A DNA stretch of 64,000 bases from Ardenticatena maritima (lineage in GTDB: Bacteria > Chloroflexota > Anaerolineae > Ardenticatenales > Ardenticatenaceae). Every line of letters starts with the position of its first letter. The stretch's first letter is position 1. The notes beneath the pieces are model-generated. The model saw only the letters and a program-made list of their open reading frames with translations. It searched no databases and was not told the origin of the DNA. The stretch lies in the NCBI RefSeq assembly GCF_001306175.1, contig NZ_LGKN01000003.1, forward strand, positions 186,001-250,000. Reading direction: 5' to 3'. Made by a program: the position numbers and the translations under genes. Of the stretch, positions 1-64,000 are shown in pieces.

Positions 1-1
1 C

Positions 2-226
2 ACCCACCACCTGACGGATGAGCAACTCTCGCGCGTGTATGCGCCCATCGGGCTGGATATTGGCGCTGAAACGCCCGCGGAGATTGCGGTTGCCATCATG
101 GGGGAGATCATCCTCGTGCGGCGCGGCGGCACGGGGCGACCGCTGTCGGATGCGTTGTGGGTGGGGAAGCGGCGCGTGCATGTATGGCGCACTCAACGGA
201 ACCGTGGCACAGGGGATGCACAATGA
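2..226 (+). CDS. XdhC/CoxI-family protein, C-terminal end (5' truncated by window)
   Basis: Only the last 74 residues are present; the reading frame is open to the window edge. The tail carries [20 protein letters not shown] followed by EIILVRRGG, which matches the C-terminal block of XdhC/CoxI proteins. These bind or insert the molybdenum cofactor for xanthine dehydrogenase or CO dehydrogenase-type enzymes. The cofactor role is family knowledge; the N-terminal half cannot be seen. Its stop codon overlaps the ATG of the next gene (ATGA), so the two are probably co-translated. Confidence 0.75.
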
Positions 227-858
227 GCGAACGCTACCCGATTCCCGCCGGTGTTCACCGTGTTGAAGAAATCATCAACCGCAGTCGTTTTATCACCACG
301 ATAGGGCATGCCCCAACTGTGGAAGCCGCCCGCGCGTTCATTGCACACGTGCGCGAGGAATTCGCCGACGCCACACACAACTGCTGGGCGTATGTGGTTG
401 GACCGCCGGGCTCCACGGCGCAGGTCGGCATGAGCGACGATGGCGAACCGCACGGCACGGCGGGGCGTCCCATGCTGACGGTGCTGTTGCATAGCGGCGT
501 CGGGGAGATTGTGGCGGTTGTCACGCGCTACTACGGCGGTATCAAACTGGGCAAAGGGGGGCTGGTGCGGGCGTACAGCGGCGGCGTCAAATTGGCGTTG
601 GAAACGTTGCCGCTGGTTGAAAAAGTCCCACGGCGGCGTCTGGTGCTCACGTTCGATTATTCCTTCCTGACGCCTGTTCAGCGGCTTTTGCCCTCGTTTG
701 AAGCGGATGTGCGCGAAGAAACGTACACCGAGCACGTTCGCCTGGCGCTGGATGTCCCCGAAGAACAGGCGGATGCTTTCATCGAAGCCGTGCGGGAATT
801 GACGCATGGTCGCCTGAATGTGGAACCCGCACCTGGTGAACCCCATTCAATCGGCTAA
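223..858 (+). CDS. YigZ/IMPACT (UPF0029) family protein
   Basis: The 211-residue product matches the YigZ/IMPACT family. It shows the N-terminal block [20 protein letters not shown], then [14 protein letters not shown] and [19 protein letters not shown], the family's most conserved stretches, and a ferredoxin-like C-terminal domain (DUF1949 type). Bacterial members bind nucleic acid or ribosome-related targets, but their exact role is not settled. I chose the ATG that overlaps the previous stop because the longer upstream start would run through the XdhC end. It lies in a rightward group with the XdhC-like gene and the luciferase-like oxidoreductase 24 bases downstream. Confidence 0.88.
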
Positions 859-882
859 ACCAATCGCACAAAGGAGCGCACA

Positions 883-1797
883 ATGCCTGAGATTGCCATC
901 ATGATTGAAGGGCAAAATGGCCTCAATTGGGAGCGCTGGAAGCGCATTGCCCATGCCGTGGAAGATTTGGGCTTTGTAGGGCTCTATCGCTCCGACCACT
1001 TCACCAACGCCAACCCACCCGACAAAGACTCGCTGGAACTGTGGGTCTCGTTGACCTGGCTGGCGAGCCACACCTCGCGTATCGAGTTTGGTCCCCTGGT
1101 CACGCCGGTTTCGTTCCGCCATCCCGTCTTTACAGCCCGCATGGCGAAAGATGTGGACGATTTGTCAGGCGGGCGGCTGGTGCTTGGTGTGGGGGCTGGC
1201 TGGCAAGAGCGCGAGCATGCCATGTTCGGCTTTGATTTGCTTTCGGTGCGTGAACGGTTCGCCCGTTTTGAAGAAGGGTTGGAAGTCATCACCCGCCTGC
1301 TGCGCTCTGAGGAGCGCGTCACGTTTTATGGGCGTTACTACCACTTGCAGGATGCCATTCTCTTGCCGCGCCCGCACCGACCGGGGGGACCGCCTGTGCT
1401 GATTGGCGGCAACGGCCCGCGGCGGACGTTGCCGCTGGTGGCGCGCTACGCAGATGAGTGGAACGCCGTGTTCATTCCGCCTGCACGCATTGCCGAATTG
1501 AATGCGCGGCTGGATGAGTTGCTGCGTGCAGAAGGTCGGCGTCCCAGCGACGTGCGCCGCTCATTGATGACGGGGCTCATCTTCGGGCGTGATGCAACCG
1601 AACTGGCGCGCAAGTTGGAAGGGCGTCCACCGGCTGACGAGTTGCGGGCGCGCGGGCTGATTGTGGGCATGCCGTCGGAAGTGCGCGAGCAAATTGCCGC
1701 GTTGGACACCGTGGGTGTCCAGCGTGTCATGCTCCAATGGCTCGGTCTGGACGATGTGGACGGGCTGGCGGCGCTCGCCGAGGCGCTGCTCCACTGA
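883..1797 (+). CDS. LLM-class (luciferase-like) flavin-dependent oxidoreductase, probably F420-dependent
   Basis: The 304 residues read as a single bacterial-luciferase-like TIM barrel. The signature is the central block DVDDLSGGRLVLGVGAGWQE followed by HAMFGF, then PPVLIGGNGPRRTL and ARYADEWNA. These are typical of F420- or FMNH2-dependent oxidoreductases of the LLM class. The cofactor cannot be fixed from sequence; F420 is an inference from the closest sequence style. AAGGAG lies seven bases before the ATG. The gene is last in its group and is followed by a strong hairpin terminator. The substrate is unknown. Confidence 0.85.
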   Translation: MPEIAIMIEGQNGLNWERWKRIAHAVEDLGFVGLYRSDHFTNANPPDKDSLELWVSLTWLASHTSRIEFGPLVTPVSFRHPVFTARMAKDVDDLSGGRLVLGVGAGWQEREHAMFGFDLLSVRERFARFEEGLEVITRLLRSEERVTFYGRYYHLQDAILLPRPHRPGGPPVLIGGNGPRRTLPLVARYADEWNAVFIPPARIAELNARLDELLRAEGRRPSDVRRSLMTGLIFGRDATELARKLEGRPPADELRARGLIVGMPSEVREQIAALDTVGVQRVMLQWLGLDDVDGLAALAEALLH

Positions 1798-1816
1798 CAG
1801 CGTACCGGCTGCATGA

Positions 1817-1853
1817 AAAGACCTGGCAGGCTTTCAACGTCTGCCAGGTCTTT
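1817..1853. terminator. Bidirectional intrinsic terminator
   Basis: A perfect 13-base stem (AAAGACCTGGCAG with CTGCCAGGTCTTT) and an 11-base loop, with A-rich and T-rich sides. It sits between two convergent genes and can serve both the luciferase-like gene and the leftward secreted-protein gene. Confidence 0.85.
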
Positions 1854-1879
1854 GTGTGTCGCGTGGGCGCAGGTGGGCG

Positions 1880-2710
1880 CTAGCGCCCGCGCCACCAATC
1901 CTTCCGCGAGCGGGGGTCCATGAATGTGCCGTTATCGCGAATGGCAACGCGAATTTCCGAACCGCGGGCGCGCCCGATGGGTTGGCCGCCCATCACCGCC
2001 GGCAACGATGTACGCCCGGCGGTGTTCCATTGTTCGTACAACGCCAGCAGTGACGGTTCCACACAGATGTTCTCGATATGCACCGTATACCCATGCACCA
2101 CGTTATCTTCGCGGGTGTATTTGAGCGTTATGCGCTCGCGCGTTGCGTAAAGCACAAGGGCGTCATACCCATATCCGATGTTGTAGCCGCTGTCGGGAAC
2201 GCGAATCACTTCCAGAGGCGTTGTTTGCATACCGCTCAGCGTCACAGACCAGGTTGTGAGCAAATTCCCCCGACAATTGCATCCCCAATCCCAATCGTAA
2301 ACGCGGTATTGTTGGGTGAAGGTGGGCGTGCGTTGGTCGCCGAACAGCCCATAGAGTTGAGGGGCGTTGGGGTCGTATCCGCCGCCATAATCAACAAGCC
2401 CGCGGAACGCATTAGTTGGTTCGTAGCCGCGCAATGCCAGGTTGATGTCAGCGTGTTGGGTGGCTGGGCGGTCGGTAGGTGACCCTTCAATCGTGAATGC
2501 AGTGTAAGACACGCCGGAGATTGGTTCGCAGGGATCGGGGGTTGGTGTCGGTGTTGGTGTTGGGGGTGGAGCTTTTACAATGGCTGGCAAGTAGACGTAC
2601 TTGTTATTTGTGGTTGTGGCGTGTACCGCTGGTTTTGCAGGGAGATTGAGAAACCAGATGAGACTGCAAAAAACAATGCACCCAATCACCAAAATGAACC
2701 GCTTACGCAT
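1880..2710 (-). CDS. Secreted protein of unknown function with YLPAIVK motif and Thr-Pro linker
   Basis: The product is 276 residues when started at the ATG behind AGGAAAG; a longer frame upstream would run into a terminator. It opens with basic residues and a hydrophobic stretch (RKRFILVIGCIVFCSLIWFL), a signal peptide or membrane anchor. After that come YVYLPAIVK and a (PT)n linker, an arrangement common in exported Chloroflexota proteins. The remaining 200 residues contain several Cys (DWGCNCRG, ENICVE) that could form disulfides, plus many Tyr, Gly and Asp. The end has EIRVAIRDNGTFMDPRSRKD. I recognise no catalytic family. The function is unknown; surface location is an inference. Confidence 0.7.
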   Translation of the reverse strand: MRKRFILVIGCIVFCSLIWFLNLPAKPAVHATTTNNKYVYLPAIVKAPPPTPTPTPTPDPCEPISGVSYTAFTIEGSPTDRPATQHADINLALRGYEPTNAFRGLVDYGGGYDPNAPQLYGLFGDQRTPTFTQQYRVYDWDWGCNCRGNLLTTWSVTLSGMQTTPLEVIRVPDSGYNIGYGYDALVLYATRERITLKYTREDNVVHGYTVHIENICVEPSLLALYEQWNTAGRTSLPAVMGGQPIGRARGSEIRVAIRDNGTFMDPRSRKDWWRGR

Positions 2711-2761
2711 CTGCTCTTTCCTCTGTTGTTTTGTGCGCTTTATTTTCCAGCACTTCTTTGG

Positions 2762-2794
2762 GACAAAAACAACAAGCCCGCCGAAGCGGGCTTG
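2762..2794 (-). terminator. Intrinsic terminator of the speD-speE operon
   Basis: On the minus strand a 9-base GC stem (CAAGCCCGC/GCGGGCTTG) closes a TTCG tetraloop and is followed by TTGTTTTTGT. It lies 40 bases downstream of the speE stop. Confidence 0.85.
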
Positions 2795-2833
2795 AGTGTA
2801 CTGCATAGTGACACAGGCGAAATAGGAAAATGG

Positions 2834-3787
2834 TCAGGGAAGAGGAACGTTTTCTTCCCACCAATACGTGTCAGGTGGTTCCTCTGGCGGGACGAAAGCC
2901 CCGTGTACGCGGAAGCGTTGGTATGCTTCTTCCAGATAAGGTGGCAATGTCAACTCTTGCGGAAACAGATTGGGGCGTAGGGCGCGCAAACCGCCATTGA
3001 GAAACGTCGTGCGTGCTTCCCATACTTCTGTTGGAATGTGTGCAAAGTCCACTTCGTCTGACGCGAGAATGAAACCGTATGAGCCGGCGAACGAGTGGAT
3101 ATGGGCGGCGTGGAGCGCTGTATGGCGAAAATGCCGATCCAGCAAAACGCGCACTTGTAGTGCGTAGAAGTTGGGGGCGTGAATCGTTTCCCCATGAGTG
3201 GCGACAATGCCGCCCGGCGCAAGCACTCGCTTCACCAACCCAATCACTTCCTCATAGAGCGCCATCCCTTCCAACTCGTAGGGGTCTACAAGGTCAACGA
3301 TAGCGACATCGAACTGCTGGCCTGTTTCACGCAAGAAGTTGCGCGCATCGCCAATGATGATGGTGGCTTTGGGATGGTCGAAACTGCCCTGGTGGATGTG
3401 GGCGAGGTGTTCTTTGCAAGCGTCCAGCACCACCTGGTCCAGTTCGACCATGACCACTTCTTCAACACGTTGGTCGCGGAGTACTTCGCGCAAGGCAAGC
3501 CCATCGCCGCCGCCTAAAATCAGGACGCGACGGGGCGAAGGATGCGCTAGCAAGGCCGGCAATACCAGGCGCTCGTGGTAGATGAATTCGTCGCCTTCGT
3601 AAATTTGGATATTGGCGTCCAGGAAGAGCGCGCGCCCACCTTTCCACAGGTCGGCAATGACCACTTCTTGATAAGGCGATTGTGTGCGCACCACCCAACG
3701 TTCAATCCCCGTCAGGACAACGAACGTGGGGTGGGTGCGATCACAGGACGCCGCGATCCAGTTCGACGATTTGTGTGCGTTCGGCAT
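2834..3787 (-). CDS. speE: Polyamine aminopropyltransferase (spermidine synthase)
   Basis: Transfers the aminopropyl group of decarboxylated S-adenosylmethionine to putrescine or a related amine. The 317 residues show the family order: a small N-terminal beta domain ending QEVVIADLWKGGRALFLDAN, EFIYHERLVLPALLAHP, the SAM-site glycine loop RVLILGGGDGLALREVLR, the acidic EEVVMVELDQVVLDAC, GDARNF and AIVDLVDPYE. The active-site Asp lies in DLVDPYE, where many homologues have DSTDP. The chosen ATG has GGAG upstream and overlaps the 3' end of speD by 47 bases; a start further upstream is possible but would overlap more. It is translated with speD, which supplies its substrate. Confidence 0.9.
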   Translation of the reverse strand: MPNAHKSSNWIAASCDRTHPTFVVLTGIERWVVRTQSPYQEVVIADLWKGGRALFLDANIQIYEGDEFIYHERLVLPALLAHPSPRRVLILGGGDGLALREVLRDQRVEEVVMVELDQVVLDACKEHLAHIHQGSFDHPKATIIIGDARNFLRETGQQFDVAIVDLVDPYELEGMALYEEVIGLVKRVLAPGGIVATHGETIHAPNFYALQVRVLLDRHFRHTALHAAHIHSFAGSYGFILASDEVDFAHIPTEVWEARTTFLNGGLRALRPNLFPQELTLPPYLEEAYQRFRVHGAFVPPEEPPDTYWWEENVPLP

Positions 3788-4136
3788 CGAGTCGCTCCGA
3801 GAGAATTTCAAGCGCTTTGTAGGGTAAACCGCCACACGTGAAGACGTCCACGGCGGCGTAGCCGTATTCCGGCCAGGTGTGGATGGAAAGGTGGGATTCC
3901 GCCAGCAGCATCACGCCGGTGACACCATGCGGGGCAAAAGCATGCATGGCGATGTTGAGAACCGTCAATTCGCCGCCTTCCGCAGCGGCCAGCATACTTT
4001 CGCGAATATGTTCAACGTCGTTCAAGAGTTCAGGAGAACGTGACCAGAGTTCGACAATCAGGTGTTTGCCCAGGACGATCCTCTCGGTCGCCCCCAGAAG
4101 TTCCCCCAGAGAAGCATGCACCTTCTCAATCGTCAT
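3741..4136 (-). CDS. speD: S-adenosylmethionine decarboxylase proenzyme
   Basis: Makes decarboxylated SAM for SpeE. The 131-residue protein has the class 1 prokaryotic form. The self-cleavage site is visible in LLAESHLSIHTWPEYGYAAV: the Ser of ESHLS becomes the N-terminal pyruvoyl group. The Cys of VFTCGG and the preceding His are the usual catalytic partners. A strong AAAGGAGG site precedes the ATG. Expression is probably controlled by the long leader upstream (separate entries): a near-perfect promoter followed by a terminator-like hairpin. The neighbour speE completes the pathway. Confidence 0.95.
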   Translation of the reverse strand: MTIEKVHASLGELLGATERIVLGKHLIVELWSRSPELLNDVEHIRESMLAAAEGGELTVLNIAMHAFAPHGVTGVMLLAESHLSIHTWPEYGYAAVDVFTCGGLPYKALEILSERLDAERTQIVELDRGVL

Positions 4137-4421
4137 AACGAGCCTCCTTTATGCGTAAAATGGTTGCTCGTGCCCCCAAGGGACACCCCAGGCCTAACGA
4201 CCGAGGGGGAGGACCGTATTCACTTGTGATGGGCCTCCTGGCTGCTCATCAGCACAAAGCCTCAGGCAAACCCCGGAGACAAGGTGTGTTTTTTGGTCCT
4301 TTTGGCTCTGACCGCTGCAGTGTGAAGGCGGTCTCGGCGTCTCACCCCCCTACAGTACAGAAAAAAGCGTTCCCCCCGCCGAAGCGAGGAAAGAACGCGG
4401 TTGACAAAAAGGCTAACAAGC
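4137..4421 (-). promoter_or_regulatory. Long speD leader, possibly structured
   Basis: About 285 bases separate the predicted transcription start from the speD ATG, with no open frame worth calling. The minus strand has several inverted repeats: GTGTCCC/GGGGGCAC just before the ribosome site, GCC/GGC, and a bulged stem pairing CACAA with TTGTG and CAT with ATG around a GC-rich loop. I could not match it to a known riboswitch class; it does not show the SAM-I or SAM-II consensus. A polyamine- or SAM-responsive leader is an inference. Confidence 0.4.
4361..4398 (-). terminator. Terminator-like hairpin inside the speD leader (possible attenuator)
   Basis: On the minus strand a 13-pair stem with G-T wobbles and a two-base bulge (outer GCGTTC/GAACGC) carries a TTCG tetraloop and is followed directly by TTTTTT. 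It begins about 23 bases after the predicted start of transcription, so it would stop transcripts after roughly 60 bases unless read through. Confidence 0.6.
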
Positions 4422-4427
4422 CGCCCA

Positions 4428-4456
4428 AGTATAAAAATGGAAAGCGTGGGTGTCAA
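4428..4456 (-). promoter_or_regulatory. Consensus sigma-70-type promoter for speD-speE
   Basis: On the minus strand TTGACA, exactly 17 bases, then TATACT: six of six and five of six matches to the consensus. The predicted start of transcription is near 4421. Confidence 0.8.
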
Positions 4457-4477
4457 ATAGGAAAAACGTCATGGGCT

Positions 4478-4506
4478 CTGGCACTCTCGCTAACCTATGC
4501 TATCAT
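4478..4506 (+). promoter_or_regulatory. Predicted promoter for the CysQ-like gene
   Basis: CTGGCA and TATCAT are separated by 17 bases, about 48 bases before the ATG. It is divergent from the speD promoter. The 4137-4553 spacer therefore holds two back-to-back promoters and the speD leader, and no further gene that I can see. Confidence 0.5.
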
Positions 4507-4553
4507 GCCTGCTGGTTTTGCCTCAATCAATCGAAATGGTGAAAGGATGACGT

Positions 4554-5366
4554 ATGGCATACGAACGCGAACTGGATATCGCACGGCAACTCGCCCGTGA
4601 AGCCGGCGCTTTGCTTTTGCAGTACCGTGACAATGTCGGCGCTGTGATTGACAAAGGCGGCAATTCACCCCAAAGCGAAGCCGACCGTGCAAGTAACCGT
4701 TTGCTTGTTGAGGCATTGCATTCGCATTTTCCTGAAGATGGTATTCTCGCCGAAGAATCGCCTGACACCATGCGCGCCCACACGCATCGCCGTGTCTGGG
4801 TGATTGACCCGCTTGACGGCACACGCGAATACCTGGAAGGCATTGACCAATTCGTTGTGCAAATCGGGCTGGTGGTGGATGGACGCCCCCAAATGGGAGT
4901 GGTCTATCAACCAAGTAGCGATCGCCTCTACTACGGCATTGTGGGGGAAGGGGCATGGTTGGAGCATGAAGGAGCGACGACGCCGCTCCGTGTGAGTGAA
5001 CGGAGCGACCTCGCGACGTTCCGCGCTGTGGTGAGCCGCTCGCATGGCGAGGGCATCACTGACGAAATGTTGAAGCGCCTGGGGATTACCGACGTGGCGC
5101 GCATTGGCAGTGTGGGGATGAAGGTCGCCGCCTTGCTGGAACAGCGCGCAGAGGTGTACATTCACCCAAGCCCGCACACCAAGTTGTGGGATACCGCCGC
5201 CCCCGAAGCCGTGTTGACCGCCGCGGGTGGCGTCATGACCGATTGCCATGGTCGCCCGCTGGTGTACAGCGCCGATGTGGTGAAAAACCGCTACGGCGTG
5301 GTGGCCAGCAATGGGCGTGCACACCGCAAAATTATCAGCATTGTCTCGCCGCTCTATCGCGAATAA
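4554..5366 (+). CDS. CysQ-like 3'(2'),5'-bisphosphate nucleotidase / inositol monophosphatase family
   Basis: A Mg2+- or Li+-sensitive phosphatase of the FIG superfamily. Motifs seen in the 270 residues: GGNSPQSEADRASN, the metal-binding pair EES and VIDPLDGTREYLEG (canonical DPLDGT), and TKLWDTAAPEAVLTAAGG, the WDxAA motif that binds the third metal. The spacing and the GTREY variant fit the CysQ branch, which removes the 3' phosphate from PAP made in sulfate assimilation; an inositol phosphatase role cannot be ruled out. AAAGGA precedes the ATG. It starts a rightward group with the CDP-alcohol transferase, RNase D and DUF2079 genes. Confidence 0.85.
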   Translation: MAYERELDIARQLAREAGALLLQYRDNVGAVIDKGGNSPQSEADRASNRLLVEALHSHFPEDGILAEESPDTMRAHTHRRVWVIDPLDGTREYLEGIDQFVVQIGLVVDGRPQMGVVYQPSSDRLYYGIVGEGAWLEHEGATTPLRVSERSDLATFRAVVSRSHGEGITDEMLKRLGITDVARIGSVGMKVAALLEQRAEVYIHPSPHTKLWDTAAPEAVLTAAGGVMTDCHGRPLVYSADVVKNRYGVVASNGRAHRKIISIVSPLYRE

Positions 5367-5381
5367 CGAGGGAGGATGTGC

Positions 5382-5987
5382 ATGGTTGCGAATGCCATCA
5401 CACTCAGCCGCTTGATTTTTCTTGCTGTGGCGTGCGCGCTGTTGTATGTGCATGGTGTGGCGCCGCGCGTGGTCGCATTCGTGTTGATTCTGTTCTTGAT
5501 TGCGCTTGACGGTGTGGATGGCTGGGTGGCGCGCAAACGGGGCGAAGTGAGCGACCTCGGCGCCGTCATGGATATCGCCATTGACCGCGTGGTTGAAAAT
5601 GTCTTCTGGATTGTGTACATGGATTTGGGGCTGGTTCATGTGCTGATTCCGCTCATCGTGATCAGCCGCGGCATCATTACGGACGCCATTCGGGCGTATG
5701 CGCTTGCCAAGGGCGAAACGGCGTTTGAAATGATGAAAACGCCCTGGGCGCGCTGGCTGGTGAGCGGGCGTCCCATGCGAGCGTTCTACGGCTTCATGAA
5801 AGCCTTTGTCTTTGCAGCCCTGGCGCTGTTCCTGGCATTGCAAGCCTGGCAACCCGAAGCCGCCTGGTTAGCGCCTTTGCAACTGGTGCTCACCGGGCTT
5901 GTCATCCTGACTGTGGGCATTACAATCCTGCGCGGCGCGCCTGTTGTCTATGAAAGCAAGCGATTCTTCTTTGGTGAACCAGTCTGA
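5382..5987 (+). CDS. CDP-alcohol phosphatidyltransferase
   Basis: An integral membrane enzyme that moves a phosphatidyl group from CDP-diacylglycerol to an alcohol. The complete family signature D-x2-DG-x2-AR-x8-G-x3-D-x3-D is present as DGVDGWVARKRGEVSDLGAV followed by MDIAID. About six hydrophobic helices surround it in 201 residues. The acceptor alcohol (glycerol phosphate, inositol or other) cannot be told. I chose the second in-frame ATG because GGGAGG then sits at correct spacing; the first ATG abuts it. It follows the CysQ-like gene by 15 bases. The inositol-phosphatase-like neighbour makes inositol lipid chemistry conceivable, but this is only an inference. Confidence 0.88.
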   Translation: MVANAITLSRLIFLAVACALLYVHGVAPRVVAFVLILFLIALDGVDGWVARKRGEVSDLGAVMDIAIDRVVENVFWIVYMDLGLVHVLIPLIVISRGIITDAIRAYALAKGETAFEMMKTPWARWLVSGRPMRAFYGFMKAFVFAALALFLALQAWQPEAAWLAPLQLVLTGLVILTVGITILRGAPVVYESKRFFFGEPV

Positions 5988-6008
5988 GGCAAACAAAGTC
6001 GAGCAACA

Positions 6009-7220
6009 ATGAAACCACGTCGTCCGAATGTCGTCATCAAAACATTGCCGGTGCTTTGGGTGGATACGCCCGAAGCCTTAGCCGAACTTGACCGCCATCT
6101 TGAAGGGGCGACGCGCCTTGCGCTGGATACCGAATTTGTGCGCGACCGGCAGTATCGCCCGCGCCTGGAAATCATCCAATTGGCCACGGATGACCTGCTG
6201 GCGGTGCTTGATTACCGCGCGTTGCAATCGCTTGGGCGCTTGGCTGAGTGTTTGCTGGATGACCGCGTGCTCAAAGTCATGCACGCCGCCCGCCAGGACC
6301 TCGAAATTCTGTACGACCTGCTGCAACGTGTGCCCCGCCCACTCGCCGATACGCAAGTGGCCGCCTCCATCGTGGGAATTGGGGCGCAGGTGGGGTACGC
6401 CAATCTGGTGCGGCAGGTGCTGGGTATCGAGTTGAAGAAGGCGCAAACGCTGACAAACTGGTCGCACCGCCCATTGTCCCCGCATCAAATTGAGTATGCA
6501 CTGGATGATGTGCGCTATCTGCTGCCCTTGTGGGACGAATTGGCGCGCCGCCTCGACGCCATGCAGCGCATCGGCTGGTTTTGGGAAGAGATGGAGCGCG
6601 TGAGCGAACCGCACAACTTTGCCCCGCATGCGCCCGATGATGTGTGGCGTTCGTTCAAGGGCGCTTCACGCTTGCGCCGTACCGAGCAGGCGGCTTTGCG
6701 GGCATTGGCGGCTTTGCGCGAGCGCATTGCCCGCGAACACGATATGGCGTTGCCTTTCGTGCTCCGCGATCAGACGTTGCTGTATCTGGCGCGACGGCGA
6801 CCGTCCTCGTTGCAGGAATTAGCCGACGTTCACGACATCCCCGATTGGCTTCTTGAACAGTATGGGCCCGAGTTGCTCGACGCTCTGGTATCTGCTGAGC
6901 ATGAAAAAAACGCGAAACGGCCGAAAAAACGCCGCGCACTCACCCAATCGGAACATGAGTTTGTCGATGTCTTGTTGGCGTGGGTGCAGGTGCGCGCCCG
7001 CGAAGCCAACGTCGCCCCGGACACATTGGCGACACGTGAAGACCTGGAACACTTGCTCGCCTCTGAACCGGAAGCGCGTACCGGTTTGCCGCTTTTGCAG
7101 GGATGGCGGCGTGAAGTGGTCGGTGAATCACTTTTGGCGTTGCTGGAAGGCCGCGCCGCCTTGATGTGGAACCCCGTAGATGGACGCCTCGAATATCTCA
7201 ACCTGGCTGACGATGTGTAA
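6009..7220 (+). CDS. rnd: Ribonuclease D (DEDDy 3'-5' exonuclease with HRDC domain)
   Basis: Trims 3' ends of tRNA precursors and other stable RNAs. The 403 residues begin with the exonuclease fold: Exo I ALDTEFVRDRQYRPRLEIIQ, Exo II VMHAARQDLEILYDLL and Exo III QIEYALDDVRYLLPLWDELA with the Tyr of DEDDy enzymes. An HRDC helical domain follows (about residues 225-300), seen as ALRALAALRERIAREHDMAL and RRPSSLQELADVHDIP. A second, more diverged HRDC-like region lies near 320-390. The length is normal for the family. Only a weak ribosome site (GAG) is visible. The next gene starts two bases after the stop, which suggests a shared transcript. Confidence 0.93.
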   Translation: MKPRRPNVVIKTLPVLWVDTPEALAELDRHLEGATRLALDTEFVRDRQYRPRLEIIQLATDDLLAVLDYRALQSLGRLAECLLDDRVLKVMHAARQDLEILYDLLQRVPRPLADTQVAASIVGIGAQVGYANLVRQVLGIELKKAQTLTNWSHRPLSPHQIEYALDDVRYLLPLWDELARRLDAMQRIGWFWEEMERVSEPHNFAPHAPDDVWRSFKGASRLRRTEQAALRALAALRERIAREHDMALPFVLRDQTLLYLARRRPSSLQELADVHDIPDWLLEQYGPELLDALVSAEHEKNAKRPKKRRALTQSEHEFVDVLLAWVQVRAREANVAPDTLATREDLEHLLASEPEARTGLPLLQGWRREVVGESLLALLEGRAALMWNPVDGRLEYLNLADDV

Positions 7221-7222
7221 CT

Positions 7223-9544
7223 ATGCCTCGTATCATGCAGCGTCGCTCTCTTCCTGAGTATATCGCTTGGTTGATCACTGTCGCCGGTCTGCTTTTTTTT
7301 GTGGCGTTGACCGTTCAACGCCATAACGCCTTTCTGACCACAGCCTTTGACCTTGGGAACTACGACCAGGCGGTTTGGAACACGGCGCATGGTCGCCCGC
7401 TGCGTCTCACGAACATTCCCGGTGTAGACATTCGGCTTGCGCACCATGTAGAGCCGATTCTTTTCCTGATTGCGCCCCTCTATTGGCTGTGGAGCGACCC
7501 GCGCATGCTGTTGATTGTGCAGGCGACTGTCGTGATGGCGGGGGCATTGCCCGCCTACTGGCTGGCAAGACGGCGCTTGCAAGACGACTGGGCGGCGCTT
7601 TTCTTCCCACTGGCGTGGGTCTTGTACCCACCGCTGGAAGGGGTCGTGCTGTTTGACTTTCACGCAGTGGCGTTGGCGTCCAGTTTGCTTTTGTTCGCCT
7701 TCAATTGGCTGGATGAAGGGCGCGTGCGCCTCTTCGCTCTGGCGGCATTCCTCGCCGCCATGACCAAGGAAGAAATCGGCTTCCTGGTGGCGCTCATGGG
7801 CGCGTATGCCTTTTTCGTGCAAGGGCGGCGTCGTCTGGGGTTGGTGACCATGCTGGCGGGGGCGGGCTGGTCGCTTTTCGCCATCGAAGTGGTGACGGCT
7901 TATTTTAGCCCCAAAGGCGAGCATGTTTTTCTTTCCTACTACGAAGGGTTGGGGGATGGCTTTTGGGGGTTGGTGAAAACGGCGCTGACTGCACCGCAGC
8001 GCATCATCATGCGGGCGCTGGAAGGCGGGGCAATCAGGTATCTCGCCACGATTCTGGCGCCGCTGGGCTTTCTGGCTTTGCTTGCCCCCGAGGTGCTGCT
8101 GATTGCCGCGCCTTCATTTGCCGTCAACTTGCTCAGTTCGTCCGAACCCATGCGCACGCCGGTTGGCTTTCACTATCCTGCGCCTATCACCCCCTTTGTC
8201 TTTGCCGCGAGTATTGTGGGATTGGCGCGGCTGGCGCACTGGTGGCGCGCGCGCGGCGGCTCACCACAGCATGTGGCGCGTGTGGGCGTGCTTCTGGCGC
8301 TCCCATTGCTGATGTGGGCGCACCGGCAGGATGGTGCAACGCCGCTTGCGCGCTGGTTCGAGTGGCCGCGCGTGACCGAACATCACCGCATTGGCGAGCG
8401 TATCATCGCGCGTATCCCCCCCGATGCCGCGGTCTCGGCGCAATGGCGGCTCAATCCACACGTGAGCCAGCGCGAGCGTATCTACCAGTTCCCTGACGTG
8501 CGCGATGCCGACTATGTGTTGATTGATGTCACCATCCCGCTGCTTTTGCAACATCCCAATGATCTGTATCGCACGGTGCAAGAGATGCTGGCGGGCGAGT
8601 GGGGGATTGAAGCCGCTGAAGATGGGTGGCTTTTGTTGCGGCGTGGCGCATCGCGTAAAACCTTCCCGGATGAATTTTACACCTTTGCCCGCACCACGCC
8701 CGATGGAGCCGCCGTGCCCGTTGATGTGCAGTTTGGGAATGCCGTGCGTCTGGTGGGGTACACCTTGACCGAAGAACGCAAAGGGTGGCGTCTCACCCTG
8801 TACTGGCAACGTGTGGGGCCTGCCTCGGCGGATACGCACCTCTGGCCCTTTTATTTTGACCTGCGGACGGGGTCTGTGTTGGAAGACACCTCGTTGCGCC
8901 CCATGGTGGAAACGATTTGGTATCCGCCTGTGATGTGGAAAGAAGGCGAGACGGTGCGCACGCGCATGTTGCCTTGGCCTGTGCCGGAGCCGTTCGGCGT
9001 CGCTGTGCAGGTGCGGCAGGGTGAGCAGGCGCTTTCGCCAACTGTTTTTGCCGGTGATGTGGGGTATCGCCCGGAGGGGGCGGTTTGGTTGACACAACAC
9101 CCACCAGCGCGATGGGCGGATGCCGAAGTGGCGTTGCCGCACCGTTTTGAAACCACGCCTGTCCCCACTGAGTTGGTGCGCGTGCAAGTGCCGGCAGACG
9201 AGTATGTCACCGCGGGGCAGCCCTATACCGTGACGTTGACATGGCAGGCAGGCGGCGCAACGGATGTGCCGCTGACTGTCTTTACGCAGGTGCTGAACGA
9301 AGCGGGGCAACTGGTGGCGCAACATGATAGCCAGCCGGCTGTTGGGCTACGGCCAACTGTGGATTGGCAGCCGGGTGAGCGCATTCAAGATCCGCATATC
9401 ATTGCACTGCCTGCCGACCTGCCGGCGGGGCGGTATCGGCTCATTGTGGGCTTGTATGATGCGCAAACAGGGCAGCGCGTACCTGCGGGGACGCCCGATA
9501 ATGCTCTCGAAGTCCATCAATTTGTGGTGCAGGACGACAAATAG
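7223..9544 (+). CDS. DUF2079 polytopic membrane protein with C-terminal beta domains
   Basis: The N-terminal 450 residues form a multi-spanning membrane domain of the DUF2079 family, recognised by TAFDLGNYDQAVWNTAHGRP, then RLAHHVEPILFLIAPLYWLW and TKEEIGFLVALMGAYAFF. The family resembles GT-C glycosyltransferases, and its early Asp-Asn-Asp loop could be catalytic; no activity is established. Residues 500-773 are soluble and hold two beta-sandwich-like repeats: FGNAVRLVGYTL to RLTLYWQRV, then YTVTLTWQAGGATDVPLTVF to PAGRYRLIVGLYD. The same tail domain is common in Chloroflexota membrane glycosyltransferase-like proteins. It probably acts outside the cytoplasmic membrane. Confidence 0.8.
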   Translation: MPRIMQRRSLPEYIAWLITVAGLLFFVALTVQRHNAFLTTAFDLGNYDQAVWNTAHGRPLRLTNIPGVDIRLAHHVEPILFLIAPLYWLWSDPRMLLIVQATVVMAGALPAYWLARRRLQDDWAALFFPLAWVLYPPLEGVVLFDFHAVALASSLLLFAFNWLDEGRVRLFALAAFLAAMTKEEIGFLVALMGAYAFFVQGRRRLGLVTMLAGAGWSLFAIEVVTAYFSPKGEHVFLSYYEGLGDGFWGLVKTALTAPQRIIMRALEGGAIRYLATILAPLGFLALLAPEVLLIAAPSFAVNLLSSSEPMRTPVGFHYPAPITPFVFAASIVGLARLAHWWRARGGSPQHVARVGVLLALPLLMWAHRQDGATPLARWFEWPRVTEHHRIGERIIARIPPDAAVSAQWRLNPHVSQRERIYQFPDVRDADYVLIDVTIPLLLQHPNDLYRTVQEMLAGEWGIEAAEDGWLLLRRGASRKTFPDEFYTFARTTPDGAAVPVDVQFGNAVRLVGYTLTEERKGWRLTLYWQRVGPASADTHLWPFYFDLRTGSVLEDTSLRPMVETIWYPPVMWKEGETVRTRMLPWPVPEPFGVAVQVRQGEQALSPTVFAGDVGYRPEGAVWLTQHPPARWADAEVALPHRFETTPVPTELVRVQVPADEYVTAGQPYTVTLTWQAGGATDVPLTVFTQVLNEAGQLVAQHDSQPAVGLRPTVDWQPGERIQDPHIIALPADLPAGRYRLIVGLYDAQTGQRVPAGTPDNALEVHQFVVQDDK

Positions 9545-9574
9545 ACGGGGGCTTGCCTGATGAAGGCGCCCCGA

Positions 9575-9604
9575 TTGATACGTGCGTTTGTCTTGTGCTA
9601 TACT
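9575..9604 (+). promoter_or_regulatory. Predicted promoter for the DUF554 gene
   Basis: TTGATA, 18 bases, TATACT. It lies in the 140-base spacer after the DUF2079 gene, about 80 bases before the ATG. Confidence 0.6.
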
Positions 9605-9684
9605 TTCCACTGGTGTTGCATCACCTTGGGCAAACGGAAAGTGCCAATCTGAGCAACAAACCTATTTGTGCTAGTAGAAAACGT

Positions 9685-10404
9685 ATGTTGGGAACACTCA
9701 TCAACGCCATAACGGTTCTTGTGGGTGGCACAATTGGCTTGCTGTTTGGCAACCGTTTGCCGGAAAAGACGCGCCACACGGTCATGCATGGTTTGGGATT
9801 GGCGACGCTCGTTGTTGGAATGCAAATGGCTTTGACTACGCAAAATGTGCTCGTGGTCATTTTCAGCGTGTTGTTGGGCGGTGTTGTTGGCGAGTGGTGG
9901 CGGCTTGATGACCGTTTGGAGGCATTGGGCGACTGGTTTCAGCAGCGCCTTGTGCATCCCGACAATCAGGCGACATCGCGCGTGAGTGAAGGGTTTGTGA
10001 CAGCGAGCCTCGTTTTTTGTGTAGGACCGATGACCGTGTTGGGAGCGTTGCAAGATGGGTTGACGGGAAACTTTGAACTGTTGGCCATCAAGGGCCTGCT
10101 GGATGGTTTTGCCGCGATGGCGTTTGCGTCTGTGATGGGATGGGGCGTTTTGCTCAGCGTGTTCACCATTCTCATCTACCAGGGGGGCATTTCGCTGGGG
10201 GCGATGCTCTTTGCGCAGTCGCTGGCAGGCTCATTGACGGCGGACACCCCCGCGCTTGTGGAACTGACCGCGACGGGAGGGGTGTTGATTTTGGGGATAG
10301 GCTTGGGATTGCTGGATATCAAGCGTATCCGTGTCGCCAACTTTCTTCCCGCGCTCGTCTTTGCTCCGCTGTTGGTCTTCCTGGTGCAACACCTCATTCC
10401 ATAA
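9685..10404 (+). CDS. DUF554 (YqgA-like) integral membrane protein
   Basis: The 239 residues are mostly hydrophobic with about seven helices. They begin MLGTLINAITVLVGGTIGLL and contain GLATLVVGMQMAL, LLGGVVGEWWRLDDRLEALG, FVTASLVFCVGPMTVLGALQ and FASVMGWGVLLSV, the conserved blocks of the DUF554/YqgA family. The function is unknown; a transport role is often assumed. I started it at the ATG that gives the typical family N-terminus; the longer upstream frame reads through the promoter. No strong ribosome site is seen. Confidence 0.85.
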   Translation: MLGTLINAITVLVGGTIGLLFGNRLPEKTRHTVMHGLGLATLVVGMQMALTTQNVLVVIFSVLLGGVVGEWWRLDDRLEALGDWFQQRLVHPDNQATSRVSEGFVTASLVFCVGPMTVLGALQDGLTGNFELLAIKGLLDGFAAMAFASVMGWGVLLSVFTILIYQGGISLGAMLFAQSLAGSLTADTPALVELTATGGVLILGIGLGLLDIKRIRVANFLPALVFAPLLVFLVQHLIP

Positions 10405-10450
10405 ATAAAAAGTGTGCTTGCAAGAGCGCACGCCACATGAGGAGTAAGGC

Positions 10451-11683
10451 ATGATGAGTTTACCGACCGAGCAACGAGATGTTGCGTTATTTGTTGATTT
10501 TGAGAACGTCTATATCTCTGTCCGTGAAGTGTATGGGCAAAATCCGAATTTTGAATACATCATGGAAAAAGCGGCCGAATATGGTCGTGTGATTATTGCG
10601 CGAGCGTATGCTGATTGGTATCGGTATCAGCGTGTGACTAATGCGCTTTACGCCAACGGGATTGAGCCCGTTTATGTACCGACGTATTACTACGGGCAAG
10701 AACCGCACAAAGCGACCGCTATCAAAAATAGTGTGGACATCCACATGGTGATTGACGCCATGCGGACGCTCTACACGCACGAAAACATTGACGTGTATGT
10801 CTTCGTCACCGGCGACCGGGATTTCATCCCGCTGATTCACGCGATTCGCCAAAAGGGCAAGATGTGTGTCGTGATTGGGGTTGCCGATACGGCAAGCAGC
10901 CATTTGGCGCAAAGCGCCGACGAGTTTTTGTTCTACCATCAGCTTTCTGATGATATTCGCCCCGCCCGTGAGAAAATGGACCCCTTTGAGGCGGTTCCCG
11001 AAGCTGTCAAACTGGCGCGCCAACGGGGGAATGTGCCCACATTTGCCATCATCAAACTTCTCTTGGTGGAATTGTTGGGCGAGTTCGACCACACCAAACT
11101 GAAAGACCGCCATGGGCGCTCATTCCAAAAATTCAAGGACTTCATGAAGGAATGTGAACGGCGGGGCTTGATTCGCATTGTAAGTAGCGGCACAGTTAAC
11201 GAAGTGTTGTTGCCGGGCGAAGACCTCTCTATGGCTGTGTACGCAGGTGAACAAGGCAATGGCAAGAAAGAAAAAAGCGAGAAAGGGCGGCGTGGTCGCG
11301 CGCACAAAGCCGATACCGCTGAGACGCCATCAGAAGCGAGTTCAAGCCGCTTGATACAGGGGGATGTGGACCCGTTGCAGTTGCTTGTGCAAGCTGTGCA
11401 CGAGGCGCGCAAACGCAACAACCTGTGTACGATGGCAACGCTCAAAGTGCTGATGAAGGAGCTCTACCCCGGTTTTGATGAGCGCCGTTTTGTTGGGCCC
11501 GATGGCAAGCCGTTCAGCAAATTCAAGGATTTGGTCGAAGCCGCCGAGGCGCAAGGGCTTGTGCAAACCTTGACAACGGGCACCGTGCACGAGGTCTTTT
11601 TGCCGGGCGAAGACCCGTTGGCGTTGAGTCGATTCCGTCGAGGTGAGAAAACAGCGTCTGGGGATACACCGACAACATCATGA
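10451..11683 (+). CDS. NYN-domain nuclease-like protein with two OST-HTH/LOTUS domains
   Basis: The 410 residues start with a NYN/LabA-type PIN-like domain. DVALFVDFENVYIS, the central IKNSVDIHMVIDAM and VFVTGDRDFIPLIHAIRQKG supply the usual acidic metal-binding residues. Two repeats follow, at about 175-255 and 310-390. Each has the pattern of an OST-HTH/LOTUS RNA-binding winged helix: FDHTKLKDRHGRSFQKFKDF with SSGTVNEVLLPGED, then FDERRFVGPDGKPFSKFKDL with TTGTVHEVFLPGED. A Lys/Arg-rich linker separates them. An RNase that binds structured RNA through LOTUS domains is the natural reading; the substrate is unknown. GGAG precedes the ATG. Confidence 0.88.
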   Translation: MMSLPTEQRDVALFVDFENVYISVREVYGQNPNFEYIMEKAAEYGRVIIARAYADWYRYQRVTNALYANGIEPVYVPTYYYGQEPHKATAIKNSVDIHMVIDAMRTLYTHENIDVYVFVTGDRDFIPLIHAIRQKGKMCVVIGVADTASSHLAQSADEFLFYHQLSDDIRPAREKMDPFEAVPEAVKLARQRGNVPTFAIIKLLLVELLGEFDHTKLKDRHGRSFQKFKDFMKECERRGLIRIVSSGTVNEVLLPGEDLSMAVYAGEQGNGKKEKSEKGRRGRAHKADTAETPSEASSSRLIQGDVDPLQLLVQAVHEARKRNNLCTMATLKVLMKELYPGFDERRFVGPDGKPFSKFKDLVEAAEAQGLVQTLTTGTVHEVFLPGEDPLALSRFRRGEKTASGDTPTTS

Positions 11684-11699
11684 AGGGCGAAAGTGCTAG

Positions 11700-11726
11700 G
11701 TGGGGGATTCCGTGAGAGTCCCCCAC
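11700..11726. terminator. Hairpin terminator between convergent genes
   Basis: An 8-base stem GTGGGGGA/TCCCCCAC with an 11-base loop, followed on the plus strand by TTGCGTTT. It separates the NYN gene from the leftward cyclase gene. Confidence 0.65.
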
Positions 11727-11732
11727 TTGCGT

Positions 11733-12815
11733 TTAGGCGGGGGTAGGCTCTTTGACTTCTTCCACACGGTACGCCCGAATGGGTTCACTATGCCCTTTGA
11801 GCACAATCGGTTCAATGGGGCGTACGACAACCAGGTCTTTGACTCGCTCATAGGTGGCGTTGTCAATCAAAATCTCACCGCCATGCGCAATTTCTTGCAG
11901 GCGTTTGGCGGTGTTTGGCGTGTTCCCAATCGCGGTGTAATCCATCACTTGCTCTGAGCCTACGTTGCCGACTACCGCTTCCCCTGTGGCGATACCAATC
12001 CCAATGTGAAGTTTTTGCAGCAACTCATCGCCTTCGCGCATGCGCAAGAACGCTTGTTGCATCGCCCATGCCGTGCGAATCGCGCGCTCGGCGTCGTTTT
12101 CGCTGGCAAGCGGTGCGCCGAAAAATGCCATGATGGCGTCGCCGAGGTATTTGTCCATGGTGCCGCCGTATTCAAAGACAAGCGGCGTCAGCACGTTGAA
12201 AATGCGGTTGAGTACGTCCAGCACGAGGGCTGCATCACGGCGTTCGGCAAAGTGCGTAAAGCCGCGGATATCCGCAAAAAGAACGCTGATGACGCATGTG
12301 CGCCCCCCCAGGCGCAAGTTCTCATCCGGGTTTTCGAGAATGGTCTGGGCGATTTCGCGCGAGACGTAGCGCGTCAGAACCTGTTCCAGCAAAGCGTTTT
12401 TGGCTTGCAATTCATCATGCAGTTGCTTGATACGCAGCAAAGAGCGCACACGCGCCAAGAGTTCTACGCGATTGAACGGCTTGCTGAGAAAATCATCGGC
12501 GCCGGCTTCCAGCCCCTTGACCTTGTCTTGCACTTCGCGCAGAGCGGTGAGCATGAGGATGGGGATAGCGCGCCTTTGTTCATCAGCGCGCAAACGCCGA
12601 GCGACCTCGAAGCCGTCCATCTTCGGCATCATAATGTCCAGGATAATGAGGTCGGGATCATGTTTTTCGACGGCTTCCAGGGCTTCAACGCCATCGTATG
12701 CTGTGAAAATGAGGTATCCTTGTGGAATCAACATCGCTTCGACCAGTTCCACGTTGTGTGGATGGTCATCTACCACAAGAATGCGTGGCTTGTTTTCACT
12801 CTTGGCTTGCGTCAT
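11733..12815 (-). CDS. Response regulator with class III adenylate/guanylate cyclase output
   Basis: Residues 10-130 are a complete receiver: acidic pair VVDDHP, phospho-acceptor Asp60 in LIILDIMMPKMDGF, Thr90 and Lys112 in LSKPF. A coiled linker leads to a class III cyclase catalytic domain (about 165-350). The metal-binding Asp182 is in VLFADIRGFT and the second in KYLGDAIMAFFGAP (Asp226). Substrate residues Lys222 and Asp292 (VMDYTAIGN), and the transition-state pair Asn301/Arg305, are all present. The Lys/Asp pair predicts ATP as substrate and active cAMP synthesis. Its start overlaps the end of the histidine kinase gene by 20 bases, so the kinase is its likely partner. Confidence 0.93.
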   Translation of the reverse strand: MTQAKSENKPRILVVDDHPHNVELVEAMLIPQGYLIFTAYDGVEALEAVEKHDPDLIILDIMMPKMDGFEVARRLRADEQRRAIPILMLTALREVQDKVKGLEAGADDFLSKPFNRVELLARVRSLLRIKQLHDELQAKNALLEQVLTRYVSREIAQTILENPDENLRLGGRTCVISVLFADIRGFTHFAERRDAALVLDVLNRIFNVLTPLVFEYGGTMDKYLGDAIMAFFGAPLASENDAERAIRTAWAMQQAFLRMREGDELLQKLHIGIGIATGEAVVGNVGSEQVMDYTAIGNTPNTAKRLQEIAHGGEILIDNATYERVKDLVVVRPIEPIVLKGHSEPIRAYRVEEVKEPTPA

Positions 12816-15800
12816 GACGACCCTCTTTATTCAGTATCTGGGTGCGCTCGTCAACCTGTTCTTGCCCTTGCAACGGCATTTCAATGTGCACGCGCGTTCC
12901 TTTGCCTTCCTCACTCTCAATCCAGATACGCCCACCATGCATTTCAACCAGGCGGCGGGTCAAGGTCAACCCCAAGCCCGTGCCTTCGGTTGAGCGGCGA
13001 TAGCGGTCTTCTTCAATGCGGGTAAACGCCTCGAAAATTGTATCCAGTTTATCGGCGGGAATGCCGACCCCGGTATCTTCGACCGTGAGGCGCAACCTGT
13101 CGCTTTCTTCCCACGCCCAAATGGTGACCGACCCTTCTTCGGTGAATTTGATGGCGTTGGAAACAATATTGTAGAGCACCTGTTTGAAGCGCAGACGGTC
13201 GGCGACGATGCGGGCGGGGGCGTGGTCAAGGGTGTATTTGAGTTCCAGCCCTTTCTTTTCGGCAAGTGGTTGCACAACGCTCACAACTTCTTCGATAGCG
13301 CCGTGCAGGTCAAACAGTTCGTAATGCAGGTCCATGCGCCCGGCTTCAATTTTCGAGAGGTCCAGAATATCGTTAATGAGGTCTAACAGGTGGCGGGCGC
13401 TGGTCAGAATGTTGTTCAGGTAGCGGTGCTGGTGCTCGTTGAGTTCGCCAAAGGCTTCATCCTGCAACACTTCGCTGAACCCGATGATGGAGTTGAGCGG
13501 TGTGCGCAATTCGTGGCTCATGTTGGCGAGGAATTCGCTCTTCAAGCGTGAGGCGCGCGCCAGCTCTTCGTTGGCGCGTTGCAATTCTTCGGTGCGCGCT
13601 TGCAATTCCGAGATGAGCCGCGCGTCCTCGATGGCGGTAGCAACCTGGTGTGCAAAGAGTTCGAGCACCTGGATTTGTTCCCATGTTGGGCGCAATCCAT
13701 CCGCCGGACCGTCAACTGAGAGATGCCCGAGAATACGGTCGCCCAGGCGGATGGGAATAATCAACACGTCAGCAGGATGCCAGCGATGACGCCCTTCAGA
13801 TTCATTGAGGATGATGACTTCATCCTGCAAGATGAGGCGGTCGGTTTCGCGCAGATATTCCAACTGTTCCTGGCTGAGTTGTTCGGCGCGAATGAAGTAG
13901 GATTGGCTGATGCGGTACTTTTCGTGTTGCCAGAACGATTCTTCGATGGGCGAAGGCGGCAAGCCTAAAATGCGCTTTTCAAGCGCGGGGTCGCGTGAAA
14001 CGGCTGCCGCGGGCAAGACAACGCCACGTTCCTCATCCCGCAAGAAGAGCGCCACCGTGTTCCAGCCCAGCGTTTCGCTGACCGTGCGGCAAACCTGTTC
14101 AAAGAGTGTGGGCAAGTCGGGTTGGCGGCGCAGGTGTTGAATAATGTCCAACAGGCGGGTGACCTGTTCGGCGTGTTGTTGGACCTTGCGGAAGAGCTGG
14201 GCGTTTTCAATGGCAACGCTCAGCTGATTGGTGAGCGTTTGAAGCAAGAGCAAATCGCTTTCGTCGAACGCGTTGGTACGGGCGTCTTGCAAATCGAGCA
14301 CGCCGATGACTTCACCGCTGCGGTTGAAAATGGGGAGCGCCATTTCGGCGCGTGTCTGTTCGAGTGTGGGCACGTAGAAGGCGCTGTTTTGCACGTCGTT
14401 GACAATGAGCGGCTTTCCGGTAGCGGCAACGTGCCCCACAATCCCTTCTGAACCGACTTTGAGCGGGCGGTTTTTGCGGCGCGTGAGCAAACTGGTATCA
14501 GTCGTGGCAGCGAGATAGGCGTATTCGTCCTTGACCAGGTTGATATTGACCTGGGCGTACCCATAGGCGCGTTGAATCGCAAAGACGACTTCCGTCAGCA
14601 GGTGGTCAAGGTCCAGAATGGTGTAGAGCCGCCGACCAATTTCGTGCAAGAGAGTGAGTTGTTCGATGCGTCGTTTTTCTTGCGCCAGTAGAAGCGCATT
14701 TTCGTAGGCGGCGGCGGCTTCTTGCGCAAGGAGCGAGAAGATTTGAACGGTGTCGTTGGCTACTTTTTCGGGGTCGAGCAACAGAAGGATAGCGCGCACT
14801 TCGTTTTCCCAGGCAAGTGGCGCGGCGATGTACTGTTTGCATTCAATCGTGAAGGTTGAGCCGTCGTTGCGTTTCCCTTGAATGGGACCTTGGCCTGTTG
14901 TGGCACCAATCGCACGCACGAAGGTAATGAAATCGCCTTGCAGCAAAATTTCGTGCAAATTGGTATGCCGTTGCATGTTGATATGTTCGGCAAGGAACAG
15001 GTGTTCCCCGCGCTTGATGAAGAGCGCCGCCGCGCGTGCCGGAAGCATGTCAAGCGCTTCTTGGAGAATGTGGCGGCGGAGCGCCGCAACGTCGTGCTCA
15101 CCCGCCAGTCGCAAGAGGCTTTGATAGAGGCGCGTCAGGGCGCGGATGCGACTTTCACTTTGCTGGTAGAGTTGCGCGTTTTGAATGGCAGCGGCGACAC
15201 GACTGGCAAGCAGTTGCAGCATCAATTCATGGTCGGATGTAAATGTGCCGGGTTGGTCGCTATCAATGCTGAGCGCCCCAATAACGCGGTCTTCGATAAT
15301 GAGCGGCGCGACCATGAGTGAGCGCACCCCTGAACCAAAGTCAATGAACGCGGGGTCTTTGGTCGTGTCGGTGATGCAAAAGCTGCGCCGTTCGAGGACG
15401 GCACGTCCGGCGATACCTTCACCAATGTGCATGGTAGGTTTTTCGCGGACCGGAATCTCCTCGTCGGAGAGGGCGACCGGCACGAGCATTTTGCGTTCTT
15501 CATCCACCAGGTGGATGATGGCTTTGCGAGCTTTGGGGAAACTCTTGACGGTGTCGCGCAGAATGCGGCGCAACACTTCTTCCATATCCAGAGAGCTGCT
15601 GATGGAACGGCTAATATCGAGCAACGTGTTCAGTTCGCGCACACGTTGCCGCAACATCGCGTTGAGGGCGTTGAGTTGTTGCTCGCGCTGACGGAGTGAA
15701 TCCAGCATTTGGTTGAAGGCAACACCGACTTCCTGGAATTCGCGCGGCGCTTGTGCAAGCGCAAGCGGGCTGTAATCCCCTTTGCGGACACGCTGCGTGG

Positions 15801-16485
15801 CGGCAATAAATTGCTCAACAGGGCGCGCAATCGAACGCATCATGAAGACAACGCTGCCGAGGGCAAAGAGTGCGCCTAACAGGAATGTGACCAATACGAT
15901 GAGCGCGGCATCACGGCTGAGTGTTTGCGAAGTGATTTGGAGCGCCTGGAACTCTTCAAATTCATTTTCACGCAACGTTTGAATGTGGCTTTGGACCTCG
16001 CGCGCGAGCCTTTCGGTTTCACGCAACAAGGTGCGTTTATCGTCCTCGGTGAGCGTATCCGTATTTTCGAGAGCGCTCACAACGAGGGATTCCCATTGTT
16101 GATAGGCTGCCTGTGCCGCCCGGAGTGTGTTGAACCGCTCAGGTTCATCTGCAAAAGCGGTTTCCAAATCGTTGAAGGTTTGGGTCAATGCCGCGCGGGT
16201 CGCGGTCAATTGGGCGAGAGCGTCATTCGACTCGCTCGTCAGAAAGAGTTCCCAACTCGCTTCTGCGAGAGAAAAATCTTCGTTGAGGTGTGTAACGGCT
16301 TCAAGTTCGCTGGTGGCGTCAGTGAGGATGGACAAAATGCGGTTTTGTTGTTGGGTGATGCGATAATAGGAAAAAAGCAGCGCAATGATCGCAATTCCCA
16401 GGACAACGACATAGCCGAACCAGATACGATAAACCAAACTGCGTGAAAATTGGCGTAAAGGCTGACGCTCAATTTGTTTCGCCAT
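12796..16485 (-). CDS. Membrane histidine kinase with HAMP and four GAF domains
   Basis: A 1229-residue sensor kinase. Order: membrane helix at about 20-42, an extracellular helical bundle to about 190, a second helix near 194-217, HAMP (218-272), then GAF-type domains near 285-445, 450-600, 610-765 and 775-960. HisKA has SHELRTPLNSIIGFS with the phospho-accepting His991. HATPase has N-box NIVSNAIKF, G1 VEDTGVGIP and G2 GTGLGLTL. All catalytic motifs are intact. The GAF ligands are unknown; the second lacks some of the usual pattern. Translation is coupled to the receiver-cyclase downstream, which suggests a cAMP-producing two-component pair. Confidence 0.93.
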   Translation of the reverse strand: MAKQIERQPLRQFSRSLVYRIWFGYVVVLGIAIIALLFSYYRITQQQNRILSILTDATSELEAVTHLNEDFSLAEASWELFLTSESNDALAQLTATRAALTQTFNDLETAFADEPERFNTLRAAQAAYQQWESLVVSALENTDTLTEDDKRTLLRETERLAREVQSHIQTLRENEFEEFQALQITSQTLSRDAALIVLVTFLLGALFALGSVVFMMRSIARPVEQFIAATQRVRKGDYSPLALAQAPREFQEVGVAFNQMLDSLRQREQQLNALNAMLRQRVRELNTLLDISRSISSSLDMEEVLRRILRDTVKSFPKARKAIIHLVDEERKMLVPVALSDEEIPVREKPTMHIGEGIAGRAVLERRSFCITDTTKDPAFIDFGSGVRSLMVAPLIIEDRVIGALSIDSDQPGTFTSDHELMLQLLASRVAAAIQNAQLYQQSESRIRALTRLYQSLLRLAGEHDVAALRRHILQEALDMLPARAAALFIKRGEHLFLAEHINMQRHTNLHEILLQGDFITFVRAIGATTGQGPIQGKRNDGSTFTIECKQYIAAPLAWENEVRAILLLLDPEKVANDTVQIFSLLAQEAAAAYENALLLAQEKRRIEQLTLLHEIGRRLYTILDLDHLLTEVVFAIQRAYGYAQVNINLVKDEYAYLAATTDTSLLTRRKNRPLKVGSEGIVGHVAATGKPLIVNDVQNSAFYVPTLEQTRAEMALPIFNRSGEVIGVLDLQDARTNAFDESDLLLLQTLTNQLSVAIENAQLFRKVQQHAEQVTRLLDIIQHLRRQPDLPTLFEQVCRTVSETLGWNTVALFLRDEERGVVLPAAAVSRDPALEKRILGLPPSPIEESFWQHEKYRISQSYFIRAEQLSQEQLEYLRETDRLILQDEVIILNESEGRHRWHPADVLIIPIRLGDRILGHLSVDGPADGLRPTWEQIQVLELFAHQVATAIEDARLISELQARTEELQRANEELARASRLKSEFLANMSHELRTPLNSIIGFSEVLQDEAFGELNEHQHRYLNNILTSARHLLDLINDILDLSKIEAGRMDLHYELFDLHGAIEEVVSVVQPLAEKKGLELKYTLDHAPARIVADRLRFKQVLYNIVSNAIKFTEEGSVTIWAWEESDRLRLTVEDTGVGIPADKLDTIFEAFTRIEEDRYRRSTEGTGLGLTLTRRLVEMHGGRIWIESEEGKGTRVHIEMPLQGQEQVDERTQILNKEGRHDASQE

Positions 16486-16510
16486 AGGATTTTTTCTTTA
16501 CATGCTTCTA

Positions 16511-16538
16511 TTGACAGAGCTGGGTTCTGTTATTCTAT
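16511..16538 (+). promoter_or_regulatory. Predicted promoter for the lipid kinase-hemL group
   Basis: A perfect TTGACA with a weak -10 (TTCTAT, 16-base spacing). It overlaps the opposing kinase promoter, so the two may compete. Confidence 0.4.
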
Positions 16539-16560
16539 GAGCAAGAAGGCGTTTCAGCAA
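16532..16560 (-). promoter_or_regulatory. Predicted promoter for the histidine kinase-cyclase operon
   Basis: On the minus strand TTGCTG, 17 bases, TAGAAT, about 47 bases before the ATG. Confidence 0.45.
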
Positions 16561-16683
16561 ACACGAGAGTACCTTTTCTCTATGGTTTTCAAGATGAATA
16601 CGCACGTTGGTTTTGATGAAGACTTTTGAACAAACGGGGGGATTGCATATCATGCGCCTGCATGTTTACAGAGGGGGGAAGGT

Positions 16684-17619
16684 GTGAAACCAACAAAGGC
16701 TTTTTTCATTGTGTACAACCCTGTGGCGGGGCGTGGGGGGGCACGCCGTCGGGCGGCGGCGGTGCAGGCATGGATGGAAGCCCGTGGGGCGATGTTTCAG
16801 ATGCAGGCGACGAATGCGCGGGGGGATGCGGTGCGCTTGGCGGCGAAAGCGGCGCGTGAAGGATGGCCTGTTGTTGTGGCAGTAGGCGGCGATGGCACCA
16901 TCAATGAAGTGGTGAACGGATTGTTGCATGCTGAGGATGAAGGTGTGGCGCTGCCCACGTTGGGTATTGTGCCCGCGGGCAGCGGCAACGATTTCGTCAA
17001 GGTGTTGGGGCTGTATCGGCAACCATTCGAGCGTGTGATGGATGTGTTGTGGCGGGCAACCCCGCGCGAGGTGGATGTAGGATGCGCCAATGGGCGCTAT
17101 TTCCTGAACGGCTTGGGCTGGGGCTTTGATGGTTTTGTTGCCGAAGAAGTCTACCGCATACGTCGTTTGCGCGGGTTTGCGGCGTATTTGTGGGCTGTGT
17201 TGAAAGTGTTGCCGCGATACCCAACGGCGCGTGTGCGCATGTGGCTGGATGAACGCCACCCCGTGGAACGGGATATCACCATGGTGGCGGTCACAAATGG
17301 ACCTTGCTACGGTGGGGGGTTTTGGATTTGCCCGCATGCCCGTGTGGATGATGGGTGGCTGGATGTGGCTCTCGCCGACGCCATGCGTCCATGGCACTTG
17401 TTGCCGCTTTTGCCGCGTGTGATGCGCGGCACACATGTTCATCACCCGCGCGTAGCGTTTGACAGGGCGCGTGAAGTGGTGTTGCAAAGCGACCGCCCTT
17501 TACCCTCCCAGGTTGATGGGGAATTGCTGGGCACAAATTTGGAAGAAATCCGCGTGCGCGTTTTTCCGCGCCGTCTTGCTGTGTTGGCAGATAACTTTGA
17601 GCAATCGACAACCAACTGA
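16684..17619 (+). CDS. Diacylglycerol kinase-family lipid kinase (YegS/DgkB-like)
   Basis: Phosphorylates diacylglycerol or a related lipid. The 311 residues show the DAGK catalytic fold: [12 protein letters not shown] at the N-terminus, the nucleotide loop [20 protein letters not shown], and [18 protein letters not shown]. The C-terminal beta domain has [16 protein letters not shown] and ends with SQVDGELLG. The start codon is GTG, set by the purine-rich GGGGGGAAGG just upstream; no in-frame ATG fits. It is the first of three closely spaced rightward genes. The lipid specificity is not readable. Confidence 0.9.
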
Positions 17620-17633
17620 AAGGAGCACACCTG

Positions 17634-18926
17634 ATGAATACACAAGCGTCGCAAGCTGCTTTTGAGGCGGCCAAGCGAGTGATTCCGGGTGGTGTCAATT
17701 CACCTGTGCGTGCCTTCAAGGGTGTGGGGGGAACGCCCCGTTTTATCGCGCGTGGCGAAGGACCTTACGTCTGGGACATTGACGGCAATCGTTACATTGA
17801 CTACGTGCTTTCGTGGGGTCCCCTGATTGCGGGGCATGCGCACCCCGATGTTGTGCGTGCGCTGTGCGAACAGGCGCAACGTGGCACCAGCTATGGCGCG
17901 CCAACCGTCCTGGAAACGGAGCTCGCCGAACTGGTTTGCGAGTTGGTGCCCTCGGTGGAGATGGTGCGCTTTGTCAACAGCGGCACAGAAGCCACCATGA
18001 GCGCGCTCCGATTGGCACGAGCGTACACGGGGCGCACCAAAATCGTCAAAATGCAGGGGCACTATCATGGTCATGCCGACTTTTTGCTGGTGGCGGCGGG
18101 AAGCGGCGTGACGACGTTGGGCTTGCCTGACAGTCCCGGCGTCCCCCCCGGCGTGGCGCAGGATACCATCATTGTGCCTTTCAACGACCTGGACGCCCTG
18201 CGTGCTGTTTTCGAGCAAATAGGTGATGAGATTGCCGCCGTGATTTTGGAGCCTGTGGCTGGCAATATGGGCGTTGTCCCGCCCCGGCCGGGGTATCTGG
18301 AAGGGGTGCGCGAGCTGACAGCGCGTTATGGCGCATTGCTCATCTTCGATGAAGTGATGACCGGCTTCCGTGTGGCGCTGGGGGGCGCGCAGGCGCTCTA
18401 CGGCATTCAGCCTGATTTGACGACATTGGGGAAGGTGATTGGCGGCGGGTTGCCGGTTGGGGCTTATGGCGGGCGTCGCGAGATTATGGAAATGGTAGCG
18501 CCGGCGGGTCCCATGTATCAGGCGGGGACACTGAGCGGCAATCCGCTCGCGATGGTCGCAGGATTGACGACGTTGCGGTTGATTCGCCGCCCAGGTGCTT
18601 TTGAAGCAATGGCGGCGCGCGCTGAACGATTGGCGCAAGGCATGCTTGAAACGGTGCGCCGTGCCGGTCTGCCGGCAACCGGGCACCAGGTGGGCACGAT
18701 GTTCAGCCTGTTCTTTACCGAGACGGATGTGGTGGATTACGCCACCGCCAAAACGAGCGATACGGCGCTTTATGCGCGCTTTTTCCACGCGTTGCTTGAG
18801 CGTGGCGTCTATCTTGCGCCCAGCCAGTTTGAAGCGGCGTTTCTCTCGCTGGTGCATGACGATGCCGTGATTGACGCAACGCTGGATGCCGTCGCCGAGG
18901 CGGTGATGACGCTGACAACCGAATAG
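17634..18926 (+). CDS. hemL: Glutamate-1-semialdehyde 2,1-aminomutase
   Basis: Converts glutamate-1-semialdehyde to 5-aminolevulinate in the C5 route to tetrapyrroles. The 430 residues are full length: [68 protein letters not shown] and the PLP-lysine region [18 protein letters not shown]. These separate it from other class III aminotransferases. AAAGGAG precedes the ATG. It is the only haem-pathway gene in the neighbourhood; a chelatase gene about 37 kb away is the only other tetrapyrrole gene in the window. Confidence 0.95.
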
Positions 18927-18935
18927 GAGGCGAAG

Positions 18936-19748
18936 ATGCTGGAACGCTACACAACGGCTTTTCGCGCTTTGCGTTTTGCGCAACCCGAAGAGCGGATTTT
19001 GGAGGTTATCCTCGAAAATCCGCAGACATTGAACGCCGCCGATGCGGAGATGCACCGTGATTTGGCGGCTGTGTGGCGCGCCGTGGACGAAGACCCCGAT
19101 GTGGCGGTTGTGTTGGTGCGTGGCGCGAATGGCGTGTTTTCGTCGGGGGGCAGTTTCGATTTGATTGAGGAGATGATTGAAGATTACGACGTGCTGGTGC
19201 GTGTGTGGAAAGAAGCGCGTGATTTGGTGTACAACGTTATCAACTGCTCGAAACCCATTGTCGCAGCGATTGAGGGCGTGGCTGTGGGCGCTGGCCTGGC
19301 GGTGGCTCTGCTGGCGGATATTTCTGTGGCCGGCAAGCGGGCGCGTTTGCTGGATGGGCATACACGGTTGGGGGTTGCCGCTGGCGACCATGCGGCGATT
19401 ATTTGGCCGCTCTTGGTGGGGATGGCGAAAGCCAAGTACCACCTTCTGTTGAACGAACCGGTGTTTGGTGAAGATGGGGAGCGCATGGGGTTGGTCTCGT
19501 TGGCGGTGGAGGATGATGCGGTCTACGCAACCGCGCTCGATATTGCGCGGCGGCTGGCGGCGGGCTCGCCGACCGCCATTCGTTGGACCAAATATGCCTT
19601 GAATAACTGGCTGCGCGTTGCGGGCCCCATTTTCGATACCTCGTTGGCGCTCGAATTTTTGGGCTTTCGTGGGCCTGATGTGCGCGAAGGACTGGCGTCT
19701 TTGCGCGAAAAACGGCGCCCACGGTTTGAACCGAAGGCGCCGTTGTGA
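18936..19748 (+). CDS. Enoyl-CoA hydratase/isomerase family protein
   Basis: A crotonase-fold protein of 270 residues. The first oxyanion-hole block is [20 protein letters not shown] and the second is [21 protein letters not shown] Glu usually needed for hydration is not obvious after the second block, where [16 protein letters not shown] is seen. The H-x-x-L-G-V-x-x-G-D pattern is instead typical of hydratase-like proteins of unclear activity, so I leave the reaction open. AGGAGG precedes the ATG. It follows hemL by nine bases. Confidence 0.85.
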
Positions 19749-19769
19749 GCAACTGCGGCAAAAGCAGGG

Positions 19770-19794
19770 AGCGGGGCTACATTGTCGCCCCGCT
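19770..19794. terminator. Hairpin between convergent genes
   Basis: An 8-base stem AGCGGGGC/GCCCCGCT with a 9-base loop, followed by TGTTACTTGTT on the plus strand. It overlaps the last codon of the opposing subtilase gene. Confidence 0.5.
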
Positions 19795-21318
19795 TGTTAC
19801 TTGTTGGGGCGTCATATTTTGCAATGCCTGCGCGAAAGAAATTTCGGGCACTTCATCCCATGCACTCGGCGACGTTGCTGTTTGCCAGATATGCTGTTTG
19901 GGATTGGACGGCGGTGTTGGCAAGGAGAGCAAGCGAGCGAGCAAAGCCGCGACTTGCGGCGCGGCAAATGAAGTTCCGTGCCAACGCACCAGTTTATCGC
20001 CAATCGCATGGTAGGCCTGGCCGGGGACGCAGTCGGGATCGAGCAGGATACCGGTTGCCGGCGCGGCAAAGCGCCCCTCGTTGGAATAGCGCGCGAGGCG
20101 GTTGGGTTGCCCGGTGCCGGCAACCCCGAAAATGCGCTGGTAGGTGGCTTCGGTGTGGTAGTAATGCCCATAGGCGGCGGGTTCAGCCGGGTTTTCGTTA
20201 CGTCCCGCGGAATCGTTGCCGGCGGCGATCGTAAACCAGGCGCCTTGTTGGGCGGCTTCGTTGAGTGTGTAGAAGGTGCAACACGATTGCACGGTTTCGG
20301 CTTGCGTGCGGCGCAGCCCCAGGCTCAGGTTGAAGATGACTTTTTGCGGGTCGTGCAACAATGGCTTGCCGTCAACGGTGGGGTTGTTGAGGACCCAGGT
20401 GATTGCGCGGCGAATGTCGGTGCTGTATGTCACACCATGATTGTTGATGATGCGCACGCCAATCACTGTGGCTTCTGGGGCAAGGGTTTTGACAATTGAT
20501 GCCACCATGGTGCCGTGATAGGGGAGCAGGTCGTCAAAAGAGACAGTGCTTGTCGTGGGGGTGCTTTCGGGCAAGGGGGCGTAGGGGCAGTGTTCTTCAT
20601 CTTCATCTGGGGTTGTGTCGCGGCCGGTTTCCTCATCAATGTCGAAAAGTACCAGCGTATCCACGTAGGTGCCTGCCATATCGAGTTTATCCGGCTCGAA
20701 TGGCTTGTGCTCGCCAAAGTAGGGGAAGCAATCCAGAATGACAACCGTGACGCTGGCGCCTTTGGCTGACGATTGTTGGACGGTCGTGCTGGTTGCGCCA
20801 ATGCGCTGGAAGAGCGGTTGTGTGGCGAGCGCGTTGGGGGTTTTGTCAACCAGTGCCGGCAGCGTCTGCGGTGCGGGATTGCCCTCGTTCGGCGCGGGGT
20901 TGCCCTCGTTTGGTGCCGGGTTGCCCTCATTCGGCGCAGGGTTGCCTTCGTTGGGGTTGATGAAGACATCATCTTCACACACACGCACACGGACAGAGTT
21001 GGGGTTTTGGGCGAGGTGGGCGTTGATGATTGAGAGCGCTTTGTCCACGGGCTTGTGCTTCGTGTAGCGATACGTACGTACTTCCATGGAGGGGGTGGCG
21101 CCGTCTGAATCGCTCACATCCACTTCACGCCAGTTCCCATTTTTGCGCTTGACAACGATGGGGGGAGTGTCGGGTTGGCGTGTAATTGTCCCCAAGGCTT
21201 TCAAAGTTTTGAGGGATGCTTCGGCTTCGTCAAGCGCCTGTGTGGGACCACTCAACGTAAAGGTGTGCGTGCGACATCGCTTGAACGGCTTTTTGGGTTT
21301 GGGGGGAAACTTCTTCAT
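19777..21318 (-). CDS. Subtilisin-like serine protease (S8) with N-terminal domain and EGNPAPN repeats
   Basis: The 513 residues have no signal peptide, so it is probably cytoplasmic. Residues 1-115 form an unrecognised domain. A 7-residue Pro/Asn repeat (121-151) acts as a linker. The S8 catalytic domain follows: Asp196 in [11 protein letters not shown], His268 in [13 protein letters not shown], oxyanion Asn368 in [10 protein letters not shown] and nucleophile Ser450 in [17 protein letters not shown]. All four are intact, so an active protease is predicted. An acidic insert ([19 protein letters not shown]) sits between Asp and His. AAGGAGG precedes the chosen ATG. It is the last of three leftward genes, after a zinc-finger protein and a TPR-CHAT protease, 114 bases downstream of the latter. 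Confidence 0.9.
20866..20958 (-). repeat. In-frame 21-bp repeats encoding EGNPAPN
   Basis: Four nearly identical 21-base units in tandem in the subtilase gene, differing mainly at third codon positions. They encode a Pro-rich flexible linker. Confidence 0.9.
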
Positions 21319-21432
21319 GAAAACAACCTCCTTGGCACATATCTGTTCTTTGAAAAACCGCCATACAGCATGAAAAACCCGGAGATGGTTCAAAGCCATC
21401 CCTGGGTGATACGCTATGGTGTTGAAAAGGCG

Positions 21433-24354
21433 TTAGAGGAGTGGTTGGAAGGCGTCCCCCATGGCGGTGAATGCCGCCCAGTAGAAGGGATGGGCAAATT
21501 GCGGGTGGGCAATGGCTTCACGTTGAACAGCGGCGAGGGCTTCGGCAGGGGAAGAGCCTTTCAAAAGGTGCTCGTAAAATGTTTGCATCAATGTGAATGT
21601 GCTTTCGTCGCTAATACGCCACAGGCTGATGAGCATGCTTTGTACACCGGCGTGCAAAGCGGCGCTACTCAGCCCCATAAATTCGTCGCCGGGGTGGACG
21701 ACGCCCAACCCCGATTCACAGGCGCTCAGGACCAGAAGTCCTGTGGGGATAGACATCATCGTCAAATCAAGTGCGGTCAAATCGCCGTCCGCCAGCGTAA
21801 TGGACGAGAATTGCGGTGCATCACTACGCACAATGCCATGCGCGGCAATGTGGCGTACTGGGCGTGGTTCGCGTCCCAGGGCATCACTGGTTGCTTCGTC
21901 TTCGATGTACAGGTCGGCTTGCAACATGTCGGCGATCAAAGCCGCTTCGCGGTGGACGTAGGGCAGTGCGCCTTGCAGGCTATACGCCAACACTTGCGAG
22001 GTGTAGGTGTAAACAAGTTGCTTGCGTCGTTCTTGCAGAATGCGCAGAATGGCGGCACTGGGGAGCCGACTGACGGCTGTGCGTTCCACAAGGTACGTGT
22101 TCGTTTCACTGTCATACATTGCCGAAAAAGGTACGTAGTACGTGGGACCATGTGGGACAATGTAGAGCCGTTGGGCTGATGCAAAGGTGTCTTGCAGTGG
22201 GCGCAACAGCAAGTCGTAAAAACGCGCCAACAAGCGTTGGATTTGTGGCGTTGTGTGGGCAACGTCGCGGTGATGAACAAACTCATGCGTGGTGTAGTTG
22301 AGTTGTAAGCGCCACCGTGCCAGGAGTTTTTGATAGGCTTTGAGCGGCGCGAGTTGGCGTATTTCAATATGCCCGCCTGGTTGAACAACACAAGCGTGGA
22401 GCACGCCGTCCACAGTAAAGTACTCGATGAGGTTCGTGTGTGGCGGCAGGTCTGGAATATCGCGTTCGACGGTGGCGAAAAGTGGTTGTTGCCTGTAAGC
22501 AGCATTCCGGACTTCAAGTTCGCGGATGAGGGTTGCGATACGCTGTTCAAGCGTGCGGGCTTCGGCTTGCCATTGTTGACGTCGTTCTTCGGTGAACGTA
22601 TCGCGGTAGTCCAGACCGATGTTGTGTGCAAGGTGCTGCTGTACCCAGCGGAGTTGTTCGCGCAGGGTGTTGATGTTTTCGACGATAGCGCGATCGTTTT
22701 CATCCAGCGCTTTGATGGGCGTTTCGTCGGTTTGGGTGGCGAACAAGTCAAGCATGGCGCGCGCCCGCGCCCGCTCAACAAGATAAAATGTTTCGAGAGG
22801 GTTGTTTTGCTGCAGTGCAAGGCGGATGGCGTCTTCAAAGACGGCCAGTTTGTCGCTGAGGAAGGTGGCACGCAGCCCGAGCGCCAGGGTGGTGCGCATT
22901 TCTTCAATGCGGGTAATGGCGCTCTCAAAAAAGGTGCGCGCGTTTTCACTATCTTGCTCGGCGCAGGCGCAGCGCCCCAGTCCGTGCAAGGCGGGAATAG
23001 CCAGCCAGTCAAGTCCTTCGGCTTCCGCCATGGTTGCTACATCGCGATAGGTGCGGCGGGCTTCCTCAATGTTGCCACGGCGCTCTAACGCTTCGGCATA
23101 GACGAGTGCTGTTTGCGCATATTCCACAGGGAGTTGCTGGTTTTCAAAGATATGCATTGCCTGTTGGGCAAAATGCAGCGCATTGGGCAGGTCGTTGCTT
23201 TCGAGAGCGAGTTGGGCTTGTGTTTTCCAAGCAACAGCCAGCCAGCGCGTATTGTCCAGTTGTGTCAAGAGGTCAATCGCGCGTGCGACATCGGTTTGGG
23301 CGGCGTCAAGTGCGCCCTGCGCGCGCAATGCTTGCGCGCGGTAGAGGTGTGCCACCGCCATTTCAAATTCGTAGCCGGCGTCGAAAGTCGCACATCGTTC
23401 AAGAATGGCTTGGGCGCTGTGGATAACATCATCCCACGCGTTGAGCGCCAGCCAGCATTGTGTGGCAAAAAGTTCTTCGACAATGTAGTCGCGTTCGGCG
23501 TTCGCTTCCTGGAAGGCGTCGCGGGCTTTTTGGAAGTAGTGCAGCGCATCATTGTAGCGCCCCAGGAAGAAGTACGTAATGCCGATGCTATCGAATGCTT
23601 TGCCCCGTGGGATAGAGCCGCTGAGTGTGTTGGCAATTTCCAGCGCCTTGAAGACTGAATCGAGCGCCTCATGGAAGCGGTCCATGTCGCGCAGGGCGTT
23701 GGAGCGGTTGAGATAGGTGCGGAAGCGTTGCTCGGTGTGGAAGGTACGCTCATCTTCGCTACGGAAAGAAGTTTGCCCTTCGAGCATGGCCACGATTTCG
23801 TTGTAAATCTCCAGCGCCGTGGCGGTGTCCCCTTTGCGCTGGCAGGCAATCGCCATGTTGTTTGACGCGCGCACAAACGTTACCCAGTCGTTGTGGCTTT
23901 TCGCCATACGGCGCACGCCTTCGCCGATTTCCAGGGCTTCATCGTAGCGCCCCAGCATGCCCAGGACATAGACCTGCGCGATAAGCGCATTGATGCGGTA
24001 TGTGTGGTCGTTTCCTTCAATACAGGCTTCGACAGCGGCGCGGTACAATCCCAAAGCGCGCGCAAAATGCCCTTTGCCGAATGCGTATACGTTGGCAATA
24101 GCCATCAAGCCAAGGGCGCGATGAACAGGGTGGCGCGTTATTTTTTCGGCGGCTTCTACAATGCTTTCGGCAAGCGCCAGTGCGTGGTCGGTATCACGCC
24201 AGATGTGGCGTGTGGCTTCATCTTTGAGTTCGTTGAAGAAGTCCGTCGTCAACAAGTGGGCGTGTTGTTGCAGAAAGGGCACCCTCTCCGCCTGTGGAAG
24301 TGTTGCCCATTGCGCAATGACGCTTTCTTGCTGGTTCGTGTTCGTGGTGCTCAT
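21433..24354 (-). CDS. TPR-repeat protein with C-terminal CHAT (caspase-like) protease domain
   Basis: 973 residues. About 1-480 are helical TPR-like repeats (for example RALGLYRAAVEACIEGND, FLGRYNDALHYFQKARDAF). A coiled region around 520-610 includes the CHAT-associated LVERARARAMLDLFA. The C-terminal domain is a CHAT clan-CD cysteine protease: LYIVPHGPTYYVPFSAMYD, then the catalytic His of RHIAAHG (about 839) and Cys of LVLSACESGLG (about 879). Both catalytic residues are present. The second in-frame ATG has GAGGAC upstream and is used here. The zinc-finger gene ends just before it. The TPR part probably senses a partner and releases CHAT activity; target unknown. Confidence 0.92.
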   Translation of the reverse strand: MSTTNTNQQESVIAQWATLPQAERVPFLQQHAHLLTTDFFNELKDEATRHIWRDTDHALALAESIVEAAEKITRHPVHRALGLMAIANVYAFGKGHFARALGLYRAAVEACIEGNDHTYRINALIAQVYVLGMLGRYDEALEIGEGVRRMAKSHNDWVTFVRASNNMAIACQRKGDTATALEIYNEIVAMLEGQTSFRSEDERTFHTEQRFRTYLNRSNALRDMDRFHEALDSVFKALEIANTLSGSIPRGKAFDSIGITYFFLGRYNDALHYFQKARDAFQEANAERDYIVEELFATQCWLALNAWDDVIHSAQAILERCATFDAGYEFEMAVAHLYRAQALRAQGALDAAQTDVARAIDLLTQLDNTRWLAVAWKTQAQLALESNDLPNALHFAQQAMHIFENQQLPVEYAQTALVYAEALERRGNIEEARRTYRDVATMAEAEGLDWLAIPALHGLGRCACAEQDSENARTFFESAITRIEEMRTTLALGLRATFLSDKLAVFEDAIRLALQQNNPLETFYLVERARARAMLDLFATQTDETPIKALDENDRAIVENINTLREQLRWVQQHLAHNIGLDYRDTFTEERRQQWQAEARTLEQRIATLIRELEVRNAAYRQQPLFATVERDIPDLPPHTNLIEYFTVDGVLHACVVQPGGHIEIRQLAPLKAYQKLLARWRLQLNYTTHEFVHHRDVAHTTPQIQRLLARFYDLLLRPLQDTFASAQRLYIVPHGPTYYVPFSAMYDSETNTYLVERTAVSRLPSAAILRILQERRKQLVYTYTSQVLAYSLQGALPYVHREAALIADMLQADLYIEDEATSDALGREPRPVRHIAAHGIVRSDAPQFSSITLADGDLTALDLTMMSIPTGLLVLSACESGLGVVHPGDEFMGLSSAALHAGVQSMLISLWRISDESTFTLMQTFYEHLLKGSSPAEALAAVQREAIAHPQFAHPFYWAAFTAMGDAFQPLL

Positions 24355-24364
24355 ACACACGTCC

Positions 24365-25075
24365 TCAGGCAATGGCTATGTCGGGAAGGTACAGGGCGGT
24401 TTCACCATCACTGATGAGCAGATTGTAGGTGCCTGTGGGCAGATTGTCGAATGCAAAAAGCGCTTCATCGTCAATTTCGCTATTCAGGACGGGGGTGGCT
24501 GTGCCATACAGCAAGACATTTCGCAAGCGTTGATTGGTTTTATTGATCAACATGCCTTGCATTTGGTAGCGATTGGGCATTTCATCGGAAGGAGCAATCC
24601 CAATCATGATGTCGGCGATATCTGTGTGGAAAAGATACGGCGCGATAGCCTGCGCCCCGCGCAAGGGGGCTGTGTCCGGCATAGGGGCGGATGCCGGCGT
24701 GGCGCGCAAAACCCGCATGTGTGCACGCAAGGCGTCTGTCAGGGTGGCGAAACTGGGGCAGGCAAGCGGCAGTTGGGCGAGGTGCGTCAGCATGTGCCAC
24801 TCGGCGCGACAGTCGGCGCACTTTGCCAGGTGTTGAGCAATGTGGAGAGAGGCGGTGCCCTGCATGGCCGCTTCGCTCAACTCGTCTGGTGAGGGGCAAG
24901 GCGCACGGAAGAGGTTTTGTGTGAGCGCCACCAACGCCATACGCATCTCTTGCCGACTAGCCTGACAGGCTGGGCAGATGGCGAGATGTTCGTAAGCCGT
25001 CGGGGGTGCATCGCCATATAACGTCTGCATGATGACTTCGGGCGTGAGGTGGGTGAGAAGCGTTTGTTTCGGCAT
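24365..25075 (-). CDS. Anti-sigma-like protein with two zinc-finger (HCC) motifs and C-terminal beta domain
   Basis: 236 residues. Two copies of the H-x3-C-x2-C motif used by zf-HC2/ZAS anti-sigma factors are visible: His30/Cys34/Cys37 (HLAICPACQ) and His82/Cys86/Cys89 (HLAKCADCR). There is no membrane helix. The C-terminal 90 residues look like a small beta-sandwich ending FDNLPTGTYNLLISDGETAL, similar to domains found beside CHAT proteins in related bacteria. No sigma factor gene is in the window. GGAGC precedes the chosen ATG. It is first in the protease cluster, which suggests it is a regulator or a cleavage target of the CHAT protein; that is an inference. Confidence 0.75.
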   Translation of the reverse strand: MPKQTLLTHLTPEVIMQTLYGDAPPTAYEHLAICPACQASRQEMRMALVALTQNLFRAPCPSPDELSEAAMQGTASLHIAQHLAKCADCRAEWHMLTHLAQLPLACPSFATLTDALRAHMRVLRATPASAPMPDTAPLRGAQAIAPYLFHTDIADIMIGIAPSDEMPNRYQMQGMLINKTNQRLRNVLLYGTATPVLNSEIDDEALFAFDNLPTGTYNLLISDGETALYLPDIAIA

Positions 25076-25159
25076 CGTCTTGCTCCAAAAGTTTGTGCGC
25101 ATTTATTGATTCTGGTGCACTAAACGCATAGGGGGATGGTTTTGGGGAAGAAAGCGTGT

Positions 25160-25187
25160 TTGATAGCGGGCGGCTTTGTTGTACAAT
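25160..25187 (+). promoter_or_regulatory. Predicted promoter for the GH1 gene
   Basis: TTGATA, 16 bases, TACAAT, about 45 bases before the ATG, in the divergent spacer with the zinc-finger gene. Confidence 0.6.
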
Positions 25188-25231
25188 TTCGCGCGCTCAA
25201 AGTGGCTCTATGACAACGAAAGGAAGGCTCT

Positions 25232-26524
25232 ATGTCCACACACTTTCCGCAAGATTTTTTCTGGGGGGCTGCCACAGCCTCGCACCAGGTGGAAGGCGGC
25301 AATTGGCGCAATGATTGGTGGCAGTGGGAAACAGCCCATCCCGACATTATTGATGACGCCAGCCGAAGCGGCGCCGCGTGTGATTGGTGGCAGGGACGCG
25401 CCGAAGATGACTTAGCGCAAGCCGCCGCGCTTGGGCAGAATGCGCACCGTATGAGCCTGGAATGGAGCCGCCTGGAACCGGAGCCGGGGCAGTTTGATGA
25501 GGCGGCTTTTGCACGGTATCGTGATATTTTGAGCCACATGCACACTCTGGGACTGACGCCGTTTGTGACGCTCTACCACTTTACATTGCCCCAATGGGCA
25601 ACCGCCATGGGCGGCTGGACAAACCCCACGTTGATTGACCGCCTTGCCGCGTTGGCTGAGGCGTGCGCAACGCGGCTGGGTGACCTGGTGCCGTTCTGGA
25701 TCACCATCAACGAGCCCATGGTGCTGGCGTTTCAGGCCTATGCCGGCACGCGCTGGCCGCCTGGCATGGGCAATTTTGGCGCGGGCATTACCGCATTGCG
25801 CCATCTGTTGCAAGCGCATGCGGTGGTGTATCGTCTCTTCAAGCGCATCCAGCCTGAGGCGCAGGTGGGTATTGCGTTGAATGTGCCGCATTTTGTGCCA
25901 GCGCGCGCCGCGCACCCCCTTGATCGTGTGGTCACGTGGTTGCAAGATTGGCTGTTCAACGGCGTGAAACTGCATGCGCTGGTACGTGGGGAATTTGCGC
26001 CCCCACTGGCATGGCCTGCCCAACCAGCACCAGATATCGCCAACACGTTCGATTTTCTGGGGTTAAATTTCTACGGGCGGTATGATGTCATGTTCGATTG
26101 GCGTGCTCCCGCCATGTTGTTTGGGCGGCATGTGCAGCAGCCGACGGTACGTTTGGAACACAACGATTGGGGACAGCCAGACCCGCTGGCATTTGCGGCA
26201 AGCATCAAGCGGTTGGCGGCGGCGGGAAAACCGGTCTATGTCACCGAGAATGGCGTGCTGGATAACGCCGATGACGACCGTTTGCGCCAGCGTGTTTTGA
26301 AAGAGATGCTTGGGGCACTCAAACGCTTGCGCCGCGAAGGCGTGGATGTGCGTGGATACTTCTTCTGGTCTTTGGTGGACAATTACGAATGGGCGGAAGG
26401 GTGGCGCGCCCGTTTTGGATTGATTGGCGTAAACCCATATACTCAGGCGCGTTTTTTGAAACCCAGTGCGCATCTCTATGCGGCTATTTGCCGTGGTGAA
26501 ATGGATGTTGAAGAAGTGGGATAG
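25232..26524 (+). CDS. Glycoside hydrolase family 1 (beta-glucosidase/galactosidase-like)
   Basis: Hydrolyses beta-linked glycosides with retention. The 430 residues have the GH1 start FPQDFFWGAATASHQVEGGN, then HRMSLEWSRLEPEPGQFDE and TLYHFTLPQWA. The acid/base Glu is in WITINEPMV (about 160) and the nucleophile Glu in VYVTENGVLD (about 338). Both are in place. Sugar specificity cannot be called. It has its own promoter and AAAGGAAGG before the ATG. The K+ transporter gene follows after eight bases, so they may share a transcript without a clear functional link. Confidence 0.93.
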   Translation: MSTHFPQDFFWGAATASHQVEGGNWRNDWWQWETAHPDIIDDASRSGAACDWWQGRAEDDLAQAAALGQNAHRMSLEWSRLEPEPGQFDEAAFARYRDILSHMHTLGLTPFVTLYHFTLPQWATAMGGWTNPTLIDRLAALAEACATRLGDLVPFWITINEPMVLAFQAYAGTRWPPGMGNFGAGITALRHLLQAHAVVYRLFKRIQPEAQVGIALNVPHFVPARAAHPLDRVVTWLQDWLFNGVKLHALVRGEFAPPLAWPAQPAPDIANTFDFLGLNFYGRYDVMFDWRAPAMLFGRHVQQPTVRLEHNDWGQPDPLAFAASIKRLAAAGKPVYVTENGVLDNADDDRLRQRVLKEMLGALKRLRREGVDVRGYFFWSLVDNYEWAEGWRARFGLIGVNPYTQARFLKPSAHLYAAICRGEMDVEEVG

Positions 26525-26532
26525 CAACTTCT

Positions 26533-27918
26533 ATGGCGATGGATACAACCAGCGAAACCTATTTTGTTGAAGCCCAACTGAGCCAACATAGCCCACTCGC
26601 TCGCCGTAATGCCACCATCTTGGTGGTGGGATTTGCGGCGATTATTCTTGTGGGCACGTTTTTGCTCATGTTGCCTGCCAGCAGTGCAATGGAACGCCCT
26701 CTGACGTTCATGGAAGCGCTCTTCACCGCAACCAGCGCTACCACCGTCACCGGATTGGTGGTTTTGACGACGGCAACTGACCTGTCACTTTTTGGGCAGT
26801 TGGTTGTGTTGTTGCTGATCGAAGTCGGCGGGGTGGGCTTCATCGCCTTTTCTGTGGTTCTGTTTGCGTTGATTGGCCGCCGTTTGGGGGTGGCTGAACG
26901 CATGCTCGTCCAGCAATCGCTGGGCGTGATGGAAGCGGAACGCATTGTGCGTTTCACGATTTACGTGCTCGGCGTGACGATTGGCGTGCAATTGGTGGGC
27001 GCTTTGTTGCTTTGGGTGCGTTGGGCGCCAACTGAGGGAGTTGCACGTGGCGCGTATTTAGCGCTGTTTCATGCGGTCAGTGCGTTTTGCAACGCCGGGT
27101 TCGACCTGTTCGCCGGTACGGGGAGCGTTCTCTTTGGCTACGGCCGCGACCCGTGGACGCTCACCGTCATGATGGCGTTGATTGTCATTGGCGGCTTGGG
27201 CATTTTGGTCATTATGGACCTCATCACCTATCCGCGGGACCGCCGGCTGAGCGTTCATACCCGTTTGATGCTGACCGGCTCCGCCGTGCTCATTCTGGCG
27301 GGCTTTGCGATTGTCTTTTTCGACGACCTGTTTGGAGGGCATGCGTTCGCCGGAATGACAACTTGGGAACGCTTCTGGACCTCACTGTTCACCGTGGTTT
27401 CGGCACGCACCGCCGGGCTGACGATTGTGCCCATGGACCAGCTGAGCGAGGCAAGCGCCCTGGTTGTCATGGTCTCCATGTTCATTGGCGGCGCGCCGGC
27501 TTCCATGGCGGGCGGCGTGACGTTGAGCACCATTGCGGTTATTTGGGTGGCGGTCCGTTCAACGGTGCGCGGATTGCCGCAAGCCGTGGTCTTTGGGCGC
27601 GTGCTTCCCTTGGAAACGATTGCCAAAGCGATGGCGATTATGACCGTGGGGACACTTCTTTGCTTTACCATCACCCTGGCGTTGTTGACCGACCGCACGG
27701 GAGCAATGTTCCCCGTTGCGTTTGAAGTGGTGAGTGCATTTTCCAATACGGGCTATTCGCTCGGAATTACGGGTGATTTGGATACGTTCGGGCGCTTGCT
27801 CATCGTTTTCACCATGTTCTGGGGACGCCTTGGTCCTTTGACGTTGGTTGTGATGCTGGCGCAGCGCGAACGTCCCACATTAGTCCATTACCCAACTGAA
27901 CAAATCGTGATAGGGTGA
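26533..27918 (+). CDS. Trk/Ktr-type potassium uptake membrane subunit
   Basis: The K+-translocating subunit of a TrkH/KtrB transporter. The 461 residues contain four M1-P-M2-like repeats. Pore loops with the key Gly are visible, for example TATSATTVTGLVVL, FHAVSAFCNAGFDLF, VVSARTAGLTIVP and EVVSAFSNTGYSLGITG. Hydrophobic helices run throughout. The start is uncertain: two in-frame ATGs lie six bases apart and neither has a good ribosome site. The partner RCK subunit follows with at most a few bases between. The size (461) fits KtrB better than the longer TrkH. Confidence 0.9.
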   Translation: MAMDTTSETYFVEAQLSQHSPLARRNATILVVGFAAIILVGTFLLMLPASSAMERPLTFMEALFTATSATTVTGLVVLTTATDLSLFGQLVVLLLIEVGGVGFIAFSVVLFALIGRRLGVAERMLVQQSLGVMEAERIVRFTIYVLGVTIGVQLVGALLLWVRWAPTEGVARGAYLALFHAVSAFCNAGFDLFAGTGSVLFGYGRDPWTLTVMMALIVIGGLGILVIMDLITYPRDRRLSVHTRLMLTGSAVLILAGFAIVFFDDLFGGHAFAGMTTWERFWTSLFTVVSARTAGLTIVPMDQLSEASALVVMVSMFIGGAPASMAGGVTLSTIAVIWVAVRSTVRGLPQAVVFGRVLPLETIAKAMAIMTVGTLLCFTITLALLTDRTGAMFPVAFEVVSAFSNTGYSLGITGDLDTFGRLLIVFTMFWGRLGPLTLVVMLAQRERPTLVHYPTEQIVIG

Positions 27919-27923
27919 GCAAT

Positions 27924-28715
27924 ATGTTCGAACATATTCGGCGTTTATTTCAGTCACAAAAACCGATTGTGGAAGGGGAAGATCGCCCCGCTGGTGAAGC
28001 GGTGATACGAGTGGATGAGCCGGCGGAGGAAACACGCCCGCGCCCGCGCCGCTTGCGTGGTCGCCAACACAAACGCGAGTTCATCGTCATTGGGTTGGGG
28101 CGCTTTGGCACAAGCGTCGCGCGCACATTGGTCGAACAAGGGCATGATGTCCTGGCGGCGGACGTGGACTACAAGCGCGTACAGGCGCTGGCGAGCGAAT
28201 TGCCGCACGTCGTCCAATTGGACGCCACCAACCTGGACGCACTGCGCGAAATCGGCGCCGATAGTTTCGATACAGGTATTGTTTGTATCTCTACCGACTT
28301 TGAAGCCAACTTGCTCGCGACCGTGCTCTTGCGCAAGCTGGGCGTGCGGCGCGTCATTGTCAAGGCGCGCACGCGCACACAGTGCGAGATTTTGTCGCGC
28401 ATTGGGGCGGACGAAGTCATTTTGCCCGAACATGAGGCGGGTGTACGCCTGGCGCGTCGTTTGTCGGCAGCGGATTTTGTGGATTACCTCGAAGTGAGCC
28501 CTGAGATTTCAATCATCGAAATGGTGGCGCCGAGCCATTTGCACGGCAAAACCTTGGTTGAAGCCGATTTGCGTCGCAAATATGGGTTGACGGTCATCGC
28601 TATTCGGCGCGGCGAGCAATTGCAGGTCAATCCGCCCGCAGATGCCGTGATTGAAGAGGGCAACGAGTTGTTGGTTGTGGGGCGTTTGGAAGATGCGGAG
28701 CGCCTGAGCGACTGA
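27924..28715 (+). CDS. RCK-domain potassium uptake regulator (KtrA/TrkA-like)
   Basis: The cytoplasmic nucleotide-gated partner of the preceding membrane subunit. After about 50 charged, disordered N-terminal residues comes RCK_N with the Rossmann loop EFIVIGLGRFGTSVARTLVE and the acidic VLAADVDYKRV. RCK_C follows (about 180-260), including GEQLQVNPPADAVIEEGNEL. I use the ATG behind GGGTGAG; a GTG nine bases upstream would give a four-base overlap with the transporter stop. The 263-residue length is slightly above that of KtrA because of the N-terminal tail. Confidence 0.9.
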   Translation: MFEHIRRLFQSQKPIVEGEDRPAGEAVIRVDEPAEETRPRPRRLRGRQHKREFIVIGLGRFGTSVARTLVEQGHDVLAADVDYKRVQALASELPHVVQLDATNLDALREIGADSFDTGIVCISTDFEANLLATVLLRKLGVRRVIVKARTRTQCEILSRIGADEVILPEHEAGVRLARRLSAADFVDYLEVSPEISIIEMVAPSHLHGKTLVEADLRRKYGLTVIAIRRGEQLQVNPPADAVIEEGNELLVVGRLEDAERLSD

Positions 28716-28736
28716 CCCGGTTGCTGGGACTTCGAC

Positions 28737-28762
28737 AAAGGCGAGGGACTCCCCTCGCCTTT
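28737..28762 (+). terminator. Intrinsic terminator after the K+ transporter operon
   Basis: An 11-base stem AAAGGCGAGGG/CCCTCGCCTTT with a 4-base loop, followed by ATTTGCTTTTT. Confidence 0.85.
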
Positions 28763-28839
28763 ATTTGCTTTTTGAGAGTACTCTTTCTATCCTTGCGCCA
28801 TACCGCCCAACAGGACAACTGAACAAGGAGGTGACAACG

Positions 28840-30798
28840 ATGTCGGATACTTTCCCCTTTGGACAACCCATTGTGTGGGAACCTTCGCCTGAGTACGTGA
28901 ACCGCAGCCGCTTACGCACCTTTATGGAACGCCATGGTATTGCCACCTTTGATGAATTGATGTCCCGCTCCACCGAAGACATTGAATGGTTTTGGGAAGC
29001 CGTGCTTGAAGATTTGGGTATTGAATTTTATGAGCCGTATGAACGCATTGTTGATTTGTCGCGCGGCATTCAGTGGCCCCAATGGTGCGTCGGCGGCAAG
29101 ATGAACATTGTGCACAATTGCCTGGACAAGTGGATGGGCACACCAACCCAAAATCGGGTGGCTGTCCGCTGGGAAGGTGAATCGGGCGATGTGCGCGTGC
29201 TGACCTATCGCGAACTCTATCGTGAAGTGAATCGCGTGGCGGCGGCGTTGCGCGCCGCGGGCATTGGCAAGGGGGACGCCGTCGGTATTTACATGCCCAT
29301 GGTGCCCGAAATTGTTGTTGCTCTGCTCGCGATTGCCAAGATTGGCGGTGTCATCTTGCCGCTCTTTTCGGGCTATGGCGCGGGGGCGGTAGCCACCCGC
29401 CTGGCTGACGCCGACGCCAAAGCACTCTTCACAGCTGATGCGATGGTGCGGCGTGGCCGCGTTATCCCCATGAAACCCACCGCTGATGAAGCTCTCAACG
29501 ATGTGCCCACCATCGAGAAGGTGATTGTCTATCGCTACGTGGGGCTTGACGAAACGCCCATGCAGGCGGGGCGTGATGTCTGGTGGGATGAATTTGTGGC
29601 CGGGCAACCGACCGAAACGCCCACTGAACGTACCGATGCCGAAGATTTGCTGATGATTATCTACACAAGCGGCACCACCGGGCGCCCCAAAGGGGCTGTT
29701 CACACGCATTGCGGTTTTCCGATCAAGAGCGCGCAGGATATGGCGCATGGCTTTGATGTCCAGCCGCAAGATACCATGTTCTGGATGACTGACATGGGTT
29801 GGATGATGGGGCCGTGGGAAGTCTTTGGCGTGACAATTTTGGGCGCTAGCATGCTCTTGTACGACGGCGCACCCGACTATCCCGATGTTGATCGTGTGTG
29901 GGCGTTGGTTGAGCGGCATGGCGTCACACATTTGGGGCTGGCGCCAACATTTGTGCGGGCAATTATGCGCCATGGCGAAGAGCCGGTGAAACGTCACGAC
30001 CTCAGTTCGTTGTATGCGTTCGGCTCCACCGGCGAAGCGTGGAATCCCGACCCGTGGATGTGGTTGTTTGAGAAGGTGGGCGGCAAGCGTATTCCTATCA
30101 TCAATTACTCAGGCGGTACCGAAATCAGTGGTGGGATCTTGTTGGGGAATGTGCTGCGCCCGTTGAAACCGTGCGCCTTTTCCGCCCCTGCGCCGGGTAT
30201 GGCGGCGGATGTGGTGGACGAAGAAGGCCGTTCCATTCGCAATGCGGTTGGCGAGCTGGTGATTCGCAAGCCCTGGATTGGGATGACGCGGGGCTTTTGG
30301 AAGGACCCTGAACGCTATCTGCAAACGTATTGGAGCCGCTTCCCCAATGTGTGGGTACACGGCGATTTTGCCGCAGTGGATGAAGATGGCATGTGGTACA
30401 TTTTGGGGCGTTCGGATGACACAATCAAAGTTGCCGGCAAGCGTGTGGGGCCTGCTGAAGTGGAAAGTGTGCTGGTGAGTCATCCGGCTGTGGCTGAAGC
30501 CGCCGCCATTGGTGTTCCTGATGAAGTGAAAGGGCAAGTGATTGTCGGCTTTGTTGTCTTGCAGCCGGGCTATTCACCAAGTGAAGAATTGCGCGCCGAA
30601 TTGCGCGAGTTGGTGGCGCGTGAAATGGGCAAGCCGTTGACACCGAAGGATATTCGCTTCGTGACCGATATTCCCAAAACACGCAACGCCAAAGTCATGC
30701 GGCGTATTGTGCGTGCGGCCTACCTGGGGCAACCGACCGGAGATACCAGCGCTTTGGTCAATCCCGAGGCGGTGGACGCTATCCGTCATTCACAATGA
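28840..30798 (+). CDS. AMP-forming acyl-/acetyl-CoA synthetase family protein
   Basis: Activates a carboxylate to its CoA thioester through an acyl-AMP. 652 residues, the usual length for acetyl-CoA synthetase-type enzymes. The N-terminal ACAS block (PYERIVDLSRGIQWPQWCVG) is followed by the P-loop IIYTSGTTGRPKGAVHTH, NYSGGTEISGG (A5), YILGRSDDTIKVAGKRVGP (A7/A8) and the A10 lysine in KTRNAKVMRR, where most homologues read SGK. The short-chain substrate is inferred, not shown. A near-ideal AAGGAGGTGA sets the start; the longer frame would begin in the upstream terminator tail. It stands alone between two terminators. Confidence 0.9.
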   Translation: MSDTFPFGQPIVWEPSPEYVNRSRLRTFMERHGIATFDELMSRSTEDIEWFWEAVLEDLGIEFYEPYERIVDLSRGIQWPQWCVGGKMNIVHNCLDKWMGTPTQNRVAVRWEGESGDVRVLTYRELYREVNRVAAALRAAGIGKGDAVGIYMPMVPEIVVALLAIAKIGGVILPLFSGYGAGAVATRLADADAKALFTADAMVRRGRVIPMKPTADEALNDVPTIEKVIVYRYVGLDETPMQAGRDVWWDEFVAGQPTETPTERTDAEDLLMIIYTSGTTGRPKGAVHTHCGFPIKSAQDMAHGFDVQPQDTMFWMTDMGWMMGPWEVFGVTILGASMLLYDGAPDYPDVDRVWALVERHGVTHLGLAPTFVRAIMRHGEEPVKRHDLSSLYAFGSTGEAWNPDPWMWLFEKVGGKRIPIINYSGGTEISGGILLGNVLRPLKPCAFSAPAPGMAADVVDEEGRSIRNAVGELVIRKPWIGMTRGFWKDPERYLQTYWSRFPNVWVHGDFAAVDEDGMWYILGRSDDTIKVAGKRVGPAEVESVLVSHPAVAEAAAIGVPDEVKGQVIVGFVVLQPGYSPSEELRAELRELVAREMGKPLTPKDIRFVTDIPKTRNAKVMRRIVRAAYLGQPTGDTSALVNPEAVDAIRHSQ

Positions 30799-30815
30799 GC
30801 ATTGAGCGAGGGCGG

Positions 30816-30851
30816 AAAAAGGCGGAAGCCTTGCTTGGCTTCCGCCTTTTT
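30816..30851. terminator. Strong bidirectional terminator
   Basis: A perfect 15-base stem AAAAAGGCGGAAGCC/GGCTTCCGCCTTTTT with a 6-base loop between convergent genes. It touches the stop codon of the leftward gene. Confidence 0.92.
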
Positions 30852-31276
30852 TACTTGCGCATTTCTTCCAAGAAGCGCTGATACGCGCCTTGCCATAACG
30901 CCTTGGAACGGGTACGCCTGTTCACAGTGATATCATCAAAATAGCGCGACAAGTCTGCCAGGAGTGGCGGCAGCAGTTCCCACAATTCTTCTCGCAAAAT
31001 ACGCTCCAGGCGGCGTTGCATGGGCGTCAGCCATTCCCATTGGGCACGAAACCGATCGGCTTTGATGTAGTAATTGCGTTTTTCCCACGCGCTCGCGCTT
31101 TGGTCAATGTTGGCTTCAAGAGCACGCAGGCTGAACCAAATAAGCGCCGCGAGGTCCCGTGTTTCTTCGTCAAGTGTTTGTTTTTGCATGAGTGTGCGCA
31201 GGGCTTCAGCAATGGTGCGCCGCAAGCGGTTGCGCTGTGTGGTTGGGCTGCCATGTGTTGAAATGAGCCGACTCAT
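30851..31276 (-). CDS. Small charged protein of unknown function
   Basis: 141 residues, rich in Arg, Glu, Leu and Trp and predicted all-helical, with no signal peptide or membrane segment. Recurring elements are LAALIWFSLRALEANIDQSA, WEKRNYYIKADRFRAQWEWL and WELLPPLLADLSRYF. I recognise no family. The frame is supported by a good upstream promoter (TTGTGA, 16 bases, TATTGT), a matched terminator and codon use like its neighbours. It is divergent from the sensory locus and shares its upstream region, so a regulatory link is possible but unproven. Confidence 0.65.
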   Translation of the reverse strand: MSRLISTHGSPTTQRNRLRRTIAEALRTLMQKQTLDEETRDLAALIWFSLRALEANIDQSASAWEKRNYYIKADRFRAQWEWLTPMQRRLERILREELWELLPPLLADLSRYFDDITVNRRTRSKALWQGAYQRFLEEMRK

Positions 31277-31314
31277 TTTGAAAACACCTCGTACAAGCGT
31301 TGGTTGCCTGTGCT

Positions 31315-31342
31315 ACAATAAACGGCTTTGCGTTTTTCACAA
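31315..31342 (-). promoter_or_regulatory. Predicted promoter for the small helical protein
   Basis: On the minus strand TTGTGA, 16 bases, TATTGT, about 40 bases before the ATG. Confidence 0.55.
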
Positions 31343-31501
31343 GTTGGCAAAGTAGAAGCATTTCGCTTTTGTTGAACAGAGAGTTTGTCAGGCAAAACAA
31401 TGTTGCCAGTATGGATGAATGTTTGTAGAATAAACGTGCTGTTTTCTCGCCCAGATGAGATTGATGTTGATTGAACAAGTAGGACAAGCGGGCTATGTCT
31501 C

Positions 31502-31530
31502 TTCGGCAATGTCATCCAGTATACTATAAT
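31502..31530 (+). promoter_or_regulatory. Predicted promoter of the sensory locus
   Basis: A perfect TATAAT -10 with a poor -35 (TTCGGC, 17-base spacing), about 60 bases before the receiver gene. The weak -35 suggests help from an activator. Confidence 0.5.
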
Positions 31531-31589
31531 GTAGATTCCCAATGCCCGCAGCCTATGTGTGAACACGAAGAGAGTTGAGGGAAGTCCAT

Positions 31590-31988
31590 ATGGCAAAGGC
31601 ACGCATTCTGTACATTGAAGACAACCTGGCAAACCGTGAACTTGTCAAGCGCATCCTTGAAATTGAAGGCTACGAGGTTTTGGAAGCCGAAGATGGCTAC
31701 GCGGGCTACGAAGCAGCAGTTTCATTACAACCGGACCTCATTTTGATGGATATCAACTTGCCGGAAATTGACGGGTTGACATTGACGGCGCGCTTGCGTC
31801 AGCACCAACAATTGCGCGATATTCCCATCATTGCATTGACCGCAAATGTGATGAAAGGGGACCGTGAGAAAACGCTTGCCGCCGGCTGTGATGGTTATAT
31901 TCGGAAGCCCGTGGATGTGGATGAGTTGCCCATACAGGTGGAGCGTTTTTTGAAATTGAGCCGCGAACGCCGTGGAATTGAAGGGTAG
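31590..31988 (+). CDS. Single-domain response regulator (CheY/DivK-like)
   Basis: 132 residues, a receiver with no output domain. It has ILYIEDNLANRELVKRIL (acidic pocket), the phospho-acceptor Asp in LILMDINLPEIDGL, the Thr of ALTANV and the Lys of YIRKPVDVDEL, all intact. DNLANRELVKRIL with INLPEIDGL is the DivK style, which works as a diffusible phosphate carrier or allosteric partner of kinases. GAGGGAA precedes the ATG; a TTG just upstream is less likely. It opens the rightward locus ending with the threonine synthase-receiver fusion and is the natural diffusible link among its proteins. Confidence 0.92.
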   Translation: MAKARILYIEDNLANRELVKRILEIEGYEVLEAEDGYAGYEAAVSLQPDLILMDINLPEIDGLTLTARLRQHQQLRDIPIIALTANVMKGDREKTLAAGCDGYIRKPVDVDELPIQVERFLKLSRERRGIEG

Positions 31989-31997
31989 TCTTTTTCC

Positions 31998-33701
31998 ATG
32001 AGTCGCTCGGTTCGACCGAACTATATGCGGGGCGGGCTTGGACGAACGTTGCTAACCGCCTTTTTGGTCTTGACAATCGTCCCGCTCAGTATCATCAGTT
32101 TTTACAGCCTCACGCGTATGCGTGCGGAAACCGCAAATGCTGCACGTATTGCTCTTGAGCACCAGGCTTCTTTGATTTCCGCCCGCTTGACGAATGACGC
32201 CATCATGCTGGAACGCGATGCACTTCTGTGGATGCAGGGCGCGCCGTTTTCTCCCACGTTGAATGAAGAATCCTTTTGGTTGCTGGATGCCCAGCAACAC
32301 GTTGTGCGGAGCACCACAGCAGAACCGATTCCCGACACGCTTTTTGCCCAGCGGGGGCGGCAAGTGATTCGGGCTGATGAGATGGGGCGTGTCTTTGTGT
32401 GGCGCCTGGTACCGTTGGGTGAACAGACATTGGTGGCGCGGGCGCGTCCATCCTTGCTTTCTGGGACAGAGGTGGTTGAGGAAGGAATTGCGATTTGGCT
32501 GATTGCCGATGGTGAAGTGATTCCGTTAGTGGAAGATGGCGCCGCGGCCATAAAGATAGATGATGCTGGGCTTCTGACGGATGAATCGCCCGATTGGCTT
32601 GCTGTGCGGCAAGCATTAGATGACGGGGTGATGCTGGTCGTGGCTCAACCGCGTGATATTGCATTGGCGGCAAGCAACGCCATGGCCGGCGCATTGATTG
32701 CCGCGGCGCTGGCGGTTGCTTTGTTGACAACCGTAGCGGCGGCGTATGTCATTCGGCGGATTACGCGCCCGGTGTTTGACTTGACGATGGCGGCTATTGC
32801 GATTGCCCAGGGAGACTTGGACAAGCGAGCGCGCGTTGATCGCGACGATGAACTAGGCGTATTGGCGCTTGCTTTCAACACCATGGCTGACCGGTTGCAA
32901 GAGTTGCTCAACACACTCGAACAACGTGTGGCCGAGCGGACCGCCGAAGTGGCGCGCGCCAACCGTCTCCTGGAACGACGCGCGGGCTATCTTGAAGCCA
33001 GCGCGCGCATTATCCGCGAGGTGGGGCGTCTCGAAAGCCCGACAGCCGTCTTGCAGGCGGCGTTGCCTCAAATCTGCGAGCGTATGAACTTTGCCGGGGC
33101 GGCGGTTTGGTTGCTGGATGCGTCGCGGAATGGCGATCGCCCACATTTGACATTACGACATCATCATGGTGACATATCACCTCAGCATGTGGAGCCTGCA
33201 TTGAGCGAAGTGGTTGCTGCGGCGCATGGCCGTATTCTTCCTGCGGAAGAAGGTACATTTTTGGTTTTGCCCTTGCGGATGGGGGAACAGGTGACAGGCG
33301 TCCTTGCGCTCGTGATGCCCGATGAAGCCCAGCCGGGGGATTTGCAAACGTTGCAAGTGCTTGCCGATCAATTGGCGGTTGCACTGGAAAATGCACGTGC
33401 CATCGAATACGAGCGGCTGGCGCGCAAGAAGTTGCAGATGCTTCAGAAACACCGCGAGCAATTTTTGGGGAAAATGTCACACGAATTGAGCACGGCGTTG
33501 AACTCGATTATAGGCTTCTCGACCTTGATGTTGCGCGAAATTGAAGGGCCTTTGACCGAGATGCAGCGTTCTGATCTCACATATATCAACCGAAATGGCC
33601 AACATTTGCTGGATTTGCTCGATGGCATGCTCGAACTGATTGAAGCCGAAAGCAATGAAGAGATCGCACTCGAACAGGTAGCAGAAGCAGAAATGGAGTA
33701 A
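31998..33701 (+). CDS. Membrane sensor with HAMP, GAF and HisKA but no ATPase domain
   Basis: 567 residues. Membrane helix near 16-37, an extracellular sensor region to about 220, second helix (224-250), HAMP (251-305), a coiled segment, a GAF-like domain (about 330-465) and a HisKA dimerisation domain with KMSHELSTALNSIIGFS; the His is residue 495. The protein stops about 70 residues after this His, where a HATPase domain should begin, with an acidic tail. RTP of the usual H-box is STA. So it cannot phosphorylate itself but could accept phosphate from another kinase or form mixed dimers. The frame shows no sign of a broken ATPase domain downstream: the next gene starts seven bases later. Confidence 0.88.
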   Translation: MSRSVRPNYMRGGLGRTLLTAFLVLTIVPLSIISFYSLTRMRAETANAARIALEHQASLISARLTNDAIMLERDALLWMQGAPFSPTLNEESFWLLDAQQHVVRSTTAEPIPDTLFAQRGRQVIRADEMGRVFVWRLVPLGEQTLVARARPSLLSGTEVVEEGIAIWLIADGEVIPLVEDGAAAIKIDDAGLLTDESPDWLAVRQALDDGVMLVVAQPRDIALAASNAMAGALIAAALAVALLTTVAAAYVIRRITRPVFDLTMAAIAIAQGDLDKRARVDRDDELGVLALAFNTMADRLQELLNTLEQRVAERTAEVARANRLLERRAGYLEASARIIREVGRLESPTAVLQAALPQICERMNFAGAAVWLLDASRNGDRPHLTLRHHHGDISPQHVEPALSEVVAAAHGRILPAEEGTFLVLPLRMGEQVTGVLALVMPDEAQPGDLQTLQVLADQLAVALENARAIEYERLARKKLQMLQKHREQFLGKMSHELSTALNSIIGFSTLMLREIEGPLTEMQRSDLTYINRNGQHLLDLLDGMLELIEAESNEEIALEQVAEAEME

Positions 33702-33707
33702 ACAGGT

Positions 33708-36700
33708 ATGGGGACGATTCTCTCGATTACACTGCTCACGCAATTGATTCTGATATTGTATGGCCTGCGTACCAAACGCGTGCCCTGGTACTGGATTCTC
33801 ATTTTGCTTGTTGGCCTCGTGGGCAACGGCGCTTATCTTCTGTTGTATGGTCTGGCGCCAAACACATTTGCCTTTCGGCGCGCCGTCTGGACAGCGGCGT
33901 TTCTCTTGCCACTGATGACTTTTATCTACGCTGTCGGCGCGTTTTACTACTTGTATGAGCGGAAGATGGTGGGGCGGCTTGTCCACTTGCTTCCCATCTT
34001 TTTATTAGGACTGGTGCGCATGGCTTGGGAAATCCTCGACCATGCAGCGGATGTTTTAGCAACTGTAACCACTCCCCAGGACCTGGTTGTTGTATTAGAT
34101 TCTTTCTCCATTTCCTCGGATTTCTGGCAAACAACAGGACCTTTTGACCCCTATATTGCTCGGTTTAGCGGCATTGGGTTTGCTGTCGTCACTTTGCTTC
34201 TGTTGGTGCAAGCCGCCTGGCGTTGGTGGCGGTTGCAACAGCGGGTTTCTCCCGAGTACAACGCTGTCTCGTATCTCATTGTCGTTATGACAGTGAGCTT
34301 GTTTATCGTCGTTCCCACGCGCATCTGGCTCGATTCGATGATTGTGGGCCAGCTCACAGTGTTGCTGTTGACGTTGGCGCTGGGCTTTATGTTCATCATT
34401 CAATCGGAGAGCGTGCTCGATACGTTTACGCGCTTCCTCGGGCGCTATTCCATTGGCTTGAAACTGGAAGCCGGTTTTGGCCTGGCTTTGATGCTGGCTG
34501 GGGTGTTGGTGGCTATTTCGGTGGCGACAATTGGGAGCAATAACTTCACGGTTGAAAATGTTACCACCGTACAACATGAAATTTTGGAAGCCACAACGCA
34601 ACTCATGCTCGATTTTCGCGCCACACGCATTTATGAGCGGAATATTGTCGCGAACGCTTCGGGTCCTACAACACAGGCTGTTGACGTGCAGATGGTCAAT
34701 GATTGGCAGCAAGCCATGGCGCGTGTCCAGGCGGATGTAGAGCACTTGAAGGAATTGCCATTGACCGAGCGGCAGCAAAACACAGTGCGTCTTATTGAAG
34801 CAGCTGTCGAGCGGTATCGCAATGACATTGGTGCCATGCTTGGCGCCATTATGACCCGCGGCGACGAGCAGAGCGGTGAAATGGGGCGCTGGTATCAGTC
34901 GCAACTTGTTTTGCAAGAGACGGTTGCTGCCAATGAAACGGTTTATACAACATTAGCCCCCCTCTTGGCTGAATTGCGCCAGGCTCAGCTGGCGTACATG
35001 ATTAGCGGGCGCGGTGTGCGGGTCTACGAAGCCAACCAAACCTACACAGCGATTGATAAAGCGCTGGATGAGGTTTTGCGCCCACAGTTGTCTTTTGATG
35101 AATGGCGCGCAATTGACCGCGCCCTGGAAAACGAGCGCGCTGCCTTCCAGGGTGTTGTTCGATATCAAACAGAGATGCAATTGTCACGCAACAGTATGCA
35201 AGGCAATGCCTTGGTGATCGAAAACTGGACCCGCGAATTGTCTTCGCAGGCGAATCAACAGTTTGAAGCGAGCGTGATTTCCCTCCTGGAACAACAAGCG
35301 CGTGGGACGCTGACGCTCCTGGGTGTCGCCACGCTGATTACGTTGATTGTACTTTTTGTTTCACGCACGGTTTCCCAGCAGATTATTCAAGAGGCGTTGC
35401 AGTTGGCCGACGCCGCGCAACGTATGGCCAGTGGCGAATTGACGGCGCGTGTCAATATTGTCTCGCGTGACGAGTTGGGCCTGGTTGGACGTACTTTCAA
35501 CGAAATGGCGGCGCGCTTGCAAGATTTGCTTGAGACGCTGGATGCCCGTGTGCGACGCCGCACAAGTCAGTTGGAAACGGCTGCTTTGGTGAGCCAGGAA
35601 TCTGTTGCCCTGCAAGGTGGGCAAGTTGATGAGTTGCTGCAACGCACCGTTGAACTGATTCGTGAACGCTTTGGCTTTTATCACGCCCAGGTCTTCTTGG
35701 TGGATGAAAACAACGAGTGGGCGGTTTTGCGTGCCAGCACTGGCGAAGCAGGCCGCCAATTGCTAGCCCGTGGACATAAATTACAGGTTGGCTCGCGCAG
35801 TGTTATCGGGCGTGTCACCGCTGATGGGGTGCCTGTTGTTGCCCGTGATACTGACAAAGACAGTATTCACCGCAAGAATGAATTGCTCCCGCAAACGCGT
35901 GCGGAATTGGCTGTGCCGATGAAATTGGGGGATCGCATTATCGGCGCGTTGGACGTGCAAAGCGTCAAGCCGGATGCGTTTGGCGAAGACGACGTCGTGG
36001 CGTTGCAAATTCTCGCCAACCAGATTGCGACCGCTGTGAATAACGCGCGTTTGCTCCGCCGGGTGCAGGAAACATTGCGCACAACCAACGAACTCTACAC
36101 CCGCAGCCGCTTGATTGCTGAAGCAACAGAAGAAAAAGAAGTCCTGCAACAGCTGGATGAAGCACTCCAAGCGACAGCCGTCGAAACGTTGCGTTTGCGC
36201 GAAGGGTTCTTGGCAACGGTTGATTCGTTTACCGAGGGGACTGTTCGCATTGAGTGCATGTGCGTTTTGCCAACAGAAGAAAAACAAGCGTTCTGCGGGC
36301 AGGTTGTGCCGCTCTTCCAGAGAAATGCGCATGCCTTTATGGAGTTGTTGGCGCAGGACGAAGCCGTTTTGCTCGATCAGGATACCCGCGATGTGCTCTC
36401 GGAAGAGGTGCGTCGCATCGTGAAAGATATGCCGTATGTGGCTATTTTGCCACTCGTAGTTGAGCGCACTGTGTTTGCGGTTGCTGTGTTGGCTGGTAAC
36501 TGGAGCGAGATGCTCTCGATCGAGCAGTTGACACCATACCTGACGCTCTTTGACCAGGCGGGTACGGTGATCGAAAACATTCGCTTGCTACGCCGTACAG
36601 CCGAAGCATTGGAGAGCACCAACCGACTTTATCAGACAGTGAGTCGGTTTGCACAGGCTGAATCAGTGGAAACGATTGCCGATGTGCTAGCGGATACGGC

Positions 36701-39521
36701 TCGCGCACAAGGGTTCGACGGTGCTTACTTGGCTGTGTTGCCGAAGCCCGTACGTGTGGATGTTGAAGAGGCTTTGGCGCATGAATACACCGTGGTGCCG
36801 CGCACGTGGGTGGAAGGGTTGCCTGACACACCATTCCGATTCCGCTGGCGAAAACAGGCACGCGCCTTTTTGAAAGAAACATTTACCAACCGCGAATATG
36901 TTGGTATTGAACATGAGGAAGCGCATCGCCGTGTCAAGGCTCTGATTCGTGCTGAAGGCGTGACATTGCCTGAATTTCAAACAATGCTATTCCGTCCCCT
37001 GATGACGCGTGACCAGATGACAGGGGTGCTTCTCCTTGTGGCGCGTGATTCACTGGAGATTGACCGCGAGACAGAACGTTTCTTCCTCTCATTGACCGAA
37101 CAAACAAGCATCTCGCTTGAAACGGTCATGCTCTTTGAGCAGACGCGCCGTTCGTTGGAGCGCACCGAAGCCTTGTATGAAGCCGGGCGGCTCCTCACAC
37201 AAGCCGATGAGCATAGCGACCTGGCGGCTGCGGCTTTGCCGCTGGCACGCTATTTTGGCCACCAGTGGGTGAGCATGCCTTTGTTGGTGGAAGAAACGGG
37301 TGAGGACGCCCTGGTTAATTATGTGGCTGATGTGCGGCATGGCGACGTCGAACGCCGCCTCATGTCAAAAGCATTTTTCGATATGGCTCGCACGCTCTTT
37401 GAGGAAAATCAACCCTACATTGCTTTTGATGATGTTGAAAATGCACCATTGCCTGAACAATTGCGTAAATTGTTGCAAGAAAACGACATACGCGCGCTGT
37501 TGTCTGTGCCATTGCGTGTACGTGGACAGGTGCAAGGCTTCCTGGTTTTTAGCTCTGTAGAACCACACGCCTTTACAGAAGAAGAACTTGAAGTAGCAAG
37601 GGCGTTTGCGGGGCAAACGGCCTTGGCGCTGGAAAGCTTGCAACTGATTGAGCGTATCGAAAACGAATTGCGCGAAACACAAGCGTTGTACCGCGTTTCG
37701 CGTGGTTTGTTGCAAGCCGAAAGGCCGCGAGATATGGCGCGCTTGCTTTTTGAAAGTGCCAAGGAATCAGGATTGTTTACGCCTGATGTGCCCGCTTTCA
37801 TTGCTGTGGATGAACTGCATGTTGACCCACATGGTCGCGTCACGTCGTTGCGGGTGATTGGTTTGGCCTCATCGGTGCCTTCAGCAGAAGATCGCTTTGA
37901 GGGACGCGTCTTTGACGTGCGAGAAATGCCCGCCATGGGCACCCTGGACCCCAATGCCGATACCCCGTTGGTTTTTGAAGATATCGAGACAGCAGACGCG
38001 TTGACCGCCGCCGACCGGGAAGCGGCGCGTGCGCTCAACTTCCGCAGCACTGTGCTGGTCCCGTTCCGCATTGGTACTGATGGCTACGGGTTGATACAGA
38101 TGGGACAAGCGCGTCCGCGTGCATATACCCCCTCGGAAATCCAGCGTCTCCAGACATTGGCGGGGCAAATCGGTGTTGTGCTGGAAAACCGCCGTCTGTT
38201 CGAGCGAACGCAACAGGCGTTGCAAGAAACGCGCACCTTGTACGACACAATTCAGAACCTGTTGATGGCGACAACGATCGAGGATATTCAGCAACGCCTC
38301 TACGAGACATTGGCGGAGCGTGTGCACCCCTTGCGTGTGGGCTTGTGGCTCTTTGACCGCCCGCATAGCGTAGATGAGCATCCTGAAGGCTTGCGGTTGG
38401 TTTCGTCGGGGGGCGAAGAAGCAATCAACATGCCGATTGGTTCATATTTGCCCGCGGATCGTTTCCCCACGATCAAACGTTTGCGTGCGTCGGAACCGTT
38501 CTTCATCACCGATGCTGAAGCCGAATTGGAAGACGACCCCGCGTTGCGAGAAGTGATTACTCGCACGGGGGCGCGTGCCTTGGCCGTCTATCCGCTGACA
38601 CGCGGCAACACCTGGTTTGGTGTAGCTATTATCACGTGGGCGCATCCGCGAAAGGTGTCGGAAGATGAAGACCGCCTGCTTGCGGCAATCTTCTCGCAAA
38701 CAGCCATTGTGTTGCAGAACCGTCGTTTGCTAGAAACAGTGCAACAAACGCTCGAACGTACTCAGCGCTTGTATCGCGCGAGCCGCCGCATGAGTGCCGC
38801 ATCGACCATACAAGAAATTGCTGATGCCTTCCTGGAAGCATTGGAAGATCGGTGGGAAAGTGTTGGTTTGCTGCTCTTCCCGCAGCCTGTGAATGTGGGT
38901 GAAACACCTCCTGAGAAAGTTATCTTGCGGGCGGCGGCGCCACTTGAAAAGGCTGTTTTGCCGCCGGGAACAGTGCTCGAACGCCCGGTTATCCCCATGT
39001 ATGAGCATGTGATGAAAGAGCGCATTGTGATTGTTGAAGATGCAGCGACAGATGAACGCTTGACGGAACCAGCGCGCCAGATGTTGTTGGCGCAGAAAGC
39101 GCGCCGTTTGGCGCTCATCCAACTGGTGGTAGGCAACCGCTGGTTAGGGTGGGTGAGTTTGCGCGCCAACGACATCGCCCATGTTGATGCCCAACAACTC
39201 GACGCTTTGCTGACGCTGGCCGACCAGGCTGCGGTTGTGATTGAGAACTTGCGTCTTTTCCAATCGGCACAGCGCCGTGCGTGGCGCGAAGAAACCGTGG
39301 CGCGTATTGCCAGCAAAGTCTTCATGTTGAACAACCCGCGCGATGTGCTCGAAGTGGGCATGCAGGAGTTGCAACAGGCGCTGGGGGTGCGCCGTGTCGC
39401 GGCGTGGATTGAAACAGCCCATTTGCAAGAGCAAGAGGATGAGACGCAATCATTTGCGACTGGCGCTCTCAGGCGTCCAAAATTGGACGATGGGAATGGT
39501 CATAGCGATGAAAACATCTAA
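33708..39521 (+). CDS. Giant membrane sensor: 7TM-like region, HAMP and about seven and a half GAF domains, no kinase
   Basis: 1937 residues. The first 235 hold about seven hydrophobic helices (7TM-His-kinase-like). A further helix near 254-274, a helical extracellular region and a helix at 533-553 lead to HAMP (554-610). GAF-type domains follow in series from about 640 to the end; the last is incomplete. Each is joined by a similar coiled linker, such as LLRRVQETLRTTNELYTRSR, LFEQTRRSLERTEALYEAGR and LLETVQQTLERTQRLYRASR. There is no HisKA, HATPase, GGDEF, cyclase or phosphatase domain. It ends in a charged tail (KLDDGNGHSDENI). Its output must come through other proteins of the locus; that is an inference. 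Confidence 0.9.
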   Translation: MGTILSITLLTQLILILYGLRTKRVPWYWILILLVGLVGNGAYLLLYGLAPNTFAFRRAVWTAAFLLPLMTFIYAVGAFYYLYERKMVGRLVHLLPIFLLGLVRMAWEILDHAADVLATVTTPQDLVVVLDSFSISSDFWQTTGPFDPYIARFSGIGFAVVTLLLLVQAAWRWWRLQQRVSPEYNAVSYLIVVMTVSLFIVVPTRIWLDSMIVGQLTVLLLTLALGFMFIIQSESVLDTFTRFLGRYSIGLKLEAGFGLALMLAGVLVAISVATIGSNNFTVENVTTVQHEILEATTQLMLDFRATRIYERNIVANASGPTTQAVDVQMVNDWQQAMARVQADVEHLKELPLTERQQNTVRLIEAAVERYRNDIGAMLGAIMTRGDEQSGEMGRWYQSQLVLQETVAANETVYTTLAPLLAELRQAQLAYMISGRGVRVYEANQTYTAIDKALDEVLRPQLSFDEWRAIDRALENERAAFQGVVRYQTEMQLSRNSMQGNALVIENWTRELSSQANQQFEASVISLLEQQARGTLTLLGVATLITLIVLFVSRTVSQQIIQEALQLADAAQRMASGELTARVNIVSRDELGLVGRTFNEMAARLQDLLETLDARVRRRTSQLETAALVSQESVALQGGQVDELLQRTVELIRERFGFYHAQVFLVDENNEWAVLRASTGEAGRQLLARGHKLQVGSRSVIGRVTADGVPVVARDTDKDSIHRKNELLPQTRAELAVPMKLGDRIIGALDVQSVKPDAFGEDDVVALQILANQIATAVNNARLLRRVQETLRTTNELYTRSRLIAEATEEKEVLQQLDEALQATAVETLRLREGFLATVDSFTEGTVRIECMCVLPTEEKQAFCGQVVPLFQRNAHAFMELLAQDEAVLLDQDTRDVLSEEVRRIVKDMPYVAILPLVVERTVFAVAVLAGNWSEMLSIEQLTPYLTLFDQAGTVIENIRLLRRTAEALESTNRLYQTVSRFAQAESVETIADVLADTARAQGFDGAYLAVLPKPVRVDVEEALAHEYTVVPRTWVEGLPDTPFRFRWRKQARAFLKETFTNREYVGIEHEEAHRRVKALIRAEGVTLPEFQTMLFRPLMTRDQMTGVLLLVARDSLEIDRETERFFLSLTEQTSISLETVMLFEQTRRSLERTEALYEAGRLLTQADEHSDLAAAALPLARYFGHQWVSMPLLVEETGEDALVNYVADVRHGDVERRLMSKAFFDMARTLFEENQPYIAFDDVENAPLPEQLRKLLQENDIRALLSVPLRVRGQVQGFLVFSSVEPHAFTEEELEVARAFAGQTALALESLQLIERIENELRETQALYRVSRGLLQAERPRDMARLLFESAKESGLFTPDVPAFIAVDELHVDPHGRVTSLRVIGLASSVPSAEDRFEGRVFDVREMPAMGTLDPNADTPLVFEDIETADALTAADREAARALNFRSTVLVPFRIGTDGYGLIQMGQARPRAYTPSEIQRLQTLAGQIGVVLENRRLFERTQQALQETRTLYDTIQNLLMATTIEDIQQRLYETLAERVHPLRVGLWLFDRPHSVDEHPEGLRLVSSGGEEAINMPIGSYLPADRFPTIKRLRASEPFFITDAEAELEDDPALREVITRTGARALAVYPLTRGNTWFGVAIITWAHPRKVSEDEDRLLAAIFSQTAIVLQNRRLLETVQQTLERTQRLYRASRRMSAASTIQEIADAFLEALEDRWESVGLLLFPQPVNVGETPPEKVILRAAAPLEKAVLPPGTVLERPVIPMYEHVMKERIVIVEDAATDERLTEPARQMLLAQKARRLALIQLVVGNRWLGWVSLRANDIAHVDAQQLDALLTLADQAAVVIENLRLFQSAQRRAWREETVARIASKVFMLNNPRDVLEVGMQELQQALGVRRVAAWIETAHLQEQEDETQSFATGALRRPKLDDGNGHSDENI

Positions 39522-39637
39522 TTGCCCTTTTTTCAAAGAAAGGGTATTCATAAACGGTGCGTGTTGGGCAACGATGTTGCCATTGGCGTATTGGTTGGTG
39601 CCAGTATCAACCCCTAAACCGACAGGAGGATGAAAGG

Positions 39638-40465
39638 GTGACTGAAGGTTTCTCGAACTTGCCGGATATTGACACGACACGACCGAGCGCCGCGCGGATG
39701 TACGACTATTACCTGGGCGGCTTCCACAACTTTGAAGTGGACCGCCAGGCGGCGGATCAGCTTCTCAAAATTTACCCACAGGTACGTGATTCCGCAGTTG
39801 CCAATCGCGCTTTTATGCGGCGGGCTGTGCGTTTCATGGTGTCGCAAGGGATTGACCAGTTTTTGGATTTGGGGTCGGGGATTCCGACGGCGGGCAACGT
39901 GCACGAGATTGCGCAGGCGGTAAACCCCGACGCGCGGGTGGTGTACGTGGATATAGACCCGGTGGCGGTGGCGCATGGGCGCGTAATTCTGGAAGGCAAT
40001 GAAAACGCCACAGTGATTCAAGCCGATGCGCGCGATATTGAGCAAATCATCAACCATCCCGATGTGCAACGCTTGATTGATTTTTCCAAGCCGACGGGTT
40101 TTTTGGCGGTGGGCTTTTTCTACTTCGTTGATGATGAAGGGGTGAAGAAAATTCTGGAGACGTTCCGCTCTCTGGCGGTGTCAGGGAGTTATTTGGCATT
40201 GACGCATTTGTCGGATGATGATGAAGTTGTCACCAATGACCACATTCGTGCAGCCATTGAGAAAGGGAAGGAGATTTACGCTCGTTCTCCCAATCCTTTA
40301 TATTGGCGCAAAAAATGCGAAATTGAAGCGATGTTTGAAGGGTGGGAACTGGTAGAGCCGGGGTTGGTGTTTGTTCCGCTTTGGCGGCCGGAAGGTGATG
40401 ACGACCCCGGATTGGACGACCCGGCTGCTTTGGCAATGTATGGTGGCGTTGGTATCAAGCCTTGA
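39638..40465 (+). CDS. SAM-dependent methyltransferase (DUF574/Methyltransf_19), tandem copy 1
   Basis: 275 residues of the DUF574 family. The N-terminal signature SAARMYDYYLGGFHNFEVDR and QVRDSAVANRAFMRRAVRFM lead to motif I FLDLGSGIPTAGNVHEIAQ, the acidic VVYVDIDPVAVAHG and VIQADARD, all parts of a Rossmann SAM site. Most known members are of unknown substrate. The start is a GTG eight bases after AGGAGG; an upstream frame is less likely. It is followed by two close copies. Placed between the giant GAF protein and a histidine kinase, it may modify a component of this signalling locus or a small signal; no direct evidence says which. Confidence 0.9.
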   Translation: MTEGFSNLPDIDTTRPSAARMYDYYLGGFHNFEVDRQAADQLLKIYPQVRDSAVANRAFMRRAVRFMVSQGIDQFLDLGSGIPTAGNVHEIAQAVNPDARVVYVDIDPVAVAHGRVILEGNENATVIQADARDIEQIINHPDVQRLIDFSKPTGFLAVGFFYFVDDEGVKKILETFRSLAVSGSYLALTHLSDDDEVVTNDHIRAAIEKGKEIYARSPNPLYWRKKCEIEAMFEGWELVEPGLVFVPLWRPEGDDDPGLDDPAALAMYGGVGIKP

Positions 40466-40485
40466 ACAAATGGGAGTATGCGAGG

Positions 40486-41307
40486 ATGACAGAATCGAAC
40501 TTGCCGGATATTGACACGACACGACCGAGCGCCGCGCGGATGTACGACTATTACCTGGGCGGTTTCCACAACTTTGAAGTGGACCGCCAGGCGGCGGATC
40601 AGCTTCTCAAAATTTACCCACAGGTACGTGATTCCGCAGTTGCCAATCGCGCTTTTATGCGGCGGGCTGTGCGTTTCATGGTGTCGCAAGGGATTGACCA
40701 GTTTTTGGATTTGGGGTCGGGGATTCCGACGGCGGGCAACGTGCACGAGATTGCGCAGGCGGTAAACCCCGACGCGCGGGTGGTGTACGTGGATATAGAC
40801 CCGGTGGCGGTGGCGCATGGGCGCGCAATTCTGGAAGGCAATGAAAACGCCACAGTGATTCAAGCCGACGCGCGCGATATTGAACAAATCATCAACCATC
40901 CCGATGTGCAACGCTTGATTGATTTTTCCAAGCCGACGGGTTTTTTGGCGGTGGGCTTTTTCTACTTCGTTGATGATGAAGGAGTGAAGAAAATTCTGGA
41001 GACGTTCCGCTCTCTGGCGGTGTCAGGGAGTTATTTGGCAATAACTCATGGATCAGATGACGATGAAATTATCACCAATGATCGCAATCGTCAGGCCTTG
41101 GATGTTGCGAAGAAAATTTACGCCCGTTCCCCTAACCCTTTATATTTGCGCAAAAAGCACGAAATTGAAGCGATGTTTGAGGGGTGGAAACTGGTAGAGC
41201 CGGGGTTGGTGTTTGTTCCGCTTTGGCGACCGGAAGGTGAGGATGACCCCGGATTGGACGACCCGGCTGCTTTGGGAATGTATGGTGGCGTTGGTATCAA
41301 GCCTTGA
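40486..41307 (+). CDS. SAM-dependent methyltransferase (DUF574/Methyltransf_19), tandem copy 2
   Basis: 273 residues, nearly identical to copy 1 up to SLAVSGSYLA. Then comes a variable block, ITHGSDDDEIITNDRNRQAL, where copy 1 has LTHLSDDDEVVTNDHIRAAI. The tail again matches copy 1. The SAM site is unchanged. The ATG follows GGGAG; a TTG 24 bases upstream overlaps the previous stop and is rejected because the ATG has better spacing. The intact SAM site and unbroken frame argue that it is functional. Confidence 0.9.
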   Translation: MTESNLPDIDTTRPSAARMYDYYLGGFHNFEVDRQAADQLLKIYPQVRDSAVANRAFMRRAVRFMVSQGIDQFLDLGSGIPTAGNVHEIAQAVNPDARVVYVDIDPVAVAHGRAILEGNENATVIQADARDIEQIINHPDVQRLIDFSKPTGFLAVGFFYFVDDEGVKKILETFRSLAVSGSYLAITHGSDDDEIITNDRNRQALDVAKKIYARSPNPLYLRKKHEIEAMFEGWKLVEPGLVFVPLWRPEGEDDPGLDDPAALGMYGGVGIKP

Positions 41308-41327
41308 ACAAATGGGAGTATGCGAGG

Positions 41328-42143
41328 ATGACAGAATCGAACTTGCCGGATATTGACACGACACGACCGAGCGCCGCGCGGATGTACGACTATTACCTGG
41401 GCGGTTTCCACAACTTTGAAGTGGACCGCCAGGCGGCCGAATCTGTCTTGAAGGTGTACCCGCAAGTGCGTGATGCGGCGGTTGCCAATCGTGCTTTTAT
41501 GCGGCGGGCTGTGCGTTTCATGGTGTCGCAAGGGATTGACCAGTTTTTGGACTTGGGGTCGGGGATTCCGACGGCGGGCAACGTGCACGAGATTGCGCAG
41601 GCCATAAACCCCGACGCGCGGGTGGTGTACGTGGATATTGACCCGGTGGCGGTGGCGCATGGGCAAGCAATTCTGGAAGACAATGAAAACGCCACAGTGA
41701 TTCAAGCCGACGCGCGCAATGTGGAAAGCATCATCAATCACCCCGATGCGCAACGCTTGTTGGATTTCACAAAACCGATAGGCATTCTGGCTATCGCCTT
41801 TTTGCATTTTATTGAAGATGAAGGTGTGCAAAAGATTCTGAGTGCCATGCACAGTCTGGCTGTCTCGGGGAGTTATCTCGCCATTACACATTCGTCTGAT
41901 GGGGAAGAATTTGGTCCCGAAGCACAGCGCGTTATTCGGATGGTGCAGGAAATTTACGCTAAATCACAAAATCCGCTCTTTTTCCGAAAATTATCAGCAA
42001 TTGAAGCTATGTTCAACGGGTGGCGTTTGGTTGAGCCTGGCTTGGTTACACTGCCTTTGTGGCGACCGGATGATGAAGAGTCGCTCGAAGAAGAAGTTCA
42101 ACGAGCATCTGGATGGTATGGTGGCGTTGCCGTCAAGCCATAA
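41328..42143 (+). CDS. SAM-dependent methyltransferase (DUF574/Methyltransf_19), tandem copy 3
   Basis: 271 residues. It shares the start of copy 2 exactly, then departs at the ninth conserved block (ESVLKVYPQVRDAA for QLLKIYPQVRDSA). It keeps motif I FLDLGSGIPTAGNVHEIAQ and VVYVDIDPVAVAHG. The C-terminal third is the most divergent: LDFTKPIGILAIAFLHFIED and HSSDGEEFGPEAQRVIRMVQ. It ends WYGGVAVKP like the others. The pattern suggests an older copy partly overwritten by gene conversion. Ribosome site as in copy 2. Confidence 0.9.
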   Translation: MTESNLPDIDTTRPSAARMYDYYLGGFHNFEVDRQAAESVLKVYPQVRDAAVANRAFMRRAVRFMVSQGIDQFLDLGSGIPTAGNVHEIAQAINPDARVVYVDIDPVAVAHGQAILEDNENATVIQADARNVESIINHPDAQRLLDFTKPIGILAIAFLHFIEDEGVQKILSAMHSLAVSGSYLAITHSSDGEEFGPEAQRVIRMVQEIYAKSQNPLFFRKLSAIEAMFNGWRLVEPGLVTLPLWRPDDEESLEEEVQRASGWYGGVAVKP

Positions 42144-42217
42144 TGAAGCTGTAGGATGGTATGGATGGAAACATCCTTCAACGCAGAAGAGAATCTCGGT
42201 GTGAGAGGTAGTTGCGT

Positions 42218-45121
42218 ATGGCAGATATGACCCAAATCCAATCCAAACTCGAGACGCGGAAGGCGGCGCTTGTCAAAGAGATTCGCAAGTATCTGCGGCG
42301 TAGTGCCTATATACCGCTGTCTCTTGATGAAATTACAGCGCGTGTGGAGAAACTTGCACAATTGTTCATAGAAACATTGTGTAGTGAACCGTTTGAGCCA
42401 CGCGCCATGCGCGCCGCCGGTGCTATTCTGGTGGAGCTGCGCTGCATTCACGCCGAGATTCTCCCCGGATTGTTGGCCATTTTTGAGACATTTCTGAAAG
42501 AAAGCCTGGATGAAGAGGAACGTGTTGCATGCGCCAGGCGGTTGACGCGCCTTGTGGCCGAATTGACGATTGGCTACACCAATGTTGCCCAAAGGGCTGT
42601 GTTGGAGCAGCAAGACCGCATTCGCGCTTCGTTGCAAAAAGCCATTGCAGAGCAACAAGAGCAATTGCGCGTGTTGAATGACCTCATGACACGCGTGGCG
42701 CTGTTTGGGCAGTTGATTTTGGAATCACATCAGCTGCAAGAAGTATTCCAGGCAACGGTTGAAAATTTGGTTTCGCTGTTTGACGCACAGGCCGCGGCTA
42801 TCTGGTTTGGTGCTGGGGATGTATTGAGAAGGGTGGCGACCGTAGGCGATATTCCCGAAACCGTTGGCGCTGAACGCATTCAGCGTGCCGACGCCCAAAC
42901 AATGCTGGCAGCAAAGGCGTGGCAACAGGGGCAAATGCAGATCGAATATACGCTAGAAGGCGCCCATGTGGCGGTTCCATTTGCAGGCCAGGGGCAGGAA
43001 GCGGGTATCTTTTATGTACAATTGCCGCCTTCTGTGATGATCAGCCAGCAACACAAATCTGTTTTTAGAACGCTGGCACAGATCATCACACGCGCTGTGC
43101 AGATGACTGAGGCGTATGAGCAGACCGCTGAGCAGTTGCAAGAAGTTGAGCGTATTGTACAGCGCCAAACGATTGAAGGGTGGCGCTCGGCGGCATCTCT
43201 CATGCGCCAGCGATTGTTGCTCGACGGTACCGAGTTTCATGTGTTGGAGAAGCCGCCGGTGGGCACAGATTTACTCCGCCCTTATCATGTGATGGTTGAA
43301 CCGCAACGGATAACCGCGCCTCTGGATGTGCGTGGGACGCCCATTGGCGGGATTGTTCTGGAAAGCGAAGAGCCGCGTGAATGGGACGAGGACGAAGTGC
43401 GCCTTGTCGAGGAGGCGTCGAGAATTCTTACAAACGCGTTGGAAATGGCGCGTTTGTTCCAGGAACAGCAGCGACGTTCACTCCAATTGCAGGCGGCTGC
43501 CGAAGTGGGGCGTGCAGCGTCTTCACTCCTTGATCTGGATGAGTTGCTCAACCGCACAGTGGACCTAATCCGCGATGCATTCGGGTATTACCACGCCCAA
43601 GTCTTCCTGGTGGACGACGAAGGCTATGCGGCGTGGTTGAAAGCGAGTACCGGCGAGGCCGGGCGCAAGCTGTTGGCGCGAAAACACCACTTGCTCGTTG
43701 GGAGCAAAAGCGTCATTGGGCAGGTCACCAAGTACGGTGAGCCCGTCGTGGCGCGTGATACAGACCAGGACACAATCCACCGCAAGAACGAATTGCTCCC
43801 CGCGACGCGGGCTGAATGTGCGGTGCCTTTGCGGGTTGGGGGGCGTATTATCGGCGCGCTGGACGTGCAGAGCACCGAGCCTGACGTGTTCTCTCCCCAA
43901 GATATCGCCGTGCTGCAAACACTCGCCGACCAGTTGGCTATCGCCATCGAAAACGCGCGTGCATACGAACGCCAGCGTGAAACCGCCGAACGCTTGCGCG
44001 AACTGGACCAGTTGAAGTCGCAATTCCTGGCGAATATGAGCCACGAATTGCGTACACCGCTCAACTCCATCATCGGCTTCTCGCGCGTGATTTTGAAGGG
44101 GATTGACGGTCCTATCAATGATTTGCAGCGGAGAGACCTCGAAACAATCTACAACTCTGGTCAGCACTTGCTGAGCCTTATCAATGACATTCTCGATATT
44201 TCAAAAATTGAAGCTGGCAAGATGCGGCTTGACTTCGAGAAAGTGGATTTGTATCAAATCTTTGATAGTGTGCTCAGCACCGCACAGGGGCTGATCAAAG
44301 ACAAACCGGTTCAGTTGGTGTCCGAAATTCCCGAAGGCTTGCCGCAGATTATCGCTGATGCTACACGTGTCCGCCAGATTTTGCTGAACTTGCTCTCGAA
44401 TGCCGCCAAGTTCACCGAAAAAGGTGAAATTCGTGTGACGGCGACCCAAGCCGCCGATGAGATTATCATCAGCGTTTCTGACACGGGTCCCGGTATTCCC
44501 GAAGACCAGCTGGATAAGCTCTTTGAAGCGTTCTACCAGGTTGACGGTTCGATGACACGCAAAGTTGGCGGGACCGGTTTGGGCTTGGCGATTACACGCC
44601 ACTTTGTCGAAATGCACGGTGGGAAAATTTGGGTGCGGAGTACCGTTGGGAAAGGGTCGACGTTCTCGTTCTCGCTTCCTATTGGCGGCCCGGAACAAGC
44701 CGCTCAGAAGAAGGATGGAGAAGGGGCGTCTTTGCCGGGGAAAGGGTACACCGTTGTTGCTGTGGACAACGAACCCGGTATTTTGGAGTTGTATCGCAAG
44801 TACCTGGAGCCGGAAGGCTATAAGGTGGTTACGCTTACCGATGAACGCGAACTCTTGGCAGCCATTGAAGAACACCAGCCCCATCTCTTGCTTATGGAAG
44901 TCAGCCTGAAGCATGTGGCCGGCATGAGTTTGGTGCGGGCGTTGAAGCGCAATGTGCTCACGCGTGATATTCCCATGATTGTGTGCACACTCAATGGTGA
45001 TGAGAATGAATTATCACAAGCCGGCGTCGAAGCTGTTTTGCGGAAACCTATTGTTCGTGATGAATTGGTGAAAGCCGTCAATAATCTGGTACATATTCGC
45101 CAGAAGGTCTCACCATCGTAA
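42218..45121 (+). CDS. Cytoplasmic hybrid histidine kinase: GAF domains, HisKA-HATPase, degenerate receiver
   Basis: 967 residues and no membrane helix. An N-terminal helical domain (1-150), a GAF-like domain (about 165-300), a half-GAF-like stretch (320-410) and a clear GAF (425-585) lead to HisKA with NMSHELRTPLNSIIGFS (His609) and HATPase with NLLSNAAKF, SDTGPGIP and GTGLGLAI, all intact. The C-terminal receiver (about 844-960) has Glu894 (LLLMEVSLKHVAG) where the phospho-acceptor Asp should be, VDN for the acidic pair, but keeps LRKP. So the kinase looks active and its receiver cannot be phosphorylated normally. The ATG is set by GAGAGGT. It is the only complete kinase in the locus. Confidence 0.93.
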   Translation: MADMTQIQSKLETRKAALVKEIRKYLRRSAYIPLSLDEITARVEKLAQLFIETLCSEPFEPRAMRAAGAILVELRCIHAEILPGLLAIFETFLKESLDEEERVACARRLTRLVAELTIGYTNVAQRAVLEQQDRIRASLQKAIAEQQEQLRVLNDLMTRVALFGQLILESHQLQEVFQATVENLVSLFDAQAAAIWFGAGDVLRRVATVGDIPETVGAERIQRADAQTMLAAKAWQQGQMQIEYTLEGAHVAVPFAGQGQEAGIFYVQLPPSVMISQQHKSVFRTLAQIITRAVQMTEAYEQTAEQLQEVERIVQRQTIEGWRSAASLMRQRLLLDGTEFHVLEKPPVGTDLLRPYHVMVEPQRITAPLDVRGTPIGGIVLESEEPREWDEDEVRLVEEASRILTNALEMARLFQEQQRRSLQLQAAAEVGRAASSLLDLDELLNRTVDLIRDAFGYYHAQVFLVDDEGYAAWLKASTGEAGRKLLARKHHLLVGSKSVIGQVTKYGEPVVARDTDQDTIHRKNELLPATRAECAVPLRVGGRIIGALDVQSTEPDVFSPQDIAVLQTLADQLAIAIENARAYERQRETAERLRELDQLKSQFLANMSHELRTPLNSIIGFSRVILKGIDGPINDLQRRDLETIYNSGQHLLSLINDILDISKIEAGKMRLDFEKVDLYQIFDSVLSTAQGLIKDKPVQLVSEIPEGLPQIIADATRVRQILLNLLSNAAKFTEKGEIRVTATQAADEIIISVSDTGPGIPEDQLDKLFEAFYQVDGSMTRKVGGTGLGLAITRHFVEMHGGKIWVRSTVGKGSTFSFSLPIGGPEQAAQKKDGEGASLPGKGYTVVAVDNEPGILELYRKYLEPEGYKVVTLTDERELLAAIEEHQPHLLLMEVSLKHVAGMSLVRALKRNVLTRDIPMIVCTLNGDENELSQAGVEAVLRKPIVRDELVKAVNNLVHIRQKVSPS

Positions 45122-45145
45122 TACTCAAATACAGAAGAGGATGTC

Positions 45146-46789
45146 ATGAATCAGTGGTGGCTTGAATGTGCGCGTTGTGGACGTACCGATATACCAACCG
45201 ACAAACCGTTGACCGCATGCCCACATTGCGGGCATGACTGGCTCGAACCGCGGTTCCCGTACGAAAAACTCAAACCGATTTTGCTGGAAGAAGTGCCCAA
45301 GCGGCGCTGTACCATGTGGCGCTACCGCGAGTTTCTGCCTATTACCCATGATGAAAACATCATCTCCATGGGTGAAGGCGGTACGCCACTCATCCGTTTG
45401 CGCAATTTAGGGTTGATGTTTGGCGCACCCAATTTGTACGTCAAAGATGAGCGCCAGGGACCAACCGGCAGTTTCAAGGATCGGCAAGCCTCGCTTGCCA
45501 TCAGCCTGATGAAGGAACACAACATCCGCGAAGCCGTTGTGGCCTCAACCGGCAATGTTGCCATCAGTTATTCGGCCTATGCGGCGCAAGCGGGCATCAA
45601 ACTTTGGGCGTTCCTCACATCAAGCGTGCCGGCGGACAAGATGCGCGAAGTCGCTCTGTACGGCACCGAAGTTGTCAAAGTGACGGCGACATATGACCGC
45701 ACGAAGGAAGTCGCCGCCCAATTTGCTGAGCATCGCGGCTTACACCTCGACCGTGGGATTCGTAGTGTGGCAGCGCGTGAAAGCATGAAGACACTGGCGT
45801 ATGAAATCGCCGAAGATTTTGGATGGCGTGCGCCTGACTGGTATGTGCAGGCGGTGAGTGGCGGCATGGGGCCCGTGGGGGTCTTGAAAGGGTTTCAGGA
45901 ACTCTACCGCATGGGCTTGATTGACAAAATTCCCAAAATTGCCGCTGTGCAAGCCACAGGCTGCGCCCCCATGGTCAAAGCATGGCAGGAAAATTCATCC
46001 GTACCTATCAATGTTGAATCGCCGCAGACGTTGATTACTACGGTGGCGACCGGGAAACCTGGGATTGCTTACACCATTTTGTACCATGCCGCGAAACGCT
46101 ATGGCGGTACGTTTGTCGCCGTTACGGACGAAGAAGCCTTCCGCACCATGCACATCATGGCAAAACTGGATGGTTTCTCGATGGAGCCTGCCGCTGCCAT
46201 GGCGTTTGCCGGCACAATGCAATTGCTGCGCGAAGGCGTTATCAAGCCTGATGAAACGGTGGTGATTTGCCTCAGTGGGCACACCTTCCCTGTTGAAAAG
46301 CATTTGCTGGAAGAAGGGTGGGCGCACGACCTCGACCTGTCTCACGAAGAGGAAACGTCGCATACTGTGCCCAATCGTGAGGAAGGGTTGCTGGCGTCGC
46401 TCGAAAATCTGGGCGGCGATGTGCGCCGAATCGTGATTGTGGAAGATGACGCCCCCGCTCGCGTCCTTCTGCGCCGCATTTTGCAGGCACGCGGTGAATA
46501 CGAAATCTACGAAGCCGAAAATGGGCGGCGGGGTTTGGAAGTCATCAAGCAAGTGCGCCCCGACCTCATCTTGCTTGACTTGATGATGCCCGAAATGGAC
46601 GGCTATCAGGTGCTTGACCACCTGAAGGCTGATGAGACGCTTGAAAATATCCCCGTCATCGTGATTACGGCGGCGCATTTGACCGAAAGCGAACGCAAGC
46701 GCCTGAGCGGCTATGTGCGCTCCTTGCTTCGCAAGGGTGAGTTCATTGATACGGAACTGATGGACGATATCGAATCGGCGTTGAAGTAG
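45146..46789 (+). CDS. Threonine synthase-like PLP enzyme fused to a C-terminal receiver domain
   Basis: 547 residues. Residues 1-400 are a threonine synthase: a zinc-ribbon-like start (CARCGRTD with CPHCGHDW), GEGGTPLIRL, the PLP Lys111 in GPTGSFKDRQASLA, STGNVAISYSAYAAQAG and the phosphate loop AVSGGMGPVGVLKG. After a short linker, residues 429-547 form a receiver: IVIVEDDAPARV, phospho-acceptor Asp478 in LILLDLMMPEMDGY, Thr498 region IVITAA and Lys530 in LLRKGEF. Both halves look intact and are in one frame with no stop. ThrC turns O-phosphohomoserine into threonine. Direct control of this or a related PLP reaction by phosphorylation is an inference. It follows the kinase by 24 bases. Confidence 0.9.
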   Translation: MNQWWLECARCGRTDIPTDKPLTACPHCGHDWLEPRFPYEKLKPILLEEVPKRRCTMWRYREFLPITHDENIISMGEGGTPLIRLRNLGLMFGAPNLYVKDERQGPTGSFKDRQASLAISLMKEHNIREAVVASTGNVAISYSAYAAQAGIKLWAFLTSSVPADKMREVALYGTEVVKVTATYDRTKEVAAQFAEHRGLHLDRGIRSVAARESMKTLAYEIAEDFGWRAPDWYVQAVSGGMGPVGVLKGFQELYRMGLIDKIPKIAAVQATGCAPMVKAWQENSSVPINVESPQTLITTVATGKPGIAYTILYHAAKRYGGTFVAVTDEEAFRTMHIMAKLDGFSMEPAAAMAFAGTMQLLREGVIKPDETVVICLSGHTFPVEKHLLEEGWAHDLDLSHEEETSHTVPNREEGLLASLENLGGDVRRIVIVEDDAPARVLLRRILQARGEYEIYEAENGRRGLEVIKQVRPDLILLDLMMPEMDGYQVLDHLKADETLENIPVIVITAAHLTESERKRLSGYVRSLLRKGEFIDTELMDDIESALK

Positions 46790-46809
46790 CCATCGCCTGG
46801 ATGCAACGC

Positions 46810-46844
46810 AAAAGCCCCCACCAAGCAATGGGTGGGGGCTTTTT
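46810..46844. terminator. Strong bidirectional terminator ending the sensory locus
   Basis: A 13-base stem AAAAGCCCCCACC/GGTGGGGGCTTTT with an 8-base loop, then TTTTT reading rightward, between convergent genes. Confidence 0.92.
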
Positions 46845-46860
46845 GATGCGAAAGCGCGTT

Positions 46861-48156
46861 CTAGAGATAGCAGAATTCGCGCGCTTTGCGTTCCAATTCT
46901 TCGCGAAACTGCGGCGCAGCAATGTTGATCAAGGCTTTGACACGTTCGCGAATGGGTTTTCCGTACAGGTCAGCCACGCCATATTCCGTCACCACGTAGT
47001 GAACGTCGTTGCGCGTTGTTGTGACACCCGCGCCGGGCTTCAGCATGGGGACGATGCGCGAAATGGTGCCGTTTTTGGCGGTGGCGGGCAAGGCGATGAT
47101 GGGCATGCCACCTTTCGAGCGGGCGGCGCCACGCACGAAGTCCAATTGCCCACCCACACCGCTGTAAAAGCGTGTGCCGATGGAGTCTGCCGCGACTTGC
47201 CCCGTCAGGTCTACTTCGATGGCACTGTTGATGCTCACCATCTTTTCGTGTTGGGCAATCACAAATGGGTCGTTGACATAATCTGTTGGATGCAACTCGA
47301 AAATCGGATTGTCGGCGACGAAGTCGTACAGCGCTTGCGAACCGAAGAAGAACCCTGCGACAACCTTGCCGCGGTGAATGGTCTTCTTCGCCCCCGTGAT
47401 CACGCCGGCTTCGATGAGGTGCATGACGCCGTCCGAGAATAACTCGGTGTGAATGCCAAGGTCTCGGTGCGAGTAGAGGTTGTTCAGGACGGCGTCGGGG
47501 ATGCTGCCGATACCCAGTTGCAGGGTTGCCCCGTCGGGAATCATCTCGGCAATGATTTCCCCAATGCGTTTATGCACATCGGACATGCCGCCCAGCGGCG
47601 CTTCGGGCAGTGGGGCGTCGGCTTCTACGATGATGTCAAGGTTGCGTATGTGGATAAAACTGTCTCCATGGGTGCGTGGCATGTGACGATTGACCTGGGC
47701 AACCACGACCCTGGCGGCTTCGGCGGCGGGCTTGGTACAGCCCACTTCGACACCGAACGAGCAGAAGCCGTGTTCATCAGGCGGAGAGACCTGGATAAAC
47801 GCGACATCGAGCGGCAAACGCCCATTGCGGAAGAGCCCCGGAATCTCTGAGAGAAAAATCGGCGTAAAATCCGCCCGCCCTTCGTTGACGGCTTGGCGCA
47901 CGTTGTGTCCGATGAAGAGCGCATTGTGGCGGAAACTCTGCGCGTATTCGGGTTTCACATAGGGCGCGTCGCCGAAATGCAACACGTGGACGATTTCCAC
48001 ATCGCGCAGGTCGTTGGCGCGTTCCACCAGCGCGTTGATGAGGGCTTGTGGCGCACCAGCCCCACCACCGATATACACGCGATGCCCCGATTGCACCACC
48101 TCCACGGCTTTTTCGGGCGTTGTCACTTTCGAGCGATACATGTGTGCCCAGTTCAT
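46861..48156 (-). CDS. Acetyl-CoA hydrolase/transferase family (4-hydroxybutyrate CoA-transferase-like)
   Basis: Moves CoA between short acyl-CoAs and carboxylates. The 431 residues have the two Rossmann-like halves: SGHRVYIGGGAGAPQALINA at the N-terminus, then LQLGIGSIPDAVLNNL and LGIHTELFSDGVMHLIEAG, whose Glu is the covalent catalytic residue. GVGGQLDFVRGAARSKGG and VVTEYGVADLYGKPIRER close the active site. The 4-hydroxybutyrate/butyrate type is suggested by the length and the HTELFSDG form; the substrate is not proven. GGAGGTGA precedes the ATG, which overlaps the stop of alanine dehydrogenase. Confidence 0.9.
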   Translation of the reverse strand: MNWAHMYRSKVTTPEKAVEVVQSGHRVYIGGGAGAPQALINALVERANDLRDVEIVHVLHFGDAPYVKPEYAQSFRHNALFIGHNVRQAVNEGRADFTPIFLSEIPGLFRNGRLPLDVAFIQVSPPDEHGFCSFGVEVGCTKPAAEAARVVVAQVNRHMPRTHGDSFIHIRNLDIIVEADAPLPEAPLGGMSDVHKRIGEIIAEMIPDGATLQLGIGSIPDAVLNNLYSHRDLGIHTELFSDGVMHLIEAGVITGAKKTIHRGKVVAGFFFGSQALYDFVADNPIFELHPTDYVNDPFVIAQHEKMVSINSAIEVDLTGQVAADSIGTRFYSGVGGQLDFVRGAARSKGGMPIIALPATAKNGTISRIVPMLKPGAGVTTTRNDVHYVVTEYGVADLYGKPIRERVKALINIAAPQFREELERKAREFCYL

Positions 48157-49259
48157 AGCGTCACCTCCACTTCGCGCCCGAGCGCCGCCGCTACGCGGGC
48201 GTTGGCGAGTTTGCCTTGCCAGACGTTGACGCCCCGTTGCAGCGCCGGGGTCTGTTCCAACGCCATGGCAAGCCCCTTGTCGGCAATTTCCTGAATGAAG
48301 GGCAGCGCCGCATTGGCCAGGGCATAACTCCCCGTGCGCGCCACCCGTGCCGGCACATTGGGCACGGCATAGTGGATGACGTTTTCTTCAATGTAGAAGG
48401 GATGCACGTGGTTGGTGGGGCGGCTGGTTTCGATACACCCACCGCTGTCAATCGAAAAGTCAATGATGACGGCGCGTGGGCGCATGGTCTTCACCATTTC
48501 ACGCGAAACGAGGATGGGTGCACGCGCGCCGGGAACAGAGACCGCGCCGATAAGCACGTCGGCGAACGAGACGGCTTTGGCGATGTTGTAGGGGGTTGCC
48601 AGCATGGTGCTCACACGTTGCCCCAGAATCCGATCTAACTCTTGCAGGGTGCGCAGATTCTGGTCGAGCACGGTGACTTGCGCGCCAAGCCCGCAAAACG
48701 CCTGTGCAGCGTTGCGCCCTAGCGTCCCCGCCCCCAGGATGACCACCGCCGCCGGCGGCGTGCCGGGAATACCGCTCAGCAAGATGCCGCGTCCCCCGTT
48801 GGTGCTTTCCAGCAGTTGCCCGGCGATGAGGGGCGCCATACGCCCCGCCAGGATGCTGGTGGGGTGCAGGACGGGCAGAAAGCCGTCGTCGGTTTCGATG
48901 GTTTCATACGCAATGGCGGTCAGTCCATCGGCTTGCAGCGTTTCCAGCAAATCAGGGGAAGCCACAGCCAGGTGGAAAAACGCCATGATGACTTGCCCCG
49001 GCCGAAAGTAGCGGTATTCCGCTTCGGTGGGGCGAGCGACTTTGACAACCAGGTCGGCGCGTCCGTAGGCTTCTTCGGCGGTGTACACGATGGTTGCCCC
49101 GACGGCTTCATACGCGCTATCGGGAAAGCCTGCGCCCTCGCCGGCGCCATGCTGAACAAACACGCGATGCCCCGCCCTGACCAGCGCGTCGGCGGCGGCG
49201 GGGGTGAGGGCAACGCGCTGTTCCATGAGACGAACTTCTTTGGGAACTCCTATGTCCAT
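48153..49259 (-). CDS. ald: Alanine dehydrogenase
   Basis: Interconverts alanine and pyruvate with NAD+. The 368 residues show the family order: MDIGVPKEVRLMEQRVALTP with the substrate Arg, HGAGEGAGF, VVKVARPTEAEYRYF, the NAD loop VVILGAGTLGRNAAQAFCGL, and VHPFYIEENVIHYAVPNVPA near the end. A pyridine nucleotide transhydrogenase alpha subunit would be longer and lack this ending. GAGGTGAC precedes the ATG. It is co-translated with the CoA-transferase. Its leader contains a compact three-stem fold (separate entry). Confidence 0.92.
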   Translation of the reverse strand: MDIGVPKEVRLMEQRVALTPAAADALVRAGHRVFVQHGAGEGAGFPDSAYEAVGATIVYTAEEAYGRADLVVKVARPTEAEYRYFRPGQVIMAFFHLAVASPDLLETLQADGLTAIAYETIETDDGFLPVLHPTSILAGRMAPLIAGQLLESTNGGRGILLSGIPGTPPAAVVILGAGTLGRNAAQAFCGLGAQVTVLDQNLRTLQELDRILGQRVSTMLATPYNIAKAVSFADVLIGAVSVPGARAPILVSREMVKTMRPRAVIIDFSIDSGGCIETSRPTNHVHPFYIEENVIHYAVPNVPARVARTGSYALANAALPFIQEIADKGLAMALEQTPALQRGVNVWQGKLANARVAAALGREVEVTL

Positions 49260-49275
49260 GCGTCACCTCATACCA

Positions 49276-49323
49276 CTTTCTTTCCGGTTGGATGAACCGG
49301 TTGACATTGTCAGACAAAGAAAG
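49276..49323 (-). promoter_or_regulatory. Possible three-way-junction leader upstream of ald
   Basis: Three nested inverted repeats fit one fold: outer CTTTCTTT/AAAGAAAG, then CCGGTT/AACCGG with a 5-base loop and TGAC/GTCA with a 3-base loop. It ends 16 bases before the ald ATG. No known riboswitch class is recognised. Confidence 0.4.
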
Positions 49324-49324
49324 A

Positions 49325-49392
49325 GCGGCGCGGCACGGCGCATATTCACAAAGAAGGGCGGCGTTGTCTTTTTTTGCACCGTGCCGCGCCGC
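49325..49392. repeat. 14-bp perfect inverted repeat (GC-rich) with 40-base centre
   Basis: Arms GCGGCGCGGCACGG and CCGTGCCGCGCCGC. The centre holds a run of seven T on the plus strand. It may be a long-loop terminator for the upstream reductase gene or a remnant of a small mobile element. Confidence 0.6.
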
Positions 49393-49469
49393 ACCATCAT
49401 CAGCATACTGCAACATGCGGCGCTTGTCATCCGCCAGAGGGCGAGGCGCGCCCTGGCCGGTTGACTAGT

Positions 49470-50435
49470 TTATGCGTGTTCGGATGTCGGCGCGTTGCCC
49501 AAAATCGCCTCAATTTCGGCGAGAACGTCATCGGTCAGCACGACGTCGGCGGCGCGCGCGTTGTCCTCCACTTGTGAGACTTTGGTCGCGCCGGTGATGA
49601 CGCTGCTCACCGCATTCAGCCGCAACACCCACGCCAGCGCCAGTTGGGCGCGGGTGATGCCCAATTCGTCGGCGATGCGCTTCAGGCGGCGCACTTTTTC
49701 GCGGTTCTCTTCGGTCAAGTAGCGTTCAGCCGCCCACGGTTCGCGCGCAAAACGGGAGTCGGCGGGGATGCCTTCGTCGTATTTGCCGGTCAGCATGCCC
49801 ATCGCCAGCGGCGACCAGACCACCAGCCCAATGCCGCGCGGTTCTACCACGGGGAGCAGGTGCTTTTCGACATTTTCGCGCCAGAGCATGGAGTATTGCG
49901 GCTGTTCAACCTGCGGCTTGTACAGGTTGTAGCGCTCGCAGATTTCATAGGCTTCCACGATTTGCGCCGCACTCCATTCCGACGTGCCCCAGTAGAGCAC
50001 TTTCCCCTGATGAATGAGGTCGTCCATGGCGCGGACTGTTTCCTCAATGGGCGTTTCGGGGTCGGGGCGGTGGCAGAAGTAGATATCCACGTAGTCGGTG
50101 CCCAAGCGTTGCAGGCTCTTGTCAATGCTTTCCATGATGTGTTTGCGCGAAAGCCCGCGGTCGTTCACGTCGTCGCTCATAGGCCAGAAGACTTTGGTGG
50201 CAATGACCAGCGTATGGCGGGGGAATTGGCGCAGAATTTCGCCCATTTGCCGTTCCGCGCCCCCTTTGCCGTAGATGTCCGCCAGGTCGAAATAGTTGAT
50301 GCCCAACTCGTAGGCGCGCTCGACAATGCGGCGCGCTTCATCATCGGGAACTTTGCCCTCGCCAAAGTTGATCCAGCCACCGAGCGAGACAGCACTCACT
50401 TTCATGCCGGCTTTTCCCAAGCGGCGATATTGCAT
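49470..50435 (-). CDS. Aldo/keto reductase (Kv-beta-like/YghZ subgroup)
   Basis: NADPH-dependent carbonyl reductase with a TIM barrel. 321 residues: YRRLGKAGMKVSAVSLGGW, the catalytic Asp and Tyr in NYFDLADIYGKGGAERQMGE, the Lys in VIATKVFW and the His in YFCHRPDPETPIEETV. All four of the tetrad are present. PQYSMLWRENVEKHLLP and WSPLAMGMLTGKY match the Kv-beta/AKR6-like group. The substrate is unknown. AAGGAGG precedes the ATG. It follows the SDR-like gene by 33 bases on the same strand. Confidence 0.92.
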   Translation of the reverse strand: MQYRRLGKAGMKVSAVSLGGWINFGEGKVPDDEARRIVERAYELGINYFDLADIYGKGGAERQMGEILRQFPRHTLVIATKVFWPMSDDVNDRGLSRKHIMESIDKSLQRLGTDYVDIYFCHRPDPETPIEETVRAMDDLIHQGKVLYWGTSEWSAAQIVEAYEICERYNLYKPQVEQPQYSMLWRENVEKHLLPVVEPRGIGLVVWSPLAMGMLTGKYDEGIPADSRFAREPWAAERYLTEENREKVRRLKRIADELGITRAQLALAWVLRLNAVSSVITGATKVSQVEDNARAADVVLTDDVLAEIEAILGNAPTSEHA

Positions 50436-50468
50436 GGTCTTCCTCCTTGTGGTTGTGTTGGTTGATGG

Positions 50469-51137
50469 TTATTCGTCACCCAGCCCGCTGACGAGCCGCA
50501 CCAGGCGTTCCATGAGTGTTTGCGCCCAGGCTTCATCCGGGGCTTGGAGCACGCTGGCGTGGTCGGGAAGTGCCAGCGTGTACACACGCGGCACCGCCTG
50601 GCGTGCGGTGCGGTGCGTGAGGTGCGCGATGGCGGTGTTCGCCATGGAGAAAAAGGGCGCTTCGTCGTCGTCGCGCGCGCCAAAGACGTTGACGAGCGTG
50701 CCGCGCCCCTGGTGGCGCATTTGCGCGACGGCGGCCCACGTGCCGAGAATCGCCGTATCCAGCAGGCGGCGCGCCACCGCCCACGCTTGCGGCGTTTCGC
50801 TTCGCAGTGTAGCGGCTTCCGACGGCGTGGGAAGCGCGTTGTTCACCCACACGTCCAGCCGTCCAAAGGTGTCGAGTGTGCGGGCGACAACCAGCGCGGC
50901 GCTTTGAGCGGTGTCGAGGGCGCTATCCACGCCCAGCACCTGCACGCCGGGAATGGGCTCAAATTCGGCGTAGGCGGCTTCGAGGGCGCTCATGTCGGGT
51001 GCGGTGAGCACGATGGCGGCGCCCATTTGCGCCAGCGCCGCCGCCAGCAACAAACCGGGCGGTTCGGCGCTGTTCGTCACCACGGCAACTTTGTTGCGCA
51101 AGACAAGCGCCGCGCGTGCGTTTGCCGCCCAACTCAT
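50469..51137 (-). CDS. SDR-fold protein with altered active site
   Basis: 222 residues with a short-chain dehydrogenase fold: KVAVVTNSAEPPGLLLAAAL (cofactor loop, diverged from TGxxxGxG), then LDTFGRLDVWVNNALP, the NNAG-like motif. Where YxxxK should be there is PFFSMANTAIAHLTHRT, so the Tyr is Phe and the Lys is Asn. The catalytic Ser is also not evident in LVNVFGARDDD. Ordinary SDR chemistry is therefore unlikely; a binding or structural role is possible. AAGGAGG precedes the ATG. The aldo/keto reductase follows in the same transcript. Confidence 0.75.
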   Translation of the reverse strand: MSWAANARAALVLRNKVAVVTNSAEPPGLLLAAALAQMGAAIVLTAPDMSALEAAYAEFEPIPGVQVLGVDSALDTAQSAALVVARTLDTFGRLDVWVNNALPTPSEAATLRSETPQAWAVARRLLDTAILGTWAAVAQMRHQGRGTLVNVFGARDDDEAPFFSMANTAIAHLTHRTARQAVPRVYTLALPDHASVLQAPDEAWAQTLMERLVRLVSGLGDE

Positions 51138-51239
51138 GCGACGCCTCCTTGTTGCAGAACGTTTGTAAGTGGACGTGTGCGGTTTGCGCCTCGTATGCGT
51201 GCCATTGTTGTCTCGTTGTCTGCATTGTTTGCCTTACGA

Positions 51240-51267
51240 ACTGTAATCGAATTCAGGTGTTGAGCAA
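51240..51267 (-). promoter_or_regulatory. Weak predicted promoter for the SDR-aldo/keto reductase pair
   Basis: On the minus strand TTGCTC, 16 bases, TACAGT, about 100 bases before the SDR ATG. Confidence 0.3.
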
Positions 51268-51310
51268 ATGAGACGCCTGTTTCCCCCTGCTCGCGGTGAG
51301 CCTGCCCGTT

Positions 51311-53269
51311 TCACAGAGGGCGCAGAATGCGCAGGTGCACCGGTTCAAGCGTGAGGGGGTGCGTTGCCGAAAGGCGTTCGCCGTTGAAGAGGTCTTCAAA
51401 CTCGTAGTCGTAGCCATAGCGGCGCAACATGTCGCCTTCCAGGGTTTGGGGGGCTTCTTTGAAGTTGGCGAAAACCAGCACCACGTCGCCGGCGTGTTCG
51501 CGGACGAACGCCAGCACATGCGGGTTGCCCGTGGTGATGACGTGCAGCGTGTTCCCGCCCAGTGCAGGCGTTTGCCGACGGATGCGAATGAGCCGCTGGA
51601 AGCCCTCGTAGATGCGCCCTTCGAGCGTGTGGGGATCATGGCGGCGCGCCATGCGCTCCCAATCGGTGGGGACGCGGTGCACCCAACGCGAATCGCCGAG
51701 GTGGTGCGGTTGGCGCGCCTGCTCGTAGTCGTTCAGAACGCCGATTTCATCGCCCAGGTAGATGAGGGGGATGCCCCCCGCTGTCATGGTGATGCCGTAG
51801 AGCAGCCAGATGCGCCGAATCGCCAGTTCGACTTCGTGTTCGCCCTCTTCCAGCAGGGCTTTTTCCAGCCCGGCGAGCGAGGCGCATGTGCCGCTTACGC
51901 GCGCGTCGCCTGTTTTGGGGTTTTCCTGGAAGGGCAGTCCACGCGCAAAACTGCCCGGAAAGCGCCCAGTGTAGAACGCATTAAGGAAGCGGCGGTGGTC
52001 GTAGCCGTTGATGCCCAACCGCGCGGCGTCTTCGTCGGAAAAAGTCCAGCCGATGTCGTCGTGGCAGCGCACGTAATTCACCCAGGCGGTGCCCGGCGGG
52101 AGCGCGTGGCGTTCGCGCAGTGCTTGTTCCAGCAGGTTGACTTCGCGCGTGGCGAGGGTGTTCCAGAGCAGCGCCATGAGCAGCGGGTTGTAAGAGAGTT
52201 GGCATTCTTCCGGCGCGATGTACTTCACCACGTCATCAGGGTGGACGATGGCTTCGGATTTGAAGAGCAACCCAGGGGCGGCGATGCGCGCCACGGCGTT
52301 GAAGGCGCGGATGAGGGTGTGGGCTTGCGGCAAATTTTCGCAGTTTGTGCCCAACGCTTTCCAGGTGAACGCCAGCGCGTCGAAGCGCAGCACGTCGGCG
52401 CCCACATTGGCAAGGAAGAGCATTTCCGACGCCATTTGCACGAAGGTGGCGGGGTTCGAGTAGTTCAGATCCCACTGGTAGGTGTGGAAAGTGGTCCAGA
52501 CCCACTCTTCGCGTCCGGTGGCTTCATCGCGCAGGGGGCTGAATGCGCCCGGATGTTCTTCGGGGAAAATTTCGCGCAAGTGGCGCTCATAGGCGTCGGG
52601 CATGGTGCGGTCGGGGAAAATCCAGTAGTACTGGCGGTAAAGCGGGTGCCCCCGACGCGCTTGTTGCGCCCATGGGTGGTCGTCTGCGGTGTGGTTGAGC
52701 ACGAAATCGAGCACGAGGCTGATGCCCTCGCGGCGCAGGTCGCGCGCGAGGCGGCGCAGGTCGTCAATTGTGCCCAGCCGCGCCTCCACCTGGCGGTAAT
52801 CGCTCACGGCGTAGCCGCCGTCGTTTTCGCCGGGGCGCGTTTTGAAAAGCGGCATGAGGTGCAGGTAGGTCAGTCCGAGTTCTTTGAAGTAGGGCAGTTT
52901 TTCGCGCACGCCGTTGAGTGTGCCCGCGAACAAATCCACGTAGCAGACGCCGCCAATCATCGTGTGATGTTGAAACCAATCGGGGTGGGTTTCGCGTTCG
53001 GCGTCAAGGGCTTTGAGTTCGGGGCTGCGTGTCAGCCAGGCGTCCGCCATGGTGGCGAGCAATTCTTCCAGGTAGTAGAAGAAATCGTAATGCCCGCTGT
53101 AGAGGCTGGTCAGGTGGTCGAACAGGCGCGGAAAATGGCGGCGCAGGCGTTCTGCAAACGCCGCCCATTCTGTCGGATGCGTAGCGATGGCGTCGGCAAA
53201 ACGCTGTTCCAGGCGGGGGAGCAGGCGTTCCAGTGCCCAAGAGGCGTGGTCAAAAGCATGTGTCGTCAT
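51311..53269 (-). CDS. Amylosucrase-type glycoside hydrolase family 13
   Basis: Uses sucrose to build alpha-glucan, or hydrolyses it, releasing fructose. 652 residues in the amylosucrase layout: a helical N-terminal domain (1-90), [60 protein letters not shown], the nucleophile Asp in [14 protein letters not shown], the acid/base Glu in [13 protein letters not shown], and [12 protein letters not shown]. These are GH13_4 hallmarks. The C-terminal beta domain is complete. GGAAGGAGC precedes the ATG, which overlaps the ROK kinase stop. The fructokinase neighbour supports a sucrose role. Confidence 0.92.
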
Positions 53270-54177
53270 AGGGAAGAGCGCTCCTTCCAGGTCTGTTCAG
53301 CCAGGGCAATCGCGCCCAGCACGCCCGCACGGTTGCCCAATCCGGGCGCGACGATGTACGCGTCAATCTGTTCGGTGATGGCGGGGACGTGGATGTAGCC
53401 GTTGAGCGCCTGTTGGGTGGCGGTGCGCACCAGAGGGAGCAGATGGGGCGCGTTCATGACCCCGCCGCCCAGAATGATGCGTTGCGGTGAGAGGGTGCAA
53501 ATGAACGTCGCCAGCGCAAGCCCCAGGTAGTGCGCTTGCAGTTCCCAGGCGGGATGGTCGGCAGGCAGGGTTTCGGCGTTTTGCCCCCAGCGCGCCGCCA
53601 GCGCCGGACCACTGCACAGCCCTTCCAGACAGTCGCCATGGTAGGGGCAAATCCCCTCGAAGGGGTCGCGGTTGGGGTCGCGGGGCAGGCGGATGTGCCC
53701 CATTTCGGGGTGCAGAAGCCCGTGCACGAGTCGCCCGTTGACGAATGCGCCGCCGCCGATACCCGTGCCGATGGTCAGGTAGAGGAAGGTGTCGAGCCCT
53801 TGCGCCGCGCCCCAGCGGTATTCGCCCAGCGCCGCGCCGTTCACGTCCGTATCGAAGCCGATGGGCAGACCAAGTTCGCGCGCGAAAAACCCCACAACGT
53901 CGGTGTTCGCCCACCCCGGTTTGGGGGTGCTGGTGATGAAGCCGTAGGTGGGCGATGTGGGATGCAGGTCAATCGGCCCAAACGAGGCGATGCCCAGTGC
54001 GGCGAGTGGTGTTTCGCGCTGAATGGCGCGGAAAAAATCGAGTGCACGCCTCAGCGTTTCGTCGGGCGTGGTGGTGGGGAAACGTGTTTCGTGCAAGAGC
54101 GTGTCAGGGTCGGTTCCGACGGCGCAAACAAATTTTGTGCCGCCGGCTTCAATCCCGCCAAAAAGGGGTGAGGACAT
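53266..54177 (-). CDS. ROK-family sugar kinase (fructokinase-like)
   Basis: Phosphorylates a hexose with ATP. The 303 residues show [20 protein letters not shown] (ATP phosphate loop), [18 protein letters not shown] with the catalytic Asp, [20 protein letters not shown] and the zinc-binding [16 protein letters not shown] characteristic of ROK proteins. The EAGGTKF opening is typical of ROK fructokinases, which fits release of fructose by the amylosucrase next to it. The ATG behind GAGGAGG is used; a TTG two codons earlier is possible. Confidence 0.9.
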
Positions 54178-54198
54178 GCGCAAAAGCCTCCTCTGCGT

Positions 54199-55407
54199 TC
54201 AGGTGTAGTCGAACACGACTTTGATGCTGCCGCTGCGTTTGTCCATTGCGGTTTGGATGGCTTGCCGCCATTCATCCAGCCGAAAACGATGCGTGATAAG
54301 CCCCGCCGTGGTCAGTTTGCCGGCGCGCAGCAGTTCGATCACGACATCGTAGGTGCGGCGATGCTCGCCGTGCCAGCATTCCGCCCCGTGAGCGTACACG
54401 CCCACCATATCCACTTCCTGATACCAGACGGGCGTCAGGTCTACTTTGAGCGGGGCGAGCGTGATGCCCACCATGACGACCGCGCCGCGTGCCCGCGCCA
54501 GCCGCAAACTCTCTTGCACAGTACGCGCCGAGCCGACGCAATCATACACCACGTCCCACCCGCCCAGCGCCATGCGGTTGCCGAACATGCCGCGGTACAC
54601 ACGCGCCCCCGTGAGCGACGCCACCACCTCGAACGGGTCTTCACGCAGCAGGACGGTATCGGCGCCCAAACGGCGCGCGGCGTCCGCCTGGTGTTGGTAG
54701 CGCGCCACGGCGGTGATATGGCAGTCGGGTTGGATGGCGCGCGCGGCTTGAATGGTGTTCAACCCGACGATGCCGCACCCCACAACCAGCACGCGCGCGC
54801 CCGCTTCCGGTGGGCGGCGCAAAACGGCACGCACGGCGGTGCTGAGCGGCTCGACGAACATGGCTTCCTCGTCGGTCAGGTCGTCCGGCACGCGGTAGAT
54901 TTCGGTTTCGTGGGCAGTGAAGGAATCGCCCCACCCGCCGCCTTCACCGCGCGGTCCTGCCCCAAGCGAGGCGTTTTCGCACAGCGTGAAGTTCCCCACG
55001 GCACAGTGGCGGCAAAGCGGCGCAATCTCCTGACTGAGACAGGTCGCGCCCTGAAAACGGGTGTCCATGATCACGCGGTCGCCCACACGCACGTTGCGCA
55101 CACCGTCGCCGACTTCGACGACTTCACCCACCACCTCATGCCCCAGGTAAAACCGATTGGTGCCGGGGAGTGCGGCGGGGGCAATGGTGGGGTCGGCTTC
55201 GGCCATGAGCAGCGCAATGTCGCTGGCGCAGATGCCGCACAAGCGGTTGCGTACCCGTACCCAGCGCGCCCCCGGCAGGGGTGGGTCGGGCCAGTGCGCG
55301 AAACGGGCGGGCGAGAGTGGGCTAAACACCACGTTCGGCCAGATGCGTTTGAGCGCTTTGACGGCGAGCAGGCGGGGAATATGCTTGTCAACATAAATTG
55401 CTTGCAT
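54199..55407 (-). CDS. Zinc-dependent alcohol dehydrogenase (MDR family)
   Basis: A medium-chain dehydrogenase of 402 residues. The GroES-like half has the catalytic-zinc CGICASDI and LGHEVVGEVVEVGDGV; the structural zinc loop differs from the usual four-Cys form, with CLSQEIAPLCRHCAVGNFTL. The Rossmann half has VLVVGCGIVGLNTIQAARA and VVYDCVGSARTVQESL. The substrate is unknown; threonine- or sorbitol-dehydrogenase-like use is possible. The ATG has GTAGGTG upstream. It heads the leftward operon with fructokinase and amylosucrase. Confidence 0.9.
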   Translation of the reverse strand: MQAIYVDKHIPRLLAVKALKRIWPNVVFSPLSPARFAHWPDPPLPGARWVRVRNRLCGICASDIALLMAEADPTIAPAALPGTNRFYLGHEVVGEVVEVGDGVRNVRVGDRVIMDTRFQGATCLSQEIAPLCRHCAVGNFTLCENASLGAGPRGEGGGWGDSFTAHETEIYRVPDDLTDEEAMFVEPLSTAVRAVLRRPPEAGARVLVVGCGIVGLNTIQAARAIQPDCHITAVARYQHQADAARRLGADTVLLREDPFEVVASLTGARVYRGMFGNRMALGGWDVVYDCVGSARTVQESLRLARARGAVVMVGITLAPLKVDLTPVWYQEVDMVGVYAHGAECWHGEHRRTYDVVIELLRAGKLTTAGLITHRFRLDEWRQAIQTAMDKRSGSIKVVFDYT

Positions 55408-55445
55408 GGCACACCTACATCCGCAGGTATTGACGTGTTGCCCGT

Positions 55446-55474
55446 ATCATACGAAAAGCCGCGCAGAAGGCGAA
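55446..55474 (-). promoter_or_regulatory. Predicted promoter of the sucrose operon
   Basis: On the minus strand TTCGCC, 17 bases, TATGAT, about 40 bases before the dehydrogenase ATG. Confidence 0.45.
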
Positions 55475-55508
55475 AAATGAGGAACAAGCGTGTGGGCGGC
55501 TTGGTGCT

Positions 55509-55537
55509 TTGGCGTTCCGCGCCCGCGGGGTTATACT
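55509..55537 (+). promoter_or_regulatory. Predicted promoter of the chelatase gene
   Basis: TTGGCG, 17 bases, TATACT, 34 bases before the ATG; divergent from the sucrose operon promoter. Confidence 0.55.
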
Positions 55538-55571
55538 TTGCGATGACATTTTCGAGGGAGTGGAGCAAACC

Positions 55572-56693
55572 ATGGCAGCCATTTTTCCGTTTACGGCAAT
55601 TGTTGGGCAAGAACGCATGAAACGCGCGCTCATCCTGAACGCGGTCAGCCACCGCGTGGGGGGTGTGCTGATTCGCGGTGAACGCGGAACCGCGAAAAGC
55701 ACCGCCGTGCGTGCATTGGCGGCGCTTTTGCCTGAGATTGACGTGGTCGCTGATTGCCCGTTTAGTTGCGACCCGCACGACCCGCTGACCTTGTGCGATA
55801 ACTGTCGCGCGCGCTACGAACGGGGTGAAACGTTGCCCGTGGCGCGCCGCCGTATCCGCGTGGTGGATTTGCCCGTCAGCGCCACCGAAGACCGCGTGGT
55901 GGGGACGCTGGATATTGAGCAAGCCATCAAGAAGGGGGAGAAGCACTTTGAGCCTGGCGTGCTAGCCGCCGCCAATCGCGGTATCCTCTATGTGGACGAA
56001 GTCAACCTGCTGGACGACCATGTGGTGGATTTGCTGCTCGACTCCGCCGCGATGGGGGTCAATGTGGTGGAGCGTGAAGGCATTTCGTTCTCGCACCCGG
56101 CGCAATTCATTCTGGTGGGGACGATGAACCCCGAAGAAGGGGAATTGCGCCCCCAATTGCTCGACCGCTTTGGGCTGATGGTGGATGTTGAAGGCATTAG
56201 CGACCCACAACAGCGCATGCTCATCTTGCAGCGGCGTATCGAATTTGAAAACGACCCGCAAGCCTTCTACGAACGCTGGCGTGAATCTGAGGAAGCCCTT
56301 TCGCGCCAGATTGCCGAAGCGCGCGCCCGCTTGCCCCAGGTGACCTACACCACCGAAAACCTGTACTCGATTGCACGGCTCACCGCCGAGTTGGGGGTGG
56401 ACGGCCACCGCGCCGACATCACCATTTTGAAGGCAGCGATTGCCAATGCCGCGTTCGAGGGGCGCACGCGCGTTACCGAAGTGGATATCCTCACCGCCGC
56501 TGAACTGGCGTTGCCGCACCGCCTGAAACGCCGACCGTTGCAAGACACCGCCCGCGACCTGGAAGCGTTGCACGAACGCTTGCAACAAGCGCGCGAAGAA
56601 GCCGCCCGCCGCGAAGCCGAGCAAGGAGAAGAAGGCGAAGGCGACGACGGCGACGCAACCGGTGAAAAAAAAACGCAGATGACGGCACGCTAG
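55572..56693 (+). CDS. chlD: Chelatase AAA+ subunit (ChlI/BchI-like), zero-frame product of a chlD-type gene
   Basis: The AAA+ motor half of a Mg- or Co-chelatase for tetrapyrroles. 373 residues: [20 protein letters not shown], Walker [17 protein letters not shown], the ChlI Cys-rich insert, [20 protein letters not shown] (Walker B), [20 protein letters not shown] and the sensor region. After residue 340 the sequence turns Glu/Asp-rich and stops 20 bases after an A9 run. In the -1 frame the acidic linker and a VWA domain continue. The unshifted product is ChlI-length (small subunit); a shifted one would be a full ChlD. Ribosome site GGGAGTGGAG. The metal cannot be told from this gene alone. 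Confidence 0.88.
56664..56675 (+). promoter_or_regulatory. A9 slippery run at the chlD frame junction
   Basis: Zero frame reads GAA AAA AAA ACG and reaches TAG six codons later. A shift of -1 here continues as Asn-Ala-Asp-Asp-Gly-Thr without a stop into the VWA half. Runs of A allow ribosomal or polymerase slippage. A weak CGGC/GCCG stem lies downstream; no strong stimulator is evident. Confidence 0.7.
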
Positions 56694-56728
56694 ACGACGC
56701 CGCCGACGACCTTGGTCAGACAAGCGAG

Positions 56729-57667
56729 ATGGCGGCGAATGAAAAAGCGGGCGAATCGCCCGACGCCAGCCGTCCGCTTCCCCAACGTGTACCTGAACGG
56801 GGCGGCGACGATGCCGAGAATGGCAACGACCGCCCCGTGCGCCCATCCGATCCGCTTGGACCACCCCGCCTCGCGCCTGACCTTGACCGCCGTGTGCGCC
56901 GCCGCGCCGGGAAACGCACCACGACGCGCACCAACCGCAAACGTGGGCGCTACATCAAAGCCCGCCCAGCCCGCGACCGCCTGGATGATATCGCGTTTGA
57001 TGCGACACTCCGCGCCGCCGCGCCGCACCAAATCCACCGTCAGGATGACGACCTGGCGGTCAGCATTCGCCGCGAAGAAGTCCAGCGCAAGGTGCGTGTG
57101 CGCCGCACCAGCAACCTCATCCTCTTTGTGGTGGATGCTTCTTGGAGCATGGCGGCGAGCGAGCGCATGGAAGCCACCAAGGGCGCGATTCTCGGCTTGC
57201 TGATGGACGCCTACCAAAAGCGCGACCACGTGGGCATGGTCGTCTTCCAGCGCAATCGGGCGCGGGTGGTCTTGCCGCCAACCAACAGTGTGGAACTGGC
57301 GCGCAAAGCGCTGGAAGAAGTGCCGGTGGGCGGCAAAACGCCGCTGTCGAGCGGGCTTTACACCGCTTTTGAAATTGTGGAGCGCGAACGCCGCCGCAAT
57401 CCCGAAGTGGTGCCGCTGGTTGTGCTGTTGACCGACGGCGCTGGGAACGTCTCCATGGGGTCAATGCCGCCCCAGCAAGAAGCCTTGCAGGTGGCGCGCC
57501 TCTACAAGGAACACCACATCCCCGCCGTTGTCGTCAACACCGAGCATGAAGCCTTCGACCGTGGATTGGCGCAGCAGTTAGCCGACGAGATGGGCGCGGA
57601 GTGCCTCAAACTCAAAGACTTCTCGCCCGATGCGCTGACGAGCCTGGTACACCGCTACACACGCTAA
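56729..57667 (+). CDS. chlD: VWA (integrin-I-like) half of chlD, in the -1 frame
   Basis: The metal-chelatase D-type C-terminal half. From this ATG 312 residues; the frame is open back to the A9 run at 56672, adding acidic residues [13 protein letters not shown], so it is more likely the 3' part of a frameshifted protein starting at 55572. It has a Pro/Arg-rich linker, the LKARP-like YIKARPARDRLDDIAFDATL, and a VWA domain with MIDAS FVVDASWSMAASERMEATKG, then GKTPLSSGLYTAFE and LLTDGAGNVSMG. The ATG has no good ribosome site. Translation as a separate gene is possible but less likely. Confidence 0.85.
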   Translation: MAANEKAGESPDASRPLPQRVPERGGDDAENGNDRPVRPSDPLGPPRLAPDLDRRVRRRAGKRTTTRTNRKRGRYIKARPARDRLDDIAFDATLRAAAPHQIHRQDDDLAVSIRREEVQRKVRVRRTSNLILFVVDASWSMAASERMEATKGAILGLLMDAYQKRDHVGMVVFQRNRARVVLPPTNSVELARKALEEVPVGGKTPLSSGLYTAFEIVERERRRNPEVVPLVVLLTDGAGNVSMGSMPPQQEALQVARLYKEHHIPAVVVNTEHEAFDRGLAQQLADEMGAECLKLKDFSPDALTSLVHRYTR

Positions 57668-57682
57668 CCAAGGAGACACAGC

Positions 57683-58858
57683 ATGCCCACGTTCCAGCGT
57701 CCCACACGTTTGCAGGCGCTCGCACCGTCCCAGATTCGGGACATGATGCGCCTGGCAATGGACGTCGGCGCGGTCAACATGGCGCAAGGCGCGCCGGATT
57801 TCCCCGCCGCGCCCGAAGTCAAATTGGCGGCGATTCGCGCGATTGCCGAAGACAAGAACCAATACAGCGTGACGTGGGGGCTGGCGGAACTGCGCGAAGC
57901 CGTGGCGGCGCGTGTGGCGCGTCGTTTTGGGCTGCACGCCGACCCTGAGCGCGAGGTGACGATTACCTGCGGCGTGACCGAAGCCGTCGTGGCGGCATTG
58001 CTCGCCACGCTGGAAACAGGTGATGAAGTCATCATCATTGAACCCGCGCACGAAAACTACCTGCCTGCCACCGCTTTTGCGGGGGGCGTGCCCCGCTTTG
58101 TGCCGTTGCGCCCACCCAAATTCGCGCTGGACGTTGACGCCCTCGCCGCCGCCGTCACCCCACGCACGCGCGTTCTCATCCTGAACACGCCGCACAACCC
58201 CAGTGGGCGCGTCTTCACCCGTGCCGAGTTGCTGGCGGTTGCCGACCTTGCCGAACGGTACAACCTGCTGGTGCTCACCGATGAGATTTACGATGAAATT
58301 TTGTACGATGGACGCGAACACATTGCCTTTGCAACCTTGCCGGGCATGGCGGAACGCACCATCACCACGGGCGGTATCTCCAAAATCTACGCCGTGACGG
58401 GGTGGCGATTGGGTTATGTGATTGCGCCGCCGCCGCTTTCAGCCGCCATTCGCACAGTGCATGACTACTTGACCATTTGTGCGCCGACGCCGTTTCAGCA
58501 TGCGGCGTTGACCGCGCTGGCATTGCCGGACGCCTATTACGAGCAGGTGCGCGCCGCTTTTCACCATCGCCGCGCCCGCATGATGCGCATTCTGGAACAG
58601 GCGCGTTTCAACGCAACCCCGCCCGAAGGCGCGTATTACGTACTGGCTGATTTTTCAGCCTGGCAGTTTGACGGCGACGATGAAGCCTTTGCGCGTTTCT
58701 TGATTACTGATGTGGGCGTGGCGGTTGTGCCGGGGAGTGCGTTTTACACCGGGCACCCAGAGTTGGGGCGGCGGTTGGTGCGGTTTGCCTTTGCCAAACG
58801 GGATGAAACGTTCGACGAGGTGGAACGCCGTTTTGCAGCGTATTGGGAGCAGCGATGA
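57683..58858 (+). CDS. Aminotransferase class I/II (aspartate aminotransferase-like)
   Basis: PLP-dependent aminotransferase of 391 residues. Motifs: MAQGAPDFPAAPEVKLAAIR, QYSVTWGLAELREAVAARVA, ITCGVTEAVVAALLATLETG, LNTPHNPSGRVFTRAEL, LVLTDEIYDEILYDG, the PLP lysine in TGGISKIYAVTGWRLGYVIA, and the substrate Arg in RRLVRFAFAKRDETF. The NPSGRV form fits aspartate or aromatic/kynurenine-type enzymes; the exact substrate is open. AAGGAG precedes the ATG, 15 bases after the chelatase stop. Confidence 0.9.
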   Translation: MPTFQRPTRLQALAPSQIRDMMRLAMDVGAVNMAQGAPDFPAAPEVKLAAIRAIAEDKNQYSVTWGLAELREAVAARVARRFGLHADPEREVTITCGVTEAVVAALLATLETGDEVIIIEPAHENYLPATAFAGGVPRFVPLRPPKFALDVDALAAAVTPRTRVLILNTPHNPSGRVFTRAELLAVADLAERYNLLVLTDEIYDEILYDGREHIAFATLPGMAERTITTGGISKIYAVTGWRLGYVIAPPPLSAAIRTVHDYLTICAPTPFQHAALTALALPDAYYEQVRAAFHHRRARMMRILEQARFNATPPEGAYYVLADFSAWQFDGDDEAFARFLITDVGVAVVPGSAFYTGHPELGRRLVRFAFAKRDETFDEVERRFAAYWEQR

Positions 58859-59457
58859 CCATGTTTGATGACGCCTTTTTGGAAGCGCGCGCCCGTGCTG
58901 TGATGCCAACCGACAGCGCGCATGATTGGTGGCATGTGCGCCGTGTTTGGCGCTTGGCGCAGCGCATTGCGCGTACAGAGCCGACTGCCGACATGCGGGT
59001 TCTGCAAGTGGCGGTCTTTTTTCACGATGTGATGCCCAAGCGCCCCGAAGGTGGTCATGCCCCCGTGACGGCGGCATGGCTGGCGGACGCGCTCGCGCCG
59101 CTGGATGCGCCGCTTCTTCTGCTCGAACGCGCCGCCGAAGCCATCAACACGCACAGTTTTTCGCGCGGAGCGCCGCCCACCTCGATTGAGGGTGCGATTT
59201 TGCAGGATGCGGATCGGCTGGATGCGATGGGCGCGATTGGCATTGCGCGCTGTTTTGCCTATGGCGGGGCGCGTGGGCGTGCCATCTACGACCCCGAAGA
59301 CCCCACCAATAGCATTCAGCATTTCTACGACAAGTTGCTGCGTTTGCGGGATGGCATGCATACCGCCGAAGGGCGACGGCTGGCGGAAGCACGGCATAGG
59401 GTGATGGAGCAGTTTTTGGCGCACTTTTGGCGCGAGTGGGAAGGGGAAGAAACCTGA
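58855..59457 (+). CDS. HD-domain phosphohydrolase
   Basis: 200 residues. HD-superfamily motifs: the first His in DSAHDWWHVRRVWRLA, the pair FFHDVMPKR, and the last Asp in LQDADRLDAMGAIGIARCF. The H...HD...D set is complete, so metal-dependent phosphohydrolase activity is likely. YGGARGRAIYDPEDPTNSIQ and HFYDKLLRLRDGMHT are typical of the YedJ-like subgroup. The ATG overlaps the aminotransferase stop (ATGA) and has GGGAG upstream; a second ATG lies six bases downstream. The substrate is unknown. Confidence 0.88.
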   Translation: MTMFDDAFLEARARAVMPTDSAHDWWHVRRVWRLAQRIARTEPTADMRVLQVAVFFHDVMPKRPEGGHAPVTAAWLADALAPLDAPLLLLERAAEAINTHSFSRGAPPTSIEGAILQDADRLDAMGAIGIARCFAYGGARGRAIYDPEDPTNSIQHFYDKLLRLRDGMHTAEGRRLAEARHRVMEQFLAHFWREWEGEET

Positions 59458-59483
59458 CAGGTCACACATGACCTGTCAGGTTT
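59450..59483. terminator. Bidirectional terminator with AACCTG palindrome
   Basis: A perfect 15-base stem AAACCTGACAGGTCA/TGACCTGTCAGGTTT with a CACA loop, between convergent genes; it covers the HD gene stop codon. Confidence 0.88.
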
Positions 59484-59486
59484 CGT

Positions 59487-60533
59487 TTACATAAAGCGCT
59501 CACGTACACGCGCCAGAATATCGGCGCGAATTTGACGCGCGGCTTCCAGCACTTGCGAGATGTCGCGGTCGCGAATGTCGAGAATGAGGTGCAGTGGGCG
59601 ACCCACCCCGAGCGTGTATTTGACCACGAGGTCGAGCACACCGTTGAGGTTGATTTCCCCCGATTCGGCATAGATGCCCGGCGATTCACGCAGTTTGAGC
59701 GGCGAATCGAAGGGGTTTTGTTGGGGGTGAAGCCCCGGAATGGCGTGCGTTTCACTTTCCCAACACCCGCCTAATTGGATGACGTGAATCATATCGCATA
59801 CGTTGCTCAGGCTGTATTCCAGGTGGTCGAGGAATGAGACGCGCTCATCCCATTGCCCCAGCGCCATGAGCCGCCGATAGGTTTGCCACAGGTGGGAGAT
59901 GTTGAAGGCGATGCGTGTGTTGTGCAGAATGTGTTGCGCCTGATTGAAAATCGAAAGCAGTTCGCCGCCATGCGCCGGGAAGCGCGGATAGGGTAAGACT
60001 TCGATCAGAGGGGTGAACGTGTACCCGCGGGAGGCGTAGTAGGCTGCAATTTCCTTGTAGATTTTCAGCCCCTTGGCAACCTGGTCCTGGCGTTCCCAAG
60101 TCCATTTATCGCGAGTGGCCAGGTGAAACACCATGTAATCGGCTTCGATGGCTTGCGCCAGGTCCATGACGCGCTTGGTTTCTTCGAGTGCGCGGTATTT
60201 GGCGTAAAAATTGCTGCTCAGTGGGTCGCGCCCTGTTGTGGGCATGTGCAATCCGATGCGTATATGCTCGCTCCGCAGGAAACGTTGGAGCGCGTGTTCG
60301 GTGTACATGATTTTGAGCCAGGGGTTGTGCAAATTCCCCTGAAACTGGTCGGGGTAGGTGGTGAGATTGACGAACCGCGCTTCGGGTTGCAGTTCAAAAA
60401 AGACCGTTTCGGTGTTGAGGGTGTTGCTGAAACGGTGCGCGTAGGCCATCAGGTCGTCGGGGACCGTCAGGCGCGATGGTTGGTCCGCCAAATTCAAGTC
60501 GGATAAGGCAATGCCGATGGTGATTTCGTTCAT
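59487..60533 (-). CDS. TIM-barrel protein of the sugar isomerase/AP endonuclease 2 superfamily
   Basis: 348 residues with a xylose isomerase-like barrel pattern. Strand-like blocks include HIRIGLHMPTTGRDPLSSNF, DYMVFHLATRDKW, TPLIEVLPYPRFPAHGG, RIAFNISHLWQTYRRL, MIHVIQLGGCW and LHLILDIRDRDISQVLE, with the His, Glu and Asp that could bind a metal. I cannot tell isomerase from endonuclease use, and the match is at superfamily level only. GAGGGAC precedes the ATG. It is last in a leftward operon, 39 bases after a K+ channel gene. Confidence 0.65.
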   Translation of the reverse strand: MNEITIGIALSDLNLADQPSRLTVPDDLMAYAHRFSNTLNTETVFFELQPEARFVNLTTYPDQFQGNLHNPWLKIMYTEHALQRFLRSEHIRIGLHMPTTGRDPLSSNFYAKYRALEETKRVMDLAQAIEADYMVFHLATRDKWTWERQDQVAKGLKIYKEIAAYYASRGYTFTPLIEVLPYPRFPAHGGELLSIFNQAQHILHNTRIAFNISHLWQTYRRLMALGQWDERVSFLDHLEYSLSNVCDMIHVIQLGGCWESETHAIPGLHPQQNPFDSPLKLRESPGIYAESGEINLNGVLDLVVKYTLGVGRPLHLILDIRDRDISQVLEAARQIRADILARVRERFM

Positions 60534-60572
60534 GTGCGTCCCTCTGCTCCTGGCACTCTTCGTTGGACTGTC

Positions 60573-61649
60573 TCAGATGATATGCGATTGGTTGCGTTCT
60601 TCAAGCGCACGGATTTGTTCGGCGGGTCCCATGACAATCAAGGTTTCGCCGGGGGCGATGACGTAATCGGCGGGTGGGTTGAACAGGAAACGCCCGTCGG
60701 TGCGGCGCACGCCAATCACGTTGACGTGCCACACACGGCGCAAATCACACCCGCTGAGCGTCTGTCCTGCGAGCGGCGAATGTTCGCCGATGGTCAATTC
60801 GCCAATGTCAATATCGCTGTCGGTTTCGTGGAACATGCTCTCGAAAAAGTCATGCACGGTTGGGCGCAGTGTCGCCAGCGTGAGACGATGGCCGCCGATT
60901 GTGTAGGGGCTGACCACACGGTCAGCGCCGGCGCGGCGCAGTTTGCTTTCGGTGCGCTCATTCGAGGCGCGGGCGGTGATACGCAAGTTGGGGTTGAGCC
61001 CGCGGGCTGTGAGGACGGCGAGTACGTTATCCGCGTCACTGCTCAGTGCGGCGACAAAGCCCCGCGCGCGTTCGATTCCCGCTTCGAGCAGGGTTTCGTC
61101 TTGTGTGGCGTCGCCGATGAGAAAGGGGATGCCTTGCTCGATGAGTTCTTCCTGAATGTCGGGGTTGCTGTCTATGACAAGGAAAGGCACCCCCTGGCGT
61201 TTCAAATCACGCACAACCTGTTGCCCCATGCGCCCATACCCCGCGATGATGTAGTGATTGCTCAATTTCATGCGTTCTTCCTCCAAACGGCGTTCCTGCA
61301 CCGATTGCCAGAGGCGGTCGCCCAAAATAATTTCGACGGCGTTTTGCACCGCCCACGCCACTGTGCCCACGCCCACGAGAATGAGCAAAATCGTGAAGAG
61401 CCGCCCGGTGTGCGAGAGGGGGCGTACTTCACCAAAGCCAACCGTGGTGAGCGTGATGACGGTCATGTAGAGGGCGTCAATCCACGGCAGCCCTTCAATC
61501 AGCACGTAGCCCACAGTCCCCAAAAGCAAGACGACCGCGAGCAGAAGAAGCGAGAATTGAAAACGGCGCACAGGGTCGCTAAGCATGGCGCGGATGATGC
61601 GCCATGCCGCCGTGAAGATGGGTTCGAGCGAAAAGGGTGATTGCGGCAT
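60573..61649 (-). CDS. Two-TM potassium channel with RCK domains
   Basis: 358 residues. Two membrane helices (about 30-50 and 85-105) flank a pore with selectivity filter TLTTVGFGEVRPLSHTGRLF, the Phe variant of TVGYG. A cytoplasmic RCK_N domain follows (NHYIIAGYGRMGQQVVRDLK, FLVIDSNPDIQEEL) and RCK_C (SPLAGQTLSGCDLRRVWHVN, FNPPADYVIAPGETLIVMGP). The arrangement is that of MthK/Kch-type ligand-gated channels. The gene starts three bases after the nucleotidase stop, so translation is probably coupled. Confidence 0.92.
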   Translation of the reverse strand: MPQSPFSLEPIFTAAWRIIRAMLSDPVRRFQFSLLLLAVVLLLGTVGYVLIEGLPWIDALYMTVITLTTVGFGEVRPLSHTGRLFTILLILVGVGTVAWAVQNAVEIILGDRLWQSVQERRLEEERMKLSNHYIIAGYGRMGQQVVRDLKRQGVPFLVIDSNPDIQEELIEQGIPFLIGDATQDETLLEAGIERARGFVAALSSDADNVLAVLTARGLNPNLRITARASNERTESKLRRAGADRVVSPYTIGGHRLTLATLRPTVHDFFESMFHETDSDIDIGELTIGEHSPLAGQTLSGCDLRRVWHVNVIGVRRTDGRFLFNPPADYVIAPGETLIVMGPAEQIRALEERNQSHII

Positions 61650-61652
61650 ACG

Positions 61653-63233
61653 TTAGCGTCGCCAACCCCGATGCGATGTGTCAATGCGTGTTTCCAGTGG
61701 CGCTTCGGGCGATGTGTCGAGTGCGCGAATGTACTCGATCACGGGCTGTTGCCATGGGATGGTGGTATCGTACCCGTTGGGGTCTTGTTCGCCAAATAAA
61801 TAGCCGTCCCCACCGGCGTACATGAAATCATTGATGAGCACGTGGTAGGTCGCGTCGCGGTCGAGCGGGTTGCCGTTGTCCAGCACAAAGGTGCCGCCCT
61901 GGAACCGCATGCCGCTGAATGTGCCCCCACAGCAGGCGAAATTGTCGAGAATGTCTTGCCCGCTCACTTCCACGTCAACCAGTGTGTTATCGAAGGGCAA
62001 CACGCCATACACATCGCCCACCGTGATGACGCCGGGCGACAAATCGGCTCGAAAACCGCCCAGGTTGGTATAGGCAATGTCGGCGTTGGGATAGGCGAAG
62101 CGCCATGCGTCGGTGACGAGGTTATAGAGCGCGCTTCCCCGTTTGATACCGTTTTCGGTATAGCCGATTGGCTCTTCGAGCACATCGGCGGCGGCGTCGC
62201 GCCAGCGCGCCACAATCATGGCAACATCAGGGTCTGGCGTCAGCGCGTCGGGGGTGTGCGTGTGCAATGAGGCGTTGGCTGAAACGATACGGTTGGTTGT
62301 GGGGTCTACATCCAGGTCCAGGCGCGCATACGATTCCCAATGTTTCCCGCCAATGATGATGTGCACGCCGTCGCGTTCGTCGGCGACAAATTCGTTGCAA
62401 TGCCCACCAGTGAGCACATCCACACCAAGTTGGGCGGCGGTGGGCACAAGTGCTTGAATCTCATCCAGACAGATATGCCCCAATGCGATAACGATGTCCG
62501 CGCCTTCTTCGCGCAGGCGGGGGACCCATTCGCGCAGTGTCTCATCGTAGGGGCGGAAGCGCAACGAGGCGACGTTGTTGGGTTTGGTGGTGTAGGGGGT
62601 GGATGTGGTGGTCAGCCCCACAATCCCCACACGCACCCCGTTGGCGTCGAGTATCGTGTAGGGGGTGAAGCCTTCGGGGATGTTGCCCGTTTCGGCGTCC
62701 ACGATGTTGGCGGCGACATACGTGATAAGTCCCTCCGCCATGCGCGCTTTGAGCACATCCAACCCGAAGTCGAACTCATGGTTGCCGATGGCGGAAACAT
62801 CGTATCCCATGGCGTCCATGACTTCATAGGCGGATTCCCCATCGAAGAAAGACGAGATGGCGGGACCCGTCCAGTTATCGCCGCCGCTCAGCAGAAGGAA
62901 CGACTCATCGGCAGGGTCGTAGCCTTCTTCGGTGCGCCAGCGGGTCAGCAGTTCCGCCACGCCGCCCACCCGACGCCCGTCGCGTTCGTGGGGTTCGAGC
63001 CAGCCATGTTCGTCGTTGGTGTACAGGATGGTGAGATGGCGAATCTCATCTGTGGTGGGCGTGCTGTGGACGGTTTCGGGTGTGGTGGTGGCGGGCGGTG
63101 TCGCCGTCGCCGCGCTGGAAACCGTTGGTGTTGGTGTTGGTGTTGGCGTTGGGGCGGGAGATGCTGGTTGGCACGCCAGCACCAGCCCGCAGGCGAGGAT
63201 GGCGAGTGTGAATAGCAGACGACGAGCAAACAT
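61653..63233 (-). CDS. 5'-nucleotidase family lipoprotein (UshA-like)
   Basis: 526 residues. The N-terminus is a lipoprotein signal peptide (RRLLFTLAILACGLVLAC; lipidated Cys at 21) followed by a (PT)n linker. The metallophosphatase domain has ILYTNDEHGWLEPHE, SGGDNWTGPAISSFFDG, SAIGNHEFDFGLDVLKAR, IALGHICLDEI and LTGGHCNEFVADE, all metal-site motifs. The C-terminal domain has NLGGFRADLSPGVITVGDVY and SGQDILDNFACCGG. It acts on the outer face of the membrane on nucleotides. AAGGAG precedes the ATG. It heads an operon with the K+ channel and TIM-barrel genes. Confidence 0.93.
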   Translation of the reverse strand: MFARRLLFTLAILACGLVLACQPASPAPTPTPTPTPTVSSAATATPPATTTPETVHSTPTTDEIRHLTILYTNDEHGWLEPHERDGRRVGGVAELLTRWRTEEGYDPADESFLLLSGGDNWTGPAISSFFDGESAYEVMDAMGYDVSAIGNHEFDFGLDVLKARMAEGLITYVAANIVDAETGNIPEGFTPYTILDANGVRVGIVGLTTTSTPYTTKPNNVASLRFRPYDETLREWVPRLREEGADIVIALGHICLDEIQALVPTAAQLGVDVLTGGHCNEFVADERDGVHIIIGGKHWESYARLDLDVDPTTNRIVSANASLHTHTPDALTPDPDVAMIVARWRDAAADVLEEPIGYTENGIKRGSALYNLVTDAWRFAYPNADIAYTNLGGFRADLSPGVITVGDVYGVLPFDNTLVDVEVSGQDILDNFACCGGTFSGMRFQGGTFVLDNGNPLDRDATYHVLINDFMYAGGDGYLFGEQDPNGYDTTIPWQQPVIEYIRALDTSPEAPLETRIDTSHRGWRR

Positions 63234-63275
63234 GCAACACTCCTTCTTTTGGCGCGTCTGAATGCGGGATAGAAA

Positions 63276-63304
63276 AGCCGCCGCCCCAAAAGAGAGCGGC
63301 GGCT
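63276..63304 (-). terminator. Intrinsic terminator of the S1-domain gene
   Basis: On the minus strand a 9-base stem AGCCGCCGC/GCGGCGGCT with an 11-base loop, followed by TTTCTAT. Confidence 0.75.
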
Positions 63305-63324
63305 GTAAGCGTGCGAAAGGTTGC

Positions 63325-63999
63325 TTATTGATCGGCTTTCATCTGCTCGATGGTGCGGCGAATGATATCGTCCAGCGGGTTTTCTTCGTCGGCTTGTTTC
63401 TTCTTGCGCTTCTTCTTGGCGCGTTCCTGAGCGCGTGCCAGCGCCAGCGCGAAGAGCGAGACAGGCTGGTCGTCGCTTTCATCGTCAAAGGTGTACTCAA
63501 TGGCTTCGCGCGGTTCGCGCATGCTCAGGCTGATGCGTTTGCGCTTGCGGTCAATCCCGATGATGCGCACTTTCACTTCTTGCCCGACTTCGACCACGTC
63601 TTCAACGCGGTTCACACGCTCCTCGCTCAATTCCGAGATGTGCACCAGACCGTCGGTTTCCGCACCGATGTCCACAAAGGCGCCGAAATCAACGATGCTG
63701 GTGACGATTCCCGTGAATTCCTGCCCCTCTTCGAGGTCGCGCAAGCGCAGTTTGCCGTCGTCGGCTTCGCGTTGGGATTCGCGCGGCGCGTTGGGGTCAA
63801 TCATCGTCAGGCTGATGCGTTTGCGTTCCAGATCAATTTCTTTGACCCAGACGGTGACTTCATCACCTTCGGAGACCACGTCTTCCACCTTTTCGACGAA
63901 GCCGTCTTTGAGTTCCGAGATGTGCACCAGACCGTCGGTTTCCGCGCCGATATCCACAAACGCGCCGTAATCCTGCGTGCTGCGCACGATGCCTTTGAG
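63325..63999 (-). CDS. S1 RNA-binding domain protein, C-terminal part (5' end beyond window)
   Basis: 224 residues visible; the frame is open to the window edge. Two S1 domains are seen, each containing YGAFVDIGAETDGLVHISEL or the same with FGAFVDIG, followed by ERKRISLTM and KRKRISLSM. The two share a nearly identical centre, so internal duplication is likely. A basic C-terminal tail follows (RAKKKRKKKQADEE). It is a ribosomal protein S1-like or 30S-associated protein; the number of S1 domains lost at the edge cannot be told. Confidence 0.85.
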   Translation of the reverse strand, partial: LKGIVRSTQDYGAFVDIGAETDGLVHISELKDGFVEKVEDVVSEGDEVTVWVKEIDLERKRISLTMIDPNAPRESQREADDGKLRLRDLEEGQEFTGIVTSIVDFGAFVDIGAETDGLVHISELSEERVNRVEDVVEVGQEVKVRIIGIDRKRKRISLSMREPREAIEYTFDDESDDQPVSLFALALARAQERAKKKRKKKQADEENPLDDIIRRTIEQMKADQ

Positions 64000-64000
64000 T

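Follow-up and report, generated by a model that had tools for sequence, protein, structure and literature searches.

Organization of the Locus

The window, a 64,000-nucleotide stretch of the Ardenticatena maritima genome, carries a gene at 45146..46789 (+) that encodes a fusion of a threonine synthase (ThrC)-like enzyme and a receiver domain. A preliminary description of the locus had read it as one open frame joining the two, and this was borne out: the gene is a single intact frame of 547 aa that starts with ATG, both domains were matched by Pfam, and an AGAGGA-like ribosome site lies 5' of the start. The protein begins with a zinc ribbon (C8-x2-C11 ... C25-x2-C28; 45167..45229, +), whose four cysteines are kept in the alignments of the fusions. 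It is followed by a PLP fold-type-II (PALP) domain of residues 73-378 (45362..46279, +; Pfam PALP E 5.7e-67), within which the codon of the PLP lysine K111 lies at 45476-45478 (+). The receiver domain (46418..46786, +; Response_reg 429-516, E 1.4e-19) has its acceptor D478 encoded at 46577-46579 (+), and D434, T508, and K530 complete the same receiver. In the AlphaFold2 model of the fusion (pLDDT 85), both domains were confident and the linker of residues 382-424 (46289..46417, +; pLDDT < 50) was disordered. In a fold search, the top matches were threonine synthases.

The gene directly 5' of the fusion encodes a GAF-HisKA-HATPase-receiver hybrid kinase (42212..45121, +). The kinase frame ends at 45121 and the fusion starts at 45146, which agrees with the 24-base spacing noted before. 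Further upstream, three tandem PF04672 S-adenosyl-methyltransferase genes (39557..42143, +) lie between the kinase and a 1937-aa HAMP/multi-GAF protein without kinase domains (33708..39521, +), and proteins similar to the latter were found 5' of the kinase in many relatives. The three methyltransferase genes are arranged head-to-tail, nearly identical, and overlap by 4 bases, apparently as the result of a recent triplication beside the kinase. The PF04672 assignment is based on Pfam for the third copy in the window and for the copy in relative L140, and on sequence likeness for the other two copies in the window. In relatives L130-L132 and L140, too, such genes adjoin the fusion. One of two types of gene occupies the slot between the multi-GAF protein and the kinase: that of a PF04672 methyltransferase, as in this genome and a small number of relatives, or that of a ParA-like ATPase. 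At L137, a ParA/MinD-like ATPase gene (12785-13573) extends into the start of the kinase gene and occupies the place that the methyltransferases have in the window, and the same overlap was seen in L028, L144, L145, L148, L166, L169, and L190. On the other side, an acyl-CoA transferase gene and an alanine dehydrogenase gene (46861-49259, -), which overlap by 4 bases, converge on the fusion gene. The best match of the acyl-CoA transferase, butyryl-CoA:acetate, was below the cut-off.

Distribution and Conservation of the Fusion

Of 396 genomes sampled from Anaerolineae, 144, belonging to 24 families, carry the full-length fusion, often in two copies. A wider draw of Chloroflexota added seven genomes outside Anaerolineae, Herpetosiphon among them. 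Since the fusion recurs at 44-96% identity both in and outside the class, it is neither a chance arrangement nor a joining error. The search across Chloroflexota that the preliminary description had proposed thus showed conservation of the architecture, and the two objections it had raised, a fusion without relatives and a sequencing or assembly error that joins two genes, are excluded by the same full-length protein in 144 genomes. A search of a Desulfobacterota sample, made without a positive control in that phylum, gave 0 matches in 247 genomes.

In a tree with 33 plain ThrC-like proteins, 49 fusions formed one clade with an SH-aLRT support of 100 and a long stem. The receivers of the fusions also clustered together, with a weak support of 83. 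These results indicated that the sampled copies have a single origin. The L028 fusion, from Candidatus Villigracilaceae, nested within family f29, and this placement marks the sampled class as Anaerolineae.

Several deviating members were inspected. Some fusions are about 700 aa long, and their extra C-terminal part, considered as a possible new domain, was merely a second receiver. The fusion of L021 (G005:C91:25545-27190) is broken into three pieces by frame changes, reflecting error or decay, in a genome that is 86% complete. A 1695-aa polypeptide at L160, apparently a kinase and the ThrC-like enzyme in one chain, was not counted, as its N-terminal 1000 residues were not matched by Pfam and look as if the upstream kinase had been read out of frame.

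The residues that the preliminary description had picked out, namely Lys111, those of the zinc-ribbon-like N-terminus, and the Asp478, Thr, and Lys of the receiver, proved to be kept across 41 aligned fusions. At C8, C11, C25, C28, and K111, at most one sequence departed, while D434, D478, and K530 showed no exception in the 41 sequences and only T or S occurred at position 508. The catalytic residues of the output enzyme, K111 and the STGN loop, are intact in the fusion of the window and conserved in the alignments. The glycine after K530 is also fixed, giving an unusual Lys-Gly after the fifth strand of the receiver, where proline is common. Compared with the copy from the same genus, dN/dS was about 0.01 in both domains, a sign of strong purifying selection on each, although dS is near saturation.

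Genes Adjoining the Fusion

The neighborhood of the fusion was compared in 50 loci. In 41 of them, the fusion gene is closely preceded on its strand by a HisKA-HATPase kinase gene, and no recognizable kinase adjoins it in the other 9. The gaps between the two genes range from -4 to +36 bases in many loci, and a spacing like that of translational coupling is common. The C-terminus of the kinase consists of one or two receivers with the acceptor Asp in most relatives, and the kinases of L131 and L132 retain this residue. In the window, the receiver of the kinase has Glu (MEV) at the expected position, as does that of L130 from the same genus. Because this receiver lacks the acceptor Asp, the target of the window kinase should lie elsewhere, and we inferred that the fusion is its natural phosphate acceptor.

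In about 31 of the 50 loci, the next gene 3' of the fusion encodes a receiver as well, and the products in this position are often single receivers or receiver-HisKA-HATPase proteins. An EamA-type permease gene was found at most 3 kb downstream of the fusion in 19 of the 50 loci, a count that tracks lineages only roughly because the loci are related, and nowhere else in the approximately 800 kb compared. It is absent beside the fusion in the window, and the sole match in the same genome is about 100 kb away. In the subtype formed by L158, L159, and L167, the fusion is followed directly on its 3' side by a gene for a plain ThrC-like PALP protein of about 31-33% identity.

Relationship of the Fused Enzyme to Threonine Synthase

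The fused domain has the PLP fold type II with the SFKDR lysine, as in threonine synthase. The fusion scored 168.9 bits with the thrC model TIGR00260, a hair above the cut-off of 167.1, and 274.3 with the threonine synthase model NF006050, which is below the cut-off of 303. With 118.8 against a cut-off of 324.9 for TIGR03844, cysteate synthase was ruled out as its family.

When the fusions were compared with ten canonical ThrCs, 23 positions were fixed in both groups but differed between them, and many of these positions presumably belong to active-site loops. The motifs fixed in canonical ThrC (GNAGN and NS.NPYR.EGQ) are absent from the fused domain. The fusions have SGGxGP in place of the GNAGN loop and D(R/Q)G...ESM in place of NS..R..EGQ, and R103, Q114, and Y142 are fixed in them. 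The plain thrC that the preliminary description had suggested looking for is present in the same genome: a canonical ThrC (GNAGN, NSINPYRIEGQ) is encoded in one operon with aspartate kinase, which was read from its translation, and homoserine dehydrogenase, which was also identified by PF00742. Since thrB is present as well, the cell does not need the fused enzyme for threonine, and a role as its sole threonine synthase was ruled out. Four more plain ThrC-like proteins are encoded in this genome (C6:108884, C5:588857, C3:538187, and C4:201614), each in a separate clade.

Unfused relatives, 48-53% identical, were found in four of 244 genomes drawn from Cyanobacteria, the phylum of a Microcoleus locus, so the enzyme subfamily exists without a receiver. 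These proteins share most of the 23 fusion-type residues. All four genomes also carry other ThrC-like genes, a clearly canonical one in three cases. No neighbor of the unfused copies was conserved, and their context hence gave no clue to function.

Judged from these sequences, the fused enzyme represents a ThrC-related subfamily of its own, whose chemistry probably differs from that of canonical ThrC. The earlier label of a complete threonine synthase was right in that the ThrC-family domain is complete, but the tree and the fixed positions place it in a separate subfamily. Given this distinctness and the occurrence of unfused relatives beside other ThrC-like genes, the product of the fused enzyme may not be threonine. 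The preliminary description had offered as an alternative that the ThrC fold makes a different product here, and with altered motifs and the canonical pathway encoded elsewhere, this fits better than a control of threonine flux.

Proposed Function and Alternative Explanations

The receiver and the catalytic lysine are conserved and a kinase gene adjoins the fusion in most loci, which makes two-component control of a PLP reaction the best reading. We therefore consider, with a probability of about 0.6, that the fusion is a response regulator in which the upstream kinase drives a PLP enzyme as the output domain. Of the earlier proposal that phosphorylation directly sets the flux through a PLP reaction, the control itself is upheld by the kept Asp and Lys111 and by the adjoining kinase, but its application to threonine is weakened by the canonical thrC operon, thrB, and the missing ThrC motifs. 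As suggested by the gene order, the GAF-type hybrid kinase 24 bases upstream would autophosphorylate, and Asp478 of the fused receiver would then take over the phosphoryl group. Phosphorylation could then, via the flexible linker, change the activity or the assembly of the ThrC-like enzyme. The reaction would most likely be an elimination, replacement, or deamination, with an amino acid other than, or in addition to, O-phosphohomoserine as the substrate. The EamA permease encoded just 3' in many relatives probably serves to export the product or to transport a related amino acid. Points that speak against this reading are the Lys-Gly motif of the receiver, the 9 loci in which no kinase was recognized beside the gene, and the absence of an EamA gene next to the fusion of the window.

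The fused domain could also be an ordinary second threonine synthase that is switched by the kinase, its altered motifs leaving the substrate unchanged. The closest solved structures, by sequence and by fold, are threonine synthases, the score with TIGR00260 lies just above the cut-off, and the EamA superfamily includes the threonine/homoserine exporter RhtA of E. coli. We nevertheless regard this as unlikely: the GNAGN loop and the NS..R segment are among the parts that are fixed differently, the same genome has a canonical thrC operon, and in other genomes canonical thrC occurs alongside the unfused relatives. It seems distinctly unlikely that the ThrC-like domain is instead an input, which would bind an amino-acid metabolite through PLP and gate phosphoryl flow among the kinase, its receiver, and the downstream receiver or receiver-kinase. 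Such a role would suit the multi-receiver setting, in which the kinase and the fusion each carry one or two receivers, as well as the single-receiver or receiver-HisKA-HATPase genes 3' of many fusions, and receiver-attached domains can act as inputs (Galperin et al., PMC5847659). However, the domain keeps its catalytic lysine and its active-site loops and is linked to a permease, which suggests that it turns over a substrate and does not only sense one.

The conserved phosphorylation site bears on a further explanation, that the receiver merely localizes or dimerizes the enzyme as a scaffold and phosphorylation is no metabolic switch. Dimerization is a frequent mode of receiver action, and the flexible linker in the AlphaFold2 model and the Lys-Gly motif are consistent with it. 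With the full site conserved and a kinase gene adjoining most fusions, the chance of this is slim.

Comparison With Known Systems and Significance

The fusion shares PLP fold type II, the PTGSFKDR lysine motif, and the STGN loop with threonine synthases (such as 2zsj, 1uim, and 2d1f), but has an extra zinc ribbon, the receiver, and SGGxGP for GNAGN. Cysteate synthase CapA2 (9k3c) is a ThrC-related enzyme that acts on a different substrate. Its alignment with the fusion covers the N-terminal ribbon as well as the PLP domain, although the identity is only about 22%. The best receiver matches in the PDB were of the CheY/PleD type; these share the acid pocket, Asp, Thr/Ser, and Lys with the fusion, whose receiver differs in having Lys-Gly for Lys-Pro and in being C-terminal, not N-terminal, to the output domain.

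Fusions of receivers with metabolic enzymes are an already recognized kind of response regulator (Galperin classes, PMC5847659), to which the present protein is similar. The archaeal examples in that work carry a KaiC-type NTPase, a BcsA-like glycosyltransferase, a thioredoxin reductase, or a pyruvate phosphate dikinase (PMC5847659). They are narrowly distributed and include no ThrC-type enzyme, while the present fusion spans at least 24 families. No description of a ThrC-receiver fusion was found in the searchable literature; Galperin's 2010 review and 2006 census were outside this scope, and an earlier mention is possible. Members of this so far unassigned subfamily are probably annotated as threonine synthase.

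The output of response regulators is mostly transcription or second messengers. With a PLP amino-acid enzyme on the receiver, phosphorylation could act on metabolism without a step of gene expression. The fusion is present in much of one phylum, and the bacteria that carry it probably turn an amino-acid-making or -breaking reaction on and off directly in this way. The kinase, the enzyme, and the permease form a testable module. A bolder and rather doubtful extension is that this is a complete two-component module with a secreted small-molecule output, in which a sensor kinase is combined with a receiver-gated PLP enzyme that catalyzes a new reaction and with an EamA exporter dedicated to the module. 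If this were true, Anaerolineae and their relatives would release an amino-acid-like compound on demand.
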